A stretch of DNA of 64,000 nucleotides from Halobaculum sp. XH14 (GTDB taxonomy: Archaea; Halobacteriota; Halobacteria; Halobacteriales; Haloferacaceae). The stretch is from contig NZ_CP134949.1 in NCBI RefSeq assembly GCF_032116555.1, forward strand, positions 2,294,001 through 2,358,000. The letters are read 5' to 3'. Positions 1 to 64,000 of this stretch are shown piece after piece. The translations under genes and the position numbers were made by a program. Each line of letters starts with the position of its first letter. Within the stretch, counting starts at the first letter, position 1. Under the pieces are notes generated by a model. That model had not been told where the DNA came from, ran no database searches, and worked only from the letters and a program-made list of their open reading frames with translations.

Positions 1-340
1 AGAGCTTGTCGAAGCTGTCGTCCGCGAACGGGAGCCGCTCGGCGTCCCCGCGGTAGAACCGGACCTTGCCGCGCTTGCCGAACTTGGCGAACGCCCGCTC
101 CATCTGGTCCATCGACTGGTCGAGCGCGTGGACCTCGTCGACGTGGTTGAGCAGCCCCTCCGTGGCGAAACCGGTGCCCGAGCCGACGTCGAGCACCCGG
201 TCGTCGCGGTCCGCGTCGAACCAGTCGAGCGCCCGGTTGCGCATCCGGTCGTCCCAGATGTACGGGTTGACCGTGTCGTAGACCCTGGAGAGGTACTTGT
301 AGAACAGGCGGGCGCGCGCCTTGTTCTCGAGGATTCCCAT
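1..340 (-). CDS. Class I SAM-dependent methyltransferase (partial, 3' end off the window)
   Basis: Only the N-terminal ~113 residues are present because the gene runs off the left edge. The start is the ATG at 338-340. The SAM-binding motif I is clear (VLDVGSGTGFATEG, about residues 49-62), followed by an acidic strand end (HALDQS) and a motif near RGDAERLPFADDSFD, as in UbiE/MenG-like quinone or MPBQ/MSBQ methyltransferases. The N-terminus (MGILENKARARLFYKYLS) matches what I remember of a conserved haloarchaeal methyltransferase often labelled as acting on menaquinone or related quinones. The substrate cannot be decided from the fragment. It is divergent from the creatininase-family gene that follows. 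Confidence 0.85.
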   Translation of the reverse strand, partial: MGILENKARARLFYKYLSRVYDTVNPYIWDDRMRNRALDWFDADRDDRVLDVGSGTGFATEGLLNHVDEVHALDQSMDQMERAFAKFGKRGKVRFYRGDAERLPFADDSFDKL

Positions 341-475
341 TACCCGTTCGTTCCGACCGGCCGGTCATAATCCCAACGGGTTCCGAGCGACCGTCGGGCG
401 TACCACGCCGTCCTGCGACTAGATCCGCCGGCGTCGAACTCGGGGGTACAAGTCGCCCGCGTCCCCAGCACCGGC

Positions 476-1195
476 ATGAAGCTATCGGAGGCGACCTGGA
501 CCGACGTTCGGGACGCCGCGCCCGACGCCGCGCTGCTCCCGGTCGGGAGCACGGAACAGCACGGTCCGCACGCGCCGCTCGGGACCGACTCGCTGACCGC
601 CGAGGCCGTCGCCGCGGCCGCGACGGAGCAGCCCGGAGACGACGTCGTCGTCGCACCGCCGGTCCACGTCGGCGTCGCCGAGGAGCACCGCGCGTTCGAC
701 GGCACGCTCTGGGTGTCGCCCGACACCTTTCGTGCCTACGTCCGCGAGACGGTCGAGAGCCTCGCCCACCACGGCATCGACCGCGTCGTGCTGGTGAACG
801 GCCACGGCGGCAACGTCGAGGCGCTCGCGGAGGTCGCACGCCGGGCGTCCCGGGACGGGACGACCGACGCCTACGCCGTCGCGTTCACCTGGTTCGAGGC
901 CGTCGGCGAGCACGCCTCGGAGATGGGTCACGGCGGGAAACTGGAGACCGCAATGCTCCAGCACGTCGCGCCGGAGCTGGTCCGTGAGGACCGCGTCGAT
1001 GCGGCCCGAAACGGAGGGAGCGACCGCTGGGGCGAGTGGGTTCGCGGGGTCAACCTCGCACACGACAGCGACGAGTTCAGCGACAACGGGGTCGTCGGCG
1101 ATCCGGGTGCGGGTGACGCGGAACTGGGCGAGGAGCTGCTGGACCGCGCGAGCGACGCGCTCGTGGAGGTGCTCGCCGCGGTACGGGAACGGTAG
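476..1195 (+). CDS. Creatininase/ArfB-family amidohydrolase
   Basis: A 239-residue protein of the usual length for the creatininase family of metal-dependent amidohydrolases. Metal-ligand motifs are visible: LLPVGSTEQHGPHAPLGTD near residues 20-40 (Glu, His and Asp ligands), NGHGGN near 108 and the second His/Glu segment GHGGKLETAML near 150. In archaea this family includes ArfB, the formamide hydrolase of riboflavin and F420 biosynthesis, as well as true creatininases, and the sequence alone does not separate them. An ArfB-like role would fit haloarchaea, which make F420, but that is inference. The start is the ATG at 476; no downstream partner on this strand. Confidence 0.88.
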   Translation: MKLSEATWTDVRDAAPDAALLPVGSTEQHGPHAPLGTDSLTAEAVAAAATEQPGDDVVVAPPVHVGVAEEHRAFDGTLWVSPDTFRAYVRETVESLAHHGIDRVVLVNGHGGNVEALAEVARRASRDGTTDAYAVAFTWFEAVGEHASEMGHGGKLETAMLQHVAPELVREDRVDAARNGGSDRWGEWVRGVNLAHDSDEFSDNGVVGDPGAGDAELGEELLDRASDALVEVLAAVRER

Positions 1196-1220
1196 GCGAG
1201 CGCGTCGGTCAGTTCCCGCC

Positions 1221-1664
1221 CTACGCTTCCGCTTCCCCGCCGTCCGCGTCGTCGCTCCCGGCCTCGGCACCCTCGGCGTGGGCATCCTCAAGCTGGCTGC
1301 GTAGCCCGGGGACGGTGCTCGTGAGCTCGCCGACCTGCTCGTGGGCGTCCTCGATGCTGCCGACGAGGTCGGCGACCTCCTCGATGTCGGTCGCCAGCTC
1401 GTCGTCGTCCTCGAACGCGCCGGCGCGCTCGCCCATCACGTAGCTCTTCTTCGCCTGGCGTAGTTCCTCGGCCGCGTCGCCGGTGTCGAGCGCCGAGCGG
1501 AGGCCGTTGAGCGCGCCGAGCACGTTGTCCGCGTCGGTGTCCCAGACGGCGTCGGCGGTCGGGAGCGTCGCCCGCGCGTTCCGGAGGTGCTTCTCGACGT
1601 CGGCACGGGCCTCGTCGGCCGCCTCGCCGAACAGCTCGTCGTCGTCGAACGTGGTCTGTCCCAT
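1221..1664 (-). CDS. DUF5790-like haloarchaeal protein
   Basis: A 147-residue very acidic protein with mostly helical sequence and no transmembrane segment. It opens with MGQTTFDDDELFGEAADE, carries a central segment about building blocks of ~30-residue helices (ALNGLRSALDTGDAAEELRQAKK) and ends in an Ala/Glu/Asp-rich low-complexity tail. The opening resembles, from memory, the haloarchaeal family DUF5790. No function is known and no catalytic motif is visible. The minus-strand ATG at 1662-1664 is used. The neighbour on the same strand upstream is mptD, separated by 63 bp, so cotranscription is possible. Confidence 0.75.
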   Translation of the reverse strand: MGQTTFDDDELFGEAADEARADVEKHLRNARATLPTADAVWDTDADNVLGALNGLRSALDTGDAAEELRQAKKSYVMGERAGAFEDDDELATDIEEVADLVGSIEDAHEQVGELTSTVPGLRSQLEDAHAEGAEAGSDDADGGEAEA

Positions 1665-1727
1665 ACGACCGATTCGGGCCGTCCGTAGTTAAACGGACGC
1701 CCGAAAGTGAAAGTGAAGCTCCCGGTT

Positions 1728-2090
1728 TCACGCCGTCTCGCCGCCGTCGTCGCCCTCGACGGCGATCAGTTTCATCAAGGGGTAGCCGTCCTCCATCTCC
1801 ATCCGCGTTCTCGCGGCCGCTCCCTCGTACTCGATCCGCATCTCCACCTCCATCAGCCGGCCCGTCAACTCCGTGTAGCCGTTCTCGTGGTCGATGGCGT
1901 CGGCCACCGCGTCGTCGTCGATCCACACGTCGACGGACTCGCAGTAGGGCTGGTTCTCGATCGCTTCGGCCATCGCGCGTTCCAGCGAACGCGCGCTGTC
2001 ACGGGAGACGGGCGTCCCCGCGAACTGGTGATACAGCGAGCCGAACTTGATCCCCGCCTCGAAGCACGCCTGCTGGGCGTCCGTGACCAT
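1728..2090 (-). CDS. mptD: Archaeal dihydroneopterin aldolase-family protein (MptD-like)
   Basis: A 120-residue protein beginning at the ATG at 2088-2090; a longer open frame upstream to 2279 is rich in Arg and Pro and unlike coding sequence, so it was trimmed. The N-terminal segment CFEAGIKFGSLYHQFAGTPV is the signature I remember for the archaeal MptD family, which converts 7,8-dihydroneopterin to the 6-hydroxymethyl derivative in tetrahydromethanopterin/folate-type pterin synthesis. The family is about 120 residues, matching this length. The later segments ENQPYCESV and ARTRMEMEDGYPLMKLI fit the same family. Cytosolic, no signal peptide. Confidence 0.8.
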   Translation of the reverse strand: MVTDAQQACFEAGIKFGSLYHQFAGTPVSRDSARSLERAMAEAIENQPYCESVDVWIDDDAVADAIDHENGYTELTGRLMEVEMRIEYEGAAARTRMEMEDGYPLMKLIAVEGDDGGETA

Positions 2091-2288
2091 ACGTCGCCGT
2101 CGGGGTCGGCCGGCAAATGCGTACCGGGCCGGCCGTCGCGGATGGCGAGCCCGGTTCGGCCGAAGGTTCAAACCGGAAAACGGCTCCAGACGCCCCGTGA
2201 CCTGAGCCCAGCCGGGCGCACCGCACGCGATTGCGCGGCCGAGGTGCGTCCGTGAGCCGAACCGCCGCCAGTCAGCCACGACACCGTG

Positions 2289-2990
2289 TCACCCGACCAG
2301 CGACGCTACAGTTCCGCTCGCGTCGATCAGGAAGGCGATGCCGAAGCCGGCCAGCACGACAGCCGAGAGCCCCGCGACCACCGGCGCGAGCGCCTCGACC
2401 CGCCGCCGTGCCGCCACGAGCGCCGCCGGAAAGCCGGAGATCCAGAGCCCGATTCCCGCGAAGAAGCCGACGAGGAGCGCGGGGCTACCGGTCTCGACGA
2501 CCACTGAACCGGCCAGCGCCGGGACGCCGGCCTCCGCGAACACGTCGACGGTGCCGGGTTCGAGCAGTCCCACGCCGACCGTGAGCCAGAACAGCACCTG
2601 ATACGGGTTCGTCAGCGCGAGGACGAACGCCTTGCGGAACCCCGCCGACCCCGCGGCGATCGGTTCCCCCTCACTCGCTTCCGACGCGAGAAACGAGGTC
2701 CGGACCGAACGGGCCGCGTCGACGGCGTAGTAGAGCATCAGGACGCCGCCGACGGCGATCATGAGACCGCGGAGCATCGGGAACCGCTCGACGACGCCGA
2801 CCACGCCGACCAGCGCGAGGACGAGGAACACCGCGTCGGCGGTCGCCGCGCCGAGTCCAGCCCTCGCGCCGGCGCTCCAGCCGCGGACGACGCTCTCCTC
2901 GGCGATGACGGCGTTCATCGGGCCCGGCGGGGCCGCGAGCGCCAGGCCGAAGAGCACGCCCGCAGCAGGCGTGAGGAGCGTCGAGAGCAC
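2289..2990 (-). CDS. LysE-family amino-acid exporter
   Basis: A 233-residue integral membrane protein with about six hydrophobic segments. The N-terminus has the LysE/RhtB signature APPGPMNAVIAEESV within the first helix pair (about residues 20-34), and later the conserved ALTNPYQVLFWLTVG segment near residue 125, which corresponds to the NPK/NP motif of the family. LysE proteins export amino acids or related small molecules by proton coupling. The substrate is not predictable. The start codon is GTG at 2988-2990. The gene is 61 bp downstream of the DtxR-type regulator, on the same strand. Confidence 0.88.
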   Translation of the reverse strand: MLSTLLTPAAGVLFGLALAAPPGPMNAVIAEESVVRGWSAGARAGLGAATADAVFLVLALVGVVGVVERFPMLRGLMIAVGGVLMLYYAVDAARSVRTSFLASEASEGEPIAAGSAGFRKAFVLALTNPYQVLFWLTVGVGLLEPGTVDVFAEAGVPALAGSVVVETGSPALLVGFFAGIGLWISGFPAALVAARRRVEALAPVVAGLSAVVLAGFGIAFLIDASGTVASLVG

Positions 2991-3051
2991 GGTCCGTCGA
3001 ACGGGAACGGCCGACTTAAACGGTGTGACAGCCGGTCGGGGACGCGGCGGC

Positions 3052-3783
3052 TCAGCCGTCGCTCGCTTCGAGGGAAGCGTCCCCGTCGGGTCCAGCGTCC
3101 CGGTCGCTCCCGCCGTTCTCGCCGTCCCCGCCCGACCGGACGCGAACCGACGCCGCGATCGTGTCAGGGAGGCTCTGTTCCTCGCCGGCGACCCGGACCG
3201 TCACCATGCCGAACGGCGCGACGTCGACGAGCGTTATCGTCGTGCCGGGGACGATGCCCGACTCCTCGAGGTATTCGAGTTCCTCGTCGTTCCGGTCGCT
3301 GACGCGCGCGATGACCACCTCGTCGCCCACCTCGAAGTCCGTGAGCGGCCGGGTGTCCGACTCCGCGAGCGGTTCGAGGTCCGCCCCGGGGATCGGGTCG
3401 CCGTGCGGATCCACCGTCGGGTTGCCGAGCGCCTCCGCGACGCGCCGCTCGAACTCCTCGCTGATGTGGTGTTCGAGCGCGTCGGCCTCCTCGTGGACCT
3501 CGCTCCAGGAGTAGTCCAGCTGCTCCGCGAGGTACGCCTCCAGCAGCCGGTGGTGGCGGATCACTTCCAGGGCGACGGTCCGGCCCTCGGGCGAGAGTTC
3601 CACCCCCTTGTACTTCTCGCGTTCGACGAGTCCGCGCTCCTCCAGGGAGTCCAGCATGCTCGTCACAGTCGGGGCGGTCTTGCCGAGCCGCTCGGCGATG
3701 GCGGAGGTGGAGACCGGCGGCCCCTCCTCCGTCTGGAGGACGTAGATGGCCTTGAGGTAGTCCTCCATCACGTCGCTCAACAT
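3052..3783 (-). CDS. DtxR/MntR-type metal-dependent transcriptional regulator
   Basis: A 243-residue protein with the three-part DtxR plan. Residues ~1-65 form the winged helix (MLSDVMEDYLKAIYVLQTEE, then TSAIAERLGKTAPTVTSML). Residues ~66-140 form the dimer and metal domain, with metal-ligand-like His and Glu residues in VIRHHRLLEAYLAEQL and EADALEHHISEEFE. Residues ~150-220 form the FeoA-like SH3 domain (EVGDEVVIARVSD, SGIVPGTTITLVD). The acidic C-terminal tail is a haloarchaeal addition. Such proteins repress iron- or manganese-uptake genes when metal is bound. The start ATG is at 3781-3783, and a palindrome lies between it and a TATA-like sequence, suggesting autoregulation. Confidence 0.92.
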   Translation of the reverse strand: MLSDVMEDYLKAIYVLQTEEGPPVSTSAIAERLGKTAPTVTSMLDSLEERGLVEREKYKGVELSPEGRTVALEVIRHHRLLEAYLAEQLDYSWSEVHEEADALEHHISEEFERRVAEALGNPTVDPHGDPIPGADLEPLAESDTRPLTDFEVGDEVVIARVSDRNDEELEYLEESGIVPGTTITLVDVAPFGMVTVRVAGEEQSLPDTIAASVRVRSGGDGENGGSDRDAGPDGDASLEASDG

Positions 3784-3787
3784 ACCC

Positions 3788-3807
3788 GGATTAGTGGAGT
3801 CTAATCC
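3788..3807. promoter_or_regulatory. Palindromic candidate operator upstream of the DtxR-type regulator
   Basis: The sequence GGATTAG-TGGAGT-CTAATCC is a perfect 7-bp inverted repeat with a 6-bp spacer, ending 4 bp upstream of the regulator start codon (minus strand). Read on the minus strand, a TATA-like CATAAGG immediately precedes and overlaps the palindrome, at the distance expected for a leaderless haloarchaeal transcript. A repressor bound here would block initiation. That it is the site of the adjacent DtxR-family protein is inference. Confidence 0.55.
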
Positions 3808-3852
3808 TTATGCTTGCCGGAGCAAAGCGGGCGGTCGCCCGCCACGAGCCGC

Positions 3853-5034
3853 TCAGACGCCCTGGCCCATGAGGTGGCTCCGGAGAACGTCCGGCGTCTT
3901 GCCGGCGGCGTCGGGGTTCACGACGACGACCTCGTCGTCTCCTCCGAGTTCGTCCTCGTCGGCGAGCGCCCACGCGCCCGCGAGCGCGACCCCGCCCGCC
4001 CCGCCGACTTCGAGCACCTCGGACCTGCACGCCGACACCGCGCTCTCCAGCGCTTCGTCGTCCGGGACGGCGAGCGCGTCGCCGTCGACCGCCGCGAGCG
4101 CGTCGAGCGCTCGGTCGCCCCCGGCGGGCTCCTCGATCTCCAGTTCGCCGACGATGGTGTCGGGATGATCCCACGGTTCCACCGCGTCGGCGTCGGCCGT
4201 CCACGCCGCTGCGATCGGCGCACAGCCCTCGGGCTGTACCGCGTATATCGCCGGCAGCACGTCGCTCGCACCGATCTCGCGGAGTTCCCGGAAGCCCTTC
4301 GCCAGACCCACGAGCAGTTCGCCGGTGCCGACCGGGGCGACGACCGCGTCAGGCACGCCCAGGTCCGCGAACAGTTCGAACGCCACCGTCTTCGCGCCCT
4401 CGTGCCGGTACGGCGTCGTGAACTCCTGGAGCGAGTGGTAGTCGGTTTCGAGCTGCTCGTCGACAGCCGCCGCCGCGTCGCCGTATCGGCCGCCGACCAC
4501 CCGCATGTCGCCGCCGTGGACGTTGACCATCGCCTTGTTCGAGAAGGCGGCCCGCGAGGGGACGAACGCGTACGAGCGGAGGTCGGCCGTGCCGGCGTAC
4601 GCTGCGGCCGACTGGCCGGCGTTACCGGCGGCCGCGAGCGCGAGCGGTTCCAGCCCGCGGTCGCTCGCGGCGGTCACGGCCAGGCTCATCCCGCGGTCGA
4701 TGAACGTGCCCGTCGGGTTCCGACCCTCGTCTTTCACGTGGGCGGCCCCGACGTCGAGTTCGTCCGTGAGCCGGTCGGTCCGAACGAGCGGGGTGTCGCC
4801 CTCGTTCGCCGAACGCCCCGTGTCGGCCGGGAACGGGAGGAGCGCGTCGAACCGCCAGTGGCCGGGCCGGTCGGCCGTCCGATCGGCAACGAGTTCCGTC
4901 GGGTCGACGCCGTCGTAGTCGTACGTCGGGTCCAGCGACCCCCCGCACGACGGACAGCGGCCATGTTCGCCGGCGTCGAACGACGCGCCACAGCCCGTGC
5001 ACGCGAGCCCGCGGAACGCATCCGTCGTCTCCAT
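3853..5034 (-). CDS. Threonine synthase-like fold-type II PLP protein lacking the Schiff-base lysine
   Basis: A 393-residue protein starting at the ATG at 5032-5034. It has an N-terminal zinc-ribbon-like segment (CTGCGASFDAGEHGRCPSCGG, four Cys within residues ~11-30), as in many archaeal threonine synthases, then NEGDTPLV, HVKDEGRNPTGTF and the glycine-rich loop AAAGNAGQSAAAYAG, ending with a Thr synthase-like C-terminal lobe (VVVVNPDAAGKT). The normal motif is PTGSFKDRG, in which Lys binds PLP. Here the codon is ATC, giving FIDRG, so the catalytic lysine is absent. It is therefore probably a non-canonical or inactive paralogue rather than ThrC. It lies 50 bp downstream of the E1-alpha gene and is probably cotranscribed with it. 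Confidence 0.82.
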   Translation of the reverse strand: METTDAFRGLACTGCGASFDAGEHGRCPSCGGSLDPTYDYDGVDPTELVADRTADRPGHWRFDALLPFPADTGRSANEGDTPLVRTDRLTDELDVGAAHVKDEGRNPTGTFIDRGMSLAVTAASDRGLEPLALAAAGNAGQSAAAYAGTADLRSYAFVPSRAAFSNKAMVNVHGGDMRVVGGRYGDAAAAVDEQLETDYHSLQEFTTPYRHEGAKTVAFELFADLGVPDAVVAPVGTGELLVGLAKGFRELREIGASDVLPAIYAVQPEGCAPIAAAWTADADAVEPWDHPDTIVGELEIEEPAGGDRALDALAAVDGDALAVPDDEALESAVSACRSEVLEVGGAGGVALAGAWALADEDELGGDDEVVVVNPDAAGKTPDVLRSHLMGQGV

Positions 5035-5084
5035 GCCCGCGGCTTCGGCCCGGCGGGCATAGTGGCTTCCGTTCGACCGTCGGC

Positions 5085-6224
5085 TCACTCCTCGCGGTCG
5101 AACGCCCCGTGACCGTGTCGCTGGATGGCGTCCAGGAGTTCGTCCCGCTGACGGCGAAGCTCGGGCGTCGGTCGCTCGGACACGTGCTCGAACATCGACG
5201 CCGGATCGGGATCGACCGCCTCCGCGGCCTCGATCACCGCGGCCACTTGCTCGTCCGCATCCGATTCGATCGCGTCGATCCGCTCGTCGTCGAGCAGCCC
5301 GCGGCCCCGGAGGAACGACTCGAACCGGGGGAGCGGGTCCCAGCGCTGCCAGCGCTCCAGTTCCGCCTCGTCGCGGTACACCGTCGGATCGTCGGCGGTC
5401 GTGTGCGCGCCGAAGCGGTACGCCACCGTCTCGACGAGCGTCGGTCGGTGGTCGCCGTCGGGGGAGCCGCGTGCCTTTCCGGCCGCCCGCCGGATCACCT
5501 CGTACACCGCCAGCGGGTCCATCCCGTCGACGCGGACGCCCTCGAACCCGTACGCCTCGGCCTTTCCAGCGTACGACGCCGCGGCGGTCTGCTGGTCGGA
5601 CGGCGTCGAGATCGCCCACCCGTTGTTGGTGCAGACGAAGACGGTCGGCGTGTCGAACACGCCGGCGAAGTTGAGCGCCTCGTGGAAGTCGCCCTCGGAG
5701 GTCGAGCCGTCGCCGAAGAACGCCGTGACCACCCGGCCCTCGTCCCGGTAGTCGAGCGCCATCCCCGCGCCGACGGCGTGGGGGAGGTGCGAGCCGATGC
5801 CGATGGTCAGCGGGAAGACGTCGATGTCGGCCAGCGCGGCGGTCCCGGACTCGTGGCCCATCCAGAACGCGAGGTAGCCGGGCGGGAACCCGCGCGCGAC
5901 GACCGTGCCGTGCTCCCGGTACTGATAGAACACCGGGTCGTCCGCACGCAGCGCGTGGGTGGCGGCGACGGAGATCGCCTCCTGGCCCGCGATCGCGGCG
6001 TAGGTTCCGACGCGCCCCTGCCGCTGGAGGCTCACCGCGCGCTCGTCGAACCGGCGGGTCGTCCACATGTCGCGGTAGAGGTCGACGAGCACGTCGTCGG
6101 CGACCTCGGGGACTGGACGGACCGGGTCGCCGTCGGCGTCGAGCACCCGGTAGACGTCGCCCATCGGGTCGTCCACCTCGGCGTCCGCTTCGCCCGGCGC
6201 GTCCGCCCCGTCTCGACGTGTCAT
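5085..6224 (-). CDS. Thiamine-diphosphate-dependent 2-oxoacid dehydrogenase E1 component, alpha subunit
   Basis: A 379-residue protein starting at the ATG at 6222-6224; an in-frame GTG at 6239 is possible but less likely. The E1-alpha landmarks are present: [14 protein letters not shown] near the active-site entrance, and the ThDP-binding motif [18 protein letters not shown] followed by NNGWAIS. The family decarboxylates pyruvate or branched-chain 2-oxoacids with an E1-beta, E2 and E3. No E1-beta or E2 gene is adjacent, which is unusual because E1-alpha and E1-beta normally form an operon. The next gene downstream is the lysine-less threonine synthase-like gene. Haloarchaea keep several such complexes whose substrates are only partly known. 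Confidence 0.9.
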
Positions 6225-6312
6225 GTGGGCACGTGTCACTCGGGGTGCCTATCGGTTCCGGTCGAACAGACGAGGGGAACTCACTCGAAGGAACCTCGAT
6301 CGGCCGTCCCGC

Positions 6313-7020
6313 TCAGAGCATCCGGCGGAACTCCCCGAGCGGGGGGAACTCCAGCGTCTCGCGCGCGTCGGGGTCGCGGACGGCCGGCCGGAGCGCGTTC
6401 GCGTCGGTCACGAGCGGCGAGTCGAAATCGCGCGTCCCCATCCCGTTCACCGCCACGCCGGCCGCGAGTCGCGTGAACGCGGGGAGCATCAGCACGTCCG
6501 CGTCCCGGAACTGGCCGTCACCGTAGAGGAAGCACGGGCGGCGGGCTCCCTCGACGTCGATGGTCGGGTGGTCGTGGCCGACGACGTAGCAGTCGGCGTC
6601 CTCGTCCCGAGGCGGGGTCTCGTGGCCGTGGCGGACGACGACCCGCTCCCCGTCGGCGTCCAGCGCGTAGGCGTCGTAGACCGTCCCGTCCCAGACCTCG
6701 TGGAGCACCGTGTCGTGGTTGCCGGCGACGACGACCGGCGACGCGCCAGCATCGCGGCAGGCGTCGACGAGGCCGCCGAGCGACCGGTCCGTGGCGAGGG
6801 AGGCGCGGCCGAACTCGTGGAGGACGTCGCCCGCGAACACGACCTCGGCGGGGGCACAGTCGGCGAGAAGCGTCTCGAGTCGTCCCCTCAGGTCGGTGCC
6901 CTCGCCGAGCGGGTACTCGACGTCCGACGCCTCGGCGCGGCCGACGTGAAGGTCCGCACAGATGAGCGCGTCGGCCCCCGGGAGGAACACGGCGCGGTCG
7001 CGAAAGCGAAACGAAGCCAC
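6313..7020 (-). CDS. Calcineurin-like metallophosphoesterase
   Basis: A 235-residue cytosolic protein with the five metallophosphoesterase blocks: CADLHVG (residues ~20-26), VFAGDVLHEFG (~60-70), VAGNHD (~97-102), a GHE segment (VRHGHE) and VVGHDHPTIDVEG. The length and order match the archaeal single-domain group annotated as phosphoesterase or SbcD-like exonuclease-related proteins. The natural substrate, whether phosphodiester, nucleotide or other, cannot be read from sequence. The start is GTG at 7018-7020. The gene is divergent from the 220-residue gene at 7166. Confidence 0.87.
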   Translation of the reverse strand: MASFRFRDRAVFLPGADALICADLHVGRAEASDVEYPLGEGTDLRGRLETLLADCAPAEVVFAGDVLHEFGRASLATDRSLGGLVDACRDAGASPVVVAGNHDTVLHEVWDGTVYDAYALDADGERVVVRHGHETPPRDEDADCYVVGHDHPTIDVEGARRPCFLYGDGQFRDADVLMLPAFTRLAAGVAVNGMGTRDFDSPLVTDANALRPAVRDPDARETLEFPPLGEFRRML

Positions 7021-7165
7021 GAGTCGTGGGTCGCGCCCGAGCGGCTAAGGGGTGTCGCCCGGCAGGGTGTGGCGGCCAACCGGCGGAGCGCCCGCTTCAG
7101 GAACGACCGGCCGACCACGAGGCGGAAGCGACACGCGCTTGTGTCCCGGGTGACTCCCCGGTACC

Positions 7166-7828
7166 ATGGAGGCGACCACCGACGGACGGTTCCGGGTGCT
7201 CTCCCACGCGGACGACGAGTACGTGCTCGTCGATCTCACGCCGGTCGAGGACCCGGCCGACGCGTACGAACCGGTCCGGGTCGCCGCCGAGGGGTACGGC
7301 GACGATCTCGCCGAATCGGTGGCGGAACTCGAACCTGGGGTGGTCGTCGACGCGGAGCTGATCTGGACCGACGGCGAGGCGCGGTTCCGCTCGGTCTCGG
7401 TCCGCCGCCGGGGCCGGGTCGCGTTCGCCGACGACGTCGAGAACCTCTTCGAGGCGGCCCGCGAGACGTGGCGGGACGCGCGGGCCGCCGGCGACGCGAT
7501 GGCCTCGCGGGTCACCCGCGACACCGACGGCGAGCCGAACGGCGCGCTGTACGTCTTCGCCGACGCCGGCGCCCGCGACCTGCTCGCCGAGTTCCGGAGC
7601 GGGACGACGCCGCTCGAACCGCTGATCGAGCGGGTGAACGCGGAGGAGATGGACGGTGAGGCCACGGACGCGGACCCGACGACCGATGACGGGAGTTCGG
7701 ACCCGAGCGAGCCGCCCGAGCGCGAGGCGTTCGTCCTCCGCCCCCGGGACGGCGAGTTCGTCGTCGTCTACGTCGCCTTCGAACCGGGCGGGCTGCTGGC
7801 GCGGACCGTGCGGGACACGTACTTTTGA
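7166..7828 (+). CDS. Haloarchaeal conserved protein (possibly DUF6663)
   Basis: A 220-residue acidic protein starting at the ATG at 7166. It has two recognisable parts: residues ~1-75 form a beta-rich segment (GRFRVLSHADDEYVLVDLT ... ELIWTDGEARFRSVSVRR) that looks like an OB or TRAM-like barrel, and residues ~85-165 are helical (ENLFEAARETWRDARAAGDAM ... LLAEFRSGTTPLEPLIERVN), before an acidic linker and a C-terminal beta hairpin (VVVYVAFEPGGLLARTVRDTYF). I believe this is the haloarchaeal family DUF6663 but could not check. No function is known. No membrane segment or catalytic motif is visible. Confidence 0.72.
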   Translation: MEATTDGRFRVLSHADDEYVLVDLTPVEDPADAYEPVRVAAEGYGDDLAESVAELEPGVVVDAELIWTDGEARFRSVSVRRRGRVAFADDVENLFEAARETWRDARAAGDAMASRVTRDTDGEPNGALYVFADAGARDLLAEFRSGTTPLEPLIERVNAEEMDGEATDADPTTDDGSSDPSEPPEREAFVLRPRDGEFVVVYVAFEPGGLLARTVRDTYF

Positions 7829-7989
7829 ACCCCCGGGCGGGCCCCAGCGACGCCGAACGGGCGAACCTCGTGCCGGCCGCTGCGCTCCCGACGTGATCGA
7901 CACGCTGGCGAGCGGGAGCAGTCGAGCGGGCCGTCGAACCGGAATCAGGAGCGCGGGGACAGCCCGGACGTGGTCGTCACTTCGCGCGG

Positions 7990-8736
7990 TCAATCGGCAC
8001 CGGAGCCGACGCCCGGCACGGTGCTCCCGAGTTCGCGGAGCGGGTCGCTCGCCGCGTCCCCGTCCGCGCCGTCGCCGACGATCGCGTCCAGGTTGACGAA
8101 CAGGAACCCCGCAAAGCCCACGCGGATGAGCACGCCCATGTACGCCGACACCGTCGTCGAGACGAACGTCCCGAACACGCCGAACAGCGACAGCAGGGCG
8201 TAAACGATCAACATCCCGGTCATGAACAGCAGGAGGTTCCGTGACTTCCAGTGGAGCAGCCTGCGTCCGTCGGCACAGTCGGCGGCCGTCCGCCAGATTC
8301 GACCGCGGTAGAGGGACAGGAGGACGGCGTGGCCGACGACGACCAGGAGCGCGGCCACGAGCGCGAGGGTGCCGCCGGTGACCGACGCCACGTTGAACGA
8401 GAGCACCTGCAGGAACGGGATCGCCGTGACGAGCGCGATGCTGCGTCGGGACGCTCCCGCGAGGAGCGCGCTGACGACGTAGAGGGCGGGGTAGCCGACC
8501 ATGTCGTTCGAGACGCTCGCCACGTTGATCGACCCGCCGGCGACCGCGATGCTGCCGACGCCGAGCGCCTGGAGGCCGGTCGTGACCGCGCCGAAGCCGA
8601 CCACGAACAGCACGGGGAGACAGTACGGGTGTCGCTGGTCGGGGTTCTGCCACAGCCAGCCGCCAAGCACGGCGAGCGCGACGGCGTAGACGCCGGCCGT
8701 GATGGCGTAGACGGTCGGGTCGCTAATCATCGTCAT
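7990..8736 (-). CDS. Sensory-rhodopsin-like seven-helix protein without the retinal lysine
   Basis: A 248-residue membrane protein with seven hydrophobic helices (about 8-29, 40-60, 77-96, 98-118, 121-142, 164-188 and 190-218) followed by a short acidic tail. It matches sensory rhodopsin II along its length by eye: ALGVG then VA in the B-C loop, a conserved Pro in helix C, LLAG with S-R after it, RNL opening helix F, and helix G reading RVGFAGFLF where SRII has KVGFGFIAL. The retinal lysine (K205 in Natronomonas SRII) is Arg205 (codon at 8122-8124). The counterion Asp75 aligns with Asn77, Asp201 with Gly201 and Arg72 with Ser; the transducer-contact Tyr199 is kept. The start overlaps the transducer gene by 14 bp. 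It cannot form a Schiff base, so it is probably a light-independent or differently triggered sensor. Confidence 0.78.
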   Translation of the reverse strand: MTMISDPTVYAITAGVYAVALAVLGGWLWQNPDQRHPYCLPVLFVVGFGAVTTGLQALGVGSIAVAGGSINVASVSNDMVGYPALYVVSALLAGASRRSIALVTAIPFLQVLSFNVASVTGGTLALVAALLVVVGHAVLLSLYRGRIWRTAADCADGRRLLHWKSRNLLLFMTGMLIVYALLSLFGVFGTFVSTTVSAYMGVLIRVGFAGFLFVNLDAIVGDGADGDAASDPLRELGSTVPGVGSGAD

Positions 8737-10303
8737 CACCCGTCACGGCGCCGGCCCCGGAAGCCAGCGGCTCGGCGTCGGCCGGTGCCGACCCCCGGGT
8801 CTCGAACGCGCTCAGCATGGAGCGCAGGTCCCCGGCCCGCCCGACCAGCGCGTCGGTCCGGCCGCGGACGTCGCTCATCGTCTCGGCGGTCTCGTCGGCC
8901 GTCGCGGCCAGGTCGCGGGACCGGTCGGCAACGTCGACGGCGACCTCCCGGACGTCCTCGACCGCGGCGGCGACCTCCTCGGTGGCGGCCGCGCCGTCGT
9001 CGGTCGCGTTGGAGATCTCGGCCATCGCGTCGTCCACCTCGTCGATCGTCCGGGTCAGTTCCTGGAGCGTCTCGCTCGTCTCGTTGACCGTTCCCACGCT
9101 CTCGGTGATCTGGCCGGAGGTGTCGTCCATCTCCGCGCTCACGTCCTCGAAGTGGGTCCGCGCGCGATCGACGATCTCGCCGATCTCCCCGACCGCCTCC
9201 TGGGTCTCGGTCGCGAGCTGTTTCACCTCCGCGGCGACGACCGCGAAGCCGTCGCCGGCCGCGTCGGCCCGTGCGGCCTCGATGTTGGCGTTCAGCGCGA
9301 GCATGTTGGTCTGTTCCGCGATGTCGTCGATGAGGTCGGTCGTCTCCGCGACGTCGTCCATCTGCTCGTCGAGTTCCCCGATCAGCCGGCCGAGCTCCTC
9401 GACGGTCCCCTCGATCGCGTCGATGGCCTCGATCGCCTCCGCGGCGCGCTCGGAGCCGCGTTCGCCGACCGCGGCGGCGTCGGTCGCCCGCCCGGCCACC
9501 TCGTCGGTGGTGGACGCGACCTCCTCGATCGTCGCCGAGAGCGTGTTCGCCTCCTCGACGGCGCTGCCGAGCTGGTCGGCCTGATCCACGATGTCGTCGG
9601 CGAGCGTGCGGATCTCGGACGCGAGCGACCCGTTCAGTTCCTCCACGGTTTCGGCGTCCTCGGCGACCGCCTCGCTGGCCCGCTCGACGTCGCCCGCGAA
9701 CTCGATGATCTCGTCGATCGTCGTCGAGAGCTCGCCGACCATGCCGTCGTACGCGACCCCGATGCGCTCGATCGCCTCGATGTCGTCGTCGACGTCGAGC
9801 CGGGCCGTGAGGTCGCCGTCGGCGACCGCCGACATCGCGTCGCCGATCTCGCCCGCGCTGTCCAGAAGCGCATCGTTGCGCTCCTCCGCCACCGTTTGGG
9901 CACGCTCTGCATCCTCGCGTGCGGCCTCCGACTCCTCGAACGCCTCCGAGAGCGACAGCCGCATCGTGTCGAACGACGCCGCGAGCCGTCCGAACTCGTC
10001 CGCGCGTCGGCTCTCTGGCGAGACGTCGAGGTCGCCCGCCTCGATGGCCTCCGCGGCCGTCGTGAGCTTCTTCAGTTCCACGCCGACGCTCCCGCCGAGG
10101 ACGATGGCGAGCAGCCCGATGTGGAGCGAGACGACGAACAGCGTGCCCGCGATCGCAGAGAGTCCGGAGCCCCCGGCGGTCGTCGCGTACCACGCGAACA
10201 GCCCGCCGAACGCGAGCGTCCCCGCGAGCGTGACGAGCAGCGCCGTCGCGATGCGCCTGCTGTACTTCCTGGTGAACCACCGACCGCGTTCGGTGACTGA
10301 CAT
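8723..10303 (-). CDS. HtrII-like methyl-accepting transducer, partner of the opsin-like protein
   Basis: A 526-residue transducer. TM1 is about residues 19-40 and TM2 about 47-71, with almost no extracellular domain between them, as in HtrII of Natronomonas (about 534 residues) and unlike transducers with periplasmic ligand domains. Two HAMP domains follow: GDLDV...RRADEFGRLAASFD (~90-112) and ADGDLTARLD (~155). A long coiled coil then leads to the signalling hairpin with the invariant tip EQTNMLALNANIEAARA, which contacts CheA and CheW. TM2 resembles HtrII (SAI-G, IGLLAIVLGG). The residue at the HtrII Asn74 position is His61. The downstream opsin-like gene overlaps its stop codon. Output is expected to be the chemotaxis/archaellum system; no che genes are in the window. 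Confidence 0.9.
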   Translation of the reverse strand: MSVTERGRWFTRKYSRRIATALLVTLAGTLAFGGLFAWYATTAGGSGLSAIAGTLFVVSLHIGLLAIVLGGSVGVELKKLTTAAEAIEAGDLDVSPESRRADEFGRLAASFDTMRLSLSEAFEESEAAREDAERAQTVAEERNDALLDSAGEIGDAMSAVADGDLTARLDVDDDIEAIERIGVAYDGMVGELSTTIDEIIEFAGDVERASEAVAEDAETVEELNGSLASEIRTLADDIVDQADQLGSAVEEANTLSATIEEVASTTDEVAGRATDAAAVGERGSERAAEAIEAIDAIEGTVEELGRLIGELDEQMDDVAETTDLIDDIAEQTNMLALNANIEAARADAAGDGFAVVAAEVKQLATETQEAVGEIGEIVDRARTHFEDVSAEMDDTSGQITESVGTVNETSETLQELTRTIDEVDDAMAEISNATDDGAAATEEVAAAVEDVREVAVDVADRSRDLAATADETAETMSDVRGRTDALVGRAGDLRSMLSAFETRGSAPADAEPLASGAGAVTGDDDD

Positions 10304-10580
10304 CTACCCGACGCTCCCGACTTCGCCCGCAAATACGTTCGCCCCAAATTATCAGTTCGAACAACTTACCCCCGTGTCATTGGCTATCGAGGCCCGAGAC
10401 CACCGCATTTACCGTCTGAATAACGATATTATTTCGTATACTATCGCGGTTTTCTCACCCGAGTCAGGGTCGAATACTTCCGCGAAATCACGGCTCGCTC
10501 GGGGACGGTCGTCCCTGGAGTGCGGTCAGTGCGTCGAGGGTGTAAGGTTCGAGCGTCGAGTGAGTGTGAGAACCGGTGAG
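10304..10580. other. Transducer upstream region and left flank of the integrated element
   Basis: No gene is visible. The first ~140 bp upstream of the transducer start are AT-rich compared with the surroundings (for example ATAATTTGGGG read toward the gene) and probably hold its promoter. The remainder, up to the left attachment repeat, carries no open frame with haloarchaeal coding character. Short open frames here are interrupted and lack homologous features. Confidence 0.5.
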
Positions 10581-10597
10581 CGGATGGGCCCTGAGGG
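10581..10597. repeat. attL: 17-bp direct repeat of a tRNA 3' end
   Basis: The 17-bp sequence CGGATGGGCCCTGAGGG is repeated exactly at 18309-18325, where it forms the 3' end and flank of the CAU-anticodon tRNA gene (minus strand). Outside this word the two sites diverge. Together with the integrase gene 70 bp inside it, this marks the left end of an integrated element. Confidence 0.85.
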
Positions 10598-10667
10598 GAC
10601 GGAAATCCGGGGGTACTGCCCGATTTCACAGGCCGACCGTTTGCCAAGTGATGTGCTGGGGAACTCG

Positions 10668-11705
10668 TCATAGGTCAGGGAGGTAATCGCGCCGCTGTTC
10701 TGCTTTCTCACGGGAACTCCGCCGGTCATAGTGCTCATCGAGGATTCCGCTACTCGCGTCGAGTCGGTCGGAGACGATCCGACGCGGAACGTCGTCCCGA
10801 CGGTACGCGGTCACTCGTCCGCTCCGAACGTCATGCGGCGAGCGGGCAGACGGGCACTTACTCGCGTGGTCGGTCTGGGTCGCCAAGCACTCGTCTACCT
10901 CCCTGTCGTGAGGGCAGCCGGCTCCGCGCCAGCACGGACGCGTCATCCGATACAGGGTGTCCCGAAGCGTCGAGATCGAGGGGCGACCGTACTGTGTCGT
11001 GATCAGCGGTTCGCGGGCGTACTCGTCCCGAACATTGTCCCGCGGGCCGTCGATGTAGTCCTCGAGGATACGGGAAATGTACGGACTGATCGCATTCCAG
11101 CGCTCCCCGCGCTCCTTGTTCTTGAGCGGGGTATCCGACTCCGGGCGGTGCCGGAACTGGAGTCCCGGCCGCTCGGCGTCCAGGTCGAGATCGCCCAGGT
11201 CGAGTGACCGAATCCCACCGACGCGCGCGCCGGTGTGCCACATCATCAGGAGGATAACGTGCTCCCGACTCGCGTACTTGTAGCGGTCTAAGTACTCCAG
11301 AATGTCACCGACGCGCTCGGGTTCGAGCGTCGTCTCACTCACGTTCTGTCCGTCGTTCACGATCGGAAGCGGGACGTCGGACCGGAGGTCATCGCGCACC
11401 GCGTCGATTTCCTCCGCGAACCGGAGGAACGCGCGCAGTGTCGCCAACTGGCCGCGCAGCGTTACCGGGGCGATCGGGTCGCGGTCGTCGCCGTTCCCCT
11501 CTCGCCGCCAGACGCGATATCGGTAGAGATCCCGTCCGGCGAGGTCGTTCAGGTTCTCGACGCCCTCCTCTTCGCACCACTGCCGGAACGCGTCGAGCCG
11601 GTAGCTCTGTCCCTGAATCGTCTGCTCGGTCAGCTCGTCCCGGCGGGCTTCGAGATACATCTCGATGCCCTCTTTCGGGGAAAGCGGGTCGAGCCCGTCA
11701 CTCAT
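10668..11705 (-). CDS. int: SNJ2-type tyrosine recombinase (integrase)
   Basis: A 345-residue tyrosine recombinase with an N-terminal SAM-like core-binding domain (about 10-110, including FRQWCEEEGVENLNDLAGRDL) and a C-terminal catalytic domain. Catalytic residues visible: Arg in HTGARVGGIRSL (~165), Lys in the TPLKNKERGERW loop, His-x-x-Arg in SPHDVRSGRVT (~290), and Tyr in ILDEHYDRRSSREK (~330). A four-Cys/His insertion (CWRGAGCPHD ... CLATQTDHASKCP) precedes the HxxR box and recurs in the second integrase of this window, a feature of this haloarchaeal group. It sits 70 bp from attL and should catalyse integration and excision at the tRNA. A 64-codon frame overlaps its start. Confidence 0.93.
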   Translation of the reverse strand: MSDGLDPLSPKEGIEMYLEARRDELTEQTIQGQSYRLDAFRQWCEEEGVENLNDLAGRDLYRYRVWRREGNGDDRDPIAPVTLRGQLATLRAFLRFAEEIDAVRDDLRSDVPLPIVNDGQNVSETTLEPERVGDILEYLDRYKYASREHVILLMMWHTGARVGGIRSLDLGDLDLDAERPGLQFRHRPESDTPLKNKERGERWNAISPYISRILEDYIDGPRDNVRDEYAREPLITTQYGRPSISTLRDTLYRMTRPCWRGAGCPHDREVDECLATQTDHASKCPSARSPHDVRSGRVTAYRRDDVPRRIVSDRLDASSGILDEHYDRRSSREKAEQRRDYLPDL

Positions 11706-11892
11706 CGTTCGACACCTCGGTTGCGGTTCGGCCCATCATCACGTCGGGCTGATGGGACTGGGTTGGAAATATTCGAGCACCCTTGCTACGGTGAAAGTAA
11801 ATCCACTTTCGCCGCGCACGGCGGTGATCGGTCGCTCGGGCTACCGAGTCGTCGTCGGGGGTTTCATGCGCCCCCAGCAGGATTGCTGACAT
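11698..11892 (-). CDS. Small protein overlapping the integrase start (tentative)
   Basis: A 64-codon frame whose stop codon overlaps the integrase start by 8 bp (ATGAGTGA), the arrangement of a translationally coupled operon. The product is basic in the middle (DHRRARRKWIYFHRSKGARIF) and could bind DNA. I recall that the SNJ2 integrase operon contains small accessory proteins needed for recombination, so an excisionase-like helper is plausible, but no homology can be shown. Coding character is weak. It may also be a chance frame. Confidence 0.35.
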   Translation of the reverse strand: MSAILLGAHETPDDDSVARATDHRRARRKWIYFHRSKGARIFPTQSHQPDVMMGRTATEVSNDE

Positions 11893-12129
11893 GGCTTTCG
11901 TGCCTGGTCACGGAAGCCCACGCGGGCCCGCTGTCCCAGCAGCGGGGTCCGCTTGCGTTCTACGGTGGACCCATCGAGCAGTGACGAGTCCGCGAGATGC
12001 TTCCGCTATCTGTTTGCGTATTGTAGTGAGTTAATAAAGGTGACCCTATTTAGGCTTGAAATGTATATTTGAGGTTTCTTCTGTCACCTACCAGAGTCGT
12101 TAAGAGTGTCTCCGTGTGTTACCTTGCCA
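11893..12129. other. Divergent control region of the integrated element
   Basis: No gene is seen. The right half is AT-rich and should contain the promoters of the repressor (plus strand) and perhaps of the integrase operon (minus strand). The words GGTGAC (near 12040) and GTCACC (near 12085) form widely spaced inverted arms around a TATA-like stretch (ATGTATATTT), a possible operator for the adjacent repressor. Confidence 0.4.
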
Positions 12130-12402
12130 ATGAAGCCACGCCCACCGTGGGCAAGTAAGTACGATGAGCCAATTCTTGAATTATTAGACGATTCTGAAAC
12201 AGTTCTTCCGCCTGCTGCTGTAGAGTTTAATTTGGATTACAAGGGTATTGCATCACCTGCATACTCTACAGTCAAGCGAAGGATGAGAAAACTCGCTGAA
12301 CACGGTTTCCTAAACCGGGTTGAAGGAAAATCTGGATACTATGTCATAAGTGATTGTGGTAGAGCATATCTTTCTGGAGAACTGGATGCCGACGATTTCT
12401 GA
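12130..12402 (+). CDS. phiH1-type winged-helix repressor
   Basis: A 90-residue winged-helix protein starting at the ATG at 12130 (MKPRPPWASKYDEPILELL); a longer frame from 12106 adds eight unlikely residues. The pattern MKPRPPW...D-ILE, a helix-turn-helix near residues 40-60 (YSTVKRRMRKLAEHGFLNRVE) and a wing ending in GYYVISDCGRAYLSGELDADD matches the halophage phiH1 repressor-like family found in many haloviruses and proviruses. It probably keeps the element quiescent by binding the divergent control region. Its codon use is AT-rich, unlike the chromosome. The same frame continues open after the TGA stop to 12519. Confidence 0.85.
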   Translation: MKPRPPWASKYDEPILELLDDSETVLPPAAVEFNLDYKGIASPAYSTVKRRMRKLAEHGFLNRVEGKSGYYVISDCGRAYLSGELDADDF

Positions 12403-12519
12403 TCTACTATATTGCGCTCGGTCCACACAAGGGAGCCACTCCCGCAATGGCTTCAATCGGCCATCCCTCAATTTGAGAGAGAAGCTGGTACACGAGCTGG
12501 ACGAGACATTTCTGATTGA
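12403..12519 (+). pseudogene. Open-frame remnant in phase with the repressor
   Basis: Directly after the TGA stop of the repressor, the same frame stays open for 38 codons and reads like protein (REPLPQWLQSAIPQFEREAG) before a second TGA. It has no start codon of its own. It may be the tail of a longer repressor truncated by a nonsense change or the remains of another gene. Evidence is limited to the plausible amino-acid pattern. Confidence 0.25.
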
Positions 12520-12560
12520 GATTTAAACTACAGGAGAAAAGAAAACCGCGTCGAAACTAT

Positions 12561-13805
12561 TTATACGAGCCTTTTTAACCGTTTAAATTCGTCAGAGTTA
12601 GCAATCTCATCTAGTGATGTCTCCCAGTCATCATAAATATCTGATTCGATTTCATCAACGTATTCGTCGATTTCAGTAGATATCTGTTTGTATAGCGCTT
12701 TAGCACGCCTAATTTTGGATCTTGCTTTTTCAACTCTCTTCGGGAGGTTTTTGCCTTCATATGAGGAGGCGATATGGTCACAGGCCCAAACGTAGTGATC
12801 CCAAGAACCCTCCGCCTTACCCCATCCTGTGTTCGCTGGTGTGACTGACCCATCGAACAGATCGCTTTCATATGGAGACTTGGTGCGGATTTTTTCTTCA
12901 TCAAAACCTGGTTCTTTATATAGCTCATCGAGGAGGCTATCAGGCCTAATTGATGTGAGTAACTCGTCGGAATAGTATCTAATAACAGGCGTTCTAATCT
13001 GAGTTTCGTCTGGAACAATCCACCTTTCTGTATCGAAACTCCTCAAATTCTTGTAGTGTCCAGAGCCAACTGCATTGACCCCAATAGCGAATAGGAGATG
13101 AGCGATTTGGTGAGTGTGCGCAGCGATAACATTGTATCTATTAACCCTAAGTGTCGCCATCAATTCGAGGTAAGAGGTTACTTTTTCCACACCTTGTAAT
13201 GGCAACCTCGTGTCTCTATCTGAATATGATACTGAAACATAGAACCCATCAGTATCCAATTCTGTTGCCGAATCCATCAATTGATTTCGGATTTCAAGGT
13301 TCGTTAAACGATCGCCATTAACGGGTAGAGAAAGATAGACCGGAATATCTCTCCCCTCAGACCGTGCAATTTCTAGGAATGCCTCAGTGAAATCTTGCCA
13401 ATCATCGATTTCCTCTGCCGAAAGTTCTCCGAGATATGACGATGGAGAGAGATAGGCATTAGTGTCATAATCATCTTGCGCCTCGATAACCAATTTTAGA
13501 AATTCGTCTCTCCGTTCTGTATCAAATAATACGCCGCTAGTATAGTCCTCACCACCGTATTTCTCGTGGTATTCATATTCATTCAGATCCTTCCGATCCC
13601 CCTGACCAGGTAGGTAAAGGTGGGGATCAAACAGTGTGACTAAGTCTTCAGAATTTAAGCTATTGGCCAGCTCCTTGTTCACTTCCGGTTTATAGTCTGT
13701 CGGGCTGAGTATAGCACCGTCAAGATGGTCTCCCTCAATTGCGTCATAGACGCGGTTCTTTCCATGATGCCCAACCTGAATTAGGTAGCTTGGTTTGTCA
13801 AACAT
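12561..13805 (-). CDS. Uncharacterised 414-residue protein of the AT-rich cargo operon
   Basis: I do not recognise this family. The protein is soluble and alternates short hydrophobic strands and amphipathic helices across residues ~1-260 (HLDGAILSPTDYKP, VTLFDPHLYLPGQ, IPVYLSLPVNGDRL, TDGFYVSVSYS, RYNVIAAHTHQIAHLLFAIG, VNAVGSGHYKNLRSFDTERW), which suggests an alpha/beta barrel. Conserved-looking polar sites are DPHLYLPG, the AHTH-xx-AH segment and GSGH. Residues ~350-414 are charged helices, probably a coiled coil. The start ATG shares one base with the kinase stop (TAATG), so translation is coupled to the kinase. Codon use is AT-rich and foreign to the host. A target or effector role beside the kinase is inference. 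Confidence 0.8.
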   Translation of the reverse strand: MFDKPSYLIQVGHHGKNRVYDAIEGDHLDGAILSPTDYKPEVNKELANSLNSEDLVTLFDPHLYLPGQGDRKDLNEYEYHEKYGGEDYTSGVLFDTERRDEFLKLVIEAQDDYDTNAYLSPSSYLGELSAEEIDDWQDFTEAFLEIARSEGRDIPVYLSLPVNGDRLTNLEIRNQLMDSATELDTDGFYVSVSYSDRDTRLPLQGVEKVTSYLELMATLRVNRYNVIAAHTHQIAHLLFAIGVNAVGSGHYKNLRSFDTERWIVPDETQIRTPVIRYYSDELLTSIRPDSLLDELYKEPGFDEEKIRTKSPYESDLFDGSVTPANTGWGKAEGSWDHYVWACDHIASSYEGKNLPKRVEKARSKIRRAKALYKQISTEIDEYVDEIESDIYDDWETSLDEIANSDEFKRLKRLV

Positions 13806-14650
13806 TAGTTAGTCACCTCCAAGCTATCAAAGAAATCCTCCGCAAACTCCGGTTTTCGGAACCGTTTACTTGGGACCGGATTAGTTAACGTATCGAAGAA
13901 ATAATCTAAGTCTTCTCCTTCATCCCCATCAATATAATCTGTTAGACTTTGTTTATCGCCGTCACAGATTGCGTCTGTTACGGACTTTCCTCTGTCCTTA
14001 AATGGATGAACTCCTGTAATTGTCTCAAACATAACGACCCCAGATGAGAATAGATCTGTCTTGATACTTTGCTTACTCTTATCGTAATCAAGCTGCTCAG
14101 GAGCACCATAGAAAGGCGTCCCAAGTCGATCAAGATGATCCGGAGTCAAACTTTCCTTTTCCTCAAACCGCATGATTCCAACGTCCAAAAGCCGAATTTC
14201 TTCATCATCGGTTACCATGATATTGGCTGGTTTGATATCTCGATGAATCATCTCTTTCTCGTCAAATTCCTTAAGTATATCCAAGAGTGTAGAAATTGTA
14301 TACAGGCCAAAATCAAGTCCGAAGTTTCCATCTCCAATGTACTGTTCCAGTGTTTGGCCATTAATATATTCTTCAAATATAATGAATGTTTGTCTTCCAT
14401 CGATTTCTTCTTCATAGTAATCGATCAGATCAACAAATGTGTTCGACTCAATTTCTTTCATGGCTTCCCCTTCTCGATGAGCGCGCCTTCTTCTACTTCT
14501 GCGATCTACCGGTAGAAGTTTTAGAACGACCTCTTCGCCCCTATCATTGACGAGGAATACATCTTTGAACCCGCCAGAATCAATATGTTCTATTAGTTCG
14601 AGACCATCGAAGTGGGATTCAACCACATCGATATCATAAAACTTTGGCAT
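13805..14650 (-). CDS. Hanks-type Ser/Thr protein kinase
   Basis: A 281-residue soluble protein that is essentially one kinase domain. Visible features: glycine loop IDSGGFKDVFLV (~23-34), VAIK-type lysine in VVLKLLP (Lys44), catalytic loop IHRDIKPANIMV (Asp138, Asn143), the magnesium motif written DVG rather than DFG (Asp156), and an activation segment ending GTPFYGAPEQ. All residues needed for phosphotransfer appear to be present. There is no membrane segment or sensor domain, so a partner must supply the signal. It lies between the nuclease-like gene (35 bp upstream) and the 414-residue gene (1-bp overlap). Hanks kinases occur as signalling or toxic parts of several phage-defence systems. 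Confidence 0.92.
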   Translation of the reverse strand: MPKFYDIDVVESHFDGLELIEHIDSGGFKDVFLVNDRGEEVVLKLLPVDRRSRRRRAHREGEAMKEIESNTFVDLIDYYEEEIDGRQTFIIFEEYINGQTLEQYIGDGNFGLDFGLYTISTLLDILKEFDEKEMIHRDIKPANIMVTDDEEIRLLDVGIMRFEEKESLTPDHLDRLGTPFYGAPEQLDYDKSKQSIKTDLFSSGVVMFETITGVHPFKDRGKSVTDAICDGDKQSLTDYIDGDEGEDLDYFFDTLTNPVPSKRFRKPEFAEDFFDSLEVTN

Positions 14651-14685
14651 TTAACTGCAATCTATAACTCCAACCGTAAATACTT

Positions 14686-15363
14686 CTAGGCTGACTTCTC
14701 GATGAGAGTGCTTTCGTTCAGCTTCCAACGATATAGCTCCGAATGGGGATTACCGCGACCTGGTTTATGATGCATGTAGCAATCCCCACTCTGGTCAATT
14801 GATAACAATCCAATATTGCGGCTTTTGAATTGTTCAAGATTATCCAAAGCAGGTTCAATATGGTCGTGGTCAAGAGCTACAAATTTATATTCTGCAAACG
14901 AACGTCCTCGGGATGCTTGTTTAATTGCTTTTTGCCATTTTCTTAACTTCAATTCAACTGCGACTGTTGTAGTTATGTGCCGCCGCAGATCGCAGGCAGT
15001 TTTAATTTTTCCTTCTTCCTCTTCTTGGACAAAGCCTCGATCCTTCAACCAGTTCAAGGACTCCCGTTTATACCGCCGCTTCAAGGCACCAATTTGATAG
15101 AAGTACTCCTCGGTGACAGCGCCATCTCTCGCATGCAACTGGAGGAATGTAATTAGGACATTCTTGTCCTCGATTGGTGTCTCTAGATTGAGCCGTTTAG
15201 TTCGTCTTTCCCAATATGGCTCTGAGACATTTACGAATACTAAATCAGTTCTTCCAGTCCCATATCCAAATTCAGTAAGAACCTCATAGTCTTTCTTACG
15301 TAAGGTTGAGGGTATTAGGTCCTGTGCCACATCCTTCATATCGTCCTCTGAATCAAATCCCAT
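14686..15363 (-). CDS. PD-(D/E)XK nuclease-like protein with an inserted winged helix
   Basis: A 225-residue protein starting at the ATG at 15361-15363, preceded by a GGAGG Shine-Dalgarno site at 15371-15375 with good spacing, unusual for this genome. The PD-(D/E)XK pattern is visible: helix then EFGYGTGRTDLVFV (Asp40), and later VAVELKLRKWQKAIKQASR (Glu137, Lys139) followed by a strand (EYKFVALD) and NIGLLSID. Between the two halves lies a helical stretch (~68-120, ending in LKDRGFVQEEEEGKI) that reads as a winged helix, perhaps for DNA recognition. It is the first gene of the AT-rich operon with the kinase and the 414-residue gene. Restriction-like activity is a hypothesis. Confidence 0.75.
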   Translation of the reverse strand: MGFDSEDDMKDVAQDLIPSTLRKKDYEVLTEFGYGTGRTDLVFVNVSEPYWERRTKRLNLETPIEDKNVLITFLQLHARDGAVTEEYFYQIGALKRRYKRESLNWLKDRGFVQEEEEGKIKTACDLRRHITTTVAVELKLRKWQKAIKQASRGRSFAEYKFVALDHDHIEPALDNLEQFKSRNIGLLSIDQSGDCYMHHKPGRGNPHSELYRWKLNESTLIEKSA

Positions 15364-15489
15364 CAATTATCCTCCATTTTGGTCCGAGTCGTGGGCACCT
15401 TTTGGATTTAATGAATTAATAATACTTGGCATCTGGAATGTTCCGAAGGCAAATATTTTTTGGTTGTGAAAATGTAATATTAGCCGAAA

Positions 15490-17505
15490 TTAACCCTTCA
15501 TCGACCCTCTCGCCTTGGCCAGTGAACTAACTGGATCATACGAAAGTACGCGGTCAGCCGCTTTCGGTTCCACAAGACCGTGATCGACGAGGTGACCGGC
15601 CATCATCTCCGGATCATGTATCGCAACGTTACACTTGCCACAGCGCCAGATTTCGCCTTTCTGGAGCGGCTTCGCTAACCGCGTCTCTTCGAGTACGTGC
15701 GTCTCCGGGAGGTGCAGCTGCACCATGTCGACGCCACCCTCACCGGGTGGGTGTTCCTCGCCGTCGGCGTCCACGATCGCGTCCAGGTGCCAGTCGGATT
15801 CGATCGGGGTCGCTCGTTGGAACGAGTCGACCCCATGACCAGCGTCGAGATCGTTGAGGAGATCCGCGACGAACTCGCGGTGGCGCGGGTCGATGCCGAG
15901 GTCACCGCACACGAACGCAACGGAGTGAACGGCGTCCGGATTCGCACGACGCCATCGGGTAACGAGTTTCCGAACGCGGGCTTTCTCGCGCGACTCACCG
16001 ACCGACGCAGCAGCGTCGGCATCGCGCCACAGTTCTGACAGGGACGGCTCCGTGTCCTCGGGGTCGTGCGGGTCGGGGAGCGCGTCCGCGAGTTCGTCAT
16101 CACCTACAGGTTCGTCCAGCCGGGACTGGTCGACTTGCCAGCCGGACGAGCAGCACGAGCAGACGACGTCGGGACCGTTCGCGTCGGACCACTCGATGTT
16201 CTCGCCGTGGTCGACGGACTGCGAGGCTTCAGCGGACTCAGCGCGCTGGCGACAGCGGTCGGCCGTGATGGCCTGGTTGACCACCTGCGAGCGCGACGTT
16301 CGCCGGCGCGACGCGGACCAGTAGAGCGCGCCCCACGCGAGGTATTCGACCGGCCGCTCTACCAGCCGCTCGTCGTACGAGCCGCCCATGTAGGCGGCGA
16401 GGTAGCTCCCGAGGTTCGACACGTCCATGTTCACCGAAATGCAGCCGTCCGACTCGCTCACGTAGTCGGAGACTGCCTCGTAGTCGTGCGCGGAGCGACC
16501 GGCCGGATCGCACACGTCGAGATGTTTCTCAACGATCCGCTCTAGCTCGGTGCCAATCTGCTGCCCGTCGAGGCCGGCGGCGTCGAGGTAGACGCCCACG
16601 TGCAGGTGCGTGTAACAGGCGTTCATGCCGGCGTACGCGTCCGGGTCAGCGGCAGCACCGACGCCGTGCGGTTCTGACTGGAGCCAGAACCCCCACTCGT
16701 TGGCGTCCAGTCCGAGATGGTACTCACACACGTTTCGCAGCGTGTCACGGACGCCGTCGTAACTCCAGGCGTCGTGCAGCGCGTCGAGGTGGTCCACAGG
16801 CGACAGCCGCTCACCACCGGGGACAGACGACGCTGTGAGCGTCACCATGCCCGTCGCAGGCCGTTCCCATGCAGAGACGGCGTCACCACCGGACGGACGT
16901 TCACCACCGCTCATCTGCCGCTGGAGCGCGCGAGCGCGGGCGTACTGCTTCGCGTGATACTCCGTTCCCCACGCGTCCGTCAACGGGAGTTCGAACGTCT
17001 CACCGTCGTCGTTCGCAAAGCGCGCCATCAACCCGTCGTAACGGGTGTGTGCGGTTAGGAACGCTTGCAGAGCTTCGCCCCACGTTGCAGCTTCGCGCCT
17101 GTCGAGTTCAGTCAGCGTGAACGCGGATTCGCCCTCACCGTCCGGGTCGACGTGTACGTCAGACCACTCAGCTTCCGTAACGATGCGGCGGAGTTTCCGC
17201 CCGTGCGTCTGCGACAGGGGAAGCTCGGCCAACTCCGGGTACGCCGCATAGAACTCACTCACGCGGTCGAGGACTGTCTCGGGAACGTCGTCCCCGTGAA
17301 AACGACCGGGAGAGGCCTCTACAGAGTTGGTCTCCTTGGAAGGCCAAGACTGGCCCTGGTCAGTCGGTGGCGCTTCCGGGCCGGCAGACCGGGACTCGGA
17401 GTCGTCGACTTTCGGAACGACGCGAACGTGATACGGCACCGAAGCCGACGGCTCTCCGGATTCGGCGCTGCCCGCGTCCGGTCCATCGACGGGTTCGCTA
17501 GTCAC
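15490..17505 (-). CDS. rep: HUH rolling-circle replication initiator
   Basis: A 671-residue protein. The chosen start is the GTG at 17503-17505, which overlaps the stop of the upstream zinc-finger gene by 8 bp; the frame further upstream is out-of-phase shadow of that gene. The HUH motif is HLHVGVYLDA (His300, His302), and motif 3 lies in SNLGSYLAAYMGG (Tyr368 or Tyr372 as the nicking tyrosine). A CSCC cluster follows near residue 430, and the C-terminus has a C2H2-like finger (WRCGKCNVAIHDPEMMAGH...H). This is the Rep type of haloarchaeal pleolipoviruses and small plasmids; it nicks the double-strand origin and stays bound to the 5' end. A strong hairpin at 17954-17993 is a candidate origin. 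Confidence 0.88.
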   Translation of the reverse strand: MTSEPVDGPDAGSAESGEPSASVPYHVRVVPKVDDSESRSAGPEAPPTDQGQSWPSKETNSVEASPGRFHGDDVPETVLDRVSEFYAAYPELAELPLSQTHGRKLRRIVTEAEWSDVHVDPDGEGESAFTLTELDRREAATWGEALQAFLTAHTRYDGLMARFANDDGETFELPLTDAWGTEYHAKQYARARALQRQMSGGERPSGGDAVSAWERPATGMVTLTASSVPGGERLSPVDHLDALHDAWSYDGVRDTLRNVCEYHLGLDANEWGFWLQSEPHGVGAAADPDAYAGMNACYTHLHVGVYLDAAGLDGQQIGTELERIVEKHLDVCDPAGRSAHDYEAVSDYVSESDGCISVNMDVSNLGSYLAAYMGGSYDERLVERPVEYLAWGALYWSASRRRTSRSQVVNQAITADRCRQRAESAEASQSVDHGENIEWSDANGPDVVCSCCSSGWQVDQSRLDEPVGDDELADALPDPHDPEDTEPSLSELWRDADAAASVGESREKARVRKLVTRWRRANPDAVHSVAFVCGDLGIDPRHREFVADLLNDLDAGHGVDSFQRATPIESDWHLDAIVDADGEEHPPGEGGVDMVQLHLPETHVLEETRLAKPLQKGEIWRCGKCNVAIHDPEMMAGHLVDHGLVEPKAADRVLSYDPVSSLAKARGSMKG

Positions 17506-17902
17506 CGTCCTCGGCGGGAACCCACTGCGCCGCGTCTCGTTGCGAGGACACCGAGGTGTCCTCGCTGCGCGCCGGCTTCCGGGTCGGGGGCAAGCCCCCG
17601 CTTCCGGCGGGCGAGGCCGGGGCGGCCGCGTTAGCGCCGCGGCCGCCGAACACCGGCCTCGCCGCTCCGTCGCTTGCGGCGGATGCGACGAGGGTCGCGT
17701 TATACGCCCAGAGCAACCCGTCGACGCGCACGTCGATGAACTCACGCTGGAGATCGGGCGCTTTCACGCAGTGCTCACACTCCCGGTACCGGGCGTGCTC
17801 CGTGCGCGGCTCCGTGGTCACGAGGTACTGACAGCCGCGGCACTGGTACTCGATGAACCTCGGAAGGCCGGGGCCTCCGACGGCATTCGTGCCGCCGATC
17901 AT
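17498..17902 (-). CDS. Small zinc-finger protein upstream of rep
   Basis: A 134-residue protein starting at the ATG at 17900-17902. The N-terminal half carries a CxxC...CxxC zinc ribbon (YQCRGCQYLV, then RECEHC, residues ~20-45), and the C-terminal half is low-complexity, rich in Ala, Gly and Pro and likely disordered. The stop overlaps the GTG of rep, so the two are translationally coupled. A small Cys-rich protein ahead of Rep is common in related haloarchaeal elements. DNA binding or a replication accessory role is inferred from context only. Confidence 0.7.
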   Translation of the reverse strand: MIGGTNAVGGPGLPRFIEYQCRGCQYLVTTEPRTEHARYRECEHCVKAPDLQREFIDVRVDGLLWAYNATLVASAASDGAARPVFGGRGANAAAPASPAGSGGLPPTRKPARSEDTSVSSQRDAAQWVPAEDGD

Positions 17903-18308
17903 CGTCGCCTCCGTCGGGTCGAGCGCGCGTCCCCTGGGGAATCGTGTGTACCACCCGCCTGCCTACCCCCCAAAAGAGGGGCAGGCAGGCGGGGACGGGC
18001 GTAAGGTGAAAGCTCAGGGTTTGCGTCCGGCGTGTCAGTGTGCCGACGAAGCTGGTTCCCTCTACGCCCTGTCCAGCGGAGAACACTGGAAGGGAGAGAG
18101 GGACGGACGGACGCCGCTACCCCTGCAAACCGCGGGTGTGTCGGGTGGGAATCGACTAACGAATTCGGACGACGGCGAAGACCCGGAACCGCTATCCGGT
18201 CGACATACCGGTCAAACTGGCCTCTCGTCCACTGTCGGAAGTGGCGAGTTCGAACGTTTGAACGGCTTTTTCGGCGGTATCGGGGTCGAGTTAGAACCGA
18301 GCAGCGTC
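17903..18308. other. Non-coding right end of the integrated element, upstream of the rep operon
   Basis: No credible gene is present. The region contains the strong hairpin at 17954-17993, presumably the rep operon promoter, and about 280 bp without recognisable features up to attR. The short open frames are interrupted and lack haloarchaeal amino-acid bias. Confidence 0.5.
17954..17993. repeat. Strong hairpin, candidate rolling-circle origin
   Basis: Arms CCCGCCTGCCT (17954-17964) and AGGCAGGCGGG (17983-17993) are perfectly complementary. After one A/C mismatch the stem continues with four C-G pairs (17966-17969 with 17978-17981) and closes on an A-rich eight-base loop (CCAAAAGA). It lies about 50 bp upstream of the zinc-finger gene and the HUH rep gene, the position expected of a double-strand origin nicking hairpin. 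A transcription attenuator or protein-binding site is an alternative. Confidence 0.6.
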
Positions 18309-18325
18309 CGGATGGGCCCTGAGGG
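18309..18325. repeat. attR: 17-bp direct repeat within the tRNA 3' end
   Basis: Identical to 10581-10597. The repeat includes the last 13 bases of the tRNA gene (minus strand) and 4 bases downstream, so the tRNA remains intact after integration and the other copy is left at the far end of the element. Confidence 0.85.
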
Positions 18326-18388
18326 ATTCGAACCCTCGGCCACCCCGTTATGAGCAGGGCGCTCTAGACCGGACTGAGCTAAGGGCCC
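18313..18388 (-). tRNA. tRNA with CAU anticodon (probably tRNA-Met elongator; tRNA-Ile2 possible)
   Basis: A 76-nt cloverleaf on the minus strand. The acceptor stem is GGGCCCT with AGGGCCC, the D-loop is long, the anticodon stem CCCTG/CGGGG encloses CTCATAA (anticodon CAT), the T-arm has the standard GGTTCGAATCC, and the discriminator base is A. CCA is not encoded. CAU is used by both elongator tRNA-Met and agmatidine-modified tRNA-Ile2; integration by an SNJ2-type integrase favours Met, but the GGGCCC acceptor end is also seen in Ile2, so the identity is left open. It is the attachment site of the adjacent element. Confidence 0.88.
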
Positions 18389-18477
18389 GTGGTCGGAGTT
18401 TCCGGGAGACGGTGAAGTAGCTTACCCTCCGGCGATCCGGGGACGTCGCTACCGAGGAACCGGGCCGAATCGAGAAG

Positions 18478-18550
18478 CGCCGAAGCCAGGACTCGAACCT
18501 GGGACAACCTCGTTAACAGCGAGGTGCTCTACCAGCTGAGCTACTTCGGC
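18478..18550 (-). tRNA. tRNA-Asn (GTT)
   Basis: A 73-nt cloverleaf on the minus strand. Acceptor GCCGAAG pairs with CTTCGGC, the D-loop is AGCTCAGCTGGTAGAGC, the anticodon loop CTGTTAA gives anticodon GTT, the T-loop is TTCGAGT, and the discriminator is G. CCA is not encoded. No intron is visible. It is 89 bp from the CAU tRNA on the same strand. Confidence 0.95.
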
Positions 18551-18645
18551 ACGCAGTACAGGGTACCGGACTGTATTTGATAGGGCTTTCGTTTCCCCCC
18601 GACGGGACCGACACGCTCGTTACGGGCGGGCCTGAACGGGCCGGT

Positions 18646-20040
18646 ATGACCGAGACGGACCTCGACGCGCTCCTGGCCCGCGTCGGCGAACGGGTGCGGC
18701 CCGACGAGGCCGAGCGCGAGCGGCTCGCCGAGGCGGCGGCCGACCTCTCCGCCCGGGCCGCGGCCGCCGTCGCGGAGCTCCCCGCGCCGGCGAACGAGGC
18801 CGAGGTGCTCCAGGTCGGCTCGACGGCCCGGGGGACGTGGCTCGCCGGCGACCGCGACATCGACCTCTTCGTCCGATTCCCGACCGATGTCGACGAAGCT
18901 GACCTCGAGACGTACGGCCTCCGCGTCGGCCACGCCGCGCTCCCCGGAGGACGCGAGGAGTACGCCGAACACCCGTACGTGAAGGGGCGCTACGAGGGGT
19001 TCGACGTGGACCTGGTCCCCTGTTACGACGTGGAGAGCGCGGCGGACATCCGGTCCTCGGTGGACCGCACGCCGTTCCACAACGCCTACCTCGACGCGCG
19101 GATCGACGAGGCGCTCGCGGGCGACGTTCGAACGTTCAAGCGATTCCTCAAGGGGATCGGCGTGTACGGCAGCGACCTCCGGACCCAGGGGTTTTCGGGC
19201 TACATCGCCGAACTGCTCGTCCTCGACCACGGCGGGCTCCGGCCGCTGCTGGAGGCCGCCGCCGACTGGACGCCGCAGGTCACGATCGACCCCGAGAACC
19301 ACGGGCGGGGCTCGTTCGACGATCCGCTCGTGGTCTACGATCCGACCGATCCCGAGCGGAACGTCGCCGCCGTCCTCTCGCGCGACAACCTCGCGCGCTT
19401 CCAGCACCACGCCCGGAAGTTGCTCGAGGATCCACGCGATGAGGCGTTCTTTCCTCCGAAACGGGAGCCGATGGGCGAGGCTGACGTCCGCGAACACGTC
19501 GGCCGGCGCGGCACCGTTCCGGTCGCCGTCGCCTTCGACGCGCCGGACATCGTGGACGACCAGCTCTACCCGCAGCTCCGCCGGTCGCTCGACGGACTGG
19601 AACGGGAACTGTCCGGCCGCGGCTTCGAGGTGGTCCGGTCGACGACCGCCGCCACCGACGGTGGCGACGTGGGCGACGCCGACGGCCGACGCGGGATGCT
19701 CCTGTTCGAACTCACACACCGCCGGCTGCCGGCGGTCGAACGCCACGACGGCCCGCCGGTCCACGTCCGGGAGCACGCGGAGGGGTTCTTCGACAAGTAC
19801 GCCGGGACCGACGCGTACGGCCCGTTCGTGGAGGACGGCCGGTACGTGGTCGAGCGCGAGCGCGAGGAGCCGGACGCCGTCGCGCTGCTGGAGTCCGACC
19901 GGCTGTTCGACGCCGCGCTCGGCACCCGCGTCGAGTCGGCGCTCCGCGGGGGGTACGACGTGCTCGCGGGGGAGGCGGTGGCCACGCTGGCGGAGGAGTT
20001 CGGCGACGACCTGCGGGCGTACTTCGCGCCGACGATCTAG
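18646..20040 (+). CDS. cca: Archaeal (class I) CCA-adding tRNA nucleotidyltransferase
   Basis: A 464-residue class I nucleotidyltransferase of the usual archaeal length, starting at the ATG at 18646. The catalytic signature VGSTARGTWLAGDRDIDLFV lies at residues ~57-76, with catalytic Asp71 and Asp73 and the third carboxylate in the GFDVDLVPCYDV segment. TFKRFLKGIGVYGSD and the C-terminal body domain follow as in other archaeal CCA enzymes. It adds or repairs the CCA end of tRNAs, needed here because the neighbouring tRNA genes do not encode CCA. It is divergent from the tRNA pair and convergent with the HDAC gene, with a 4-bp overlap at the stop codons. Confidence 0.95.
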   Translation: MTETDLDALLARVGERVRPDEAERERLAEAAADLSARAAAAVAELPAPANEAEVLQVGSTARGTWLAGDRDIDLFVRFPTDVDEADLETYGLRVGHAALPGGREEYAEHPYVKGRYEGFDVDLVPCYDVESAADIRSSVDRTPFHNAYLDARIDEALAGDVRTFKRFLKGIGVYGSDLRTQGFSGYIAELLVLDHGGLRPLLEAAADWTPQVTIDPENHGRGSFDDPLVVYDPTDPERNVAAVLSRDNLARFQHHARKLLEDPRDEAFFPPKREPMGEADVREHVGRRGTVPVAVAFDAPDIVDDQLYPQLRRSLDGLERELSGRGFEVVRSTTAATDGGDVGDADGRRGMLLFELTHRRLPAVERHDGPPVHVREHAEGFFDKYAGTDAYGPFVEDGRYVVEREREEPDAVALLESDRLFDAALGTRVESALRGGYDVLAGEAVATLAEEFGDDLRAYFAPTI

Positions 20041-21041
20041 AGGTCGAATCGGGACCGGAGGTCCTCGATGACGGGTTCGGTCGCGTCCGCCGGCTCCCCG
20101 TCGGGGTCGATCGGCGGCCGACCGTCGAACGTCTCGTGGACGACGGCGACGCCCGCCGAGAGCGTGTCGAGCCCGTAGCCGCCCTCCAGCACGAACGCCA
20201 GGCCGGCCCCGGTTCGCTCGGCGAGCGCGCGCATGCGGTCGGTCATGAGCGCGTACCCCTCGGTCGAGACGCGCATCCGCGAGATTGGGTCGTGGCGGTG
20301 GGCGTCGAAGCCGGCGCTCACGAGCAGCAGGTCTGGGTCGAACCGCTCGATAGCTGGATTGACTGTGCGCTCGACGACCGCGAGGTAGTCCGCGTCGCCC
20401 GCGCCCGCACCGAGGGAGGCGTTGAGGGTGGTGTCCGCGCCGTCGCCACGTCCGGTCTCGGCGGCGTCGCCGGTGCCCGGGTAGAGCCCCTCCTCGTGGA
20501 TCGAGGCGTAGAACACGTCGCCGCGCTCGTAGAAGATGTCCTGTGTGCCGTTGCCGTGATGGACGTCCCAGTCGAAGATGGCGACCCGCTCGGCATCGCC
20601 GGCGTCGATCGCCGACTGTGCCGCGACCGCGGCGTTGTTCACGAAGCAAAAGCCCATCGCGTCGTCCTCGACGGCGTGGTGGCCCGGCGGCCGGCCGAGC
20701 GCGAACGGCGTGTTCCGTCCGCCCTCGCCGGCGAGTGCCTGCTCGGCGGCCCACTCGGCCTGCCCGGCGGCCGCGAGCGCGGCCGCCCAGGTTCCGTCGC
20801 TCGCCACGGTGTCGGGGTCCCAGTTGCCCCCGCCGGACTCGCAGAACGACTCGACCTCGTCGACGTAGTCGTCGTCGTGGACCGCCGCGACCGCCTCCCG
20901 CGAGGCGGGGTCGCCCTCGACGTACTCGATGCCGTGCTTGCGCTTCAGGCCCTCGCGGATGGCCCGGAGGCGGTCCGGGTTCTCCGGGTGTCGGTCGCCG
21001 GTGTCGTGGTCGAGACAGGTCTCGCTGTAGCCGAAGCGCAT
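20037..21041 (-). CDS. Histone deacetylase-family (arginase-fold) deacetylase
   Basis: A 334-residue protein with the full HDAC/acetylpolyamine-amidohydrolase active site: RPPGHHA (catalytic His pair, ~115-120), DWDVHHGNGT (zinc ligands Asp and His, ~155-164), SAGFDAHRHDP (zinc ligand Asp) and LEGGYGL (Gly-rich loop before the C-terminus). Such enzymes remove acetyl groups from lysines or polyamines. Its ATG directly abuts the stop codon of the two-domain histone gene, so the two are certainly coupled, which suggests the histone or other chromatin proteins as candidate substrates; this is inference. The 3' end overlaps cca by 4 bp. Confidence 0.93.
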   Translation of the reverse strand: MRFGYSETCLDHDTGDRHPENPDRLRAIREGLKRKHGIEYVEGDPASREAVAAVHDDDYVDEVESFCESGGGNWDPDTVASDGTWAAALAAAGQAEWAAEQALAGEGGRNTPFALGRPPGHHAVEDDAMGFCFVNNAAVAAQSAIDAGDAERVAIFDWDVHHGNGTQDIFYERGDVFYASIHEEGLYPGTGDAAETGRGDGADTTLNASLGAGAGDADYLAVVERTVNPAIERFDPDLLLVSAGFDAHRHDPISRMRVSTEGYALMTDRMRALAERTGAGLAFVLEGGYGLDTLSAGVAVVHETFDGRPPIDPDGEPADATEPVIEDLRSRFDL

Positions 21042-21473
21042 CTACTCGAAGAGGGCGAAGTACGTCTCGATGTCCTCGGCCTGTACGGTCCGCCGGTTCG
21101 CGTGGTGTGCCAGAATCGTCGCCGCCCTGGCGACGTTGTCGGCGTAGTCCTCGAGGATGTCCGCGAGCGCGACCCGGGCGTCCATCGAGACGCGGAACGA
21201 GTCGTCGATGTCGAGGCGCGCGATGCGGTCGACGGGCGCGATGGGGAGGGTGAGCTCCTCGCGGGCGACGAGTCGTTCCACGCCGAAGTCGGCGGGCATC
21301 AGGGTCTTGCGCCCGTCCTCGTGGGCGAGTTCCGCGGCGTCGGTTGCGAGTTCCGCTCCGCGGGTCTGGATGCGCCGGGCGAGTTCCTCGGCGGCGTCGG
21401 CGCTCACCCGGAGGTCGCCCGCGTTCCGGCGGATGACCTCGTCCACGGGTGCGAACGGAAGCTCGACACTCAT
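21042..21473 (-). CDS. Two-domain haloarchaeal histone
   Basis: A 143-residue tandem histone-fold protein starting at the ATG at 21471-21473. The first fold spans about residues 1-65 (MSVELPFAPVDEVIRRN, SADAAEELARRIQ, DGRKTLMPADF), the second about 70-143 (LPIAPVDRIARLDIDD, VSMDARVALADILEDYA, HHANRRTVQAEDIETY). Haloarchaeal histones are acidic fused dimers and seem to be minor, regulator-like DNA-binding proteins rather than bulk chromatin. The stop codon abuts the start of the HDAC gene. The rpa2 gene lies about 550 bp upstream on the same strand, matching my memory of the Haloferax order. Confidence 0.95.
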   Translation of the reverse strand: MSVELPFAPVDEVIRRNAGDLRVSADAAEELARRIQTRGAELATDAAELAHEDGRKTLMPADFGVERLVAREELTLPIAPVDRIARLDIDDSFRVSMDARVALADILEDYADNVARAATILAHHANRRTVQAEDIETYFALFE

Positions 21474-22020
21474 ACACATACGCCGGGTTCTGTCCTGTAT
21501 AACGCTTTCCGTTGCCGTGATTCAGGCTCTCGTCGGAACTGCGTCGTTCGTTGATCACGGGGTGTTGTCGATTTCGGCTGTCCGGTTCGTCGTGAACTAC
21601 TGTGGTGCAGACCGCGAAAGCCCCCGCGGCCCCTTTCAGTCCCACCCGGCGGGAACTCGGTCGAACGTCGCGGGCCCGACTACCGCTCGCGCCGCCGTGG
21701 GTAGTCCGCCGGGACGTCCGTCAGTCCAACCGGCGGGTACGTCGGCAGCAGGGGTGTGGTCGCGTTTACTGGCGGTCGGCGCGCGTGACGCGAACCCCCT
21801 CGTGGGGTGAGTCGACGCGCGCGAGGGATGAGCGAGTCGGCGCGCCCCTGTGGCGCGCCAAAGCCGAGCGAATCGGCTGGGGAGGGCGTGGTGCGGTGCG
21901 GTTTCAGGTGAGCTAGGGATAGTGGTTCGCTGCTTGATTGCCGAATCGTCCGCTGCCCGACGGCCGGTACACACTGAGCCATCGAAACGGGGACGACACC
22001 GCAGAAAACCCGCCGGAAAC
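21474..22020. other. Intergenic region with a copy of the dispersed repeat family
   Basis: No gene is supported. The segment near 21605-21910 contains repeat-family words: a CGAAAGCCCCCGCGG motif, CGAGGGATGAGCGAG and AGCCGAGCGAATCGGCT, the last two also found (reverse complement) at 26435-26640. The part next to the histone start should hold its promoter. Confidence 0.55.
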
Positions 22021-23460
22021 TCAGAACACGTCCTCGGCGTCGATGGAACCGCCTTGCTCCATCCCCCGGACGGTCACCTCCTCGCCCAGCCGCAGGTTCG
22101 CGCCGGTCTCGACGCTGCGGGTCTCGGTGCCGTCGTCGAGGATGACCGGGTCGCCGGCCTGGACGACCGTGCCGGTGAACTCCACGACGCCGCCCTCGTC
22201 GCCGCTCCCGCCGTCGGCGTCCGCGGTCGCACCGGCCTCGCCGGCCGAGTCCGACGCGCCGTCGCCGAACGAGGAGAGGCCGCCCTGCCCCGCCTCGCGG
22301 TCGGCCGCGGCGGCGTCCGCGCTCCCGCCCGCTCCGCCCGCGGAGCCGGTCGGCGCGTCGCCCTCCAGCACCGAGACGGTCGAGCGCCAGCCGGCCGAGG
22401 CCTCGAGGTCGTCCTGCCAGCCGTCCTGGATCTCGACGTCCGTGAAGACGACCCGGTCCGCGAGGTCGATCTCCTTGTCCGCCTTCTCGCCCCAGAGCGC
22501 GACGCGGATCTCGCCCGTCCCGTCCTTGACCCGGACGTTCCGGACCTGCCCCTCCGAGCCGTCGTCGCGGTCGAACGTGCGCTTCTCGTCCGTCTCGATG
22601 ACGCCGCCGGCGATGTCGACCGTCTCGCCGAGTTCCAGCGCGGCGATGTCGGTCGTCTCCGGGACGTACTCGACGTCCTCGTCGACCGCCTCGATCGCCC
22701 CGCGGTCGCCGACGTGGAGTTCGAGCGAGCCGTCGCGCTCCTTCACGTAACCGTCGACGACCTCGACGGTCGTGTTCGGCTCCAGCTCGGTCGCGCGGTC
22801 GGCCTGGTCGTCCCACAGCGTGACCCGGATGCGGCCGGTCTCGTCGCCGAGCGTGACGTTCGAGACGCGGCCCTCGGTGCCGTCGTCGCGGTCGAACGTC
22901 CTGATCGTGTCCGTGTCGAGCACCTTCCCGAGGAGGTTCACGTCCGAGGTACCCATCGCCAGGTCCTCGACGCGGTAGCTGTCGGTCGCCTCGACGTCGA
23001 CCTCCGCGTCATCGTCCGGTTCGGCCTTGTCGACGGCGACCTCGAGGCCGTTGTACCCCTCCTTCGGGCGGCCCATGATCCGCAGTACGTCGCCGGCGTT
23101 CAGCGTCTCGGCGGCGTCGACGGCCATGCCGTCCCACATCGAGATCGTGATGCGACCCGACTCGTCGGCCACCTCGACGTTGAGCACGTTGCCGTCCTCG
23201 TCCTCGCCGTCCCGCTCGAACGTCCGCACCTCGCCGACCGTCATCACCTTGGCGAGGAACTTCACGTCGTCCATCCCCGGCTCGATGTCGGCGACCGAGT
23301 TCACCTCGTCGTCGCGGAGTTCGTGGGCGATGAGCATCGCCGCCGTCTCCTCGTCGGCGAGCCCGCCCATGTCCTCGACCTTCTCCTCGACGGCGGCCTC
23401 GAACTCCTCGAACGGGACGTCGGTCTCCACGTCCTCGTAGACGTCCTCGATTACGCCCAT
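22021..23460 (-). CDS. rpa2: Replication protein A (RPA), single-stranded DNA-binding protein
   Basis: A 479-residue protein starting at the ATG at 23458-23460; an upstream extension to 23625 lacks coding character. At least three OB folds are recognisable by their repeated pattern: VRTFERDGEDEDGNVLNVEVADESGRI (in two parts), IRTFDRDDGTEGRVSNVTLGD and KRTFDRDDGSEGQVRNVRVKD, each with a downstream IRV-LW segment (about residues 70-130, 165-230 and 290-350). A Ala/Gly/Asp-rich linker and a short C-terminal domain follow. No zinc-finger cysteines are seen. RPA coats ssDNA in replication and repair. The order with histone, HDAC and cca resembles the Haloferax volcanii rpa2 region as I remember it. 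Confidence 0.92.
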   Translation of the reverse strand: MGVIEDVYEDVETDVPFEEFEAAVEEKVEDMGGLADEETAAMLIAHELRDDEVNSVADIEPGMDDVKFLAKVMTVGEVRTFERDGEDEDGNVLNVEVADESGRITISMWDGMAVDAAETLNAGDVLRIMGRPKEGYNGLEVAVDKAEPDDDAEVDVEATDSYRVEDLAMGTSDVNLLGKVLDTDTIRTFDRDDGTEGRVSNVTLGDETGRIRVTLWDDQADRATELEPNTTVEVVDGYVKERDGSLELHVGDRGAIEAVDEDVEYVPETTDIAALELGETVDIAGGVIETDEKRTFDRDDGSEGQVRNVRVKDGTGEIRVALWGEKADKEIDLADRVVFTDVEIQDGWQDDLEASAGWRSTVSVLEGDAPTGSAGGAGGSADAAAADREAGQGGLSSFGDGASDSAGEAGATADADGGSGDEGGVVEFTGTVVQAGDPVILDDGTETRSVETGANLRLGEEVTVRGMEQGGSIDAEDVF

Positions 23461-23695
23461 GGTTCTGTTCCGGTGTGGGCGGAGCCGTCGCTTAAGGGTT
23501 GTCGTTCGGACGGTTTCGCCGCGCAATCCGGCGGTTTCGACGTCGGCCTCGTCGGGGTCGATCCGGGTATCCGACGATTCGGGTGGGACGCTGGCATGGA
23601 CGGAGATGCTCGCGGCTTCGGTCAAAAACCTCCGCCGGCCGAGGACGTTCCGGCTGGTCGAGGACGTCCCCGCCGGCCGACCGCGTCCCCGCCGG

Positions 23696-24262
23696 TCACG
23701 CGCGCGAGGCGGTGGCGGCCTCGGTCCGTTCGCCCATCGACTCGTGGACGACGCTGACGCGGTCCGGGAGGTCGCCGGCGAACGACACCGTCGCCTCGTA
23801 GGCCCGGCGGACGAGCTGCTGGGTGCAGGCAGCCGGCGTCTCCTCGCCCGTGGTCGTCGTCACCACGATAGTCAGCGTGTCGGACGCGTCGTCGTACGTC
23901 GTCCCCGCCAGCGCGGCCCGCTTGCAGCCGTTGTTCCCGGTGATGCAGCCGGTCGCGGTCACCGCGTCCGCGCCGAAGGTTACCTCGGCAGTACCCGCCC
24001 GCTCGACGGGGCAGTCGCCGGTCCGTTCGAACCGCCGATTCGAGATCCCCGACGCGGGGGCCGACGTCCCGGTTTCCGCGTCCGTGTCGTCGCCCCCGGG
24101 ACCGTCGGTGCTGGTGGTATCCGTCGGTTCGTCGTCGCCGTCCGCCGGTTCGTCTGCATCGCCGTCGTCGTCGCCCGGGCCGCCGCCGCCACCGAGACAG
24201 CCACCCGTGGCGTCAAGCAGGGTCGTCCCAGCCAGTCCCGAGAGGAGGGCTCGCCTGTCCAT
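23696..24262 (-). CDS. Tat-type secreted lipoprotein, function unknown
   Basis: A 188-residue protein starting at the ATG at 24260-24262. The N-terminus MDRRALLSGLAGTTLLDATGGC has an RR pair, a hydrophobic stretch and a lipobox-like Cys, consistent with export by Tat and lipid anchoring, as is usual for haloarchaeal lipoproteins. A Gly/Asp/Thr-rich linker (~25-70) precedes a small mature domain with several Cys (GDCPVE, TGCITGNNGCKR, AACTQQ) that could form disulphides. I recall no family name. The gene stands alone; tRNA-Arg follows upstream on the other strand. Confidence 0.8.
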   Translation of the reverse strand: MDRRALLSGLAGTTLLDATGGCLGGGGGPGDDDGDADEPADGDDEPTDTTSTDGPGGDDTDAETGTSAPASGISNRRFERTGDCPVERAGTAEVTFGADAVTATGCITGNNGCKRAALAGTTYDDASDTLTIVVTTTTGEETPAACTQQLVRRAYEATVSFAGDLPDRVSVVHESMGERTEAATASRA

Positions 24263-24386
24263 ACCCGTGCGGTGGCTCGCCGGGGGGAAAACGACGCCGT
24301 AGGCACAAACGGGCCTTTGAGTCTCGGGGAGGGCGCGGCCGCCGTATCGTAACAGTCTTACGTGACTCGGGAGTACACTTGCATGA

Positions 24387-24459
24387 GTCCCGGTAGGGTA
24401 GTGGACCATCCTATTGGCTTGCGGAGCCAGTGACCGGAGTTCAAATCTCCGTCGGGACG
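24387..24459 (+). tRNA. tRNA-Arg (GCG)
   Basis: A 73-nt cloverleaf on the plus strand. Acceptor GTCCCGG pairs with TCGGGAC, the anticodon stem TTGGC/GCCAG encloses TTGCGGA (anticodon GCG), the T-loop is TTCAAAT, and the discriminator is G. CCA is not encoded. It reads CGC and CGU Arg codons, which are heavily used in this GC-rich genome. Confidence 0.95.
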
Positions 24460-24595
24460 TTTTCGCGGCACAACGGCGACGAGCGTAGCGAGTCGGCCGC
24501 GTCGCTTCGACGCGACGTGTGGCAGCCACGAGTTCGATTCCCGAGCATCGCGCCCGGCGGACACGCCTTTACCGGTCGGCCACCAATCGCCGTCA

Positions 24596-25234
24596 GTGAC
24601 CGAGTTCCGCGCCGCGCTCAGGGCCGGCGTCGCGCTGTACGACGCCGGCGAGTTCCACGCCGCCCACGACCCGTGGGAGGCGGCCTGGCTGCCGCTCGAA
24701 TCCGGGACCGACGACGAGCGGCTGCTCCACGGGCTCATCCAGTCGACCGCCGCGGTCCACCACGCCCGGGGGCGAAACTGGAGCGGAGCGGTCGGCCTCG
24801 CCGGGAGCGCCCGCGAGTATCTCGAGGGGCTCCCGGCCCAGTATCGAGGGATCGACATCGACACCGTGAGCCGCTACCTGCGGGCGCTCGAACGGGACCC
24901 GGAGCGCGTCGAACGCGCTCGACCGCCGATGTTGACACACGAGGGCGACGTCCTTGCGGCGACCGACCTCGGGTTCGAGGCGGCGACCATCGCCGCCGAG
25001 GTGCTGGCCGAGGAGCACGGCTTCGACGGGGAGGTCGTCGCCGACGCGGTGGCGTTCGCCCGGGAGGAGCAGGGAACCGGACGGTCGCGGTTCGCCGCGA
25101 TGGTGTACGACTTCCTCGCGGGCGAGCCGACGCGCGCGTTCGTCTTCGACCGACTGGAGCGACACGTGGCGCGGAAGCGGCGCGAGGCGACCGACGTCGC
25201 GGGACTGTTCGAGGAACGCGACGTCGACGGGTGA
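24596..25234 (+). CDS. DUF309-domain protein
   Basis: A 212-residue protein starting with GTG at 24596. The DUF309 signature is in the first ~90 residues: GVALYDAGEFHAAHDPWEAAWLP and LLHGLIQSTAAVHHARGRNWSGA, followed by helices. The His and Glu residues in FHAAHDPWEAAW are conserved in the family and might bind metal, but no activity is known. The C-terminal half (~110-212) is helical and acidic. Short, soluble and monocistronic, 136 bp downstream of tRNA-Arg. Confidence 0.85.
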   Translation: MTEFRAALRAGVALYDAGEFHAAHDPWEAAWLPLESGTDDERLLHGLIQSTAAVHHARGRNWSGAVGLAGSAREYLEGLPAQYRGIDIDTVSRYLRALERDPERVERARPPMLTHEGDVLAATDLGFEAATIAAEVLAEEHGFDGEVVADAVAFAREEQGTGRSRFAAMVYDFLAGEPTRAFVFDRLERHVARKRREATDVAGLFEERDVDG

Positions 25235-25327
25235 CGAACCGCCGAACCCCGGCTCGACCGTCGCTGATCTCCTCGAAACCGGTCCCCGAACCGTTCCCCA
25301 CAAGAGCCAAGTGTGTCAGACGGTAAC

Positions 25328-25465
25328 ATGGGAGTACGGATGCACCACCACGTCGTTCGCACGGACAGGTCGGCGTTCGAGCGCGTCCGCGACGCCATCC
25401 TCAACCGCGGCGACCCGGACGAGGACGACGACCCGACGGGCCCACGCGTACCGACGGGAGGGTAA
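25328..25465 (+). CDS. Possible 45-residue small protein
   Basis: An ATG-initiated frame of 45 codons (MGVRMHHHVVRTDRSAFERV ... ending in a DEDDDP acidic patch) between the DUF309 gene and azf. Amino-acid composition is haloarchaeal (acidic, low Lys) and the third codon positions are GC-rich, but so short a frame can arise by chance. A Cys-free His-rich start (MHHHVV) is visible. No family is recognised. Confidence 0.35.
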   Translation: MGVRMHHHVVRTDRSAFERVRDAILNRGDPDEDDDPTGPRVPTGG

Positions 25466-25553
25466 CCGTCGGTCCCATCGGCGCCCGGACCGCGGGCCGG
25501 TCAGCCCCGTCTCCGGCGGGGCGCCCGAGGGCCGATGAATCCGACCCGTCGCT

Positions 25554-26354
25554 TTACTCCTCGATCATCTCTTCGTCCTTCGGCTCGCCCCCGAAGGTGA
25601 ACTCGGCGGAGTTGTCCTGCGGGTCGTAGCCCAGCACCTCGCGGGCGCGCTCGATGGAGTAGTACTTGCGGTCGTTGTCGGAGATGCCGTAGACGATCTC
25701 GTAGCCGTAGTCGGCGGCGAGACAGCGGTCGAACAGGTGCGCGCAGTCGCGGTGTGAGAGCCACATCGCCTGGCCGCGCTCGTACTCCTTGGGCGGGTGC
25801 TCCCGGGTGAGGTTGCCGATCCGGACGCACGCGACCGAGAGGTCGTGGTGGTCGTGGTAGTAGCGGCCGAGCGTCTCCCCGGCCGCCTTGGAGACGCCGT
25901 AGAGGTTCGAGGGTCTGGGAAGTTCGTCCCCGTCGAGCCTGAACTCGTCGGCCTTGCGGTACATGTCCGGCGTCCGGTCGTCGGTCTCGTAGGCCCCGAC
26001 CGCGTGGTTCGAGGAGGCGAACGCGACCGTCCCGACGCCGACGTCGGCCGCCGCCGCGAACACGTTGTACGTCCCGTCGATGTTGTTCCGGAGCACGGAG
26101 TCCCACGGCGCGTTCGGCCGCGGGTCCCCGGCGAGGTGGACGACGGCCCCGATGCCCGCGACGGCCTCGCGGATCGCGGCCTCGTCGGTCACGTCCGCGA
26201 CGATGACGTCCTCCTCGCTCACGCCGGCCGGGAGGGCGTCCTCGCTCAGGGGTTCCCGGTCGAGCAGCCGCCAGTCGTAGGCGGTACCGATGCCCGCGAG
26301 GATGGCCTGCCCGACGCGGCCGCCCGCGCCCGTGAGAAGCACCGGGTCGTCCAT
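25554..26354 (-). CDS. azf: NAD-dependent glucose-6-phosphate dehydrogenase (archaeal zwischenferment)
   Basis: A 266-residue extended short-chain dehydrogenase starting at the ATG at 26352-26354. The Rossmann motif is LLTGAGGRVGQAI (residues ~5-17), DVTDEAAIREAV and VHLAGDPRPNAPWDSVLRNN follow, and the catalytic Tyr-Lys pair is in LYGVSKAAGETLG. The sequence reads almost like the Haloferax Azf (HVO_0511) that I remember, including SSNHAVGAYET and GISDNDRKYYSI. Azf oxidises glucose-6-phosphate with NAD in the haloarchaeal oxidative pentose phosphate pathway. A NAD-dependent epimerase with another substrate is the alternative. Confidence 0.85.
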   Translation of the reverse strand: MDDPVLLTGAGGRVGQAILAGIGTAYDWRLLDREPLSEDALPAGVSEEDVIVADVTDEAAIREAVAGIGAVVHLAGDPRPNAPWDSVLRNNIDGTYNVFAAAADVGVGTVAFASSNHAVGAYETDDRTPDMYRKADEFRLDGDELPRPSNLYGVSKAAGETLGRYYHDHHDLSVACVRIGNLTREHPPKEYERGQAMWLSHRDCAHLFDRCLAADYGYEIVYGISDNDRKYYSIERAREVLGYDPQDNSAEFTFGGEPKDEEMIEE

Positions 26355-26772
26355 TCGGGCGGGTGTCGGGCCGGCGGGGGTAAATATGGGTCGGTCGGTG
26401 ATTTTCGTCGTGTTCGCGTTTGCGCACGTCCCCGTCAGAATCCTGGTGCAGACCGCGAGAGTCCCGCCCGCCGCGCCGCAAACGGCGGTCCACACGCCTC
26501 CCTTCCCTCGGAGCACGCTCCTCGGAACTCGCCCTCGCTTCGCTCGCGTGAGCAGCCGATTCGCTCGGCTCGCTCCCTTCGGTCGCTCCCCTCACTCATC
26601 CCTCGCGCGGGTTGGCCGCCCACGAGGGGCGGCCGCCGCGCGCCGACGCCGGCGTCCCGGCGTCAGCGTACACGTGGGGACAGTTTGGCGGCCGGAAACC
26701 GGCACCGTCACCGAGGTCCATCGACGTTACGGGACGGGAAACCCTTTGGCCCGGCATTGCGAGGTGGCCGGT
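26355..26772. other. Intergenic region with a copy of the dispersed repeat family
   Basis: No gene is seen. Positions ~26447-26640 hold family words: GTGCAGACCGCGAGAGTCCCG, CCCTCGCTTCGCTCGCGTGAGC, CAGCCGATTCGCTCGGCT and CTCATCCCTCGCGCG. The 3' part leads into egsA and should contain its promoter. Confidence 0.55.
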
Positions 26773-27819
26773 ATGTTCGGGAAATCGAAGTGGATCAAGC
26801 TCCCGCGGAACGTGCTCATCGGCCACGGCGTCGTGGACCAGGTTGGCGCGGCCGTCGCGGAGCTGTCCGTCGCCGGGCGCCCCCTGCTGGTGACGAGCCC
26901 CTCGCCGGAGGACATCGCCGGCGACCGGGTTCGGGCGCAGTTCGACGACGTGGCGACGACGACCGTGAGCGACGCCAGCTTCTCGGCGGTCGGCGAGGTC
27001 ATCGAGGCCGCCGAGGCCGCGGACGCGACGTTCCTCGTCGCGCTCGGCGGCGGCAAGCCCATCGACATCGCGAAGATGGCCGCCGACGAACTCGATCTCG
27101 GCTTCGTCTCGGTGCCGACGGCCGCGAGTCACGACGGCATCGTCTCGGGCCGCTCCTCGATCCCCGACGAGGACACCCGCCACTCGGTCGCGGCCGACCC
27201 GCCGCTCGCGGTCATCGCCGACACCGAACTGATGGCGAACGCGCCCTGGGAGCTTACGACTGCGGGCTGTGCGGACATCATCTCGAACTACACGGCGGTG
27301 AAGGACTGGCGGCTCGCCCGGCGGCTCCGGAACGTCGAGTACTCGGAGTACGCCGGCGCGCTCTCGGAGATGACCGCCGAGATGCTCGTGGGCAACGCCG
27401 GCTCGATCAAGCGCGGGCTCGAGGAGTCGGCCTGGGTCGTCTCCAAGGCGCTCGTCTCCTCGGGCGTGGCGATGTCGATCGCCGGTTCCTCCCGCCCCGC
27501 CTCGGGGTCGGAACACCTCTTTTCCCACCAGCTCGACCGGATCGCGCCCGGCGCGGCGCTCCACGGCCACCAGGTCGGCGTCGGCTCGATCATGACGGAG
27601 TTCCTCCACACCGGCGAGAACGGCTCCTGGCGGGACATCCGGGACGCGCTCCGGGCCATCGGCGCGCCGACCACCGCGGACGAACTCGGCGTCGACGGGG
27701 AGACGGTCATCGAGGCGCTCACCACGGCACACGAGATCCGCGACCGCTACACCATCCTCGCGGGCGGGATCAACGAGAACGCCGCGCGCGAGGTGGCGTC
27801 GTTCACGGGCGTCATCTGA
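26773..27819 (+). CDS. egsA: sn-Glycerol-1-phosphate dehydrogenase
   Basis: A 348-residue protein of the iron-containing-alcohol-dehydrogenase fold, starting at the ATG at 26773. The NAD(P) motif is LVALGGGKPIDIAKMAA (~93-109). Catalytic-site segments TAASHDGIVSGRSSI and AGCADIISNYTAVKDW, and the metal-binding His in EHLFSHQLD and LHGHQVGVGSIM, are present. The enzyme makes sn-glycerol-1-phosphate from dihydroxyacetone phosphate, the backbone of archaeal ether lipids, and is a good archaeal marker. It stands alone with ATG start; its upstream region holds a dispersed repeat. Confidence 0.95.
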   Translation: MFGKSKWIKLPRNVLIGHGVVDQVGAAVAELSVAGRPLLVTSPSPEDIAGDRVRAQFDDVATTTVSDASFSAVGEVIEAAEAADATFLVALGGGKPIDIAKMAADELDLGFVSVPTAASHDGIVSGRSSIPDEDTRHSVAADPPLAVIADTELMANAPWELTTAGCADIISNYTAVKDWRLARRLRNVEYSEYAGALSEMTAEMLVGNAGSIKRGLEESAWVVSKALVSSGVAMSIAGSSRPASGSEHLFSHQLDRIAPGAALHGHQVGVGSIMTEFLHTGENGSWRDIRDALRAIGAPTTADELGVDGETVIEALTTAHEIRDRYTILAGGINENAAREVASFTGVI

Positions 27820-27848
27820 GGCCGCGAACCCGTCGGCGACTCGCCGAA

Positions 27849-28568
27849 TCAATCGTCGGTCGCACGCGGCTCCTCGACGGAGTCCCGGGTCGGGTCACGC
27901 GGCGACAGTTCCGACCTCTCCGCGCGCTCTTCGAGCCGCGTGACCCGGGTCGACAGCGGCGGGTGCCGGGAGAGCCGACCGCCCTCGGCGACGTGGCCGG
28001 CCGAGGCGAGCGAGTCGAGCGCCGCGGCCAGGGCCCCGCCGTCGGCACGGGCGGCGGCGAAGCGGTCCGCGTCGCGTTCGCTCCAGCGCGAGACGCGAAC
28101 CGTGAAGTACGCGGCAGGCAGGACGAGCGCGGCCCCGACGAGGAAGCCGGGGACGGGCGCGACCGTCGCGCCGACGGCCCAGGTGACCGCGAACGCGACG
28201 GGGACGGCGATCCGCAGCGGGACGTGACGTCGCGCCAGGTGGCCGTACTCGTGACGGACGACCGCGGCGACCTGGTCGGGCGACAGGTCTGCGACGAGCC
28301 GTTCCGAGACGAACACCCGGCCGTGGCCGGGCGAGAAGCCGGCGGCGAACGCGACCGGGCCGCGGTCGCCAGCCAGCACCCGAACCCGCTCGGCCGGGAC
28401 GCCGGCGGCGGCGACCGACTCGGCGAGCCCCGACGCGAGAGGGGTGGTGGACTCCGTCCGGCCGACGACGAGGGGTGCCAGGCCGGTTCCGAGGACGCCG
28501 GCGACGACGATCGCCCAGAGCTCCCACCAGGAGAGCAGCCACGCGCTCAGTGCCTCGACCGGGCTCAT
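27849..28568 (-). CDS. M48-family (HtpX-like) membrane zinc protease
   Basis: A 239-residue protein with two N-terminal hydrophobic stretches (~8-38), the zinc motif HEYGH (~103-107) within VVRHEYGHLARRH, two further hydrophobic segments (~115-155), and the third ligand region SRWSERDADRFAA (~163-175), as in HtpX and Ste24-like peptidases. Length is shorter than bacterial HtpX (~290). It probably degrades damaged or unfolded membrane proteins. The acidic tail is typical of haloarchaeal adaptation. Confidence 0.88.
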   Translation of the reverse strand: MSPVEALSAWLLSWWELWAIVVAGVLGTGLAPLVVGRTESTTPLASGLAESVAAAGVPAERVRVLAGDRGPVAFAAGFSPGHGRVFVSERLVADLSPDQVAAVVRHEYGHLARRHVPLRIAVPVAFAVTWAVGATVAPVPGFLVGAALVLPAAYFTVRVSRWSERDADRFAAARADGGALAAALDSLASAGHVAEGGRLSRHPPLSTRVTRLEERAERSELSPRDPTRDSVEEPRATDD

Positions 28569-28710
28569 CGAGCGCGGGTCGGGGAGCGACGGTGACGGGG
28601 TCGGCGGAGCGACACGGGGAACCCTCGCGCGAGCGTTGACGTAGGCTTTTCGCCGCGGTGAGGGGCACCCTCCCGCGGGAAGACCTCACCGGAAAGACCT
28701 CACCGGAACC

Positions 28711-29226
28711 CTACAGCGGGAACTCCCTGACTGCGGGGTAGCGGACGGCGTTCGGCTGCTCGTCGACCCAGCGTGCCTCGGCGATCTCGCCCGGCTCCGG
28801 CCGGACGTCGCCGCCCTCGTAGCGCGCGTCGAACACGACGACGAGGCGGGTGATGGGTGGTCGGTCGGCGTGTTCGTGGACGGCGACCGCGGCGCGGACG
28901 ACGCCGACCGGTCGACAGTCGATGCCGGTCTCCTCGCGCGTCTCCCGTACCGCCGTCTCGGCGAGCGGCTCGCCCGGTTCCTGCTTGCCGGCCGGTTCGG
29001 ACCAGCCGTCGCTCCCCACCTCCCGGACCATCAGCGCCGCGCCGTCCCCACGTCGGACCCACGCGCCCGCGCCGCCGACCGTCCCGGCCTCGGCACGCTC
29101 CCTGGTTCGTCCGTACGTCTCGGCGTCGACCCGCCACGTCTCCTCGACGACCGGGACCTCGTCGAAGCGCTCGCGGAGCGAGTCGAGGGCGCGGTCGACC
29201 GCGCGGCGCGACGACTCGGCGATCAC
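28711..29226 (-). CDS. NUDIX hydrolase
   Basis: A 171-residue protein from the GTG at 29224-29226; the long frame upstream is antisense to the DUF420 gene. The Nudix box reads GKQEPGEPLAETAVRETREE then TGI, matching the G-x5-E-x7-REUXEEXGU consensus exactly (about residues 85-107). The N-terminal ~60 residues (SSRRAVDRALDSL ... VVEETWRVDAETYGRTRE) form a helical extension that I recall in haloarchaeal Nudix proteins. The substrate, a nucleoside diphosphate linked to another moiety, is unknown. Confidence 0.88.
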   Translation of the reverse strand: MIAESSRRAVDRALDSLRERFDEVPVVEETWRVDAETYGRTRERAEAGTVGGAGAWVRRGDGAALMVREVGSDGWSEPAGKQEPGEPLAETAVRETREETGIDCRPVGVVRAAVAVHEHADRPPITRLVVVFDARYEGGDVRPEPGEIAEARWVDEQPNAVRYPAVREFPL

Positions 29227-29359
29227 GGGATCGAATCGTCCGGGGAGGCGGTGAACGGGGCGGATACCGGAAATCGTCTCCGGTACGGCGGCGGGTCCGG
29301 CCGGGTCACGCCGAGGCGAGAACCGAAGAGGAAAGGGACCCCACCCCGTACGGCCGGCC

Positions 29360-30004
29360 ATGGCAACTACCGACGTGGATGGGATCAGGGGGGCGGTCAA
29401 GTCCCATCCGCGCGCGTTCGTCGCCGCGGTGTCGGTCGTGGGGTACGGGCTGGTCATCGGCACGTTCGCGGGGGTCGTCCCGCAGTCGGTGTTCCCCTCG
29501 CTCACCGAGGCCGAGGTGAACGTCCTCAGCCACGCCATCGCCGCGGTGAACACGGTGACGACCGTGCTGCTGGTGCTGGGCTGGAAGTGGATCCGCGAGG
29601 GGGAGGTTCGCAAGCACGCGGCCGCGATGTCGGCGTCGTTCGGGCTCATCATGCTGTTTCTCGTCATGTACCTCTCGAAGGTCGGCGGCGGGCCGGGCGA
29701 GAAGCGCATCGTCGTCGAGTCGGGGATGTTCCTCGGGCAGTTCGCGGGCGCGGTCGAACTCGGCTACCTGCTCATGCTCGCGGTCCACATCCTCCTCTCG
29801 GTGGTGTCGGTCCCGGTGGTGCTGTACGCCATCACGCTCGGGGCCACGCACACGCCCGCGGAACTCCGGCGGACGCCCCACGCCCGGGTCGGTCGGGTCG
29901 CGGCGACGGCCTGGATCCTCTCGCTGGTGCTCGGGGTCGTGACGTACTTCCTCCTGAACTGGGTGTACGGCTACGAGTTCGCCCGCGTCTCGTACATGGG
30001 GTAA
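29360..30004 (+). CDS. DUF420/CtaM-like membrane protein
   Basis: A 214-residue integral membrane protein with about six hydrophobic helices (near 22-42, 52-75, 88-106, 125-143, 146-165 and 185-207). The conserved features of the DUF420 family are visible: N-V-L-SH-AIAAVNTVTTV near the second helix, HAAAMSASFGLIMLFLVMYL and ELGYLLMLAVHILLSVVSVP with the His residue, suggesting metal or haem handling. Members include YozB/CtaM, needed for cytochrome oxidase assembly in bacteria. That role here is inferred. Divergent from the NUDIX gene. Confidence 0.85.
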   Translation: MATTDVDGIRGAVKSHPRAFVAAVSVVGYGLVIGTFAGVVPQSVFPSLTEAEVNVLSHAIAAVNTVTTVLLVLGWKWIREGEVRKHAAAMSASFGLIMLFLVMYLSKVGGGPGEKRIVVESGMFLGQFAGAVELGYLLMLAVHILLSVVSVPVVLYAITLGATHTPAELRRTPHARVGRVAATAWILSLVLGVVTYFLLNWVYGYEFARVSYMG

Positions 30005-30133
30005 CGACGAACTGACGGGCGAGGGGAGGAACCGACGTGCGAGGCGCGGACTGACGAGTCGAGACGAACTGGCGACGCGGACAGCGGGGCCGCCTCCCGA
30101 AACGCTTTCTCCCGCGAGACGGACTCCCGGTCG

Positions 30134-31516
30134 ATGACTGATCTCTCGGAGCGGCCGGCGTGGATCGGCGAGACGTTCACCAGCGACGCGGGCTGGGACC
30201 TGCTCGAGGACCTGGTGGATCTTGGCAACCGGATGGCCGGACAGTCCGGCGAGCGCGCTGCGCTCGAACGCGTTCGGAACGCCCTCGCCGACGCTGGCTG
30301 TCGTGACGCGCGGATCGAGGAGTTCGACCTGCAGGGTTGGGTGCGCGGCGACGCCGGCATCGACGCGCCCGGCGGCGACGAGGACTGCATCGCGCTCCCG
30401 CGCTCGCCGCCGGGCGAGGCGACGGGCGAACTCGTCGACCTCGGCTACGGCCTCCCCGACGACTTCGAATCGACCGACGTCGAGGGAAAACTCGTCATGG
30501 TCTCCTCGACCGTGCCGGACCACTACGAGCGCTTCATCCACCGTCGCGAGAAGTACTACTTGGCCGTGACGAACGGCGCGGCCGGCTTCCTCTTCCGGAA
30601 CCACGTCGAGGGCTGTCTCCCGCCGACCGGCTCGGTCGGGACCGCGGACGCGCCGATCGGTGACGTCCCGGCGGTCGGCGTCTCCGCGGAGGTCGGCGCG
30701 CGGCTCGAACGGCGCGCGGCGGGCGAGGCGGTCACGGTGACGGTCGACTGCGAGACGCCGGCGGCCACGAGTGGGAACGCGATGGCCGAACTGGGGCCGC
30801 GCGGCCCGGCCCGCGGAGGAGCCGGCGATGCCGGCGGAACCGACGAGGAACTGCTCGTGACCTCCCACGCGGACGCCCACGACATCGCCGAGGGCGCGAT
30901 GGACAACGGCGCCGGAACCGCCTCGATCGTCGAGGTTGCACACGCGCTCGCGCGGAATGAGGACGCGCTCGACACGCGGGTTCGCTTCGTCGCCTTCGGG
31001 GCCGAGGAGGTCGGGCTGGTCGGTTCCTCGGTCGAGGCCGAGCGCACGGACCACGACCGGGTGAAAGCGATCGTCAACGTCGACTCGAACGTGTTCGGCC
31101 GGACGCTGAAGCTCCACACGCACGGGTTCGACGACCTGACGGCGGCCGCCGAGCGCGTCGGCGAACGCTTCGACCACCCGGTCGCGACGATTCCCGAGCA
31201 GAACCCCCACAGCGACCACTGGCCGTTCGTGCAGGCCGGCGTTCCGGGCTACATGGTTTCCGGCAAGACCGAGGGCAGGGGCCGCGGCTGGGGTCACACG
31301 TTCGCGGACACGCTCGAGAAGCTGGAGGTGCGGAACCTCCGCGAGCAGGCCGTCCTCCTCGCTGGGCTCGTCGCGGACCTCGCCGACGGGGACACCGCCG
31401 TCGCCCGGCAGGACCCCGCCGACATCGCCGCCGCCGTCGAGGCCCAGGACCTCGCGGAGGGCATGAAGGTGACCGGCGACTGGCCGTACGACGAGGACGG
31501 AAACCTGGCGGAGTAG
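30134..31516 (+). CDS. M28-family zinc aminopeptidase
   Basis: A 460-residue protein with the M28 di-zinc site in order: His/Asp in VTSHADAHD (~245), Asp in MDNGAGTASIVE (~258), the Glu pair in FGAEEVGLVGS (~293), Asp in NVDSNVFG (~315) and His in NPHSDHWPFVQAG (~355). An N-terminal cap (about 1-120) precedes a beta-rich region resembling a PA domain (~110-210), which controls access in related enzymes. No signal peptide or Tat motif is visible, so it should act in the cytoplasm. Amino-acid specificity is unknown. Confidence 0.9.
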   Translation: MTDLSERPAWIGETFTSDAGWDLLEDLVDLGNRMAGQSGERAALERVRNALADAGCRDARIEEFDLQGWVRGDAGIDAPGGDEDCIALPRSPPGEATGELVDLGYGLPDDFESTDVEGKLVMVSSTVPDHYERFIHRREKYYLAVTNGAAGFLFRNHVEGCLPPTGSVGTADAPIGDVPAVGVSAEVGARLERRAAGEAVTVTVDCETPAATSGNAMAELGPRGPARGGAGDAGGTDEELLVTSHADAHDIAEGAMDNGAGTASIVEVAHALARNEDALDTRVRFVAFGAEEVGLVGSSVEAERTDHDRVKAIVNVDSNVFGRTLKLHTHGFDDLTAAAERVGERFDHPVATIPEQNPHSDHWPFVQAGVPGYMVSGKTEGRGRGWGHTFADTLEKLEVRNLREQAVLLAGLVADLADGDTAVARQDPADIAAAVEAQDLAEGMKVTGDWPYDEDGNLAE

Positions 31517-32003
31517 CGACCGAACGACCGCGACTGCGGCCTTTTCCGGCCGTTCCCTCGGCGACGATCGCCGGCTCATCCCTCAGGCGACGTGTCCCGT
31601 CCGTCCACCCTGCGACGACCACCGACCGACCGCCACGGGTGGGAATGGAAGGGGCCTCGGCTTTCATGGGCTCAAACACCCGTGAACTCGGGAGAGCGTG
31701 CTCTCCAGTAGCTCGGGGAACCCTGGACCCGCAAGCACCGCAGGAGCGAGTGAAGCGAGCGACGAGGAGCGCAGCGCGGTCCGCGGGAGTCCCGTGAGCG
31801 AACGCGAACGAGAGCTCGGAAGTCGCAGCCCGCACAGCGAAGCGAGCAGGAACGTCTTCCGTAGGCCGAGAGCCGCGGGGACTTCCGCGGTCGTCACCAG
31901 CGGGAGCCGAACGAACACTACGCCACCGGCTCCACTCGCGAACGAAACCGACGGCAGAATCGGACCCACGCCGATTAAGTCCCGGCCCGCGAATCGTCCC
32001 ACG
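31517..32003. other. Intergenic region with a copy of the dispersed repeat family
   Basis: No gene is seen. Positions ~31735-31890 contain family words: GAGCGAGTGAAGCGAGCGA, GGAAGTCGCAGCC, GCGAAGCGAGC and GTCTTCCGTAGGCCGAG, the second shared exactly with 36468-36670. The rest leads into the NAD kinase-like gene. Confidence 0.55.
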
Positions 32004-32708
32004 ATGAGCGAACTCGCGGTCGCGCTCGCCGGGGACGACGGGACGGTCCGCGACGCCGTCGAGGCGGTCGGCGGGGCGGTCGTCCCGGCCGCCGAGGCGG
32101 ACGCGCTGGTGACGCTCGGCGAGGCGGCGCTCGTGGACGCCGCGCTCTCGGAGCCGGCGGTCCCACTCCTCGCGGTCGGCGCCGACGGAGGGCTCCACTC
32201 AGTGTCGTCACGCGAGGTCGGGCGGGCCCTCGACGCGCTCGAGGCCGGAAGCGTTCGGAGAACCTCCCACGACGTACTCTCGGTCGCGGTCGGCGGAGAG
32301 CGCGTCGCGCGCGGGCTGCTCGACGTCTCGCTGATGACCGACGGACCGGCACACATCTCGGAGTACTCCGTCCGCGCCGGCGGCGACGAGATCGACCGCT
32401 TCCGCGCGGACGGGGTCGTCGTCGCCACGCCCGCCGGGTCGTCGGGCTATGCGCGGGCCGCGGGCGGGCCGGTGCTGGGACCCGGCGCGGGCCTGAGCGT
32501 CGTCCCCGTCTCGGCGTTCGAGACGAACCCGGACACGTGGGTTCTCGACGACGACGTGGGGCTGGTGGTCGAGCGCGACGACAGCGCCATCGACCTCGTG
32601 GTCGACGGCTCGGTGGTCGCGTCGGTCCCGGTCCGGACGCCGGTCGAGGTGGTGCCTGACGGGAGCGTCGACCTGCTCCGGGTACCCAAGGTGGCGTCCT
32701 CCGGGTAG
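32004..32708 (+). CDS. NAD kinase-like protein with degenerate nucleotide motif
   Basis: A 234-residue protein starting at the ATG at 32004. The C-terminal half matches the ATP-NAD kinase family (VVVATPAGSSGYARAAGGPV, corresponding to TPTGSTAYSLSAGGP), followed by the usual beta sandwich. The N-terminal GGDGT motif that binds ATP and provides the catalytic Asp is absent; the equivalent position reads VTLGEAALVDAAL. The protein is shorter than typical NadK (~280). It may be a non-kinase relative binding NAD or a regulator. A true NadK is expected elsewhere in the genome. Confidence 0.8.
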   Translation: MSELAVALAGDDGTVRDAVEAVGGAVVPAAEADALVTLGEAALVDAALSEPAVPLLAVGADGGLHSVSSREVGRALDALEAGSVRRTSHDVLSVAVGGERVARGLLDVSLMTDGPAHISEYSVRAGGDEIDRFRADGVVVATPAGSSGYARAAGGPVLGPGAGLSVVPVSAFETNPDTWVLDDDVGLVVERDDSAIDLVVDGSVVASVPVRTPVEVVPDGSVDLLRVPKVASSG

Positions 32709-32823
32709 CCGGGCCCCCGACTCCGGGGCGGCGACCCGCTTCCGGCGAACCGCCCGGAACCGACGCGGCGCCACGGCGCCCCGATTGGAAACCTTCTAAT
32801 GAGTCGTGTCCACACTACTCCGT

Positions 32824-33276
32824 ATGCAACCGCTACCGCTGCAGTTCCTCGTCCCGGTCGGGGCGCTGGAAGCCGTCGCGGGAGTTCTGCCGGCCGTCAT
32901 CTTCGTGGTGGTGCTGGTGAACCTCCTGACCCGGTACCTCGCCCAGCGTGCCTACGCCCGACAGGCCGAGGAGGGCGACGACGACGAGGCCATCTCGCGG
33001 TACATCCCCCACGAGGTGGCAAACTTCGCGCTGATCCTGCTCGCGTTCGCCATGACGGTCGTACAGCCCCACGGCGGGCTCGTGCTCGCCACGCTCGTCG
33101 TCGGCCTGTTCATCTCGGACTTCTTCGAGTTCGAGGCCCGGCGCGTCGAGGCGCGCAACGGCATGGAGATCGAATCGCCCAAGGGCGCCATCTTCGCCTC
33201 CGCGCTCGTCGTGCTGTACGCCGGCTTCCAGGCGTTCTTCTTCCTCGTCGAGCCGTACTGGGGCCAGATCGTCTGA
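32824..33276 (+). CDS. DUF7313-like haloarchaeal membrane protein
   Basis: A 150-residue protein starting at the ATG at 32824, with four hydrophobic segments (~10-36, 64-80, 84-100 and 122-140). The cytoplasmic loop ~40-62 is acidic with RYIPHEVANF after it. It may be the haloarchaeal family DUF7313 by memory. No functional residues are recognised. It is in the same orientation as the NAD kinase-like gene and the two epimerases but with separate promoters likely, as spacers exceed 90 bp. Confidence 0.75.
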   Translation: MQPLPLQFLVPVGALEAVAGVLPAVIFVVVLVNLLTRYLAQRAYARQAEEGDDDEAISRYIPHEVANFALILLAFAMTVVQPHGGLVLATLVVGLFISDFFEFEARRVEARNGMEIESPKGAIFASALVVLYAGFQAFFFLVEPYWGQIV

Positions 33277-33369
33277 GCGACGACGACCCCGGGAGTCCGG
33301 ACCGACGATCCGTTCTCACGCGCGTTCCGCGACCCGCACGTACTTGCCCGTCTCGGACGAGGACGTCCC

Positions 33370-34392
33370 ATGGCGAGTGACAGCCAGCACGGCAGCGCGC
33401 TGTTCGTGGGCGGCACGCGGTTCATCGGCCGGCACGCGGTCGAACGGTTCCGCGAGGCGGGGTACGACGTGACCGCGCTGAGCCGCGGCACCCACGAGTT
33501 CCCGTTCGGGAACGACGTGGGCCACGTCGAGGGCGACCGCACGAACCGCGAGGCCCTCGTTCGGGCCCGCGACGCGGCCGACCCCGACGTCGTGATCGAC
33601 ACGTACGCGATGCACCCGGGCGAGGTCCGGGCCGCGACCGACGTGTTCGCCGACGCCCGCTACGTCTACGTCTCGTCGGGCAGCGCCTACGACGCGCCCG
33701 ACGTGCCGATGCGCGAGGGCGAGACGCCGCTGCACGCCTGCGAGCCCGGACAGGAGGACGAGGACTCCGTCGAGACGTACGGCCCGCGGAAGGCCGAGGG
33801 GGACCGCGCGGTGTTCGCGGCCGCCGAGGGGGGCGTCGAAGCGATGGCGGTCCGTCCGATGCTGGTGTACGGCCCGCACGATTACACCGAGCGGTTCGGC
33901 TACTGGGTGAACCGCGTCGCCGAGTACGACCGCGTGCTGGTGCCGGGCGACGGCGGGTCGCTGCTCCATCGGGCGTACGTCGAGGACGTCGCCGCGGGAC
34001 TGCTCCGGGTCGCCGAGCGCGGGGACCCCGGCGAGGCGTACAACGTCGCCGACCGGAACACGTTCCCGCTGGAGCGCTCGCTCGAACTCGTCGCCGACGC
34101 GCTCGACGCGGACGTCGAGGTCGTCCACGCGAGCGAGCGCGAACTGGCCGAGTTCGACGTCGAACCGACGGACTTCCCGCTGTACACGCCGCGGCCCGCC
34201 GTGGTCTCGACCGGGAAACTGGCGGCGCTCGGCTGGGAGTCGACCCCGCCGGCCGAGGCGGTCGCGCGGACCGCCGAGGCCCACGTCGACGCGGGCGTGA
34301 CCGGTCCCGACGACGCGCTCGACCGCGGGACCGAAGAGCGGGTGCTCGACGCGCTCGCCGAGCGAGCGGCCGATGGATCCGACGCCGGGTGA
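33370..34392 (+). CDS. NAD-dependent epimerase/dehydratase, first of a tandem pair
   Basis: A 340-residue extended SDR. The Rossmann motif is FVGGTRFIGRHAVERF (~11-26), the catalytic Tyr-Lys pair is in VETYGPRKAEGDRAV (~137-151), and VRPMLVYGPHDYTERF and LLHRAYVEDVAAGLL complete the substrate region. GGTRFIG is typical of the CSP41/IspD-like subgroup whose substrates are nucleotide sugars or unknown. The following gene (34468) has the same motifs, so the pair arose by tandem duplication. Substrate unknown. Confidence 0.88.
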   Translation: MASDSQHGSALFVGGTRFIGRHAVERFREAGYDVTALSRGTHEFPFGNDVGHVEGDRTNREALVRARDAADPDVVIDTYAMHPGEVRAATDVFADARYVYVSSGSAYDAPDVPMREGETPLHACEPGQEDEDSVETYGPRKAEGDRAVFAAAEGGVEAMAVRPMLVYGPHDYTERFGYWVNRVAEYDRVLVPGDGGSLLHRAYVEDVAAGLLRVAERGDPGEAYNVADRNTFPLERSLELVADALDADVEVVHASERELAEFDVEPTDFPLYTPRPAVVSTGKLAALGWESTPPAEAVARTAEAHVDAGVTGPDDALDRGTEERVLDALAERAADGSDAG

Positions 34393-34467
34393 GGTCGGGA
34401 GCCGGCGTAACCGGCAACCGGGCCGCCGACCGCGGCAGTTTTCCCCACCGCAACCGAGGCGACTCGT

Positions 34468-35460
34468 ATGACCGACTCCGCGCTCGTCATCGGCGGGACG
34501 CGATTCATCGGCAGGCAGGTCGTCGAGGACCTGCTGGCGAACGGCTACGACGTCACCATCTTCAACCGCGGGAACCACGAGACCCCCTTTGCGGATGACG
34601 ATGCTGTGACCCACGTCGAGGGCGACCGGACCGACGACACCGACCTGAAGGCCGCCGCGCTGTCGGTGACGCCCGATATCGTGGTCGACTGCGTCGCCTA
34701 CTACCCCGCGGACGTGGAGGCTGCCGTCGAGATCTTCGCCGACGTGGACGGCTACGTCTACATCTCCTCCGGGTCCGCGTACGCGAGCGAGGAGATTCCC
34801 AAGCGCGAGGGCGTCACCGACCTGTGCGACTGCACGCCCGAACAGGCCACCGACGATTCGATGGACAGCTACGGCCCGCGGAAGGCCGAGGGCGACCGGG
34901 TCGTGGAGCGGGCCGCAGCGGAGGGGGTGAACGCGATGTCGGTTCGGCCCTGCATCGTCTACGGTCCCCACGACTACACCGAGCGGCTGGACTACTGGCT
35001 CGACCGCGTGATGAGCTACGACCGGGTGGTGGTCCCGGGGGACGGCCAGAACCTCTGGCACCGGGCGTACGTCGAGGACGTCGCCTCGGCGCTCCGTGTC
35101 GTCGCGGAACGGGGTCAGCCGGGCGCGGCGTACAACGTCGGCGACCGACGGGTCGTGACCCTGGAGGAGCTGGTGGACCTGATCGCGGACGTCGCCGGGA
35201 CCGAATGCGAGGTCGTCCACGCGAGCGACCGCGAGCTCTCCACGGCGGACCTGTCCGCCTCGGAGTTCATCCTCTACCGCGACTACCCGCACGTGCTGGA
35301 CACGAACGAGCTGGCGGCCCTCGGCTGGGAGTCGACGCCGCTGCGGGAGGCGATGGAGCGAACGCTGGCCGAACACCGGGAGTCCGAACGCGACGGTGCC
35401 GAACACGACCCGGGACGGGAGGCCGAGGAGACGGTGCTCGGCGTGCTCGACACCGTGTGA
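34468..35460 (+). CDS. NAD-dependent epimerase/dehydratase, second of a tandem pair
   Basis: A 330-residue extended SDR with the same landmarks as its neighbour: IGGTRFIGRQVVEDLL at the N-terminus, SYGPRKAEGDRVVER with the Tyr-Lys pair, VRPCIVYGPHDYTERL and LWHRAYVEDVASAL. The two proteins can be aligned over their whole length by eye with many conserved blocks, yet differ in the C-terminal third, where specificity may have diverged. It starts at the ATG at 34468, 75 bp after the first gene, probably cotranscribed. The substrate is not predictable. Confidence 0.88.
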   Translation: MTDSALVIGGTRFIGRQVVEDLLANGYDVTIFNRGNHETPFADDDAVTHVEGDRTDDTDLKAAALSVTPDIVVDCVAYYPADVEAAVEIFADVDGYVYISSGSAYASEEIPKREGVTDLCDCTPEQATDDSMDSYGPRKAEGDRVVERAAAEGVNAMSVRPCIVYGPHDYTERLDYWLDRVMSYDRVVVPGDGQNLWHRAYVEDVASALRVVAERGQPGAAYNVGDRRVVTLEELVDLIADVAGTECEVVHASDRELSTADLSASEFILYRDYPHVLDTNELAALGWESTPLREAMERTLAEHRESERDGAEHDPGREAEETVLGVLDTV

Positions 35461-35497
35461 GTCGAAGCGGGCGACGGAGGCTGACCGCCGCGCCCGG

Positions 35498-36196
35498 TCA
35501 GGGCCGTCCGCCGTCCTCGCGGTCCCAGTCCATCTCGGCGACCTCGTCCTCCAGCCACTCGCGGAACCAGCGGACGCGCTTGAGTCGCTCGTGCGCGATG
35601 GACTCGGCCGTGTCGGACTCGACGCGGGAGACGTGGTCCTCGCCGCGTTCGAGCACGCGCTGGACCATCTGGGCGGCGTCCATGTGCGTCCGCGCCTCGT
35701 AGCCCATCCGGAGGAGCATCAGCGCGGTGCCGTTCGCGCCCACCTTGTCGAGCAGGTCGCCCTCGATGAGACACTGGGCCTCCAGCGAGAGGTCCGAGAG
35801 CGGCCCCTGGTACGAGTGGGCGGTGACGGCCGCACACACCTCGTCGACGAACGAGTCGGGGTACTCCCCGCGGCTAGTCAGGTACTCGCGGGCGACGCGA
35901 GCGCCCTCCTCGGCGTGGACGTCCTGGTCGGCCTCCAGCTTGGAGACGTCGTGGAACAGCGCCGCGACGCGGACGGCGTCGGTGTCGGCTCCCTCGCGCT
36001 CGGCGATGCGCTCGGCGATGGACACCACGTTGAGGATGTGGTTGAAGCGGTACTCGGCGGAGTGCCAGGGGTACCAGCGCATCCGGCCGCCGTCGTCCTC
36101 CGACTCGACGGAGGCGGCGAGGTACTCGCGGACGAACCGCTTCATGTCCGCGAACTCCTCCTCCGGGACGCGCGATCCCTTTATTTCGACGCCCAC
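35498..36196 (-). CDS. HD-domain phosphohydrolase
   Basis: A 232-residue protein from the GTG at 36194-36196; another GTG at 36205 would add three residues. The HD metal site is visible: FNHILNVVSIAERIA (first His, ~55), ALFHDVSKLEADQ (HD pair, ~83), a later His in VTAHSYQGPLS (~125) and an Asp in EGDLLDKVGANG (~145). The arrangement is that of YedJ/uridylyltransferase-type HD hydrolases. It is predicted to cleave phosphate monoesters or diesters of nucleotides; the substrate is unknown. Convergent with the second epimerase gene, 37 bp apart. Confidence 0.87.
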   Translation of the reverse strand: MGVEIKGSRVPEEEFADMKRFVREYLAASVESEDDGGRMRWYPWHSAEYRFNHILNVVSIAERIAEREGADTDAVRVAALFHDVSKLEADQDVHAEEGARVAREYLTSRGEYPDSFVDEVCAAVTAHSYQGPLSDLSLEAQCLIEGDLLDKVGANGTALMLLRMGYEARTHMDAAQMVQRVLERGEDHVSRVESDTAESIAHERLKRVRWFREWLEDEVAEMDWDREDGGRP

Positions 36197-36812
36197 GCGG
36201 AACACCTCCGGCTCCGCGGCGGGCGAGCAACGAGCGTAGTTCTCATTACGCGTACGTGAGGCGTGTTTCGTTCTTAGGCGTTACGACACCCGTACTTCGG
36301 CCCGTGATGAATTACGAAAGCGGTGGCAGCGAACGGCGAAACGGCTGCCGTGGTGGTGTTGAGGGGGGTGGACGATTGAATGGAGGAATGATAGTTCTCT
36401 AATGGTTTCGGGGGTTCCGTGTCCACGGACACTCGTTCTCCGTGGGTTCGTTCCTCGTGAAGCCGTTCTCGAAAGCCTCCGCGGGTCTCGACTCGGTGCG
36501 GCCGCTCGTGCGAGGCTCACGCGAGCGAAGCGAGGGTGACAACGGAAGTCGCAGCCGACGAGCGCAGTCGTTCGAAAATCGAAGATTTTCGTGATGACGA
36601 GAGAGCTTTGCTCTCTCGAACCGCGAGGAGGACCGTCTTCCCGTAGCGGAGCCAGCCGGGGGCTTTCGAGGCGGGCGTTACGATACCCGAAGCAGGACCG
36701 ACTGCGACGAACCGAGCCGATAGCCACTGGGTCCTTCCGGACCACGCAGTGGATTACCCAATCCGCCCTCGACGTCAGAACCGCTATAACCCGAGCCCCA
36801 CTTCCAGCAGCC
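36197..36812. other. Intergenic region with a MITE-like repeat unit
   Basis: No gene is supported between the HD protein start and the AlaX gene. The 203-bp unit at 36468-36670 has inverted ends and internal hairpins. The flanking ~270 bp to the left show no feature beyond probable promoter sequence of the HD gene, and the ~140 bp to the right lead into AlaX. Confidence 0.55.
36468..36670. repeat. MITE-like intergenic repeat with inverted ends
   Basis: The ends are CTCGAAAGCCTCCG on the left and, as reverse complement, CTCGAAAGCCCCCGG on the right. Inside are perfect hairpins CGAAAATC-GAA-GATTTTCG (~36573-36592) and GAGAGC-TTT-GCTCTC. Words such as GCGAGCGAAGCGAGGG, GGAAGTCGCAGCC and GACCGTCTTCCCGTAG recur in other intergenic regions (near 21600-21900, 26447-26640 and 31735-31890), defining a dispersed family. 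Confidence 0.6.
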
Positions 36813-37544
36813 ATGACCGAACAACTGTATCTCGCGGACAGCACCGTCCGCGAGTTCGAGGCGACCGTCGACCGATCGCTCGACGAGCGAGTCGTGCTCG
36901 ACGGCACCCACTTCTACCCGACCGGCGGCGGCCAGCCGAACGACACCGGCACCCTCCGGTTCGACGGCGGGGAGGCGACGGTGACCGACGTGCGAAAGAG
37001 CGACACCGTCTACCATCACCTCGACGGGCCGGTTCCCGAGGAGGGGGCCACGGTCACGGGCGCGATCGACTGGGACCGCCGCGGGGCCCACATGCGGTAT
37101 CACACGGCCCAGCACCTCCTGTCGGCCGTGCTGCTTTCGGAGTTCGACGCGCCGACCGTCGGCAACCAGCTGTACGACGACCGCGCGCGGCTCGACGCCG
37201 AGCATCCGAAGTTCTCCGAGACCGACCTGGCGGACGTTGAGGTGCGGCTGAACGAACTCGTCGCGGACGCGCTCCCCGTCCGCCACTACACGATGGACCG
37301 CGAGGCCGCCGAGGCCGAACTCGACGTCGAGCGCACCCGGATCAACCTGCTCCCGTCCTCGATCACCGAACTCCGGATCGTTGAGATCGGGGGCGGTGGC
37401 GACGCCGACGGAACGGAGCCGTTCGATCGCACGGCCTGTGCCGGCACCCACGTCGGCTCCACCGGAGAGATCGGCGACGTGACCGTGACCGGCCGGACGA
37501 CCCAGGGGAGCGACACCGAGCGGGTCGAGTTCACGCTCGGGTAG
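36813..37544 (+). CDS. Alanyl-tRNA editing protein (AlaX type)
   Basis: A 243-residue free-standing editing domain related to the C-terminal half of alanyl-tRNA synthetase, starting at the ATG at 36813. Visible: FYPTGGGQPNDTGTL (the GG motif for substrate entry), RYHTAQHLLSAVLL (HxxxH zinc ligands, ~100) and CAGTHVGSTGEIGDV (Cys and His ligands, ~205). AlaX hydrolyses Ser- or Gly-mischarged tRNA-Ala in trans. The size fits the medium AlaX-M class. It stands alone upstream of the actin-like operon, 115 bp away. Confidence 0.93.
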   Translation: MTEQLYLADSTVREFEATVDRSLDERVVLDGTHFYPTGGGQPNDTGTLRFDGGEATVTDVRKSDTVYHHLDGPVPEEGATVTGAIDWDRRGAHMRYHTAQHLLSAVLLSEFDAPTVGNQLYDDRARLDAEHPKFSETDLADVEVRLNELVADALPVRHYTMDREAAEAELDVERTRINLLPSSITELRIVEIGGGGDADGTEPFDRTACAGTHVGSTGEIGDVTVTGRTTQGSDTERVEFTLG

Positions 37545-37659
37545 GTCCCACGACGACGACCGGGCGGCGGCCGTTTTCACCGCTGATACGCGGGGGCGAA
37601 CCCCTTTATGTCGGTTCGAAAAGAGGCTGGTAGCGGCACTGGGAGTGCGGACGAACACA

Positions 37660-38118
37660 ATGCTCAATCCGAGCGACTACGACCCGGAGGAGTTGCGGGC
37701 CCTGGCGGGAGCGGAAGCGCCGGCCCGCGAGCGCCGACGTGGGGACCGGTGGACGACACCGGACGACTTCCTCGTGCGGGCGGACGCGCGGGTCCGGGCC
37801 GCACAGCTCGAGGACGCCTTCGTCCTCCGTGCTGCGGCCGGCGGGGCCAGCAAGCCCTACCTCCCGAGTCTGCCGGACTCGGGGGTCGGGGCGCGGCTGG
37901 CGCTCGACTGGATCCGGTTCCTCGCCGACGTCGGCGGGCGCGACGGTGCCCGCGACGCGCTCGCGTACTACCGCGAGGTCGAGTGGCTCGGGGCGGACGC
38001 CGAGGAGGCGCTCGTCGCCCACCTGGAAGCGTTCCCCGAGGAGGGGAGCCGGCGGGTGGGAGCCGGTCACCATCGGACAAGCCTGTTGTTCGTCGCCCGC
38101 CTCGCCGCGCTCCGATAA
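37660..38118 (+). CDS. ArlD/ArlE (FlaD/E) C-terminal-domain protein
   Basis: A 152-residue protein that matches the conserved C-terminal domain of the archaellum accessory proteins ArlD/E, which bind ArlCDE complexes and the chemotaxis adaptor. Visible: SKPYLPSLPDSGVGARLALDW followed by a run of helices with DGARDALAYYREVEWLGADAEE (in parts), a C-terminal HHRTSLLFVARLAAL. It lacks the coiled-coil and ArlC-binding parts, so it is a stand-alone domain. Its stop is 2 bp before the actin-like gene, forming an operon with it. The pairing suggests linking the actin-like protein to a membrane or polar site; this is inference. Confidence 0.75.
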   Translation: MLNPSDYDPEELRALAGAEAPARERRRGDRWTTPDDFLVRADARVRAAQLEDAFVLRAAAGGASKPYLPSLPDSGVGARLALDWIRFLADVGGRDGARDALAYYREVEWLGADAEEALVAHLEAFPEEGSRRVGAGHHRTSLLFVARLAALR

Positions 38119-38120
38119 CC

Positions 38121-39185
38121 ATGGCAGCAGAATCAGACGCATCCGACGACAGCTTCGAATCCGGAGAACCGACCGCCGTCGGCGTCAAGCTCGGCTCGAC
38201 CCGAACGGTCCTGAAATACCCCGACGTGGACGGCGACCTCTCGACGGTCCGCTCGCTCACCTGTCTGGCGACCTACGAGGACGCCATCACGGGCGAGGAG
38301 CGCGCACTGTTCGGCGAACGGGCCGCCGCCGAGTACCCGGACCGCGTGGAGTACATGCTCCGGTCCGGGCTCCCGGAGGACGACGAGCGTGCCGAGCTCG
38401 CGGACCGCTACTTCCGCGAACTCGTCGACGCCAACAAGGTCCCCCGCGACAGCACGGTGGTGTACGCCGTGCCGACGATGGAGAACGACGCCGGGCTGGA
38501 GAACCTCACCGACGTCATCGAGTCCTCCCCCATCGGGGAGGTCCAGATGCGCTCGTACCCCGAGTCGCTCTGTGGCGCGGTTCCCGCGCTCGGTGACGGC
38601 GTGGAGGCGGTGAACGAGGTGTTCATCGCGGTCAACATGGGCTCGACGAACCTGGAGGCCTCGGCCTACCGCCGCGGCGACCAGCTCGTCCCGTTCTCGA
38701 CCGGCTCCATCACGGGCAACGACGTCGACCGTCGCATCGTGGCGAACGTCGAGGAGGAGACGCAGGGCCGGGTCCACGTCGACCTCACGACCGCCCGCGA
38801 GTACAAGGAGGAGCACGGCGACTTCGAGGGGTTCGAGCCGTTCTCGGACGTCGTCCAGCAGCCCGGCGGCGGCTCCCACGAGTTCACCATCGAGGACAGC
38901 GTGCAGGACGCGCTGAACTGGTACCTCGACGCGGCCGTCGACGCGGTCGCGAACGAGTTCCTCCCGGAGCTCGCCAACGACTTCATGAAGCCGTACCAGC
39001 TGGCGCTCTCGAACGACATCGCGCTCACCGGCGGGATGGCCTGCATCCCCGGCATGACCGAGGAGTTCGAGCGCCGCCTCTCCGAGGAGATCGACCGCGA
39101 GGTCGACGTCGTCTCGCCCGACGACCCGGACCTCGCCGCGACCGAGGGCGCGTACCGCATCGCCGAGCGGCTCGCGGGCCGGTAG
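38121..39185 (+). CDS. Actin/Hsp70-superfamily ATPase (salactin-like)
   Basis: A 354-residue protein with actin-fold nucleotide motifs: phosphate-1 VGVKLGSTRTVLK (~20-32), phosphate-2 VFIAVNMGSTNLEASAYR (~167-184) and adenosine motif LTGGMACIPGM (~300). The acidic residues usual at phosphate-1 (DLG) and phosphate-2 (DxG) are Lys23 and Asn172 here, so nucleotide handling may differ. I recall that salactin, a dynamic actin homologue described in Halobacterium, has a similar start, but identity cannot be checked. It is the second gene of an operon with the ArlD/E-like gene (2 bp) and a membrane protein (4 bp). A cytoskeletal or polarity role is plausible. Confidence 0.75.
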   Translation: MAAESDASDDSFESGEPTAVGVKLGSTRTVLKYPDVDGDLSTVRSLTCLATYEDAITGEERALFGERAAAEYPDRVEYMLRSGLPEDDERAELADRYFRELVDANKVPRDSTVVYAVPTMENDAGLENLTDVIESSPIGEVQMRSYPESLCGAVPALGDGVEAVNEVFIAVNMGSTNLEASAYRRGDQLVPFSTGSITGNDVDRRIVANVEEETQGRVHVDLTTAREYKEEHGDFEGFEPFSDVVQQPGGGSHEFTIEDSVQDALNWYLDAAVDAVANEFLPELANDFMKPYQLALSNDIALTGGMACIPGMTEEFERRLSEEIDREVDVVSPDDPDLAATEGAYRIAERLAGR

Positions 39186-39189
39186 GCCG

Positions 39190-39921
39190 ATGGCCGGGGG
39201 GTTCGAGTTCGGCGACGACGACGCGTCCGATACCGCGACGGCGCCGATCGACGTCGACGCCCCCGCCGACCTGGAGCCGCCCGACGACCGACGTCCTTCT
39301 CCGAGCACGCCGACCGCGTCGGACGCGAGCGGCCCCCGAACCAGCGACGGCGACCGCGCGGAGCGGGACCCCGATCCCGAACTCGACGCGCTCCTGTACG
39401 ACGGCGAGACCGCGGAAGCGAGCGTGCCGCTCGACGACGGGCGACTGGTCCGCACGAGCCATCGCCTGCTGCTCTACACGCCCGAGACCGACGGCCGGAC
39501 GCTGACGGTCGTGCAGGGGCCGAACGTCGAGGACGTCTCGCTCTCCGCGTCGGGGCGGGGCGCGTACGTCTCGCCGGCGCTGAAGTCGGTGCTCGTGGGC
39601 GGCGTCCTCCTCGCCGCGGGGTCGGTCGTCCCCGTGGACGGGATGGCCGGGGCCGCACCCTCGAGCGCCGGCGCGGGCGCGACGGGGATGGGCGGCACGA
39701 TAACGCTGCTGGGCGACGTCATGGGCGTCATCGCGCTGCTCGACGACGCGCTCCGGACGCTCGGGGCGCTCGTGCTCCTCGGCGGCGTGGCGCTGCTTGG
39801 ATTGTACCTGCGTTCGCGAAAACGGGAGGTCGTGGTTTCGGTGGCCGGCGACGAGGACCTCACCCTGCCGGCGGGCGGGGTGACGGAGGCCGACGTGGCA
39901 CGCGTCGCGGCCGGCCCGTGA
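39190..39921 (+). CDS. Membrane protein of the actin-like operon
   Basis: A 243-residue protein starting at the ATG at 39190, 4 bp after the actin-like gene. Residues ~1-65 are acidic and Pro/Ser-rich, likely disordered. Residues ~68-125 form beta strands (LLYDGETAEASVPLDDGRLV, RTSHRLLLYTPE) resembling bacterial PH-like domains. Then a hydrophobic pair (~135-158 and ~185-207) spans the membrane, with a beta-rich tail (KREVVVSVAGDEDLTLP). Its position suggests a membrane anchor for the actin-like protein. No known family is claimed. Confidence 0.75.
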   Translation: MAGGFEFGDDDASDTATAPIDVDAPADLEPPDDRRPSPSTPTASDASGPRTSDGDRAERDPDPELDALLYDGETAEASVPLDDGRLVRTSHRLLLYTPETDGRTLTVVQGPNVEDVSLSASGRGAYVSPALKSVLVGGVLLAAGSVVPVDGMAGAAPSSAGAGATGMGGTITLLGDVMGVIALLDDALRTLGALVLLGGVALLGLYLRSRKREVVVSVAGDEDLTLPAGGVTEADVARVAAGP

Positions 39922-39978
39922 TCCTCGTCGGAATCGCCGTCGCCGACCGGCGGGGCGGCGGATGCTCGCCCCGGGGAC

Positions 39979-41121
39979 TCAGAGGTCGCCGAGCTTTCGG
40001 AGCAACTGGCCGCGGTAGCGCTCGTCGGCGGTGACGCCCTTCAGTTCGAGGACGTTCCGCTCCAGTTTGTCGAGCGCGACGTGGAACGCGTGTTCCGCGC
40101 CGTACCCCTCGCCCGAGCCGGCGACCTGCCCGTGACTCGTCCGCAGGCGAATCTGTGCCTGGATGAGCGGCGTGCCGCGGAGCTTCTCCTTGTGCTCGTG
40201 GAACCGGACGTGCGCGTGCATCACGTGCATCTCCTGGTACTTCTCGGACACCTGCCCGATGGCCTCGCGGACCTCCTCGCGCGAGATGGTATCGAGCAGG
40301 TCGACGTTCGTGATCTGGACGTCCATCGCCTCCTCCTCGGTGAACGTGAGCGCGCGCAGCACGTCGGTCTTGGTGACGACGCCCGCGACGAGGCCGTCCT
40401 CGCCCGGCGGAGTGACGACGAGGCCGTTGACGTCGTTGTCGAGCATCCGTTCGACCGCCTCGCGGACCGAACTGTCCCGGGTCGTCGTCAGCACCGGGCT
40501 CGACATCATGTCGTACACCGGCAGGTCGAGCATCCGGTCGAGGTCGCCGCGGCGGTCGCCCCGTCCCTGGCGGTCGTCCTCGCGGACGACGAACTCGACG
40601 ATGTCGTGGGTGGTGAGCACGCCGGCCAGCGATCCGTCGCCGTTGACGACCGGAAGCCGGGAGATGCCGTGCTCGCGGAGACGGTTAATCGCCTGTCCGA
40701 CGCCCCCGTCCTCGCCGATGGAGACGACGTCGGCCGTGTAGATGTCCTCGACGTCGAGCGCGTCGAGGTTCTCGAGCACCGCCTCCAGGATGGCGTCCGC
40801 GGTGACGATGCCGTACAGCCGTTCCCCCTCGTACACGGGCGCGACTTTCACGTTCCCCTCGACGAGGACCCGTGCGACCTCGCGCACGTCCTCGTGGCGG
40901 CTCACCCTGGGGGCCGATTTCATCAGCGCGGTGGCCTTGGTGTCGTCGTCGACGCGCGACCGGACCAGGTCGCGCTCGCCGATGACACCCGCATACTCGC
41001 CGTCCTCGGTCACGATGATGCCCTTGGGATTCTCCCGCTCGAAGAGCGCGCGGATCTTCCCGAGTCGTTCGTCCGACGCCACCTCGACGAACTCCGGCAC
41101 GGCGATGTCTTCGATATCCAT
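39979..41121 (-). CDS. Four-CBS protein fused to an HPF/RaiA-like ribosome-hibernation domain
   Basis: A 380-residue protein. Four CBS motifs are visible (about 8-60, 62-120, 125-175 and 200-265), forming two Bateman modules that usually bind adenine nucleotides. Residues ~270-380 have the HPF/S30EA pattern: VQITNVDLLDTISREEVREA, KYQEMHVMHAHVRFHEHK, LIQAQIRLRTSHGQVAGSGE and AFHVALDKLERNVLELKG. HPF proteins silence ribosomes in stress. The fusion would let adenylate charge control ribosome hibernation. The ribosomal role is inferred from the domain alone. Starts at the ATG at 41119-41121. Confidence 0.85.
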   Translation of the reverse strand: MDIEDIAVPEFVEVASDERLGKIRALFERENPKGIIVTEDGEYAGVIGERDLVRSRVDDDTKATALMKSAPRVSRHEDVREVARVLVEGNVKVAPVYEGERLYGIVTADAILEAVLENLDALDVEDIYTADVVSIGEDGGVGQAINRLREHGISRLPVVNGDGSLAGVLTTHDIVEFVVREDDRQGRGDRRGDLDRMLDLPVYDMMSSPVLTTTRDSSVREAVERMLDNDVNGLVVTPPGEDGLVAGVVTKTDVLRALTFTEEEAMDVQITNVDLLDTISREEVREAIGQVSEKYQEMHVMHAHVRFHEHKEKLRGTPLIQAQIRLRTSHGQVAGSGEGYGAEHAFHVALDKLERNVLELKGVTADERYRGQLLRKLGDL

Positions 41122-41371
41122 AACTCCGTCATGAGAGTAGGCCGGCCCGGGTCTTGAAGCTTGGTTACGGGTAGCATGGTCGGCGGACCGTCGGCCCTCG
41201 CGGGAGCCGAACGTTCATCAGGGAAGCCGGGGGCACTCGCCCCGTGATCTGACCATCGCCGTCGGCGGGTCCGCGGGTGTGTGGTCACCCCGTCGACGGA
41301 GGCCCGACGACCACCTGTTCGCCAGTGTGAAATCCCCGTCGCGTCCGACCGGCCGGGACGGGACCGGGGGG

Positions 41372-42220
41372 CTACCGGTCGGGGCTCCAGGCCCGTCCGA
41401 GCCGCGTGGCGCGGACCCGGTCGGCGACCTCTCCCGGCAGGGAACTGCGCGCGACGGCCACGCAGAAGGCCGCCAGCAGCGCCCCTGCGACGACGTCGGT
41501 CGCCCAGTGGATGCCGAGATACATCGTCGCCACGACGATGCTTCCCGCGAGGACGGGCGCGAGCACCGCCCAGACCGGATACACTCGCCGCGTCTGGAAC
41601 GCGAACGCGGCCGCGGTGAGCGCCAGCGACGTGTGCAGCGACGGGAACACGTTCGTGTTCGTGTTCACTTCGCTCACGAGCGCCTGGTACTGCGGGTACG
41701 TCGAGTACAGCAGCGGCTCCACCTGGTCGACGAGCAGGTTGCGCGGGCCGTAGGCGACGAAGACGGTGTAACAGGCCAGCCCGATAACGTAGTTCAGGCC
41801 GTACGCGACCGCCAGCTCGCGCAGCTGGTTCGGGTCCGGGTGGAGCAGGTAGGCGAGAAGCGGGAACACCAGCACGAACACGTAGCCGTACACGTAGACG
41901 AACGAGAAGTACGCCGTCCCGAGCGGGGTGGCGAACGACTGGAGCCACGGGACGAACCCGCCCTCCAGCGCATAGATGGAGCCGGTGATGTTCACGCCGA
42001 CCACCCACGACAGCGCGGGCACCTGATCGCGCAGCAGTCCGTTCACCAGCAGCACGACGCCGAGCGCGACGAACGCCGGCCCGACCTCCCGCAACCGACG
42101 GCGACCGTCGCGTCGGAGGGGGCCGAGGCCCGTCCCGCGGGCGAGCAGGAAGACCCCGGCGAGGACGAGCGCGCTCACGACGGCGACCACGTGGACGAGG
42201 ACCGAGACGAGGACGCTCAT
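41372..42220 (-). CDS. PAP2-family phosphatase
   Basis: A 282-residue integral membrane protein with six or seven helices. The PAP2 active-site segments are visible: a Lys/Arg-rich approach then PSLHTSLALTAAAFAFQTRRV (phosphatase motif 2, with Ser and His) and YLGIHWATDVVAGALLA (motif 3, with His and Asp), about residues 190-250. Such enzymes dephosphorylate isoprenyl or phosphatidyl phosphates at the membrane; in archaea, isoprenoid phosphate recycling is likely. Its ATG overlaps the stop of the upstream solute-binding-protein gene by one base, so they are coupled, although a functional link is unclear. Confidence 0.88.
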   Translation of the reverse strand: MSVLVSVLVHVVAVVSALVLAGVFLLARGTGLGPLRRDGRRRLREVGPAFVALGVVLLVNGLLRDQVPALSWVVGVNITGSIYALEGGFVPWLQSFATPLGTAYFSFVYVYGYVFVLVFPLLAYLLHPDPNQLRELAVAYGLNYVIGLACYTVFVAYGPRNLLVDQVEPLLYSTYPQYQALVSEVNTNTNVFPSLHTSLALTAAAFAFQTRRVYPVWAVLAPVLAGSIVVATMYLGIHWATDVVAGALLAAFCVAVARSSLPGEVADRVRATRLGRAWSPDR

Positions 42221-44238
42221 CAGCTCCTGAGTCGACCCTCCTCGTCGTAGCGGTAGCCCGCCTCACGAAACGCCCGTCGTGCGGCCGTCTCGTCCAGTTG
42301 GCCGTCCTCCCCGTGGAACCCCGCCTTGCGGGTCTCCGCGTCCCAGCGGAGGTCGGGCGCCTCCCACTCGGTCCCGGCCAGCGGCGTCGCCGCCGGACGC
42401 GCGTACCCGCCGAGCTGTTCGGCCGCAACCGCGCCAGCGTCGAGCAGCCCCGCGACCGCCTGCCTGAAGTGCGGGTTCGTGAGCGGCGAGCGCCGCATGT
42501 TGAACCCCAGGTGGTAGAACGACCACGAGCGGGCCGAGACCAGCCTGAGCGCGTTCGAGCGCCCGATCCGTGGCACCGTCGCGGGATCGAGCTGTGAGAC
42601 GGTCGCGTCGACGTCGCCCGCGGCCGCGAGTTCGACCGCGGTGGAGTCGGAGGGCGCTCGCTGCACGAGCAGTTCGTCGAACGCCGGCTTCCCGTGGAAC
42701 CGCTCCGGAACGTCCGCGGGCGGCCGTTCCCTGGCCAGGAAGTGGTCGGAGAACCGCGTGAACAGCGCCGACTCGCCGCCGCTCGCGCGCTCGAACGAGA
42801 GCGGCCCGCTGCCGACCGGTTCGGGGTTCATCCAGACGAGCGCCTCGGTGACGCCGTCGGTGCCGAAGCCGGGCACGTCGACCTCCCCGGTCCGCTCGGT
42901 CCAGATGTGCTGGGGGAGCAGCGGGACCGTGAGCGCCCGCGCCGCCACGGTTCGGCTGGGGACGGTGAACCGGAGTTCGGCCGTCAGCGGACCCGTCGCG
43001 GTAACCGAGTCGACGAGCGAGGACCGGCCGCGGAACCGCGGCGCGGGAACCGGCGAGTCCAGCCCGCCCATCGAGGTGTCCGCGAGGAACGCGTACGTGA
43101 ACGCCACGTCGTCGGCGGTGATCGGTTCGCCGTCGTGCCAGGTCAGCCCCTCGCGGAGCCGAACCGTCGCCACCGTCGGGTCGATCTCGTCGGCGTCGGT
43201 CGTCCCCTCCCCGACGGGCGCTTCCGTCCTCGTGTCCGTGCCGGCAGCGGCCGCCGTCCCCGTCTCGGCCTCGTCGCCTCGATCCGTGCCGGCCCCGCCG
43301 GCCCGATCCGTGTCGTCGCTCACGCCGCCATCCCAGGTCCACTCGGACGCGAGCCACGGGCGTACGGCGCCGGCGTACTGGCGGGCGAGCGGGTCGTACA
43401 GCAGGCCGGTGAACGTGCCGGTGTCGCGGAACTCGGCGGCGACCGGGTTGCGGTTCTCCGTGATCCGACCGTCCGTCGTCGCCAGTCCGAGCCTCGTCGG
43501 CTCCGCTCCCGACCCGTCGGGAGTCGTGACCGGCGTCGCGGTCCCGCCCTGACCGCCCGGCCCGGCACCGTCGTCCCCGGCGGGGTCGGTCCCGTCGGTC
43601 GCCGTCCGGTCGAGCCCCAGCAGCCCCAGCGGCGTGTCGAAGCCGTCGGTCGCGCCGAGCCACCCCTCGTACTCGCCGAGGCGAACCGCCGAGAGTTCGT
43701 CGGGGAACGCGAGCGTCGAGAACGGGAGGATCTCGGCGATCGTGCGCTGGAGCTCCATCACCGCGTCGCGCCGTCGCTGGCCGGACGTCATCCGCTGTCT
43801 GTCGAGCAGTTCATCGAGCGCGAGGTCGGTACAGCCGAAGGGGTTTTGCCACCCCGGCTCGCTCGTGAACTTCGAGTGGATCATCGGGTAGAGCTCGTCG
43901 GGGTCGATGAGCGTCGAGGCGGGATAGCGCCCGACGTAGAGGTCGAACTCGTTGTTGATGAGCACCTGCCGGTGGAGTTCCTCGACGGCGACCGGCGTCA
44001 CGCGAGCGCCGACGCCGACGGTCCGGAGGTTCTCGGCGAGCGTCCGGGCGATCTGGATCCCGACCGGATCGGCGTCCGCGGGCGCTGCTTTGATGTCGAC
44101 CGCGACCCGGTCGCTAGAATCCCGGCCGGCGACGCTGCGGATCCGGTCGAGACAGCCGCCCGTCGCCGCGGTTCCGGCGGTCGCCGCGAGCGCGGCGAGC
44201 GTCCGACGGCGCGTCGCGACTGGGAGGGCAGGTGTCAT
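42220..44238 (-). CDS. Family-5 solute-binding lipoprotein, apparently circularly permuted
   Basis: A 672-residue exported protein starting at the ATG at 44236-44238, with an RR-containing signal and lipobox-like Cys (ATGGC, Cys29). The family-5 (dipeptide/oligopeptide) landmarks are all present but in the wrong order. Residues ~45-195 (GIQIARTLAENLRTVGVGAR ... NNEFDLYVGRYP) correspond to the part that is normally C-terminal. After a Gly/Asp/Thr-rich linker (~212-245) come the normally N-terminal elements: TGLLYDPLARQY...PWLASEW (~278-300), LREGLTWHDGEPITADDVAF (~370) and, near the end, FRQAVAGLLD and REAGYRYDEEG. No permease genes adjoin. Solute unknown. Confidence 0.82.
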   Translation of the reverse strand: MTPALPVATRRRTLAALAATAGTAATGGCLDRIRSVAGRDSSDRVAVDIKAAPADADPVGIQIARTLAENLRTVGVGARVTPVAVEELHRQVLINNEFDLYVGRYPASTLIDPDELYPMIHSKFTSEPGWQNPFGCTDLALDELLDRQRMTSGQRRRDAVMELQRTIAEILPFSTLAFPDELSAVRLGEYEGWLGATDGFDTPLGLLGLDRTATDGTDPAGDDGAGPGGQGGTATPVTTPDGSGAEPTRLGLATTDGRITENRNPVAAEFRDTGTFTGLLYDPLARQYAGAVRPWLASEWTWDGGVSDDTDRAGGAGTDRGDEAETGTAAAAGTDTRTEAPVGEGTTDADEIDPTVATVRLREGLTWHDGEPITADDVAFTYAFLADTSMGGLDSPVPAPRFRGRSSLVDSVTATGPLTAELRFTVPSRTVAARALTVPLLPQHIWTERTGEVDVPGFGTDGVTEALVWMNPEPVGSGPLSFERASGGESALFTRFSDHFLARERPPADVPERFHGKPAFDELLVQRAPSDSTAVELAAAGDVDATVSQLDPATVPRIGRSNALRLVSARSWSFYHLGFNMRRSPLTNPHFRQAVAGLLDAGAVAAEQLGGYARPAATPLAGTEWEAPDLRWDAETRKAGFHGEDGQLDETAARRAFREAGYRYDEEGRLRS

Positions 44239-44456
44239 CGGCTCCCCACACACTACGCCGCAGAGCCGTTTAATCGTTCCGCGACCCGGCGATACCGGCC
44301 CGATGTCGACACGATCGTGACGGCTTCGTGACCGGCCGTCGAGCCGTCGTCGGGGCCGGTTTCGGCGGTTCCGACGCGTCTGCCCGGAATCGGGGGAGCC
44401 GTCGATCGTCCGAGCAGGCACAAGCGTTTTTCCCGCGGTTGGCGATTGATGAACAC

Positions 44457-45851
44457 GTGAACAGCGGGACCCCGCGGCGGGTGACACTGGCGGCGCTCAC
44501 CGTGCTGGCCGCGGCCGTGCTCGTCGGCGGCTACGCGACGGCCCAGTTGACCGGCGAGGGCGTCAGGGGCGACCCCGCCGTCGAGCGGGCGTTCCGCTCG
44601 GGCGACGCCGGCCAGGTGGTCGGGGAGCGGGACGCGATCACCGTCGTCGCCACGGACTCGACGGCGTTCGTGAGCGACGAGGGGTCGGGGCCCAGGCGAC
44701 TCGCGGAACTCGTCGCGTTCGCCCCCGACGGCAGCGTCTACTACTACGACGACGACCACACGCGCTACTGGGACGTCGACCCGTTCGAGGGGACGAACGC
44801 CACCGTCGAGTACGTGTACGCCGACCACCTCGACGCCGACGAGTGTGGCGCGGAGACGGTGTGTACCCGGAACGGCGTGGAGCGGGTGAACCTCACCACC
44901 GGCGAGGTGACCGACGTGTACAGCCGCATCACGCCGGGCAAGCATTCGACGCGCTGGCACGACGTCGACCGCGTCGACGACGAGCGCCTGCTGGTCGCCG
45001 ACATCTTCCGCGACCGCGTCTACGTCGTCAACACGACGACGGGGCTCGTCGAGTGGGAGTGGGACGCACAGAGCGAGTTCGACCCCGAGAGCGGCGGCCC
45101 GTACCCCGACGACTGGACCCACCTCAACGACGTCGAACTCGTCGAGATCGACGGCAGGGAGGCGGCCATGGTGAGCCTGCGGAACCACGACCAGGTCGTC
45201 TTCGTCGGCTTCGAGCGCGGCCTGCTGGACGAGTGGACGCTCGGGAGCGACGACGACCACGACGTCCTGTACGAGCAGCACAACCCCGACTTCATCCCCG
45301 CCGAGCGGGGCGGCCCCGCGGTCCTGGTCGCCGACTCCGAGCACGGGCGGGTCGTCGAGTACCAGCGCGTCGACGGCGAGTGGGAGCGGTCGTGGGTGTG
45401 GGCCGACCAGCGACTCACGTGGCCCCGCGACGCCGACAGGCTGCCGAACGGCCACACGCTCGTCACCGACTCGAACGGCGACCGCGTCCTCGAGGTGGAC
45501 CGGTCGGGCGAGGTCGTCTGGAGCGCGGACGTCGGCTTCCCGTACGAGTCCGAACGGCTCGGGACGGGCGACGAGAGCGCGGGCGGGGAAAGCGCCGCGT
45601 CGCTGGGGCTCGCTTCCCAGGAACCGCCCGCCGCACGCGGCGAGGGCGACGCCGTCTCCCGGGTCGCTGCGGCGGCACCACCCTCACTCGTGAACGCCGT
45701 CGCGTACGTGCTGCCGCCGTGGATGGGGGTTCCCAAGGTGCTCGCCGCCCTCGTTCTGCTCGTCGTCGCCCCCTGGTGGCTGCTCGTGGAATACCGCCGG
45801 AGTGCGTACGAACTGTCCGTCCGCTCGCCGCTCACGGTGCGGCGGCGATGA
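44457..45851 (+). CDS. Arylsulfotransferase-like (ASST) membrane-anchored protein
   Basis: A 464-residue protein from the GTG at 44457. A hydrophobic N-terminal helix (~9-28) and a C-terminal helix (~427-450) anchor an extracellular domain built of repeated beta-propeller blades: HSTRWHDVDRVDDERLLVAD, DWTHLNDVELVEIDGREAAM, LYEQHNPDFIP and SWVWADQRLTWPRDADRLPN (in parts). The His residues in HSTRWHDV and HLNDVE match the catalytic-type histidines of arylsulfotransferases. Enzymatic activity is uncertain as many haloarchaeal members are only called ASST-family. It overlaps the next gene by 4 bp (ATGA). Confidence 0.82.
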   Translation: MNSGTPRRVTLAALTVLAAAVLVGGYATAQLTGEGVRGDPAVERAFRSGDAGQVVGERDAITVVATDSTAFVSDEGSGPRRLAELVAFAPDGSVYYYDDDHTRYWDVDPFEGTNATVEYVYADHLDADECGAETVCTRNGVERVNLTTGEVTDVYSRITPGKHSTRWHDVDRVDDERLLVADIFRDRVYVVNTTTGLVEWEWDAQSEFDPESGGPYPDDWTHLNDVELVEIDGREAAMVSLRNHDQVVFVGFERGLLDEWTLGSDDDHDVLYEQHNPDFIPAERGGPAVLVADSEHGRVVEYQRVDGEWERSWVWADQRLTWPRDADRLPNGHTLVTDSNGDRVLEVDRSGEVVWSADVGFPYESERLGTGDESAGGESAASLGLASQEPPAARGEGDAVSRVAAAAPPSLVNAVAYVLPPWMGVPKVLAALVLLVVAPWWLLVEYRRSAYELSVRSPLTVRRR

Positions 45852-47527
45852 GCGGGGAGTCGTCGGTCACGTCGGATCGCCCCGCCGGCGAGGAGGACGA
45901 CGACGGCGACGAGGGGTGGACCGGCACGGTGGCGCGAGCGTTCGCGGGCGTCCGTCGGCGGCCGGGGCTGCCCGTCACCCGCGCGGACCTGCCGTGGCTG
46001 GGCGGGCTGCTCGCCGTGGGACTGGCCGTCGTCGCCGCGTACCTGCTGACGAACCCCTATCCCGCCTACGGTGCCGGGCTGTACACCGTCATCGCGGACG
46101 CCATCCGGGCGGCCGGCTACGGGCTCCCCCGGGGTATCGAGGGGTACACGACCGAGCCGGTTCCCGTCGCGTACCCGCCGCTCGCGCTCTACGGCCTGGC
46201 GGTCCTCCGTGATCTGGGCGTCGGCACGTTCGCGGCGGCGCGATACGTCCCGCCGCTCGTCACCGTCGCCGCGCTCGTTCCAGTGTATCTACTCGGGCGT
46301 GACCTGCTGGGCCGTGGTCCGATCGGGACGGAACCGTCCGTGGGCGGACGGGTCGAGGGCCGGTTCGTCGGTCGCGCCGCCGGGGCCGCGTCCGCGCTCC
46401 TCGTCGGCCTGAACCCGCAAGTGCTGGAGTGGCACGTCTCGGCGGGCGGGCTGGTCCGGGCTCCCGCGTTCCTGTTCGCGCTCTCGAGCGCCTACGCCGG
46501 GCTCCGACTGTTCCGGGACCGGGACGCTGCGTGGCTCCCCGTGGCGCTGGGGACGTTCACCCTGACCGTCCTGACCCACCCGACGTACACGCTGTTCGTC
46601 GTCCTGACGGACCTGCTGTTCTGGGTCGGCTACGACCGGTCCGGCCCCGGCCTGCTTCGCGGTGCCGCCGTCGGCGTCGGCGGAGCCGTGCTGTCCGCGC
46701 CGTGGTGGCTCACCGTCGTCTCCCGGCACGGACCGGGCGTGTTCGCCGCCGCGGCGGGGACCCACGGCGGCGTCGGCGGCGGCCTGGCTGACGCCGCGAT
46801 CGGCTGGTCGCTGGTGCCGCTCGTCGCGGCCGGACTGCTCGCCATCACCGGGTGGCGCGTGCTGCCGGCGTGGGTCCTGCTCGCGTGGGTCGCGTTCGAC
46901 CAGCCCCGGTTCGTCTACGCCGTCGGCGCGTTCGCGCTCGTCGGCGTCGCGACGGAGTGCGCCGGACGGTTCCCGACGGCCCGGCCGCGGAACGGGGACC
47001 GGTTGCGACGGGTCGCGGTCGCCGTCCTCGTCTGCGTGGCGGCCGTCGGCGTCGGCAACCTCGCCTACTCGTTCGCCGGGGCGACCGACCCGACGACCCC
47101 CTCGTTCGTCGACGACGACGACGTCGCGGCGATGGAGTGGATCGCCGCCGAGACCGAGCCGGACGCGACGTTCGTCGTGCTCGGGGACGCCGCCGAGTGG
47201 TTCCCGGCCGTCGCCGAGCGGACCATCCTCGTCGCGCCCTGGGGTGCGGAGTGGCGGACGCCCGAGACGTACGACCGACAGCTGGGGGCGTTCGAGAACG
47301 CGTCGGTCTGCCGGAGCGTCGGCTGTCTCGACGCGGAACTCGCCACGACAGCTCCCACCCCCGCCCCCGACTACCTCTACGTCCCGCGCGGCGGCTACAC
47401 GGTTCGGGGGGACCGGCACGTCCAGTTCGGAACGCTGGAGCGGTCGCTCGAACTCGCCGGGGGCTACGAGCGGGTGTACGCGAACGAGGGCGTCGTCGTC
47501 TACCGGGTGGACGACGGGACGAACTGA
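45848..47527 (+). CDS. GT-C-like polytopic membrane protein
   Basis: A 559-residue protein with about ten hydrophobic helices between residues ~50 and ~410, then a soluble domain (~415-559, EWIAAETEPDATFVVLGDAAEWFP and so on). The pattern of a first helix, a loop with EPVPVAYPPLALYGLAVLRD, and then helix repeats resembles dolichyl-phosphate-sugar glycosyltransferases and other GT-C enzymes. No catalytic Asp pair could be pinned down. It is translationally coupled to the arylsulfotransferase-like gene, suggesting modification of a surface polymer or lipid-linked sugar. Assignment is tentative. Confidence 0.7.
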   Translation: MSGESSVTSDRPAGEEDDDGDEGWTGTVARAFAGVRRRPGLPVTRADLPWLGGLLAVGLAVVAAYLLTNPYPAYGAGLYTVIADAIRAAGYGLPRGIEGYTTEPVPVAYPPLALYGLAVLRDLGVGTFAAARYVPPLVTVAALVPVYLLGRDLLGRGPIGTEPSVGGRVEGRFVGRAAGAASALLVGLNPQVLEWHVSAGGLVRAPAFLFALSSAYAGLRLFRDRDAAWLPVALGTFTLTVLTHPTYTLFVVLTDLLFWVGYDRSGPGLLRGAAVGVGGAVLSAPWWLTVVSRHGPGVFAAAAGTHGGVGGGLADAAIGWSLVPLVAAGLLAITGWRVLPAWVLLAWVAFDQPRFVYAVGAFALVGVATECAGRFPTARPRNGDRLRRVAVAVLVCVAAVGVGNLAYSFAGATDPTTPSFVDDDDVAAMEWIAAETEPDATFVVLGDAAEWFPAVAERTILVAPWGAEWRTPETYDRQLGAFENASVCRSVGCLDAELATTAPTPAPDYLYVPRGGYTVRGDRHVQFGTLERSLELAGGYERVYANEGVVVYRVDDGTN

Positions 47528-47656
47528 CTTCGGGTGCAGTCCGCCGTGCGAGGAGTGAGACGACCCATAGTTCCGGGGGAACGCCCGTAAGCACTACTTA
47601 CTCGGTGAAATCGCCACGAACGGTTAACGGCCTGGCTCCCGTACGGTCACAGAGTA

Positions 47657-49336
47657 ATGGCGAGCACGTCGCCGGAAACCTGGTTCAAGAACGCGGTCGT
47701 GTACGCCGTGGACGTCGAGACGTTCAACGATTCGAACGGCGACGGCGTCGGCGACTTCCCGGGACTGATGGAGAAGCTGGACTACCTCGACCGGCTGGGC
47801 GTCTCCGCGCTCTGGCTCCTCCCGTTCTACCCGACGCCGAACCGCGACAACGGCTACGACGTGGCGGACTACTACGGCGTCGACTCCCGGCTCGGCACGC
47901 TCGGCGACTTCGTGGAGTTCATGGACGAGGCCGAGGCCCACGGCATCCGCGTCCTCGTGGACCTCGTGGTGAACCACACGTCCGACCAGCATCCGTGGTT
48001 CCAGGCCGCCCGGCGCGACCCCGACTCGAAGTACCGCGACTACTACGTCTGGATCGAGGAGCGCCCGCCGCCGGACCCCGAGCGCGGGACGGTGTTCCCC
48101 GGCGAGGTCGAGGACGAGCGGGTGTGGACGTACGACGAGGAGGCCGGGGCGTACTACTACCACCGGTTCTACCCGTTCCAGCCCGACCTGAACCTCGCGA
48201 ACCCGGAGGTTCGCGCCGAGATCTACCGCATCATGAAGTTCTGGCTCGAACTCGGCGTGTCGGGGTTCCGCGTCGACGCCGCGACGCTGATGATCCAGCC
48301 CAAACACCCCGACGCCGAGCAGCTCGACGACCCCCACGAGGTGCTCCGGAGCCTCAAGCGCCACGCAGTCGCGCGCCGGAGCGACGCGGTCCTGCTCGCG
48401 GAGGCCGACGACGCGCCGGGGGAGCTGGCGTCGTACTTCGGGGACGGCGCGGAGATGGACCTGCTGATGAACTTCGTGCTCAACGCCCACCTGGTCGCCG
48501 CGCTCGCGACCGAGCGGGCGGCGCCACTTGCCGAGGGGCTCGAACGCCTCCCCCCGGCCGACGTTGGCCAGTGGATGAACTTCCTGCGCAACTACGACGA
48601 ACTCAACATCGGCCGGCTGCCGACGGACCTCCGTGAGACCGTGTTCGACAGGTTCGCGCCCGAGGAGGACATGCGGATCTACGGTCGGGGCATCCGCCGC
48701 CGGCTCGCGCCGATGCTCGAGGGCGACGAGCGCCGGATCAAGCTCGCGTTCAGCCTGCTGTTCTCGATGCCGGGGACGCCGATGCTGCTGTACGGCGACG
48801 AGATCGGGATGGGGGAGGACCTCTCGCTGCCCGGCCGGACGTCGGTCCGGACGCCGATGCAGTGGACCGACGAGGAGAACGGCGGCTTCTCGACGGCCGA
48901 CCCGGACGACCTGGTGCTCCCGGCCGTCTCCGGCGGGGAGTTCGGCTACGAGTCCGTGAACGTCGCCGCCCAGCGCGCGGAGGCCGAGTCGCTGCTCAAC
49001 TGGATGGAGCGGCTCATCGCGACGCGCCGGGAGAGCACCGAGATCGGCGAGGGGGAGTTCAGCGTGCTCGAGGCCGACGACCCGTGCGCGTTCGCCCACC
49101 GGTACGACTACGACGGGAACTCGGTCGTCTGCGTCCACAACCTCGCCGACGAGACGTGTTCCCTGGAGTTCGATCTGGAACTCCGCGAGGGGGACGCGCT
49201 CTACCCCCTGCTCGGCACCGCGGACCACGCTCGCCACGACGACGGGAGCTGTGCGGTCACGCTCGAGGAGTACGGCTACATCTGGCTCAGACTCCACCGG
49301 ACCGGCGCCGGCTCGGGCGGTCACTCGAGCGCGTAG
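47657..49336 (+). CDS. GH13 alpha-amylase-type protein, trehalose synthase-like
   Basis: A 559-residue cytoplasmic GH13 protein. Conserved region 1 VDLVVNHTSDQHPW, region 2 GFRVDAATLM with the nucleophile Asp, region 3 LLAEADDAP with the acid/base Glu and the C-terminal domain are present, and the start WFKNAVVYAVDVETFNDSNG resembles trehalose synthase (TreS). At region 4 the usual NHD is NYD (FLRNYDELNIG), replacing the transition-state His with Tyr. TreS interconverts maltose and trehalose; a different or weak activity here is possible. It converges with the alpha-glucosidase gene with a 16-bp overlap. Confidence 0.83.
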   Translation: MASTSPETWFKNAVVYAVDVETFNDSNGDGVGDFPGLMEKLDYLDRLGVSALWLLPFYPTPNRDNGYDVADYYGVDSRLGTLGDFVEFMDEAEAHGIRVLVDLVVNHTSDQHPWFQAARRDPDSKYRDYYVWIEERPPPDPERGTVFPGEVEDERVWTYDEEAGAYYYHRFYPFQPDLNLANPEVRAEIYRIMKFWLELGVSGFRVDAATLMIQPKHPDAEQLDDPHEVLRSLKRHAVARRSDAVLLAEADDAPGELASYFGDGAEMDLLMNFVLNAHLVAALATERAAPLAEGLERLPPADVGQWMNFLRNYDELNIGRLPTDLRETVFDRFAPEEDMRIYGRGIRRRLAPMLEGDERRIKLAFSLLFSMPGTPMLLYGDEIGMGEDLSLPGRTSVRTPMQWTDEENGGFSTADPDDLVLPAVSGGEFGYESVNVAAQRAEAESLLNWMERLIATRRESTEIGEGEFSVLEADDPCAFAHRYDYDGNSVVCVHNLADETCSLEFDLELREGDALYPLLGTADHARHDDGSCAVTLEEYGYIWLRLHRTGAGSGGHSSA

Positions 49337-51066
49337 ACCCTCGCCTCGTAGGGTCGGAGGTCGAACCGATCCGGCCGCGTGGGACCCTCGACCTCGTAGT
49401 TCGCCAGCAGGAGGTCGGCGGCGTCGTACTCGATGCCGTCCGGGAGTTCGAACGCGGGCTCGCCGTCAGTGAAGTTCAGGACGACGAGCGCTCGCTCCTC
49501 GCCGAGCGTCCGCAGGTAGGCGTACAGTTCAGGGTCATCGGGGAGCAGCAGGTCGTAGTCGCCGTAGACGAGCACGTCGTTGTCGTGCCGCAGGTCGATG
49601 ACGCGCCGGTAGTAGTGCCAGAGCGAGTCGGGGTCGGCGCGGGCCTCGGCGACGTTCACCTCCGGGTAGTTGGGGTTGACCGCGAGCCACGGCTCGCCGG
49701 TCGTGAAGCCGGCGTTGTCCGCCGGCGACCACTGCATCGGCGTCCGGGCGTTGTCCCGGCTCCCGTACCGGACCGCCTCGCCGATGTCCGCGAAGTTCTC
49801 CACGTCGTCGCGTTCGAGCATCCGCTCGACGTACCGCAGCGTCTCCACGTCGATGAACTTCCCGACGCTCTCGAACGGGACGTTCGTCATGCCGATCTCC
49901 TCGCCCTGGTAGACGAACGGCGTCCCGCGGAGCGTGTGGAGGAACGTGGCGAGCATCGTCGCGGACCGGACCCGGTAGTCCTCGTCGCCAAAGCGGGAGA
50001 CCATCCGCGGCTGGTCGTGGTTGTTGAGATACAGCGCGTTCCAGCCGTCCTCGGCCAACCCCCGCTGCCAGCGGGTGAACGTCTCCTTCAGCTCCGCGAG
50101 GTCCCAGTCCCGGAAGTCCCAGTCGCCGCCCTCGCCGGCGTCGAGCCGCATGTGCTCGAAGTGAAACACCATGTCGAGCGGGCCGTCGCGCCCGACGTAC
50201 TCGCGTGCGTCCTCGACGGCGATGCCGGGCATCTCGCCCACGGTGACGACGTCGTACTCGGAGAGCACTTCCTCGTGCATCTCGCCGAGGTACTCGTGGA
50301 TGTGTGGCCCGTTGATGAAGTGCTCGCTGCCGGTGACGACCGCGCCCTCGTGACCGTCCGGGAGGCCGTCGGCCTTCGAGAGGAAGTTGATCACGTCCAT
50401 CCGGAAGCCGTCGACGTCGCGGTCGAGCCACCAGCGCATCAAGTCGTAGACGTCCCCGCGGACGGCCGGGTTCCTCCAGTTCAGGTCGGGCTGTTTCCCG
50501 TCGAACAGGTGGAGGTAGTACTCCCCGCGCACCTCGTCGTACGTCCAGGCCGGGCCGCCGAACAGCGACTCCCAGTTGTTCGGCATCGCGGCCGGGTCGT
50601 CGGGGTCGACCCCGTTCCCCAGGGAGGCCCGGTCGCCCTCGCGCCAGACGTAGTAGTCGGTGTACGGGTCGACCTCCCGGCGCGACTTCTCGAACCACTC
50701 GTGCTCGTCGGACGTGTGGTTCACCACGAGGTCCATGATGAGCCGGATGTCGCGGTCGTGGAGGTCGTCCCGGAGTCCCTCCCAGTCGCCCATCGTGCCG
50801 TATTCCGGAAGGATCGAGCGGTAGTCGCGGATGTCGTAGCCGAAGTCCGCGAGCGGAGAGTCGTAGACGGGCGTCAGCCAGACCAGGTCGACCCCGAGGT
50901 CGTCGAGGTACTCGACCTTCTCGCGGATGCCGGGGAGGTCGCCGACGCCGTTGCCGGTCGAGTCGAAGAAGCTCCGGGGGTAGATCTCGTAGGCGACGGC
51001 CTCCTTCCACCACGCTCGGTCCGGTTCCGCGACGCTCGCGGCGGCCTGGGACGATGAGGGGTCCAT
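49321..51066 (-). CDS. GH13 alpha-glucosidase (oligo-1,6-glucosidase type)
   Basis: A 581-residue GH13 enzyme starting at the ATG at 51064-51066. Region 1 MDLVVNHTSDEH, region 2 GFRMDVINFLSK with the nucleophile Asp, region 3 TVGEMPG with the acid/base Glu and region 4 LYLNNHDQPRMVSRFG with Asp are all intact, and YQGEEIGMTNVPFES matches oligo-1,6-glucosidases and trehalose-6-phosphate hydrolases. It probably cleaves alpha-glucosides from starch- or isomaltose-like oligosaccharides in the cytoplasm. It is in an opposite orientation to the TreS-like gene; the two may work on the same sugars. Confidence 0.92.
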   Translation of the reverse strand: MDPSSSQAAASVAEPDRAWWKEAVAYEIYPRSFFDSTGNGVGDLPGIREKVEYLDDLGVDLVWLTPVYDSPLADFGYDIRDYRSILPEYGTMGDWEGLRDDLHDRDIRLIMDLVVNHTSDEHEWFEKSRREVDPYTDYYVWREGDRASLGNGVDPDDPAAMPNNWESLFGGPAWTYDEVRGEYYLHLFDGKQPDLNWRNPAVRGDVYDLMRWWLDRDVDGFRMDVINFLSKADGLPDGHEGAVVTGSEHFINGPHIHEYLGEMHEEVLSEYDVVTVGEMPGIAVEDAREYVGRDGPLDMVFHFEHMRLDAGEGGDWDFRDWDLAELKETFTRWQRGLAEDGWNALYLNNHDQPRMVSRFGDEDYRVRSATMLATFLHTLRGTPFVYQGEEIGMTNVPFESVGKFIDVETLRYVERMLERDDVENFADIGEAVRYGSRDNARTPMQWSPADNAGFTTGEPWLAVNPNYPEVNVAEARADPDSLWHYYRRVIDLRHDNDVLVYGDYDLLLPDDPELYAYLRTLGEERALVVLNFTDGEPAFELPDGIEYDAADLLLANYEVEGPTRPDRFDLRPYEARVYALE

Positions 51067-51135
51067 TCGGTCCTCCCTAGGCCGTCGACGTAGGAAAGGG
51101 TTGAGTCGGTGGGGCCGTGTCGGGCCGACCCGGGT

Positions 51136-51885
51136 TCAGAACCCGCCCCAGCGGAGGGCCACCATGACGACGATGATGGCGAGCTGGAACGCGCCCTGGA
51201 CGCCGCTCAGTTTCGCGTTCCGCAGGCCGATGGTGCTGATGACGTTCGGGTCCGGGTCCGACGAGACCATCTCGCGGTACATGCGCGTCTCGCCGGGCAT
51301 GAGCACGCCGAACCCGAGGAACGTGAGCACGGTGACGATGCCGAGCGCGAGCGCGATGAGGGGGTTCGTCGGCCCGAACTGGCCGATGCTGGAGAGCAGG
51401 TAGGCGACGCTGCCGCCGCCGACGAGGAGGAACGCTGCCCACCAGCGGCGGTCGCGGAACGCGTCGAACTGGTAGCCGATCGAGAGCAGCGCCGGCACCA
51501 TCGACGCCGTGGCGAACAGCGCGATCCACGGGTCCGCGTTCGGGAAGATGCCGAGCCGGAGCGCGAGCAGGATGCCGCCGAAGATGGTCGTGAACGCGAG
51601 CGCGGGCATCAGGAACGTCATCTTCGGGGTGAACCGCTGGAACACGCTCGCGCGTTCCTCGACCGCGAGCCCGCCCAGCACGGGGCCCAGAACGAGCGCC
51701 ATGAACAGGTCGGTGCCGGTCCACAGCACCCCTGCCATCACGTGGACGAAGGTGAGCTGCTGGACGGTTCCCCAGAGCGCGGTCGCGGCGAGCGCCCCGA
51801 ACGGGACGGCGAGCGCGCCCACGCTGAACGCCGGGTTCGCCCGGCCCGCCATGCCACGGATCGTGCCACGAACTGTCGCAGCCAT
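51136..51885 (-). CDS. CopD/DUF2269-like integral membrane protein
   Basis: A 249-residue polytopic protein with about seven hydrophobic helices. The segment TFVHVMAGVLWTGTDLFMALVLGPVL (in parts, ~44-70) with a His in the first helix and a Trp-Gly pair resembles CopD/DUF2269 membrane proteins, which bind haem or copper. MTFLMPALAFTTIFGGILLALRL and YQFDAFRDRRWWAAF follow. The function is not established and metal handling is inference. It stands between the alpha-glucosidase and the peptide-transporter operon, on the same strand as both. Confidence 0.72.
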   Translation of the reverse strand: MAATVRGTIRGMAGRANPAFSVGALAVPFGALAATALWGTVQQLTFVHVMAGVLWTGTDLFMALVLGPVLGGLAVEERASVFQRFTPKMTFLMPALAFTTIFGGILLALRLGIFPNADPWIALFATASMVPALLSIGYQFDAFRDRRWWAAFLLVGGGSVAYLLSSIGQFGPTNPLIALALGIVTVLTFLGFGVLMPGETRMYREMVSSDPDPNVISTIGLRNAKLSGVQGAFQLAIIVVMVALRWGGF

Positions 51886-52015
51886 GGCGGGTCAACGTCG
51901 ACAGATCGCCTAATAGGTTCCGAAACTGTCAACCGGTTACAAAACTGCGAACCGTGGCCCGCGCTCCGGCGGGAGGTGGTGCACACGAGACGGATCGAGC
52001 GCCGTGAACGGGCCC

Positions 52016-53542
52016 TCAGCCGCCCCGCTCCCGACGGGCGATCGTCTCCGCGACGTCGGCGTACTCAAGCTCGTGTCGGAAACACTGGCTCCGGGAGCCG
52101 CCGCCGGCGTCGTAGGTGTCCGGGTCCTCCCGGTCACAGCGGGAGCCGAACTCGCTCCGGAGACGCTCTGCCGCGCCAGCGTCGTCGCCCGCGCGTGCCA
52201 GTTCGACGGCCTGGTCCACGACGTCCCGTGCCTCGGGCGGGAGGTCGTGGCCCTCGAGGAGATCCGAGACGGTCTCGTCGAGCTCCCGGCCGGCGACGTC
52301 CATCCCGAGGACGCCCTTCACCGTCTCGACCGCCGAGTTCTCCGCCCGCGCCCTGGTCCGGAAGACGACGTGGAGTTCGTCCAGCGCGCGCCACGTCGCC
52401 TCCGGAAGCTCCCGGTCGTCGGGGCGGATCTTCGCCGGACAGCGCGTGGCGAACGGACAGCCCTCCGGCGGTTCGCGGGGGCTCGGCGGGGTCCCCCTGA
52501 GGGTGACGCGGCCGCCCTCCCACGGCGACCCGCTGCCGGGAATGGCAGAGAGCAGCGACACGGTGTACGGGTGGGACGGGTTCGAGTAGACCGACTCGGT
52601 CGGGCCGAGTTCCACGACGTTGCCCAGATACATCACCGCCACGCGGTCGGCGATGTGGCGCACGACCGACAGGTCGTGGGCGATGAACAGGTAGGTGAGC
52701 CCCAGGTCGTCCTGGAGGTCCTCCAGCAGGTTGATGATGCGGGCCTGGACGGAGACGTCGAGCGCCGAGACGGGTTCGTCGAGGACGACGAACTCCGGTT
52801 CGAGCGCGAGCGCGCGGGCGATGCCGACCCGCTGGCGCTGCCCGCCCGAGAACTGGTGGGGGTAGCGGTAGAAGTGCTCCTCGTTCAGGCCGACCCTGTC
52901 GAGGAGCCCGAACACGCGGTCGCGGCGCATCTCGGCCTTCCCCTTCCCGACGGTCACCGAAACGGTGCGGTCCTGGCCCCCGCCGGTCACGGAGACTGAG
53001 ACGTCCTCCGCGGTGAGCGGGAGCCCGGACCGGACGCTCACCTCGGGGTCACCGGCCGCCAGGCTGACGGTGATGTCCGGGGTGTCGTCGTCGGGCCCCG
53101 CTTCGGTGACCGCGCTGCCGGCGACCTCCGCGTCGGCGCCCTCGACCGCGACCGGCAGGAACGGCCAGTCGTGGGTGTCGAGCGGCTCGCGGACGATCTC
53201 GCCGATCGTCATCCGGTCGTTCAGGCTCTCCTGGGGGTCCTGGAACACCATCCCGACCCGGCGCTGCCAGGCGCGGCGTTCGGCCCGGCCGAGTTCGGTC
53301 ACGTCGCGGCCCTCCGACCGGACCGTCCCGCCGGTCGCGGTTTCGAGCCCCAGGATCGTCCGGCCGAGCGTCGTCTTCCCGCAGCCGGACTCGCCGACGA
53401 GCCCCAGCGTCTCGCCCTCGTGGATGTCGAAGGAGACGCCGTCGACCGCCTGCACCGGCGGGGTCGAGGTGAGCAGGCTGCCGTCCCGGTAGTACGTCTT
53501 CACGTCCTGCAGCGAGACGATCGGCTCCTCCCTGGCGGTCAT
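52016..53542 (-). CDS. Peptide-type ABC transporter ATPase (OppF/DppF-like) with inserted domain
   Basis: A 508-residue ATPase starting at the ATG at 53540-53542. Walker A is GLVGESGCGKTTLGRTILG (~50-68), the Q-loop is VGMVFQDPQESLNDRMTIGE, the signature is FSGGQRQRVGIARALALEP, Walker B is FVVLDEPVSALDVS and the switch His is in FIAHDLSVVRH. About 85 beta-rich residues (ADAEVAGSAVTEAGP to SVTVGKGKAEM) are inserted between the Q-loop and signature, in addition to the usual OppF C-terminal Cys-rich tail with GCPFATRCPAKIRPDDRELPE. It overlaps OppD by 4 bp. It powers peptide or other solute uptake with OppD. Confidence 0.92.
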   Translation of the reverse strand: MTAREEPIVSLQDVKTYYRDGSLLTSTPPVQAVDGVSFDIHEGETLGLVGESGCGKTTLGRTILGLETATGGTVRSEGRDVTELGRAERRAWQRRVGMVFQDPQESLNDRMTIGEIVREPLDTHDWPFLPVAVEGADAEVAGSAVTEAGPDDDTPDITVSLAAGDPEVSVRSGLPLTAEDVSVSVTGGGQDRTVSVTVGKGKAEMRRDRVFGLLDRVGLNEEHFYRYPHQFSGGQRQRVGIARALALEPEFVVLDEPVSALDVSVQARIINLLEDLQDDLGLTYLFIAHDLSVVRHIADRVAVMYLGNVVELGPTESVYSNPSHPYTVSLLSAIPGSGSPWEGGRVTLRGTPPSPREPPEGCPFATRCPAKIRPDDRELPEATWRALDELHVVFRTRARAENSAVETVKGVLGMDVAGRELDETVSDLLEGHDLPPEARDVVDQAVELARAGDDAGAAERLRSEFGSRCDREDPDTYDAGGGSRSQCFRHELEYADVAETIARRERGG

Positions 53543-54552
53543 CGCGGCTCACCCCCGCCGTCGACGGCCGATCCGTGCGCGTCGTCGTCGGCCCCGTCGT
53601 GGAGCAGACACGCCGCCGACCGGTCCTCGCCCTCGATGGCGACGTGCTCGGGCGCGACCTGCCGGCAGTCCTCGAACGCGTCGGGACACCGCGGCGCGAA
53701 GCGACACTCGGTCGCCGGCCCCGTCGGCGTCGGCACCTCGCCCCCGATGGTCGGGAGGCGCTCGTCGGGGTCGGTCCGGCCGGGAATGCTCTTGAGAAGC
53801 GCGCGGGTGTACGGGTGTGCCGGATCCTCGAACAGCGCCCCGGTCGGGGCGCGTTCGACGATCTCGCCGGCGTAGATGACGTTCACCCGGTCGGTGGCGT
53901 CCTCGATGACGCCCATGTCGTGGGTGATGAAAAGCACCGCCAGGTTCTCCTCGCGCTGGAGGTCCGCGAGCAGTTCGAGGATCTGCGCCTGGATGGTCAC
54001 GTCCAGGGCCGTCGTCGGCTCGTCACAGACGAGCAGGTCCGGGTCACAGGCGAGCGCCATGGCGATGACCGCGCGCTGTTGCATTCCGCCCGAGAGCTGG
54101 TGGGGGTACTCGTCGACGCGGCGGGGGGCGTCGGGGATGCCGACGTCCTCGAGCAGTTCGACGGCCCGCCTCGTCGCCGCCGAACCGCGGAGGTTCTGGT
54201 GGATGCGCAGCGCCTCCTTGATCTGGTTACCGACCGTGTACACCGGGTTCAGCGAGTTGCTCGGGTCCTGGAACACGATGGCGATGTCCCCGCGGTGGTC
54301 GTCCCAGTTGTCCTGCGTGAGGTCGTCGCCGCGATAGGTGATCGACCCACCCTCGATGGAGCCGGGCGACTCGACGAGCCCGAGGATCGACCGCGCGGTC
54401 ACGGACTTGCCGGAGCCGGACTCGCCGACGAGCCCGACCGTCTCGCCCTCGTCGACCTCGAAGGAGACGCCGTCGACGGCGTGGATCGTCTCGCGCTCGG
54501 TGTGGAACACGACCTCGAGGTCCTGCACGTCGAGCAGGGGGTCGGCGCTCAT
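53539..54552 (-). CDS. Peptide-type ABC transporter ATPase (OppD/DppD-like)
   Basis: A 337-residue ATPase starting at the ATG at 54550-54552. Walker A is GLVGESGSGKSVTARSILGL (~37-56), the Q-loop is IVFQDPSNSLNPVYTVG, the signature is LSGGMQQRAVIAMALACDP, Walker B is LLVCDEPTTALDVTIQ, and the switch His is in FITHDMGVIED. The C-terminal region holds the oligopeptide-transporter iron-sulfur-like Cys motif (CRFAPRCPDAFEDCRQV). It overlaps both neighbours by 4 bp (ATGA), showing a compact operon. Confidence 0.94.
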   Translation of the reverse strand: MSADPLLDVQDLEVVFHTERETIHAVDGVSFEVDEGETVGLVGESGSGKSVTARSILGLVESPGSIEGGSITYRGDDLTQDNWDDHRGDIAIVFQDPSNSLNPVYTVGNQIKEALRIHQNLRGSAATRRAVELLEDVGIPDAPRRVDEYPHQLSGGMQQRAVIAMALACDPDLLVCDEPTTALDVTIQAQILELLADLQREENLAVLFITHDMGVIEDATDRVNVIYAGEIVERAPTGALFEDPAHPYTRALLKSIPGRTDPDERLPTIGGEVPTPTGPATECRFAPRCPDAFEDCRQVAPEHVAIEGEDRSAACLLHDGADDDAHGSAVDGGGEPR

Positions 54553-55985
54553 GCGCCACCACCCCGCCCGGCCGCGCTCTCGCCGGCGGCATCCGAGCGC
54601 GGGTCGATGGCGTCACGAATGCCGTCGCCCAGCGCGTTGAAGCCGGTCACGACGAGCGTGATGAGCAGTCCCGGGATGAGCGAGATGTGCCACGAGCCGG
54701 TGTTCACGTAGTCCTGCCCGAGGTTGATCGCCCGGCCCCACTCGGGGGTCGGGGGTGCGACGCCCAGCCCGAGGAACGAGAGGCCCGCGATGGCGATGAT
54801 CGCGCCCCCGAGCGTCATCGAGCCGTAGATGAGCAGGTAGCCGGTGATGTAGGGGAGCATGTGTTTCCGCATGATGGTGCGCGGGCGCTGGCCGAAGCTC
54901 TCGGCCGCGTCGATCCACTGGCGCTGTGACACCTGGAGTGCTGGTCCGCGTAACGAGCGCCACATGTACGTCCATCCGGTGAACGCGAAGATGAGCGCCA
55001 GGATGAACGCGCCGCTGTAGAGCCCCCCGATCCAGGTGTCGGCCAGCACCGTCGTGAGCATGATCAACAACAGCAGCTGTGGCATCGCCATCACGGAGTC
55101 GGAGACGAGCACCATCCCCAGGTCGATCCGGCCCTTGTAGTAGGCCGCCACGAGCGCGAGCGAGGCCGCGATGCCGGCGCTCAGCCCGACCGAGAGCAGC
55201 CCGATGACGAGCGAGATGCGCGAGCCGACGGCGATGAAGGTGAACAGGTCCCTGCCGGTCGGGAGCGTCCCGAACGGGTGGAACCGGCCGAAGTCGTCGT
55301 ACTGCATCGGCAACACCCGGTCGGCGCTGTCGCCCCGGGACTGGGAGGCGAGGTTCGCCTCGCCCACGAGGGTCGTCTGCACCTCCTCCGTCTCGGCGTT
55401 CCAGTACTGCATCTCGTGGTCGTAGGAGTTCCGCATGTTCTTGTCGACGGTCGTCGGCCCCAGCGCCGGGGCGAACACGGCCATCACGACGAACATGAAC
55501 ACGACGACGAGCCCGAAGATGCCCCAGCCGTGCGAGCGGAAGCGGTCGATCACGTCGTCGCGGGGCGTCCAGTCGGCGGCCCGGAACTCGCGGCGGTACA
55601 GCCGGTAGCCGAGCACCGCCCACCCGGCCAGCGCGAAGGCGTACAGGTAGATCAGCGCGACCCTGACGCCCCACGCGAGGCCGGGGCGCAGGCCGAGGAA
55701 GGTGTCCACCCAGCGGCTGCCGTTCCAGTAGCCGCCGTTGGGGATCGTCTCGCGGGAGAGCAGCGTCGGGATCTCGGCGGCCGAACGGGCGAGCCCCTCG
55801 ACGAACGCCGTCCCCGGGAGCGCCGCGGCGGCGAACCCGTCGGCCAACAGGGAGACGAGGAACGTCACGGCCGCGCCGGCTTCCAGCGCGAGCAGGGCGA
55901 CGCCGATCCCGGCCCACACGAGCACGGGGGAGTCCGTCGGGAGGACGGTCGATTCGGCGGTTCTGTCGCCGTGAGCCCGTGCCAT
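54549..55985 (-). CDS. Peptide-type ABC transporter permease (OppC/DppC-like)
   Basis: A 478-residue permease from the ATG at 55983-55985. It is longer than typical DppC (~300) because about 170 residues precede the usual region: a hydrophobic pair (~15-50 and ~105-130) and a charged loop. The core permease (~185-478) begins RFRSHGWGIFGLVVVFMFVV, and the EAA-like motif is in IDAAESFGQRPRTIMRKHMLP, which contacts the ATPases. The C-terminal end LGDGIRDAIDPRSDA is typical. Overlaps OppD start by 4 bp and is one base from the OppB stop. Confidence 0.92.
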   Translation of the reverse strand: MARAHGDRTAESTVLPTDSPVLVWAGIGVALLALEAGAAVTFLVSLLADGFAAAALPGTAFVEGLARSAAEIPTLLSRETIPNGGYWNGSRWVDTFLGLRPGLAWGVRVALIYLYAFALAGWAVLGYRLYRREFRAADWTPRDDVIDRFRSHGWGIFGLVVVFMFVVMAVFAPALGPTTVDKNMRNSYDHEMQYWNAETEEVQTTLVGEANLASQSRGDSADRVLPMQYDDFGRFHPFGTLPTGRDLFTFIAVGSRISLVIGLLSVGLSAGIAASLALVAAYYKGRIDLGMVLVSDSVMAMPQLLLLIMLTTVLADTWIGGLYSGAFILALIFAFTGWTYMWRSLRGPALQVSQRQWIDAAESFGQRPRTIMRKHMLPYITGYLLIYGSMTLGGAIIAIAGLSFLGLGVAPPTPEWGRAINLGQDYVNTGSWHISLIPGLLITLVVTGFNALGDGIRDAIDPRSDAAGESAAGRGGGA

Positions 55986-55986
55986 C

Positions 55987-57009
55987 TCAGGCACCCTCCA
56001 GCCCGACGCGCGGGTCGATGATGGTGTACAACAGGTCCTGAATCAGGTTGATGCCGACGATCATGAGGATGAATACGTACATCAGCGTACCGACGAGGGG
56101 GAGATCGCCCTGGATCGCCGCCTGGAAGAACAGGAATCCGATCCCGTTGATCCCGAAGACGGTCTCGACGAGGACGCTCCCGCCGATGAGGAGGAACGCC
56201 TCGCTGGTGATGATCGGGACGAGCGGAACCAGCGCGTTCCGCAGGATGTGTTTCCAGACGAGCGCGCGGTCGGAGACGCCCTTCGCCTTCGCCAGGTCGA
56301 CGTAGTCCTCGTTTCTGACCTCCAGCACGGCCGTCCGACCGATCCGCATCTCGTTGCCCATCGACGCCGAGCCGAGGACGAGCGCGGCGGGCAACACCTT
56401 CTTGGTCGCCGCGAGGAAGCCGTCGACGGTGCCGAGCCGCGACATGTCGGGGCTCCCGGTGAGCGCGTCGAGCGGGACGACGAACGACTGCCAGTCGAAG
56501 CCGAAGAAGATGGCGCTCGAACTGCCCAGCACGGTGAGCAGCATGATGGCGAGCCAGAAGTTCGGCATGGCTCGCCAGACGATGCCGCCCATCGAGGCGA
56601 GGTAGTCCGAGCCGGTGTTCGAGTGCATCCCCGCGTAAAAGCCGAGCGGGACGCCGATACAGACCGCGATGAGCACCGACCAGAAGCCGAGCCAGAGCGT
56701 GCGCGGCAGGAAGTCGAGGATGAGGGCGTTCACGTTCGACCCCTGATAGAGGAGCCACGTCCGGCCCAGGTCGAACACGATCAGGTTCGACATCCAGTCG
56801 AGATAGTGTTGCAGCGGCGGCTGGTCGAGCCCGAGCTGGGCCTGTGCGGCCTCGTAGGCGGCGGGGTTGCGCGTCTGTCCCTCGCTGAGCAGGCGGGTCG
56901 CGGGGTCGATGGGGCCCATGAAGATGATGAACCACGTCATGGACGCCCCCAGCCACACCACCGGGATGCTCATCAGCAGGCGCTTGCCCAGGTACGTCAG
57001 CTTGCTCAC
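55987..57009 (-). CDS. Peptide-type ABC transporter permease (OppB/DppB-like)
   Basis: A 340-residue permease with six main hydrophobic helices, starting with GTG at 57007-57009. The OppB opening LTYLGKRLLMSIPVVWLGASM and the EAA-like motif RNEDYVDLAKAKGVSDRALVWKH (in parts), with the Gly-containing core, are present. It forms the membrane channel with OppC. Located between the SBP gene, 110 bp upstream, and OppC, 1 bp downstream. Confidence 0.94.
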   Translation of the reverse strand: MSKLTYLGKRLLMSIPVVWLGASMTWFIIFMGPIDPATRLLSEGQTRNPAAYEAAQAQLGLDQPPLQHYLDWMSNLIVFDLGRTWLLYQGSNVNALILDFLPRTLWLGFWSVLIAVCIGVPLGFYAGMHSNTGSDYLASMGGIVWRAMPNFWLAIMLLTVLGSSSAIFFGFDWQSFVVPLDALTGSPDMSRLGTVDGFLAATKKVLPAALVLGSASMGNEMRIGRTAVLEVRNEDYVDLAKAKGVSDRALVWKHILRNALVPLVPIITSEAFLLIGGSVLVETVFGINGIGFLFFQAAIQGDLPLVGTLMYVFILMIVGINLIQDLLYTIIDPRVGLEGA

Positions 57010-57119
57010 GTGTGATCCTCCTCCCGTGTCGTGGGACTACGGGCGGTCGAACGAAGTGGTCGGTGTCGTGTAACGTGCATGAATAACGGCGCGGTCGGTG
57101 CCGGTGCGACCTGGCGGGC

Positions 57120-59024
57120 TCAGCGGCTCAGCGTGACGTCGGTGAACGTCTGGTTCTCCATCACGCCGTACATCTCGACGTCGACGTGGTCGTGCCAGAA
57201 GCGCTGGCTGGTCGTGTGCACCGTGGGCAGTTCCTGCACCGACGCCCAGTTGATCTCCTCGATGGTCTGGAACGCCTCGTTCCGGGACGCCTGGTCGGCG
57301 TCGTCGGCCGCGTAGTTCTGCTCCCAGGCGTCGAGCGCCGTCTGCCGGAGCTCGGTGTCGTGGTAGCTCCCTTCGGCACCCCACCGGGTGAACTGCCCCG
57401 ACGGGCTCTCGCCGTAGAGGAACCGCAGGAAGTTCTGCGGGCCGGGGTACTCCATCCCGTCGCCGAGCGCGAACACTTCCATGTCCGCGGAGATGGCCCG
57501 GCTGATGATGGTCCCGAACTCCGCCTCCTCGATGCTCATGTCGATGTAGGCGGAGCGGAGCTTCGACTGGAGCCGGGTGAACACGGAGGCGTAGCCGCTG
57601 TTGCCGGCGATGGTGGTGGCGGTGATCGAGAAGCGGTCGTTCTCGCCGTAGCCCGCCTCCTCCATGACCGCGCGTGCGTCCTCGAGCCGCGTCTCGCCGT
57701 AGCCGTACGGGTAGCCGTCCGCCGCGAAGTCGGTGTTCGACTCGTAGCCCGACTCGGCGTGCTGGTCGTAGGAGTCCTCGCCGGACATCCCGTCCTCGAA
57801 CGTCGGGTACGGCGCGGGCGGCGTGATGTGGTAGCCGGCCTTCGCGTTGCCCTTGTAGACGTTGCGCGCGATCTCGTGCTGGTTCATCGCGTAGGCGAAC
57901 GCCTTCCGGACCGGGATGGGAACTTCGAGCGTGTTGAAGACGAGGTACTCGGTCGAGAGCGACGGGATCTCGCCGTAGTTCACCTCGGTGCCGTCGTCGA
58001 AGGTGTACGTCCCGACCGAGCGGTTGCCGTTCTCCTCCTCGATGGAGACGTTGTCGGGGTTGAACGACGCCGTCGGCATCCCCTCGAGCACGTCCGCGTT
58101 CCCGTTCTGGAACCGGCTGAGGCGGGTGTTCCCGCTGCCGACGACCGTGTAGGTGACGCCGTCGAGCTGGGGGCCCTCGCCGTAGTAGTCGTCGAAGGCG
58201 GTGAGCTGAATCTGGCTCCCCTTCGTCCACGAGTCCACCTGGAACGGGCCGAGGCCGGCGTACGTCGGGCCGCCGTTGGCCGTGCTGAAGAACTCGTTGT
58301 ACTCGTACTCGCCCTCGTAGCCCTCGACGTCGCCGACCGCGCCCTCGGGCAGGACCGCGAACGCGCCGCCCGCGATCTGGAAGAGCGTGTACTGGAACGG
58401 CGAGGCCAGCGTCATCTCGAACGTGTAGTCGTCGACGGCCTCGACCCCGAGCGAGCCCGGGACGTAGTCCGCGAGGCTCGTCTCGTCGGTCGGCTCCGTC
58501 CGCGAGGCGTCCTTCTCGTGCTCGACGGTCATCGTCTCGCCGATGATGTCGTCGCGGTTCCGCGAGTTCTCCGACCCGGCCAGGCGCCGGTAGGAGTAGA
58601 CGACGTCGTCGGCGGTGAACTCGGAGCCGTCGTGGAACGTGACGCCCTCCTTCAGCGTGAACGTGTAGGTGAGGCCGTCGTCGGACATCGAGTAGTCCTC
58701 CGCTAACGCGGCCTCCGGCGGGTAGAGGCCGTTCCGGAACTCCATCAGCGAGCGGCCGTACTGGTCGTAGCCCGCGCCGGACCCCTTCGCGTTGATCGGG
58801 TCGAGCGTCTGGATGGAGCCGGTCGCCATCATCTGGAGCGTGCCGCCGGCCATCGGCGTCCCCTGGTCCGACTCCTCGGTGTCGTCCCCGCCGTCGCTCG
58901 GTTCGCTCGGCTCCGGCGTGTCGGTTGGATCACTCGAGGGGCCCGACTGGCACCCGGCGAGCGCCGTCACTGCTCCCGTCCCTGCAACCGTCAGAAAACC
59001 GCGCCGCGTTGTGTCCTGAGGCAT
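57120..59024 (-). CDS. Peptide-type ABC transporter solute-binding lipoprotein (family 5)
   Basis: A 634-residue exported protein starting at the ATG at 59022-59024. The Tat signal TTRRGFLTVAGTGAVTALAGC ends in a lipobox (Cys at ~25), and a Ser/Asp/Glu/Pro-rich linker follows. The family-5 landmarks are in the normal order: GTLQMMATGSIQTLDPINAKG, YTFTLKEGVTFHDGSEFTADD, and a late KAFAYAMNQHEIARN and RAVMEEAGYG. It is first in the five-gene operon with OppB-C-D-F. Dipeptides or oligopeptides are most likely but sugars or nickel cannot be ruled out. Confidence 0.93.
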   Translation of the reverse strand: MPQDTTRRGFLTVAGTGAVTALAGCQSGPSSDPTDTPEPSEPSDGGDDTEESDQGTPMAGGTLQMMATGSIQTLDPINAKGSGAGYDQYGRSLMEFRNGLYPPEAALAEDYSMSDDGLTYTFTLKEGVTFHDGSEFTADDVVYSYRRLAGSENSRNRDDIIGETMTVEHEKDASRTEPTDETSLADYVPGSLGVEAVDDYTFEMTLASPFQYTLFQIAGGAFAVLPEGAVGDVEGYEGEYEYNEFFSTANGGPTYAGLGPFQVDSWTKGSQIQLTAFDDYYGEGPQLDGVTYTVVGSGNTRLSRFQNGNADVLEGMPTASFNPDNVSIEEENGNRSVGTYTFDDGTEVNYGEIPSLSTEYLVFNTLEVPIPVRKAFAYAMNQHEIARNVYKGNAKAGYHITPPAPYPTFEDGMSGEDSYDQHAESGYESNTDFAADGYPYGYGETRLEDARAVMEEAGYGENDRFSITATTIAGNSGYASVFTRLQSKLRSAYIDMSIEEAEFGTIISRAISADMEVFALGDGMEYPGPQNFLRFLYGESPSGQFTRWGAEGSYHDTELRQTALDAWEQNYAADDADQASRNEAFQTIEEINWASVQELPTVHTTSQRFWHDHVDVEMYGVMENQTFTDVTLSR

Positions 59025-59060
59025 CACTGTAATCTGACCTTTCAGCGGTTAACTGGTTTT

Positions 59061-59099
59061 CTATTATAAACATATACCGATATTAGTCAATATATACCG
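59061..59099 (-). promoter_or_regulatory. AT-rich promoter of the peptide-transporter operon with direct repeats
   Basis: The only strongly AT-rich stretch in this neighbourhood lies about 40-75 bp upstream of the solute-binding-protein start. A TATA-like TTTATAATAG (minus strand, 59061-59070) is followed upstream by two copies of ATATACCG (59072-59079 and 59092-59099) spaced exactly 20 bp apart, two helical turns, which fits binding of a regulator dimer. The regulator is unknown. Confidence 0.5.
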
Positions 59100-59178
59100 G
59101 TACGTATCCGTAGCGGGTCGACGGGAGATCCGCCCGCGAGGGAGTGGATATTTGTGCCGGCGAGCGAAGCCACGGACG

Positions 59179-59655
59179 ATGCCGGACACCACGAACGACG
59201 CGTCCAACGCGTGGGCCAGAACGCTGGAGTCGGCCACGGAGATGGCCGAGCAACTGCGCGCAGACGGGTGGGAGGTCGTGACCGTGCGCGCGGGCCACGT
59301 CGCACCGGAGGACCCCGAGCACGGCGACACGGATCGGTTCGGCTTCGTCTACCTCGCCCAGGGCGAGGTCGCCGACGACTTCCGTGCGGCCATCGCCGAC
59401 GGCGAGTTCGACGGCTACGAGGCGTTCAGCCGCCGCGACGGCTCGGATCTGTTCGTGCTCACCCGGATGACGGACGCGGACCGGCGGACGGCCGTGTTGC
59501 TCGTCGGGTCGGTGAACCTCGCGCACGCGGGGGACCTCGCGGCCGCCGCACGCGAACGCGGCGAGATGTACTCACACGTCGTCCTGCTCGACGGGACCCA
59601 CCTCGGCGCGTTCCGCCACGACGACCCCGACGCCTTCCTCCCGGAGGACGTATGA
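59179..59655 (+). CDS. DUF7529-like small haloarchaeal protein
   Basis: A 158-residue acidic soluble protein starting at the ATG at 59179. It starts with a helical segment (AWARTLESATEMAEQLRADG), then alternating strands and helices ending in HDDPDAFLPEDV. It may belong to the haloarchaeal family DUF7529, from memory. No catalytic residues were recognised. The stop overlaps the start of the phosphoesterase by 4 bp (ATGA), so the two are coupled and may function together. Confidence 0.75.
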   Translation: MPDTTNDASNAWARTLESATEMAEQLRADGWEVVTVRAGHVAPEDPEHGDTDRFGFVYLAQGEVADDFRAAIADGEFDGYEAFSRRDGSDLFVLTRMTDADRRTAVLLVGSVNLAHAGDLAAAARERGEMYSHVVLLDGTHLGAFRHDDPDAFLPEDV

Positions 59656-60590
59656 CCGGCGACGAATCGGCCGGGTCGCTGCTCGCACGGCTCGACGCGC
59701 CCGCGGGGGAGCACACGCGTTTCGCGGTCCTCGCCGACGCGCACGTCTCCACGCGCGAGGAGGGTACCTCGAAGCTGTTCGATCACACCCTCGCGCACCT
59801 GGAGGCCGCGGTCGCGGACATCAACGAGCGCGACGTCGACGTCGTCCTCTCGCCGGGGGACCTGACGAAGGACGGCGAGCCGTGGAACTACGACGCCGTG
59901 GACGGTGCGCTCGACGCGCTCGAAGCCCCCTTCTTCGCCGTCCCGGGCAACCACGACGTGCCGAAGGCGGGCGACGAGCACGACACCCCGCCGGTCTCGC
60001 GCTTCGCCGAGCGCTACGGCCCCGGCCGGCTCCCGTTCCACGTCGAGGTCGGGGGCCTGGACGTCGTCGGCGTCAACAGCGCCGGCACCGCGGACCGCCT
60101 GTTCGAGCGCCACGAGGGGCGCGTGGACGAGGAGACGAACGCATGGCTGGCGGAGACGCTCGCTGACGCGGACACCCCGGTCGTGCTCTCCCACCATAAC
60201 CTCCCGCCGGTCGACGACCAGATCGCGGCCCACCGCGAGATCGAGCCCGAGATGGTGGAGATCCCGGGCATGCTGGACGCCGACCCGTTCGCGGAGGCGC
60301 TCGCGGCCGGGGGCACCGATCTGCTCCTCACCGGCCACTACCACCTGCCCGCCACCGGACGGTACGACGGCGTACGCGAGATCGCGACCCCGGCGACCTG
60401 CTCGTTCCCGCAGTCGTACCTGCTCTGTGAGACGACGCCCGCGGGGACGGAGATTCGGCTGGTTCCCGTCGCCGACGAGGTCGGACTGGAGACCGGGCAT
60501 CACGGGCGTGCCGGTGACTCGGCGACGTCGCGGGGCTTGACGGCGATCGCCGCGGCGCGGCTGGCGTCGTTCCCGCTCGTATCGGAGTAG
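59652..60590 (+). CDS. Calcineurin-like metallophosphoesterase, longer type
   Basis: A 312-residue protein from the ATG at 59652. Motifs: VLADAHVS (~23-30), LSPGDLTKDGEPWN (~65-78), VPGNHDVPKAGD (~98-109), VLSHHNLPP (~180) and LTGHYHLPAT (~232). The arrangement matches the class that includes cyclic-nucleotide and other phosphodiesterases (Icc-like). Substrate is unknown. It is coupled to the small upstream gene; no downstream gene follows on this strand before the accessory region. Confidence 0.87.
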   Translation: MTGDESAGSLLARLDAPAGEHTRFAVLADAHVSTREEGTSKLFDHTLAHLEAAVADINERDVDVVLSPGDLTKDGEPWNYDAVDGALDALEAPFFAVPGNHDVPKAGDEHDTPPVSRFAERYGPGRLPFHVEVGGLDVVGVNSAGTADRLFERHEGRVDEETNAWLAETLADADTPVVLSHHNLPPVDDQIAAHREIEPEMVEIPGMLDADPFAEALAAGGTDLLLTGHYHLPATGRYDGVREIATPATCSFPQSYLLCETTPAGTEIRLVPVADEVGLETGHHGRAGDSATSRGLTAIAAARLASFPLVSE

Positions 60591-60846
60591 GGTGGGTGTT
60601 CCGAGGTTCCGTTCCGGTGAGGGTCGGAACGGATTCGACCACGCCGAGACGTGCTCGCTTCGCCGCGCGCGCCTCGTCTCCTTCGAATCCGCCCACGACG
60701 CCGTTTCGATACCACGGACTCCTCGCTCCGCTCGTCGTTGCGAGGTATCAGAAGTGGATCGGGGCGGAAAAAGCGCTAGAGACGCACCGGCCCTTCGCCG
60801 CCGTTCACGCGCGGGAGAGGCTCTCTACTGGCGGCCCGTGTGAACT
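60591..60846. other. Border between core chromosome and accessory region
   Basis: No gene is visible. The sequence includes short inverted words (for example GATACCACGGACTCCTCGC and GCGAGGTATC) resembling the dispersed intergenic repeats. From here rightward, the GC content and codon bias drop visibly. Confidence 0.4.
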
Positions 60847-61844
60847 ATGACCACGGACAAAGACGAACTGGAGCCGCTTGATCCCGAGATGGGAACCGAG
60901 CTGTTCCTCGAACACAAGGCAACTGACTGTACAGATTCGACCGTCCAGAACCATCGGTACCGGATGAAGCACTTCTTAGAGTGGTGCGAAGAAGAAGGAA
61001 TTGACAACCTCAACAAATTGTCCGGACGGGATCTCCAGCGGTATCGCCTCTGGCTTGCCGACAATAACGAAATCAATGCTGTCACGATGAAGAACATGAC
61101 ATCCGGGTTCCGCGTCTTCCTCAAGTGGGCAGGCTCAGTTGAGGCAGTGCCGGAGAACCTCTACTCCAAGCTGATGATCCAAACGTCCGGCGCAGTCAAC
61201 AGAGTAGTGAGGACATCCTCGACGCAGAGCGAGCTGAAGAACTCCTCAAACACCTCTCACGGTACGAGTACGCCTCGATGCACCACGTCTTGATTGCGCT
61301 CCTGTGGGAGACGGGAATGCGAATGGGCGCTTCCCATGCAGTCGATTTGACGGATGTAAGCTTCGAAGACGAGCGTGTCGAGCTTGTCCACCGTCCCAAT
61401 CAGGATACGACGCTAAAAAACGGCAAGAGTGGTGAGCGGTTCGTTGCGATGTCCACTGAATTGGCGAAGATGCTCGAAGACCATGTTGATGAGGTTCGAC
61501 ATGATGTCACCGACGACCACGGTCGGGAACCGCTCTTGACCACGGAGCATGGACGAATGTGTCGAACGACGATTCGTCGGAATGTGAACCGGGTCACCGC
61601 TCCGTGTTACCTGAATGAGTCGTGCCCGGATTGCAACCATAGTACTCAAGAGAAGTGTCCCGAGGCAGTCAGCCCGCACGCAATCCGTCGTGGCAGCATC
61701 ACGCACTTTCTCACGAAAGACGTGCCAGTCGAGGTAGTCAGCGACCGCATGGGCGTGAGTCGGAAAGTGCTCGACAAACACTACGACAAGCGGTCAGCTG
61801 AGGTGAAACTGGAACAGCGGCGCGGGTATCTCGACGAGGTCTGA
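60847..61844 (+). pseudogene. SNJ2-type integrase, broken by a frameshift
   Basis: Two overlapping frames together make one integrase like that at 10668-11705. The first (60847-61293) supplies the core-binding domain (FLEWCEEEGIDNLNKLSGRDL). The second (open through 61844) supplies the catalytic part: Arg in WETGMRMGASHAV, the Cys-rich loop CYLNESCPDCNHSTQEKCPE, His-x-x-Arg in SPHAIRRGSITHF and Tyr in VLDKHYDKRS. The reading changes near 61178-61182, where ATCCAAAC would need one more C; restoring it gives continuous NVRRSQQSSEDILDAERAEE. One missing base has probably inactivated it. No tRNA attachment site is seen nearby. Confidence 0.88.
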
Positions 61845-61925
61845 CCGAATAGCCGAATAGCGAAACAGCTTCGTTTTTGACCCTGTTGACATCCTCAGCA
61901 GTTGATAGAACTGGCCTGCTGAATA

Positions 61926-61934
61926 GAGAGCATG
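61926..61934. repeat. Left 9-bp target-site duplication
   Basis: GAGAGCATG precedes the left inverted repeat and is repeated exactly at 62914-62922 after the right one, marking a recent insertion. Confidence 0.9.
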
Positions 61935-62913
61935 GGCCTTGTTTAGACGCTCAGGATCGACCCAAAAAGGTCATCTCTAGTAAACCCTAGTGTCCTAGCA
62001 AAAGCCGCTACTTGTCGAATGCACTAGGGAGTGAAGCGGGTCGGTTTCGGTGTGCTGACGAAGACCGCCCGCTTCGCGAAGACAGTCGTGACGTTCGCTC
62101 AAAAAGCCGTCGCTGGCCCGCCGGTACCGGCATACCGACCGGGTGAAGACGGGTATGCCGACTGGGTGATTCTCGCGGTTCAAGGCCTCAAAGAGTACCT
62201 CAACCACGAGTACAGAAAGCTGATGGATGTTCTCCGAGAAATGCCGAGAGTCGCGAATCTGCTCGACTTGACGCCTGAAACGCTACCACACTTCTCGACG
62301 GTGTGCGCACGAAAGCAGGAGATCCCGATGAAGCGGTGGCGAGCGATGCTCGATTCGTCGGTCGATCTGTACGAGCTCGGAGACGTTCAGGCGATCGACG
62401 CAACCGGTGTGGATCGCGTCCAAGCCAGCCAGCACTACGCGAAACGGACGGACTACACGTTCGAAGCGGTGAAAACCACGCTGCTGGTCGATTGTGAGAC
62501 GAGTGCGATCCTAGATATACACTGTTCGATGAAACAACCACACGATACACAGGTCGGCTGGCAGGTGCTCGTCCGGAATTTGGACGTGTTAGGCACTGTC
62601 ACAGCGGATAAGGGCTACGACTGGGAGGAACTTCGAACACGGTTACGTGCGGAAAGTATCACACCACTGATTCCGCAGCGAGATCCTGGGATGCGGGGAT
62701 GGGCGAAAAACTTGCTCATCCATGATCGGGCGTATCACCAACGTTCGAACGCTGAGTCGGTGTTTTTCGGTCTCCGGCGCAGATACGGAGATACGCTCTG
62801 GTCGAGAACCTGGTTCGGCCAATTCCGTGAACTTGTCATGAAATCCGCGGTCCGAAACATCGAACGCGCATTAGAGGGTTCAAACTGGTGAAATCTGGCG
62901 TCTAAACAAGGCC
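61935..62913 (+). mobile_element. IS5-family insertion sequence (979 bp)
   Basis: Perfect 16-bp terminal inverted repeats (GGCCTTGTTTAGACGC at 61935-61950 and its reverse complement at 62898-62913) enclose one full-length transposase gene (62031-62891). Flanking 9-bp direct repeats are intact. The intact ORF and ends suggest that the element could still move. Confidence 0.93.
62031..62891 (+). CDS. tnp: IS5-family DDE transposase
   Basis: A 286-residue transposase starting with GTG at 62031. The DDE residues are visible in QAIDATGVDRV (first Asp), VTADKGYDWEE (second Asp) and NAESVFFGLRRRYGD (Glu), with the IS5-type R-Y spacing after the Glu. It lies entirely between the inverted repeats. 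An inverted repeat (CCCTAGTG at 61985-61992 and CACTAGGG at 62022-62029) ends one base before the start codon, and may fold in the mRNA to limit translation. Confidence 0.93.
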   Translation: MKRVGFGVLTKTARFAKTVVTFAQKAVAGPPVPAYRPGEDGYADWVILAVQGLKEYLNHEYRKLMDVLREMPRVANLLDLTPETLPHFSTVCARKQEIPMKRWRAMLDSSVDLYELGDVQAIDATGVDRVQASQHYAKRTDYTFEAVKTTLLVDCETSAILDIHCSMKQPHDTQVGWQVLVRNLDVLGTVTADKGYDWEELRTRLRAESITPLIPQRDPGMRGWAKNLLIHDRAYHQRSNAESVFFGLRRRYGDTLWSRTWFGQFRELVMKSAVRNIERALEGSNW

Positions 62914-62922
62914 GAGAGCATG
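62914..62922. repeat. Right 9-bp target-site duplication
   Basis: GAGAGCATG, identical to 61926-61934, immediately outside the right inverted repeat of the IS. Confidence 0.9.
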
Positions 62923-63172
62923 AATTCAGCACTGGGCTGCTGCTTCATTCCAGCAAATCTACGGCGAAATCGCTGTTATGTCTATACGCGTATCGACCAT
63001 TCGGAGTCTCCGATAGTCGTCCACACTCGCTACGAGACATCGGTTGAATCTGAGTAACGTCAATTAGTTGGTTGGTACTCTCTCTGCATCTGTCTCGGTG
63101 CTTCCCTAAAAGGCATCTCAATGAGTCTGCCGGGGGGTGGAGGTTTATACACGTCGGGTACCGAATGGCGAT

Positions 63173-63589
63173 ATGGCAATTCTCGTGCCCTACGATGGGT
63201 CACACCCAGCGCAGAACGCGATAGAGCATGCGGTCAGAACAACGGGCGACGAGGAGATTATTCTGTTACGTGTCATCGAAGTGGCCAGCGGGTCGATCCA
63301 AGCAGGGATCAACCTTGTGCAGGAGAAACTCAAAGAGAAGCAGGAAGAGGAAGCAGATGAGTTGTCTGAAGAGATTGAAACGATTTTGGACGCAGACCGC
63401 GTCGAATTCCGAGTGGAAACTGCCGTTGGCAAGCCCTCCAGAGAGATCGTCTCCTTCGCGGAGGAACACGATATCACTCAAATCATCATCGGCAGCCACG
63501 GTCGAGAAGGCGTCTCTCGCGTGTTACTGGGGAATGTCGCCGAGAACGTTGTCCGACGTGCCCCAACCACAGTTACCGTTGTTCGCTGA
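63173..63589 (+). CDS. Universal stress protein (UspA family)
   Basis: A 138-residue Usp-domain protein starting at the ATG at 63173 (MAILVPYDGSHPAQNAIEHA); a longer frame from 63137 adds a spurious leader. The ATP-binding-type Usp motif is visible at the C-terminus: IIIGSHGREGVSRVLLGNVAENVVRRAPTTV (in parts), with the G-x2-G-x9-G pattern. The middle is charged and helical (EKLKEKQEEEADELSEEIE). It probably acts as a stress-responsive nucleotide-binding protein. It is not in an operon. Confidence 0.9.
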   Translation: MAILVPYDGSHPAQNAIEHAVRTTGDEEIILLRVIEVASGSIQAGINLVQEKLKEKQEEEADELSEEIETILDADRVEFRVETAVGKPSREIVSFAEEHDITQIIIGSHGREGVSRVLLGNVAENVVRRAPTTVTVVR

Positions 63590-63849
63590 CTCAGACCCGG
63601 TGTGCGGAATTCATAGTCACGTGTCGTGATAGATAGCTCGTCTGTACTTACCGAAGCGACTCACCACATCGAGGCGAGTTCTCACCAGCGGATTCGATGT
63701 GAAACATCCGGTAAGTGGGGTTGCGTATCTATCGCCGTAGTTCCTCGGGGGACCAACTCGTCTACCGGTACCGTCTGCTTGTGTCGGTAATTGTTGATAC
63801 TGCTGCAACATAACGGCTATCGCGTCATCGGCTACGCCCTCGGCTGGGA
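63590..63849. other. Intergenic region between Usp and the zinc-ribbon gene
   Basis: No gene is supported. A 94-codon frame on the minus strand (63617-63901) lacks the acidic composition of the genome, overlaps the more convincing zinc-ribbon gene, and is treated as chance. The region probably contains the terminators of both flanking genes. Confidence 0.4.
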
Positions 63850-63993
63850 TCAGTCGTGAGCGACAGTTGTGTCTCGCAGTGGCCCACCACAGTCGGGACA
63901 CTCATCTTCGTGTTCCGGGTTGTCGACACCATCTCCACACTCTTGACACACATACAACGTGGACTCGGCGGGGGCAGGATCAGTTTCTACCAT
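63850..63993 (-). CDS. Small rubrerythrin-like zinc-ribbon protein
   Basis: A 47-residue protein from the ATG at 63991-63993 (an ATG three bases upstream is also possible). It is one zinc ribbon: YVCQECGDGV and DECPDCGGPL, two CxxC knuckles about 17 residues apart, as in the rubredoxin-like tail of rubrerythrin. Haloarchaea carry many such tiny proteins (often called rubrerythrin-like domain or DUF7129), whose roles in redox or metal binding are unknown. It is followed by the window's right edge upstream. Confidence 0.85.
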   Translation of the reverse strand: MVETDPAPAESTLYVCQECGDGVDNPEHEDECPDCGGPLRDTTVAHD

Positions 63994-64000
63994 CATCAAT

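Follow-up and report, generated by a model that had tools for sequence, protein, structure and literature searches.

Microbial rhodopsins are regarded as light-only proteins. In the complex of sensory rhodopsin II (SRII) with its transducer HtrII, the two proteins are in contact through Tyr199 of SRII and Asn74 of HtrII (PMC3274258). A set of haloarchaeal 'opsin-related proteins' (ORPs), which make up nearly 30% of haloarchaeal opsins and fall into groups A and B, has been described by Becker et al. 2016 (PMC4915679). In group A the retinal lysine is replaced by arginine and Trp76 by aspartate, and the gene usually adjoins one for a HAMP/MCP protein (PMC4915679). ORPs are transcribed, two purified proteins gave no retinal band, and the group A member from Halorubrum distributum bound no retinal in vitro and had no band at 480-580 nm; a role in non-light taxis sensing was proposed (PMC4915679). 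No later functional study of ORPs was found in the literature searched.

The DNA analysed here is a stretch of 64,000 nucleotides from Halobaculum sp. XH14, referred to below as the window. It encodes a group A ORP, a kind of protein that is already published: a seven-helix opsin homologue with arginine in place of the retinal lysine, a position within the single group A clade and a HAMP/MCP gene as neighbour. The pocket is also that of group A, with Asp76, Leu174 and Ala178, and Tyr197 is kept. Both genes of the pair lie on the minus strand where an earlier reading of the sequence alone (the sequence-only reading) had placed them.

The opsin and its altered retinal site

The opsin gene (7990..8730, minus strand) encodes 246 amino acids forming seven transmembrane helices and a BC β-hairpin. 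The start codon is taken as the ATG at 8730, two codons inside the start used in the sequence-only reading, because relatives begin with Met-Ile at that point; the length of 248 residues given previously is corrected accordingly. Searched as a single protein, the opsin gave no rhodopsin match from Pfam or NCBIfam, and a first genome scan with it as the only query also gave no match. A single-sequence phmmer search against the PDB matched bacteriorhodopsin (E=4.5e-4) and SRII (E=0.023), and a profile of four relatives matched SRII at E=1e-17. An AlphaFold2 model based on an alignment of 53 relatives (pTM 0.85, mean pLDDT 91.5) has the seven helices and the BC hairpin, and its best PDB matches are SRII chains from the SRII/HtrII complex (1h2s, Z 28.6, 2.2 Å, 223 residues). 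On the predicted structure the protein is a type 1 opsin homologue with seven helices, and the homology to SRII that had been proposed by eye holds on the profile and the model, though not in Pfam.

In SRII numbering Lys205 is replaced by Arg, Asp75 by Asn, Arg72 by Ser and Asp201 by Gly; Trp76 becomes Asp, Tyr174 becomes Leu and Trp178 becomes Ala, while Tyr199 is kept. The helix G Schiff-base lysine, the Asp75 carboxylate counterion and Arg72 that characterize a photoactive sensory rhodopsin are therefore all missing, as the sequence-only reading had recognized. Its substitutions stand, and its residue numbers (Arg205, Asn77, Gly201) do not, owing to the upstream start; in the 246-residue protein they are Arg203 (codon CGC, 8122..8124, minus strand), Asn75 and Gly199 (the Asp201 site), together with Ser72. 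Asn75 and Asp76 are encoded at 8503..8508, and Tyr197, the equivalent of the SRII Tyr199 that bonds to HtrII Asn74, at 8140..8142, both on the minus strand. The internal relay of SRII between Thr204 and Tyr174 is also absent, so the signal must take another route.

Across 60 group A sequences site 205 is Arg in 58 and Ser in two, so a sequencing error at the lysine site is ruled out. Lys162, Arg164 and Tyr199 are each invariant (60/60), Tyr80 is found in 59/60, and position 75 or 76 is acidic in 56/60; the aromatic residues of the retinal pocket are missing throughout the clade. Two sites set the window opsin apart: the site of SRII Thr189 is Gly rather than the Asp of most relatives, and Gly199 stands at the Asp201 site, which many relatives retain as Asp. 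We infer from the sequence that Arg203 occupies the position of the positively charged Schiff base and may be paired with Asp76. Two group A-like relatives (L117 and L065) have Ser at the retinal-lysine site and no acid at 75 or 76; they form one sister pair, hence the joint change counts as one event and is only suggestive.

The transducer and its contact with the opsin

The adjacent gene (8723..10303, minus strand) encodes a transducer of 526 amino acids. Two transmembrane helices joined by a short external loop are followed by a HAMP domain and an MCP signalling domain, and the N-terminus matches NpHtrII at E=5e-20, in agreement with the HtrII-type assignment made earlier. There is no room for an external sensor domain of its own. 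Of the seven MCP genes in the host genome six were read (all but L161), and among these only that of the window has an HtrII-like two-helix N-terminus.

The two genes share an 8-nt overlap, ATGATTAG (8723..8730, minus strand), in which the opsin start codon lies within the end of the transducer gene. They had been described as 'fused by overlap'; the pairing is indeed like that of sop and htr, but these are two separate genes, which are probably coupled. The transducer is directly upstream of the opsin in 49/52 group A loci, one of the remaining three being a cut contig, and an overlap of 4 or 8 nt is found in 45/49 adjacent pairs. Long upstream frames in some relatives, considered as true opsin–transducer fusions, are the transducer gene read in other frames. 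No other neighbouring gene is kept across the group A clade in the neighbourhoods of these loci, and a conserved third gene that might hint at the stimulus was not found beyond single clades.

The residues of the SRII–HtrII contact are retained on both sides. Opposite the invariant Tyr199, the position of NpHtrII Asn74 is occupied in the window by His61 (10121..10123, minus strand) and by Asn (36) or His (13) in 49/49 group A transducers; beside canonical opsins the same position is Asn, Ser, Gly or others. The second contact, between Thr189 and Glu43/Ser62, is not preserved as such. The window opsin probably drives the adjacent chemotaxis transducer.

Relatives, selection and the host genome

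Of 392 sampled Halobacteriales genomes searched with a profile, 49 contained strong group A loci, 52 in all, spread over 14 genera and 5 families. Named carriers include Halorubrum distributum, Halomicrobium katesii, Haloarcula mannanilytica, Halorussus marinus, Halobium salinum and Halobaculum saliterrae. All sampled group A sequences form one clade in the tree (support 100/100), which includes the window protein and the H. distributum member (L056/L080), with group B and the canonical opsins outside. Within it the window opsin belongs to a 12-row subclade with Halorussus-, Haloarcula-, Halomicrobium- and Halobacterium-type members, and does not group with Halorubrum although this genus is of the same family as the host.

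Substitution rates were estimated for 14 pairs by a simple counting method. The median dN/dS is 0.35 for the opsin (range 0.16-0.45) and 0.20 for the transducer, and the most conserved part is usually the membrane–HAMP region of the transducer. By these sequence comparisons the opsin is under purifying selection; the values speak against decay and are in keeping with a sensor that varies while its transducer stays constant. In one pair of Haloarcula-type loci (L086 and L090) the opsins are 58% identical and the transducers 89%, so that the sensor may have diverged, or been exchanged, on a single transducer. Some group A opsins are broken within otherwise complete pairs, by a split frame in L114 and by single internal stops in the G143 and G243 loci (L110 and L115); these may represent recent loss or assembly error.

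The host genome is 99.9% complete. No match to PF15461 (Brp/Blh-type oxygenase) or PF01036 (Bac_rhodopsin) was obtained in the host or two sister species; the searches work, since 11/16 and 12/16 of the genomes searched were matched, respectively. Another group A carrier (G281) likewise has neither. A CheW and a CheA-like CheW domain were found in the host, as was one lycopene-cyclase-type domain, C-terminal in a prenyltransferase-like protein (L126 1462-2649), which leaves room for carotenoid cyclization.

In one sister genome (G002) a DUF6663 gene lies ~60 bp from tRNA-Met, and in the other (G001) a different gene stands between the two. In the window the gap between them holds the ORP pair followed by an integrated element (10581-18325). 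This is bounded by a 17-bp direct repeat, CGGATGGGCCCTGAGGG, with one copy at 10581 and the other, at the 3' end of the tRNA, at 18309. The element contains a tyrosine-integrase-like gene (10668-11705) and, in a low-GC core (about 44-46% versus 70%), a protein-kinase gene (13805-14650); it is absent in both sister genomes. The ORP pair lies outside the repeats, and the idea that it is cargo of the element is unsupported. Gain of the pair by transfer and its loss in the sister species are both possible.

Function and comparison with known systems

On the best explanation, the window ORP descends from a sensory rhodopsin, has ceased to form a pigment with retinal, and would provide the seven-helix sensory component of a taxis receptor that consists of two proteins and works independently of light (probability about 0.77). 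This reading of the sequence data is based on the fold, the conserved Arg, the lost retinal pocket, the HtrII-type pairing and the conserved contact partners, together with the lack of a detected retinal-forming oxygenase or canonical opsin in the host genome. It is also what the sequence-only reading had suggested, and as such is the ORP hypothesis already in print (PMC4915679); of the stimuli that the sequence-only reading gave as examples (membrane state, redox or hydrophobic molecules), none is singled out by the evidence.

That the opsin is instead a decaying photoreceptor, a sensory rhodopsin whose function went with the retinal synthesis of its lineage and which has no present role, would account for a host genome with no detected Brp/Blh or canonical opsin, for the broken opsins in single relatives and for the faster evolution of the opsin than of its partner. 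It is nevertheless very improbable given the conservation of Arg205, Tyr80, Lys162, Arg164 and Tyr199 over 14 genera, dN/dS values of 0.16-0.45 in 14 pairs, the maintained overlap with the transducer, and the many group A carriers that still make a retinal-forming oxygenase. A working photoreceptor with non-covalently held retinal, or with a different chromophore (a carotenoid, for example), is improbable too: the aromatic pocket residues are lost over the whole clade, no retinal-forming enzyme was detected in the host genome, and a group A ORP given retinal showed no 480-580 nm band (PMC4915679). Becker et al. did leave an alternative chromophore open (PMC4915679), and haloarchaea are rich in carotenoids, with the lycopene-cyclase-like domain of the host in keeping with this.

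The opsin might also be a structural partner only, stabilizing or placing a transducer upon which the stimulus (membrane state, voltage or ions) acts itself. In favour of this, no feature of the pair is more constant than the contact residues, and the opsin interior differs among genera. However, a conserved membrane and HAMP part of the transducer beside a variable opsin is what one would expect of an opsin that confers specificity, and transducers with no opsin occur in the same genome; a purely structural role is thus considered unlikely.

For a light-independent sensory subunit the following mechanism may be envisaged. Arg203 would replace the positively charged Schiff base and pair with the helix C acid, here Asp76. 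The stimulus would be something other than light, most likely a small molecule or an ionic condition; on reaching the vacated pocket it would shift helices F and G. This movement would be relayed by Tyr197 to His61 in the second helix of the transducer, and from there by way of the HAMP domain and CheA to the motor. More tentatively, group A ORPs in general may be rhodopsin-derived chemoreceptors in which a permanent Arg205–Asp75/76 pair stands in for the protonated Schiff base and counterion and is opened by the stimulus, with fast-changing opsins giving one conserved transducer different specificities in the manner of GPCRs; this wider proposal is possible but doubtful.

A widespread branch that is unable to hold retinal by a lysine and yet keeps the signalling contact would point to the rhodopsin fold as a general membrane receptor. 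The host genome offers a clean test case, with one ORP–transducer pair, chemotaxis genes, and no retinal-forming oxygenase or canonical opsin detected, so that responses dependent on the pair could not be credited to another opsin.

Compared with SRII and HtrII of Natronomonas pharaonis, the window pair shares the fold (Z 28.6), the gene pairing, the residues of the contact between Tyr199 and HtrII position 74, and the two-helix HAMP transducer. The opsins are ~18% identical in the structural alignment, and the window protein differs in having no retinal lysine, Asp75, Arg72, retinal pocket or Thr204–Tyr174 relay. Group B ORPs similarly have no retinal lysine, and some have adjoining transducers with His at HtrII position 74; they differ in being mostly hydrophobic at 205, with Tyr at 76 and Arg72 kept, and lie outside the group A clade. 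The window protein shares with published group A members the Arg at the retinal site, Asp76, Leu174, Ala178, Tyr199, the HAMP/MCP neighbour and the clade, and differs in Asn75, Gln108, Ala127 and the Gly at site 189, as well as in its Halorussus/Haloarcula/Halomicrobium/Halobacterium subclade, most published members being from Halorubrum. What is new in comparison with Becker et al. is the wider survey, the transducer side of the contact, the Arg–acid pairing, the contrast in rate between opsin and transducer, and a carrier genome with no detected retinal synthesis.

Follow-up and report, generated by a model that had tools for sequence, protein, structure and literature searches.

Does the family-5 solute-binding protein encoded at one locus of the haloarchaeon Halobaculum sp. 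XH14 carry its two parts in swapped order and, if so, how widespread is such a chain, how did it arise, and what does it serve? In the window (the whole stretch of 64,000 nucleotides that was analysed), an open reading frame (ORF) of 672 amino acids (aa) lies on the minus strand at 42220-44238, exactly where the initial annotation had set the gene. That annotation had proposed a circular permutation in which the C-terminal part stands at the N-terminus and the usual N-terminal elements follow a low-complexity linker, and it had held that natural permutation would be unusual in this family.

Permuted solute-binding proteins as such are already known. The closest precedent is TpMglB-2 (Tp0684) of Treponema pallidum, a naturally permuted sugar-binding protein for which the name “Cluster Bc / Type Ic” was coined and for which ligand binding and conformational change have been shown, while a link between its permutation and membrane tethering was put forward as a proposal (PMC4990184, of which only parts were available to us). 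Like the window protein, it is lipid-anchored, but its class is the smaller, sugar-binding Cluster B/Type I, which has a different topology, and its chain is broken elsewhere. The available parts of that paper describe no permuted Cluster C protein, and no report of a naturally permuted family-5 protein was found in the literature searched, which did not cover most subscription journals. The window protein, which by both profile and structural comparisons qualifies as a naturally permuted solute-binding protein, is a permuted variant of family 5. The gene, its parts, and the gene directly downstream are as follows:

42220..44238, minus strand: coding sequence of the circularly permuted family-5 solute-binding lipoprotein, 672 aa (ORF; Pfam SBP_bac_5, E 9.8e-40)
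44152..44238, minus strand: signal peptide, residues 1-29, with a twin-arginine-type motif and a lipobox ending at Cys29 (seen in the sequence)
44122..44151, minus strand: short lipid tether, residues 30-39 (Cys29-Pro53 distance constant in 63/63 aligned rows)
43597..44121, minus strand: moved segment, i.e., the native C-terminal third, residues 40-214 (profile positions 408-551; AppA 355-520 when folded alone, Z 8.5)
43501..43596, minus strand: low-complexity linker between the old C- and N-termini, residues 215-246 (pLDDT under 50 at 218-223 and 227-239)
42223..43500, minus strand: native N-terminal two thirds, ending at the new C-terminus, residues 247-672 (residues 243-672 correspond to AppA 17-355, Z 21.9)
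43189..43311, minus strand: low-complexity insert within the second part, residues 310-350, missing from most orthologues (orthologue alignment; fold model)
41372..42220, minus strand: PAP2_3 membrane protein, 282 aa, whose start codon shares one base with the stop codon of the binding-protein gene (PF14378, E 1.5e-18)

Order of the segments and predicted fold

The window protein matches the SBP_bac_5 family profile (PF00496) with 137.2 bits against a cut-off of 32.4 (E 9.8e-40). Residues 292-667, the best-matching stretch, account for only positions 2-283 of the 368 in the profile, and the remaining part of the family lies ahead of residue 292. The element FDLYVGRYP occupies residues 98-106, and REAGYRYDEEGRLRS forms the extreme C-terminus. 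A reference profile of 565 positions, built from seven family-5 proteins of this genome that have the normal order, was matched first at positions 408-551 (residues ~47-196, i-E 1.1e-10) and then at positions 50-135 (i-E 0.0047) and 132-404 (i-E 1.4e-32); the weakness of the N-terminal match at positions 50-135 counts against the swapped order. In a phmmer comparison with AppA of Bacillus subtilis, residues 351-629 paired with AppA 75-321 and residues 59-184 with AppA 372-494, the latter pairing not being significant alone. Rotating the mature window protein raised its best single-domain score from 103.5 to 139.5 bits, with one match across positions 132-551. Such a rise was seen in three of the five permuted proteins tried (the window protein and its orthologues L069 and L050), and rotation gave no gain for the same-genome paralogues L014 and L015.

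The main count of segment order comprised 174 distinct ORFs, of which 115 were permuted, 38 normal (one in two pieces), and 21 not scorable by the rule; the last group includes window-type proteins whose profile match is broken at inserts or lacks the first part. A profile of the C-terminal segment alone matched the second half of all 37 scored normal-order ORFs and the first half of 112 of the 115 permuted ones. Hits were located relative to the frame from stop to stop, which in some ORFs begins with a long upstream extension; we take these extensions to explain the other three.

The AlphaFold model of the full protein, built with 63 sequences, describes one protein (pLDDT 84.1, pTM 0.82), with pLDDT under 50 at residues 1-12 and 20-36 (signal peptide and beyond), in the junction linker, and in the insert at 310-350. 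In structural comparison of this model, residues 243-672 matched residues 17-355 of AppA (1xoc; Z 21.9, rmsd 3.4, 331 aligned), and residues 40-214, when folded alone (pLDDT 73.5), matched AppA 355-520 (Z 8.5, rmsd 6.0, 161 aligned), so that the two matches meet at AppA 355 and together cover AppA 17-520. The fragment match, resting on a fair predicted model, is modest alone; its value is that it picks out the complementary range of AppA, and all 50 rows listed for the fragment were of family-5 type by title and matched from residue 308 onward. No solved chain matched in one stretch across the permuted order among the best 60 of 115 and the best 60 of 108 matches. All matches listed in both structural comparisons were of family-5 type by title; Cluster B chains were missing from them, an absence that does not exclude that fold, and TpMglB-2 itself was not in the comparison. 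Both parts of the window protein also match LpqW (2grv), likewise a lipoprotein with a family-5-like fold, in which the parts stand in normal order: LpqW 25-384 corresponds to the second part of the window protein and LpqW 384-586 to the first.

The proposed displacement of the C-terminal part to the N-terminus is thus borne out by profile order, by a model that forms one protein, and by two structural comparisons that align the halves to a normal family-5 protein, AppA, in swapped order. Both halves of solute-binding proteins have an alpha/beta architecture, and partial matches would therefore also be possible if two separate domains, or a gene fusion such as a C-terminal-like domain placed before a truncated protein, merely looked permuted. 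We consider this very unlikely, as the two parts cover AppA 17-520 and meet at 355, the C-segment profile never matched in the first half of a normal ORF (0/37), and recent normal and permuted pairs, described below, match in their DNA in swapped order. A fusion of unrelated domains is ruled out by the coverage of AppA in both structural comparisons together with the positions of the C-segment profile.

In our judgement, the window protein is almost certainly a family-5 (Cluster C) solute-binding protein that was circularly permuted in nature and has kept its predicted bilobed fold. This assessment covers the permutation and the retained fold only, and the bilobed Cluster C fold is met by prediction only. 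With the canonical members of family 5/Cluster C (AppA 1xoc, DppA 1dpp; PF00496), the window protein shares the family profile, the predicted bilobed fold, and an export signal, whereas its segment order, by profiles and structural comparisons alike, is not the canonical one: the C-terminal third (residues ~40-214, AppA 355-520) comes first, the N-terminal two thirds (residues 243-672, AppA 17-355) come second, and the break falls at AppA ~355. On this model, the chain would run from the signal peptide and lipid anchor through the native C-terminal third and a flexible linker into the native N-terminal two thirds, and would end in the loop where a normal chain goes from ‘..EAGYRYDEEGRL’ to ‘..QLTLEIKT’. 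The low-complexity linker that had been described does join the old ends at residues ~215-246, but a second, larger stretch (~310-350) is no part of it, being an insert that lies within the second part and is missing from most orthologues. Annotation by family profile alone reports such permuted genes as ordinary binding proteins.

Distribution in haloarchaea and bacteria

The expectation that natural permutation would be unusual did not hold: it is common in Halobacteria and present in Alphaproteobacteria, and the permuted TpMglB-2 is known (PMC4990184). Further permuted members were found among paralogues in the same genome, haloarchaeal orthologues, another class of the phylum, and alphaproteobacterial plasmids. 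Within the taxonomic family of the window, 83 of 148 genomes match the window protein at E ≤ 1e-20, and all 30 loci fetched from this family (own copy included) were collinear with it in the printed rows. Of the 476 relatives that a scan of named genomes yielded, the 80 best matches were retained, every one with a haloarchaeal title; the loci of these other named assemblies were likewise collinear in the printed rows (80/80). Alignment A2 combines 62 of them with the window protein, 18 having been dropped for long start extensions or as near-copies, and R10, R11, G28, and C29 are invariant across its 63 orthologous rows. A sequencing or assembly artefact of this genome, for which no supporting evidence was found, has practically no chance of explaining the order, and an assembly artefact is ruled out by its recurrence in all 80 named haloarchaeal loci.

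The genome itself has 11 family-5 genes, and in three of them the permutation falls at the same loop: the window gene, L014, which heads a DppBCDF operon, and L015, which adjoins an S9 peptidase and FAD oxidoreductases. The same genome also encodes a normal-order family-5 protein of 687 aa (L011:1192-3255, minus strand) that carries a sizeable additional stretch right at the loop in which the permuted chains are opened; its profile match runs over 16-382 and then, past a gap of ~115 residues, over 416-547. Tandem permuted binding-protein genes occur in Natronorubrum (L113:3137-4972 and 5827-7755; L128:3149-4957 and 5881-7701).

With an alignment of 15 permuted proteins (148 genomes, counted by reading), matches spanning the junction were found in at least 10 haloarchaeal genomes and, outside the class, only in G319 and G311 among the matches listed. 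In the class to which G319 belongs (59 genomes), junction-spanning matches among those listed occurred in G319, G344, G311, and G362. On plasmids, 34 of 968 matching records were covered to at least 80% at one place, Alphaproteobacteria included; a plasmid search with the f13 junction covered one of 1979 records to at least 80%, and that one in two pieces. The five alphaproteobacterial plasmid loci that were fetched (L210-L214) encode proteins permuted at the same point, all five with signal peptides that, judged by eye, lack a lipobox. Four of these records are annotated, and in all four permease and ATPase genes follow the binding-protein gene; genes for an M28 peptidase and for hydantoinase/oxoprolinase lie nearby in three of the four, which hints at the use of cyclic peptides or oxoproline.

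These bacterial members bear on the idea that permutation is an adaptation to lipid anchoring, as proposed for TpMglB-2, which is also tethered (PMC4990184, as far as its available parts go). The lipobox Cys present in the window protein and its aligned orthologues (63/63 rows) would agree with such an adaptation, but we think it improbable, since the five permuted alphaproteobacterial proteins have a signal peptide without a lipobox and a lipobox also occurs in normal-order proteins from the genome of the window protein. The published tethering idea fits badly with the five bacterial members, which argue against it. Permuted proteins in many salt-loving archaea and some bacteria amount to a natural test of how freely evolution re-cuts a protein chain.

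Origins of the permuted chain

Permuted and normal-order relatives stand close together in another class of the phylum, where permuted proteins are encoded at L179:5824-7443 (minus strand), L180:6083-7711 (plus strand), and L207:6535-8157 (plus strand) and normal-order relatives at L203-L206 and L209. They represent a second and recent permutation within a genus, the halves of the permuted proteins being ~85% identical to normal-order sister proteins. When the DNA of the permuted gene of G319 was compared with the sister genes of G295, G307, G345, and G346, two swapped blocks of 79-82% identity were the only parts of the fetched stretches to match; at the protein level the two blocks are 83-87% identical to the sister normal-order proteins. 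In another genus, G258 encodes a normal-order protein that is 80-85% identical, and this protein and the permuted ones of G319, G311, and G344 each lie beside the same permease set (DppB 85-86%, DppC 78-80%, DppD 73-75%, and OppF 72-73% identical). Because normal and permuted proteins adjoin the same permease set, the permuted form very probably cooperates with an ordinary transporter. The four same-genus sisters have no such permease set in the fetched stretch, and the comparison there is therefore one of the binding protein alone.

Engineered circular permutants are routine; natural pairs of close relatives that serve the same transporter are rare tests of the importance of chain order. Related genera offer a permuted and a normal-order version at ~80% identity, each next to the same set of permease genes, and one genus offers pairs at ~85% identity, so that effects on folding, export, and transport are directly measurable.

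In the tree, the three permuted proteins of the f13 lineage group with normal ones inside a branch with support of 100/100. A single origin of all permuted proteins was rejected by the AU test (p 1.4e-82; 39 rows, tree of proteins put into normal order), and a single origin of the haloarchaeal permuted proteins was not rejected (AU p 0.249). In a quick tree computed without bootstrap, the bacterial rows nest within the cluster of permuted haloarchaeal proteins, a placement that points, by inference from sequences alone, to transfer between domains. Branches are long and composition is uneven in the trees, and 14 of 86 rows were omitted as near-copies from the tree of 72.

Permutation probably arose through tandem duplication and fusion of two copies, after which the outer halves would have been lost; this path is inferred. 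The permuted state itself is old and inherited rather than an error. An ORF of 1026 aa in G300 (L181:2310-5390, plus strand), which contains two complete normal-order family-5 copies in tandem with one signal peptide, is a possible example of the intermediate type predicted by duplication, fusion, and truncation. In G362, a permuted family-5 protein of 588 aa (L208:4730-6496, minus strand) is encoded downstream of DppBCDF and is ~36% identical to the other permuted proteins of that class, possibly representing another independent permutation.

The PAP2 neighbour and a possible function

While permuted relatives share DppBCDF operons with canonical family 5, the window subfamily is tied by gene neighbourhood to a PAP2 gene and not to a permease. 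A PAP2 ORF lies directly downstream on the same strand in 77 of the 80 orthologous loci, the exceptions without an adjacent PAP2 gene being L057, L096, and L124. A PSLH-type motif is found in 77 and a GxHWxxD-type motif in 61 of the 78 PAP2 ORFs found. No DppB or DppC was detectable at any of the 80 loci within flanks of up to 6 kb, less at contig ends, which does not exclude an unlinked permease, and an ABC ATPase occurs somewhere in the flank of six. The spacing from the lipidated Cys to a conserved Pro (Cys29-Pro53) is 23 residues in all 63 rows, and from Cys to an aligned Gly it is 45 residues in all 63, against 39-84 in 15 other permuted proteins.

Those relatives that lie in DppBCDF operons have most likely stayed ordinary subunits of transporters, and the main rival account of the window protein extends this role to the window protein itself, as a permuted but otherwise ordinary binding protein of ABC transport whose permease is encoded elsewhere in the genome. 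This is a real possibility that we hold open: orphan binding proteins are common, and complete DppBCDF operons contain or adjoin genes for permuted relatives both in the same genome (L014) and in the other class (L179, L180, L207, and L208), as they do at four of the five fetched alphaproteobacterial plasmid loci, the fifth record being unannotated. Less easily accommodated are the lack of any detectable flanking DppB or DppC (0/80), the same PAP2 gene coupled downstream in 77 of 80 loci, and a tether of fixed length, unlike the variable one of the 15 other permuted proteins.

Only tentatively, we infer instead that the window subfamily comprises membrane-held sensors or feeders of the PAP2 enzyme, a reading for which there are no data on ligand, partner contact, or regulation. 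It is suggested by a tether that keeps the binding protein at a constant distance from the membrane and by its co-production with a membrane phosphatase, with LpqW as a parallel. Gene adjacency and a constant tether are circumstantial evidence for the PAP2 link. On its short tether of fixed length, the protein would sit beside the translationally coupled PAP2-type membrane enzyme, and binding of an extracellular ligand would control or feed this enzyme rather than an ABC permease. The mycobacterial LpqW, a lipoprotein with a family-5-like fold, steers an envelope-lipid pathway, namely lipomannan synthesis (PMC3229680, available to us only in part). For the window subfamily, this would point to a solute-binding protein put to new use next to a lipid enzyme.

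Taken as a whole, a broader account remains doubtful, in which a large permuted Cluster C group shared by haloarchaea and Alphaproteobacteria has been overlooked, at least one further origin occurred independently within a genus with the partner transporter unchanged, and the window branch left ABC transport to become a membrane-held sensor for a PAP2 lipid enzyme. The peptide-binding Asp of DppA seems absent from the window protein and is uninformative, because it is apparently absent from a normal haloarchaeal protein too. On the other side of the binding-protein gene, a divergent neighbour (44457-45851, plus strand) resembles arylsulfotransferases (PF05935, E 3.8e-08), and a similar ORF flanks 19 of the 80 orthologous loci.
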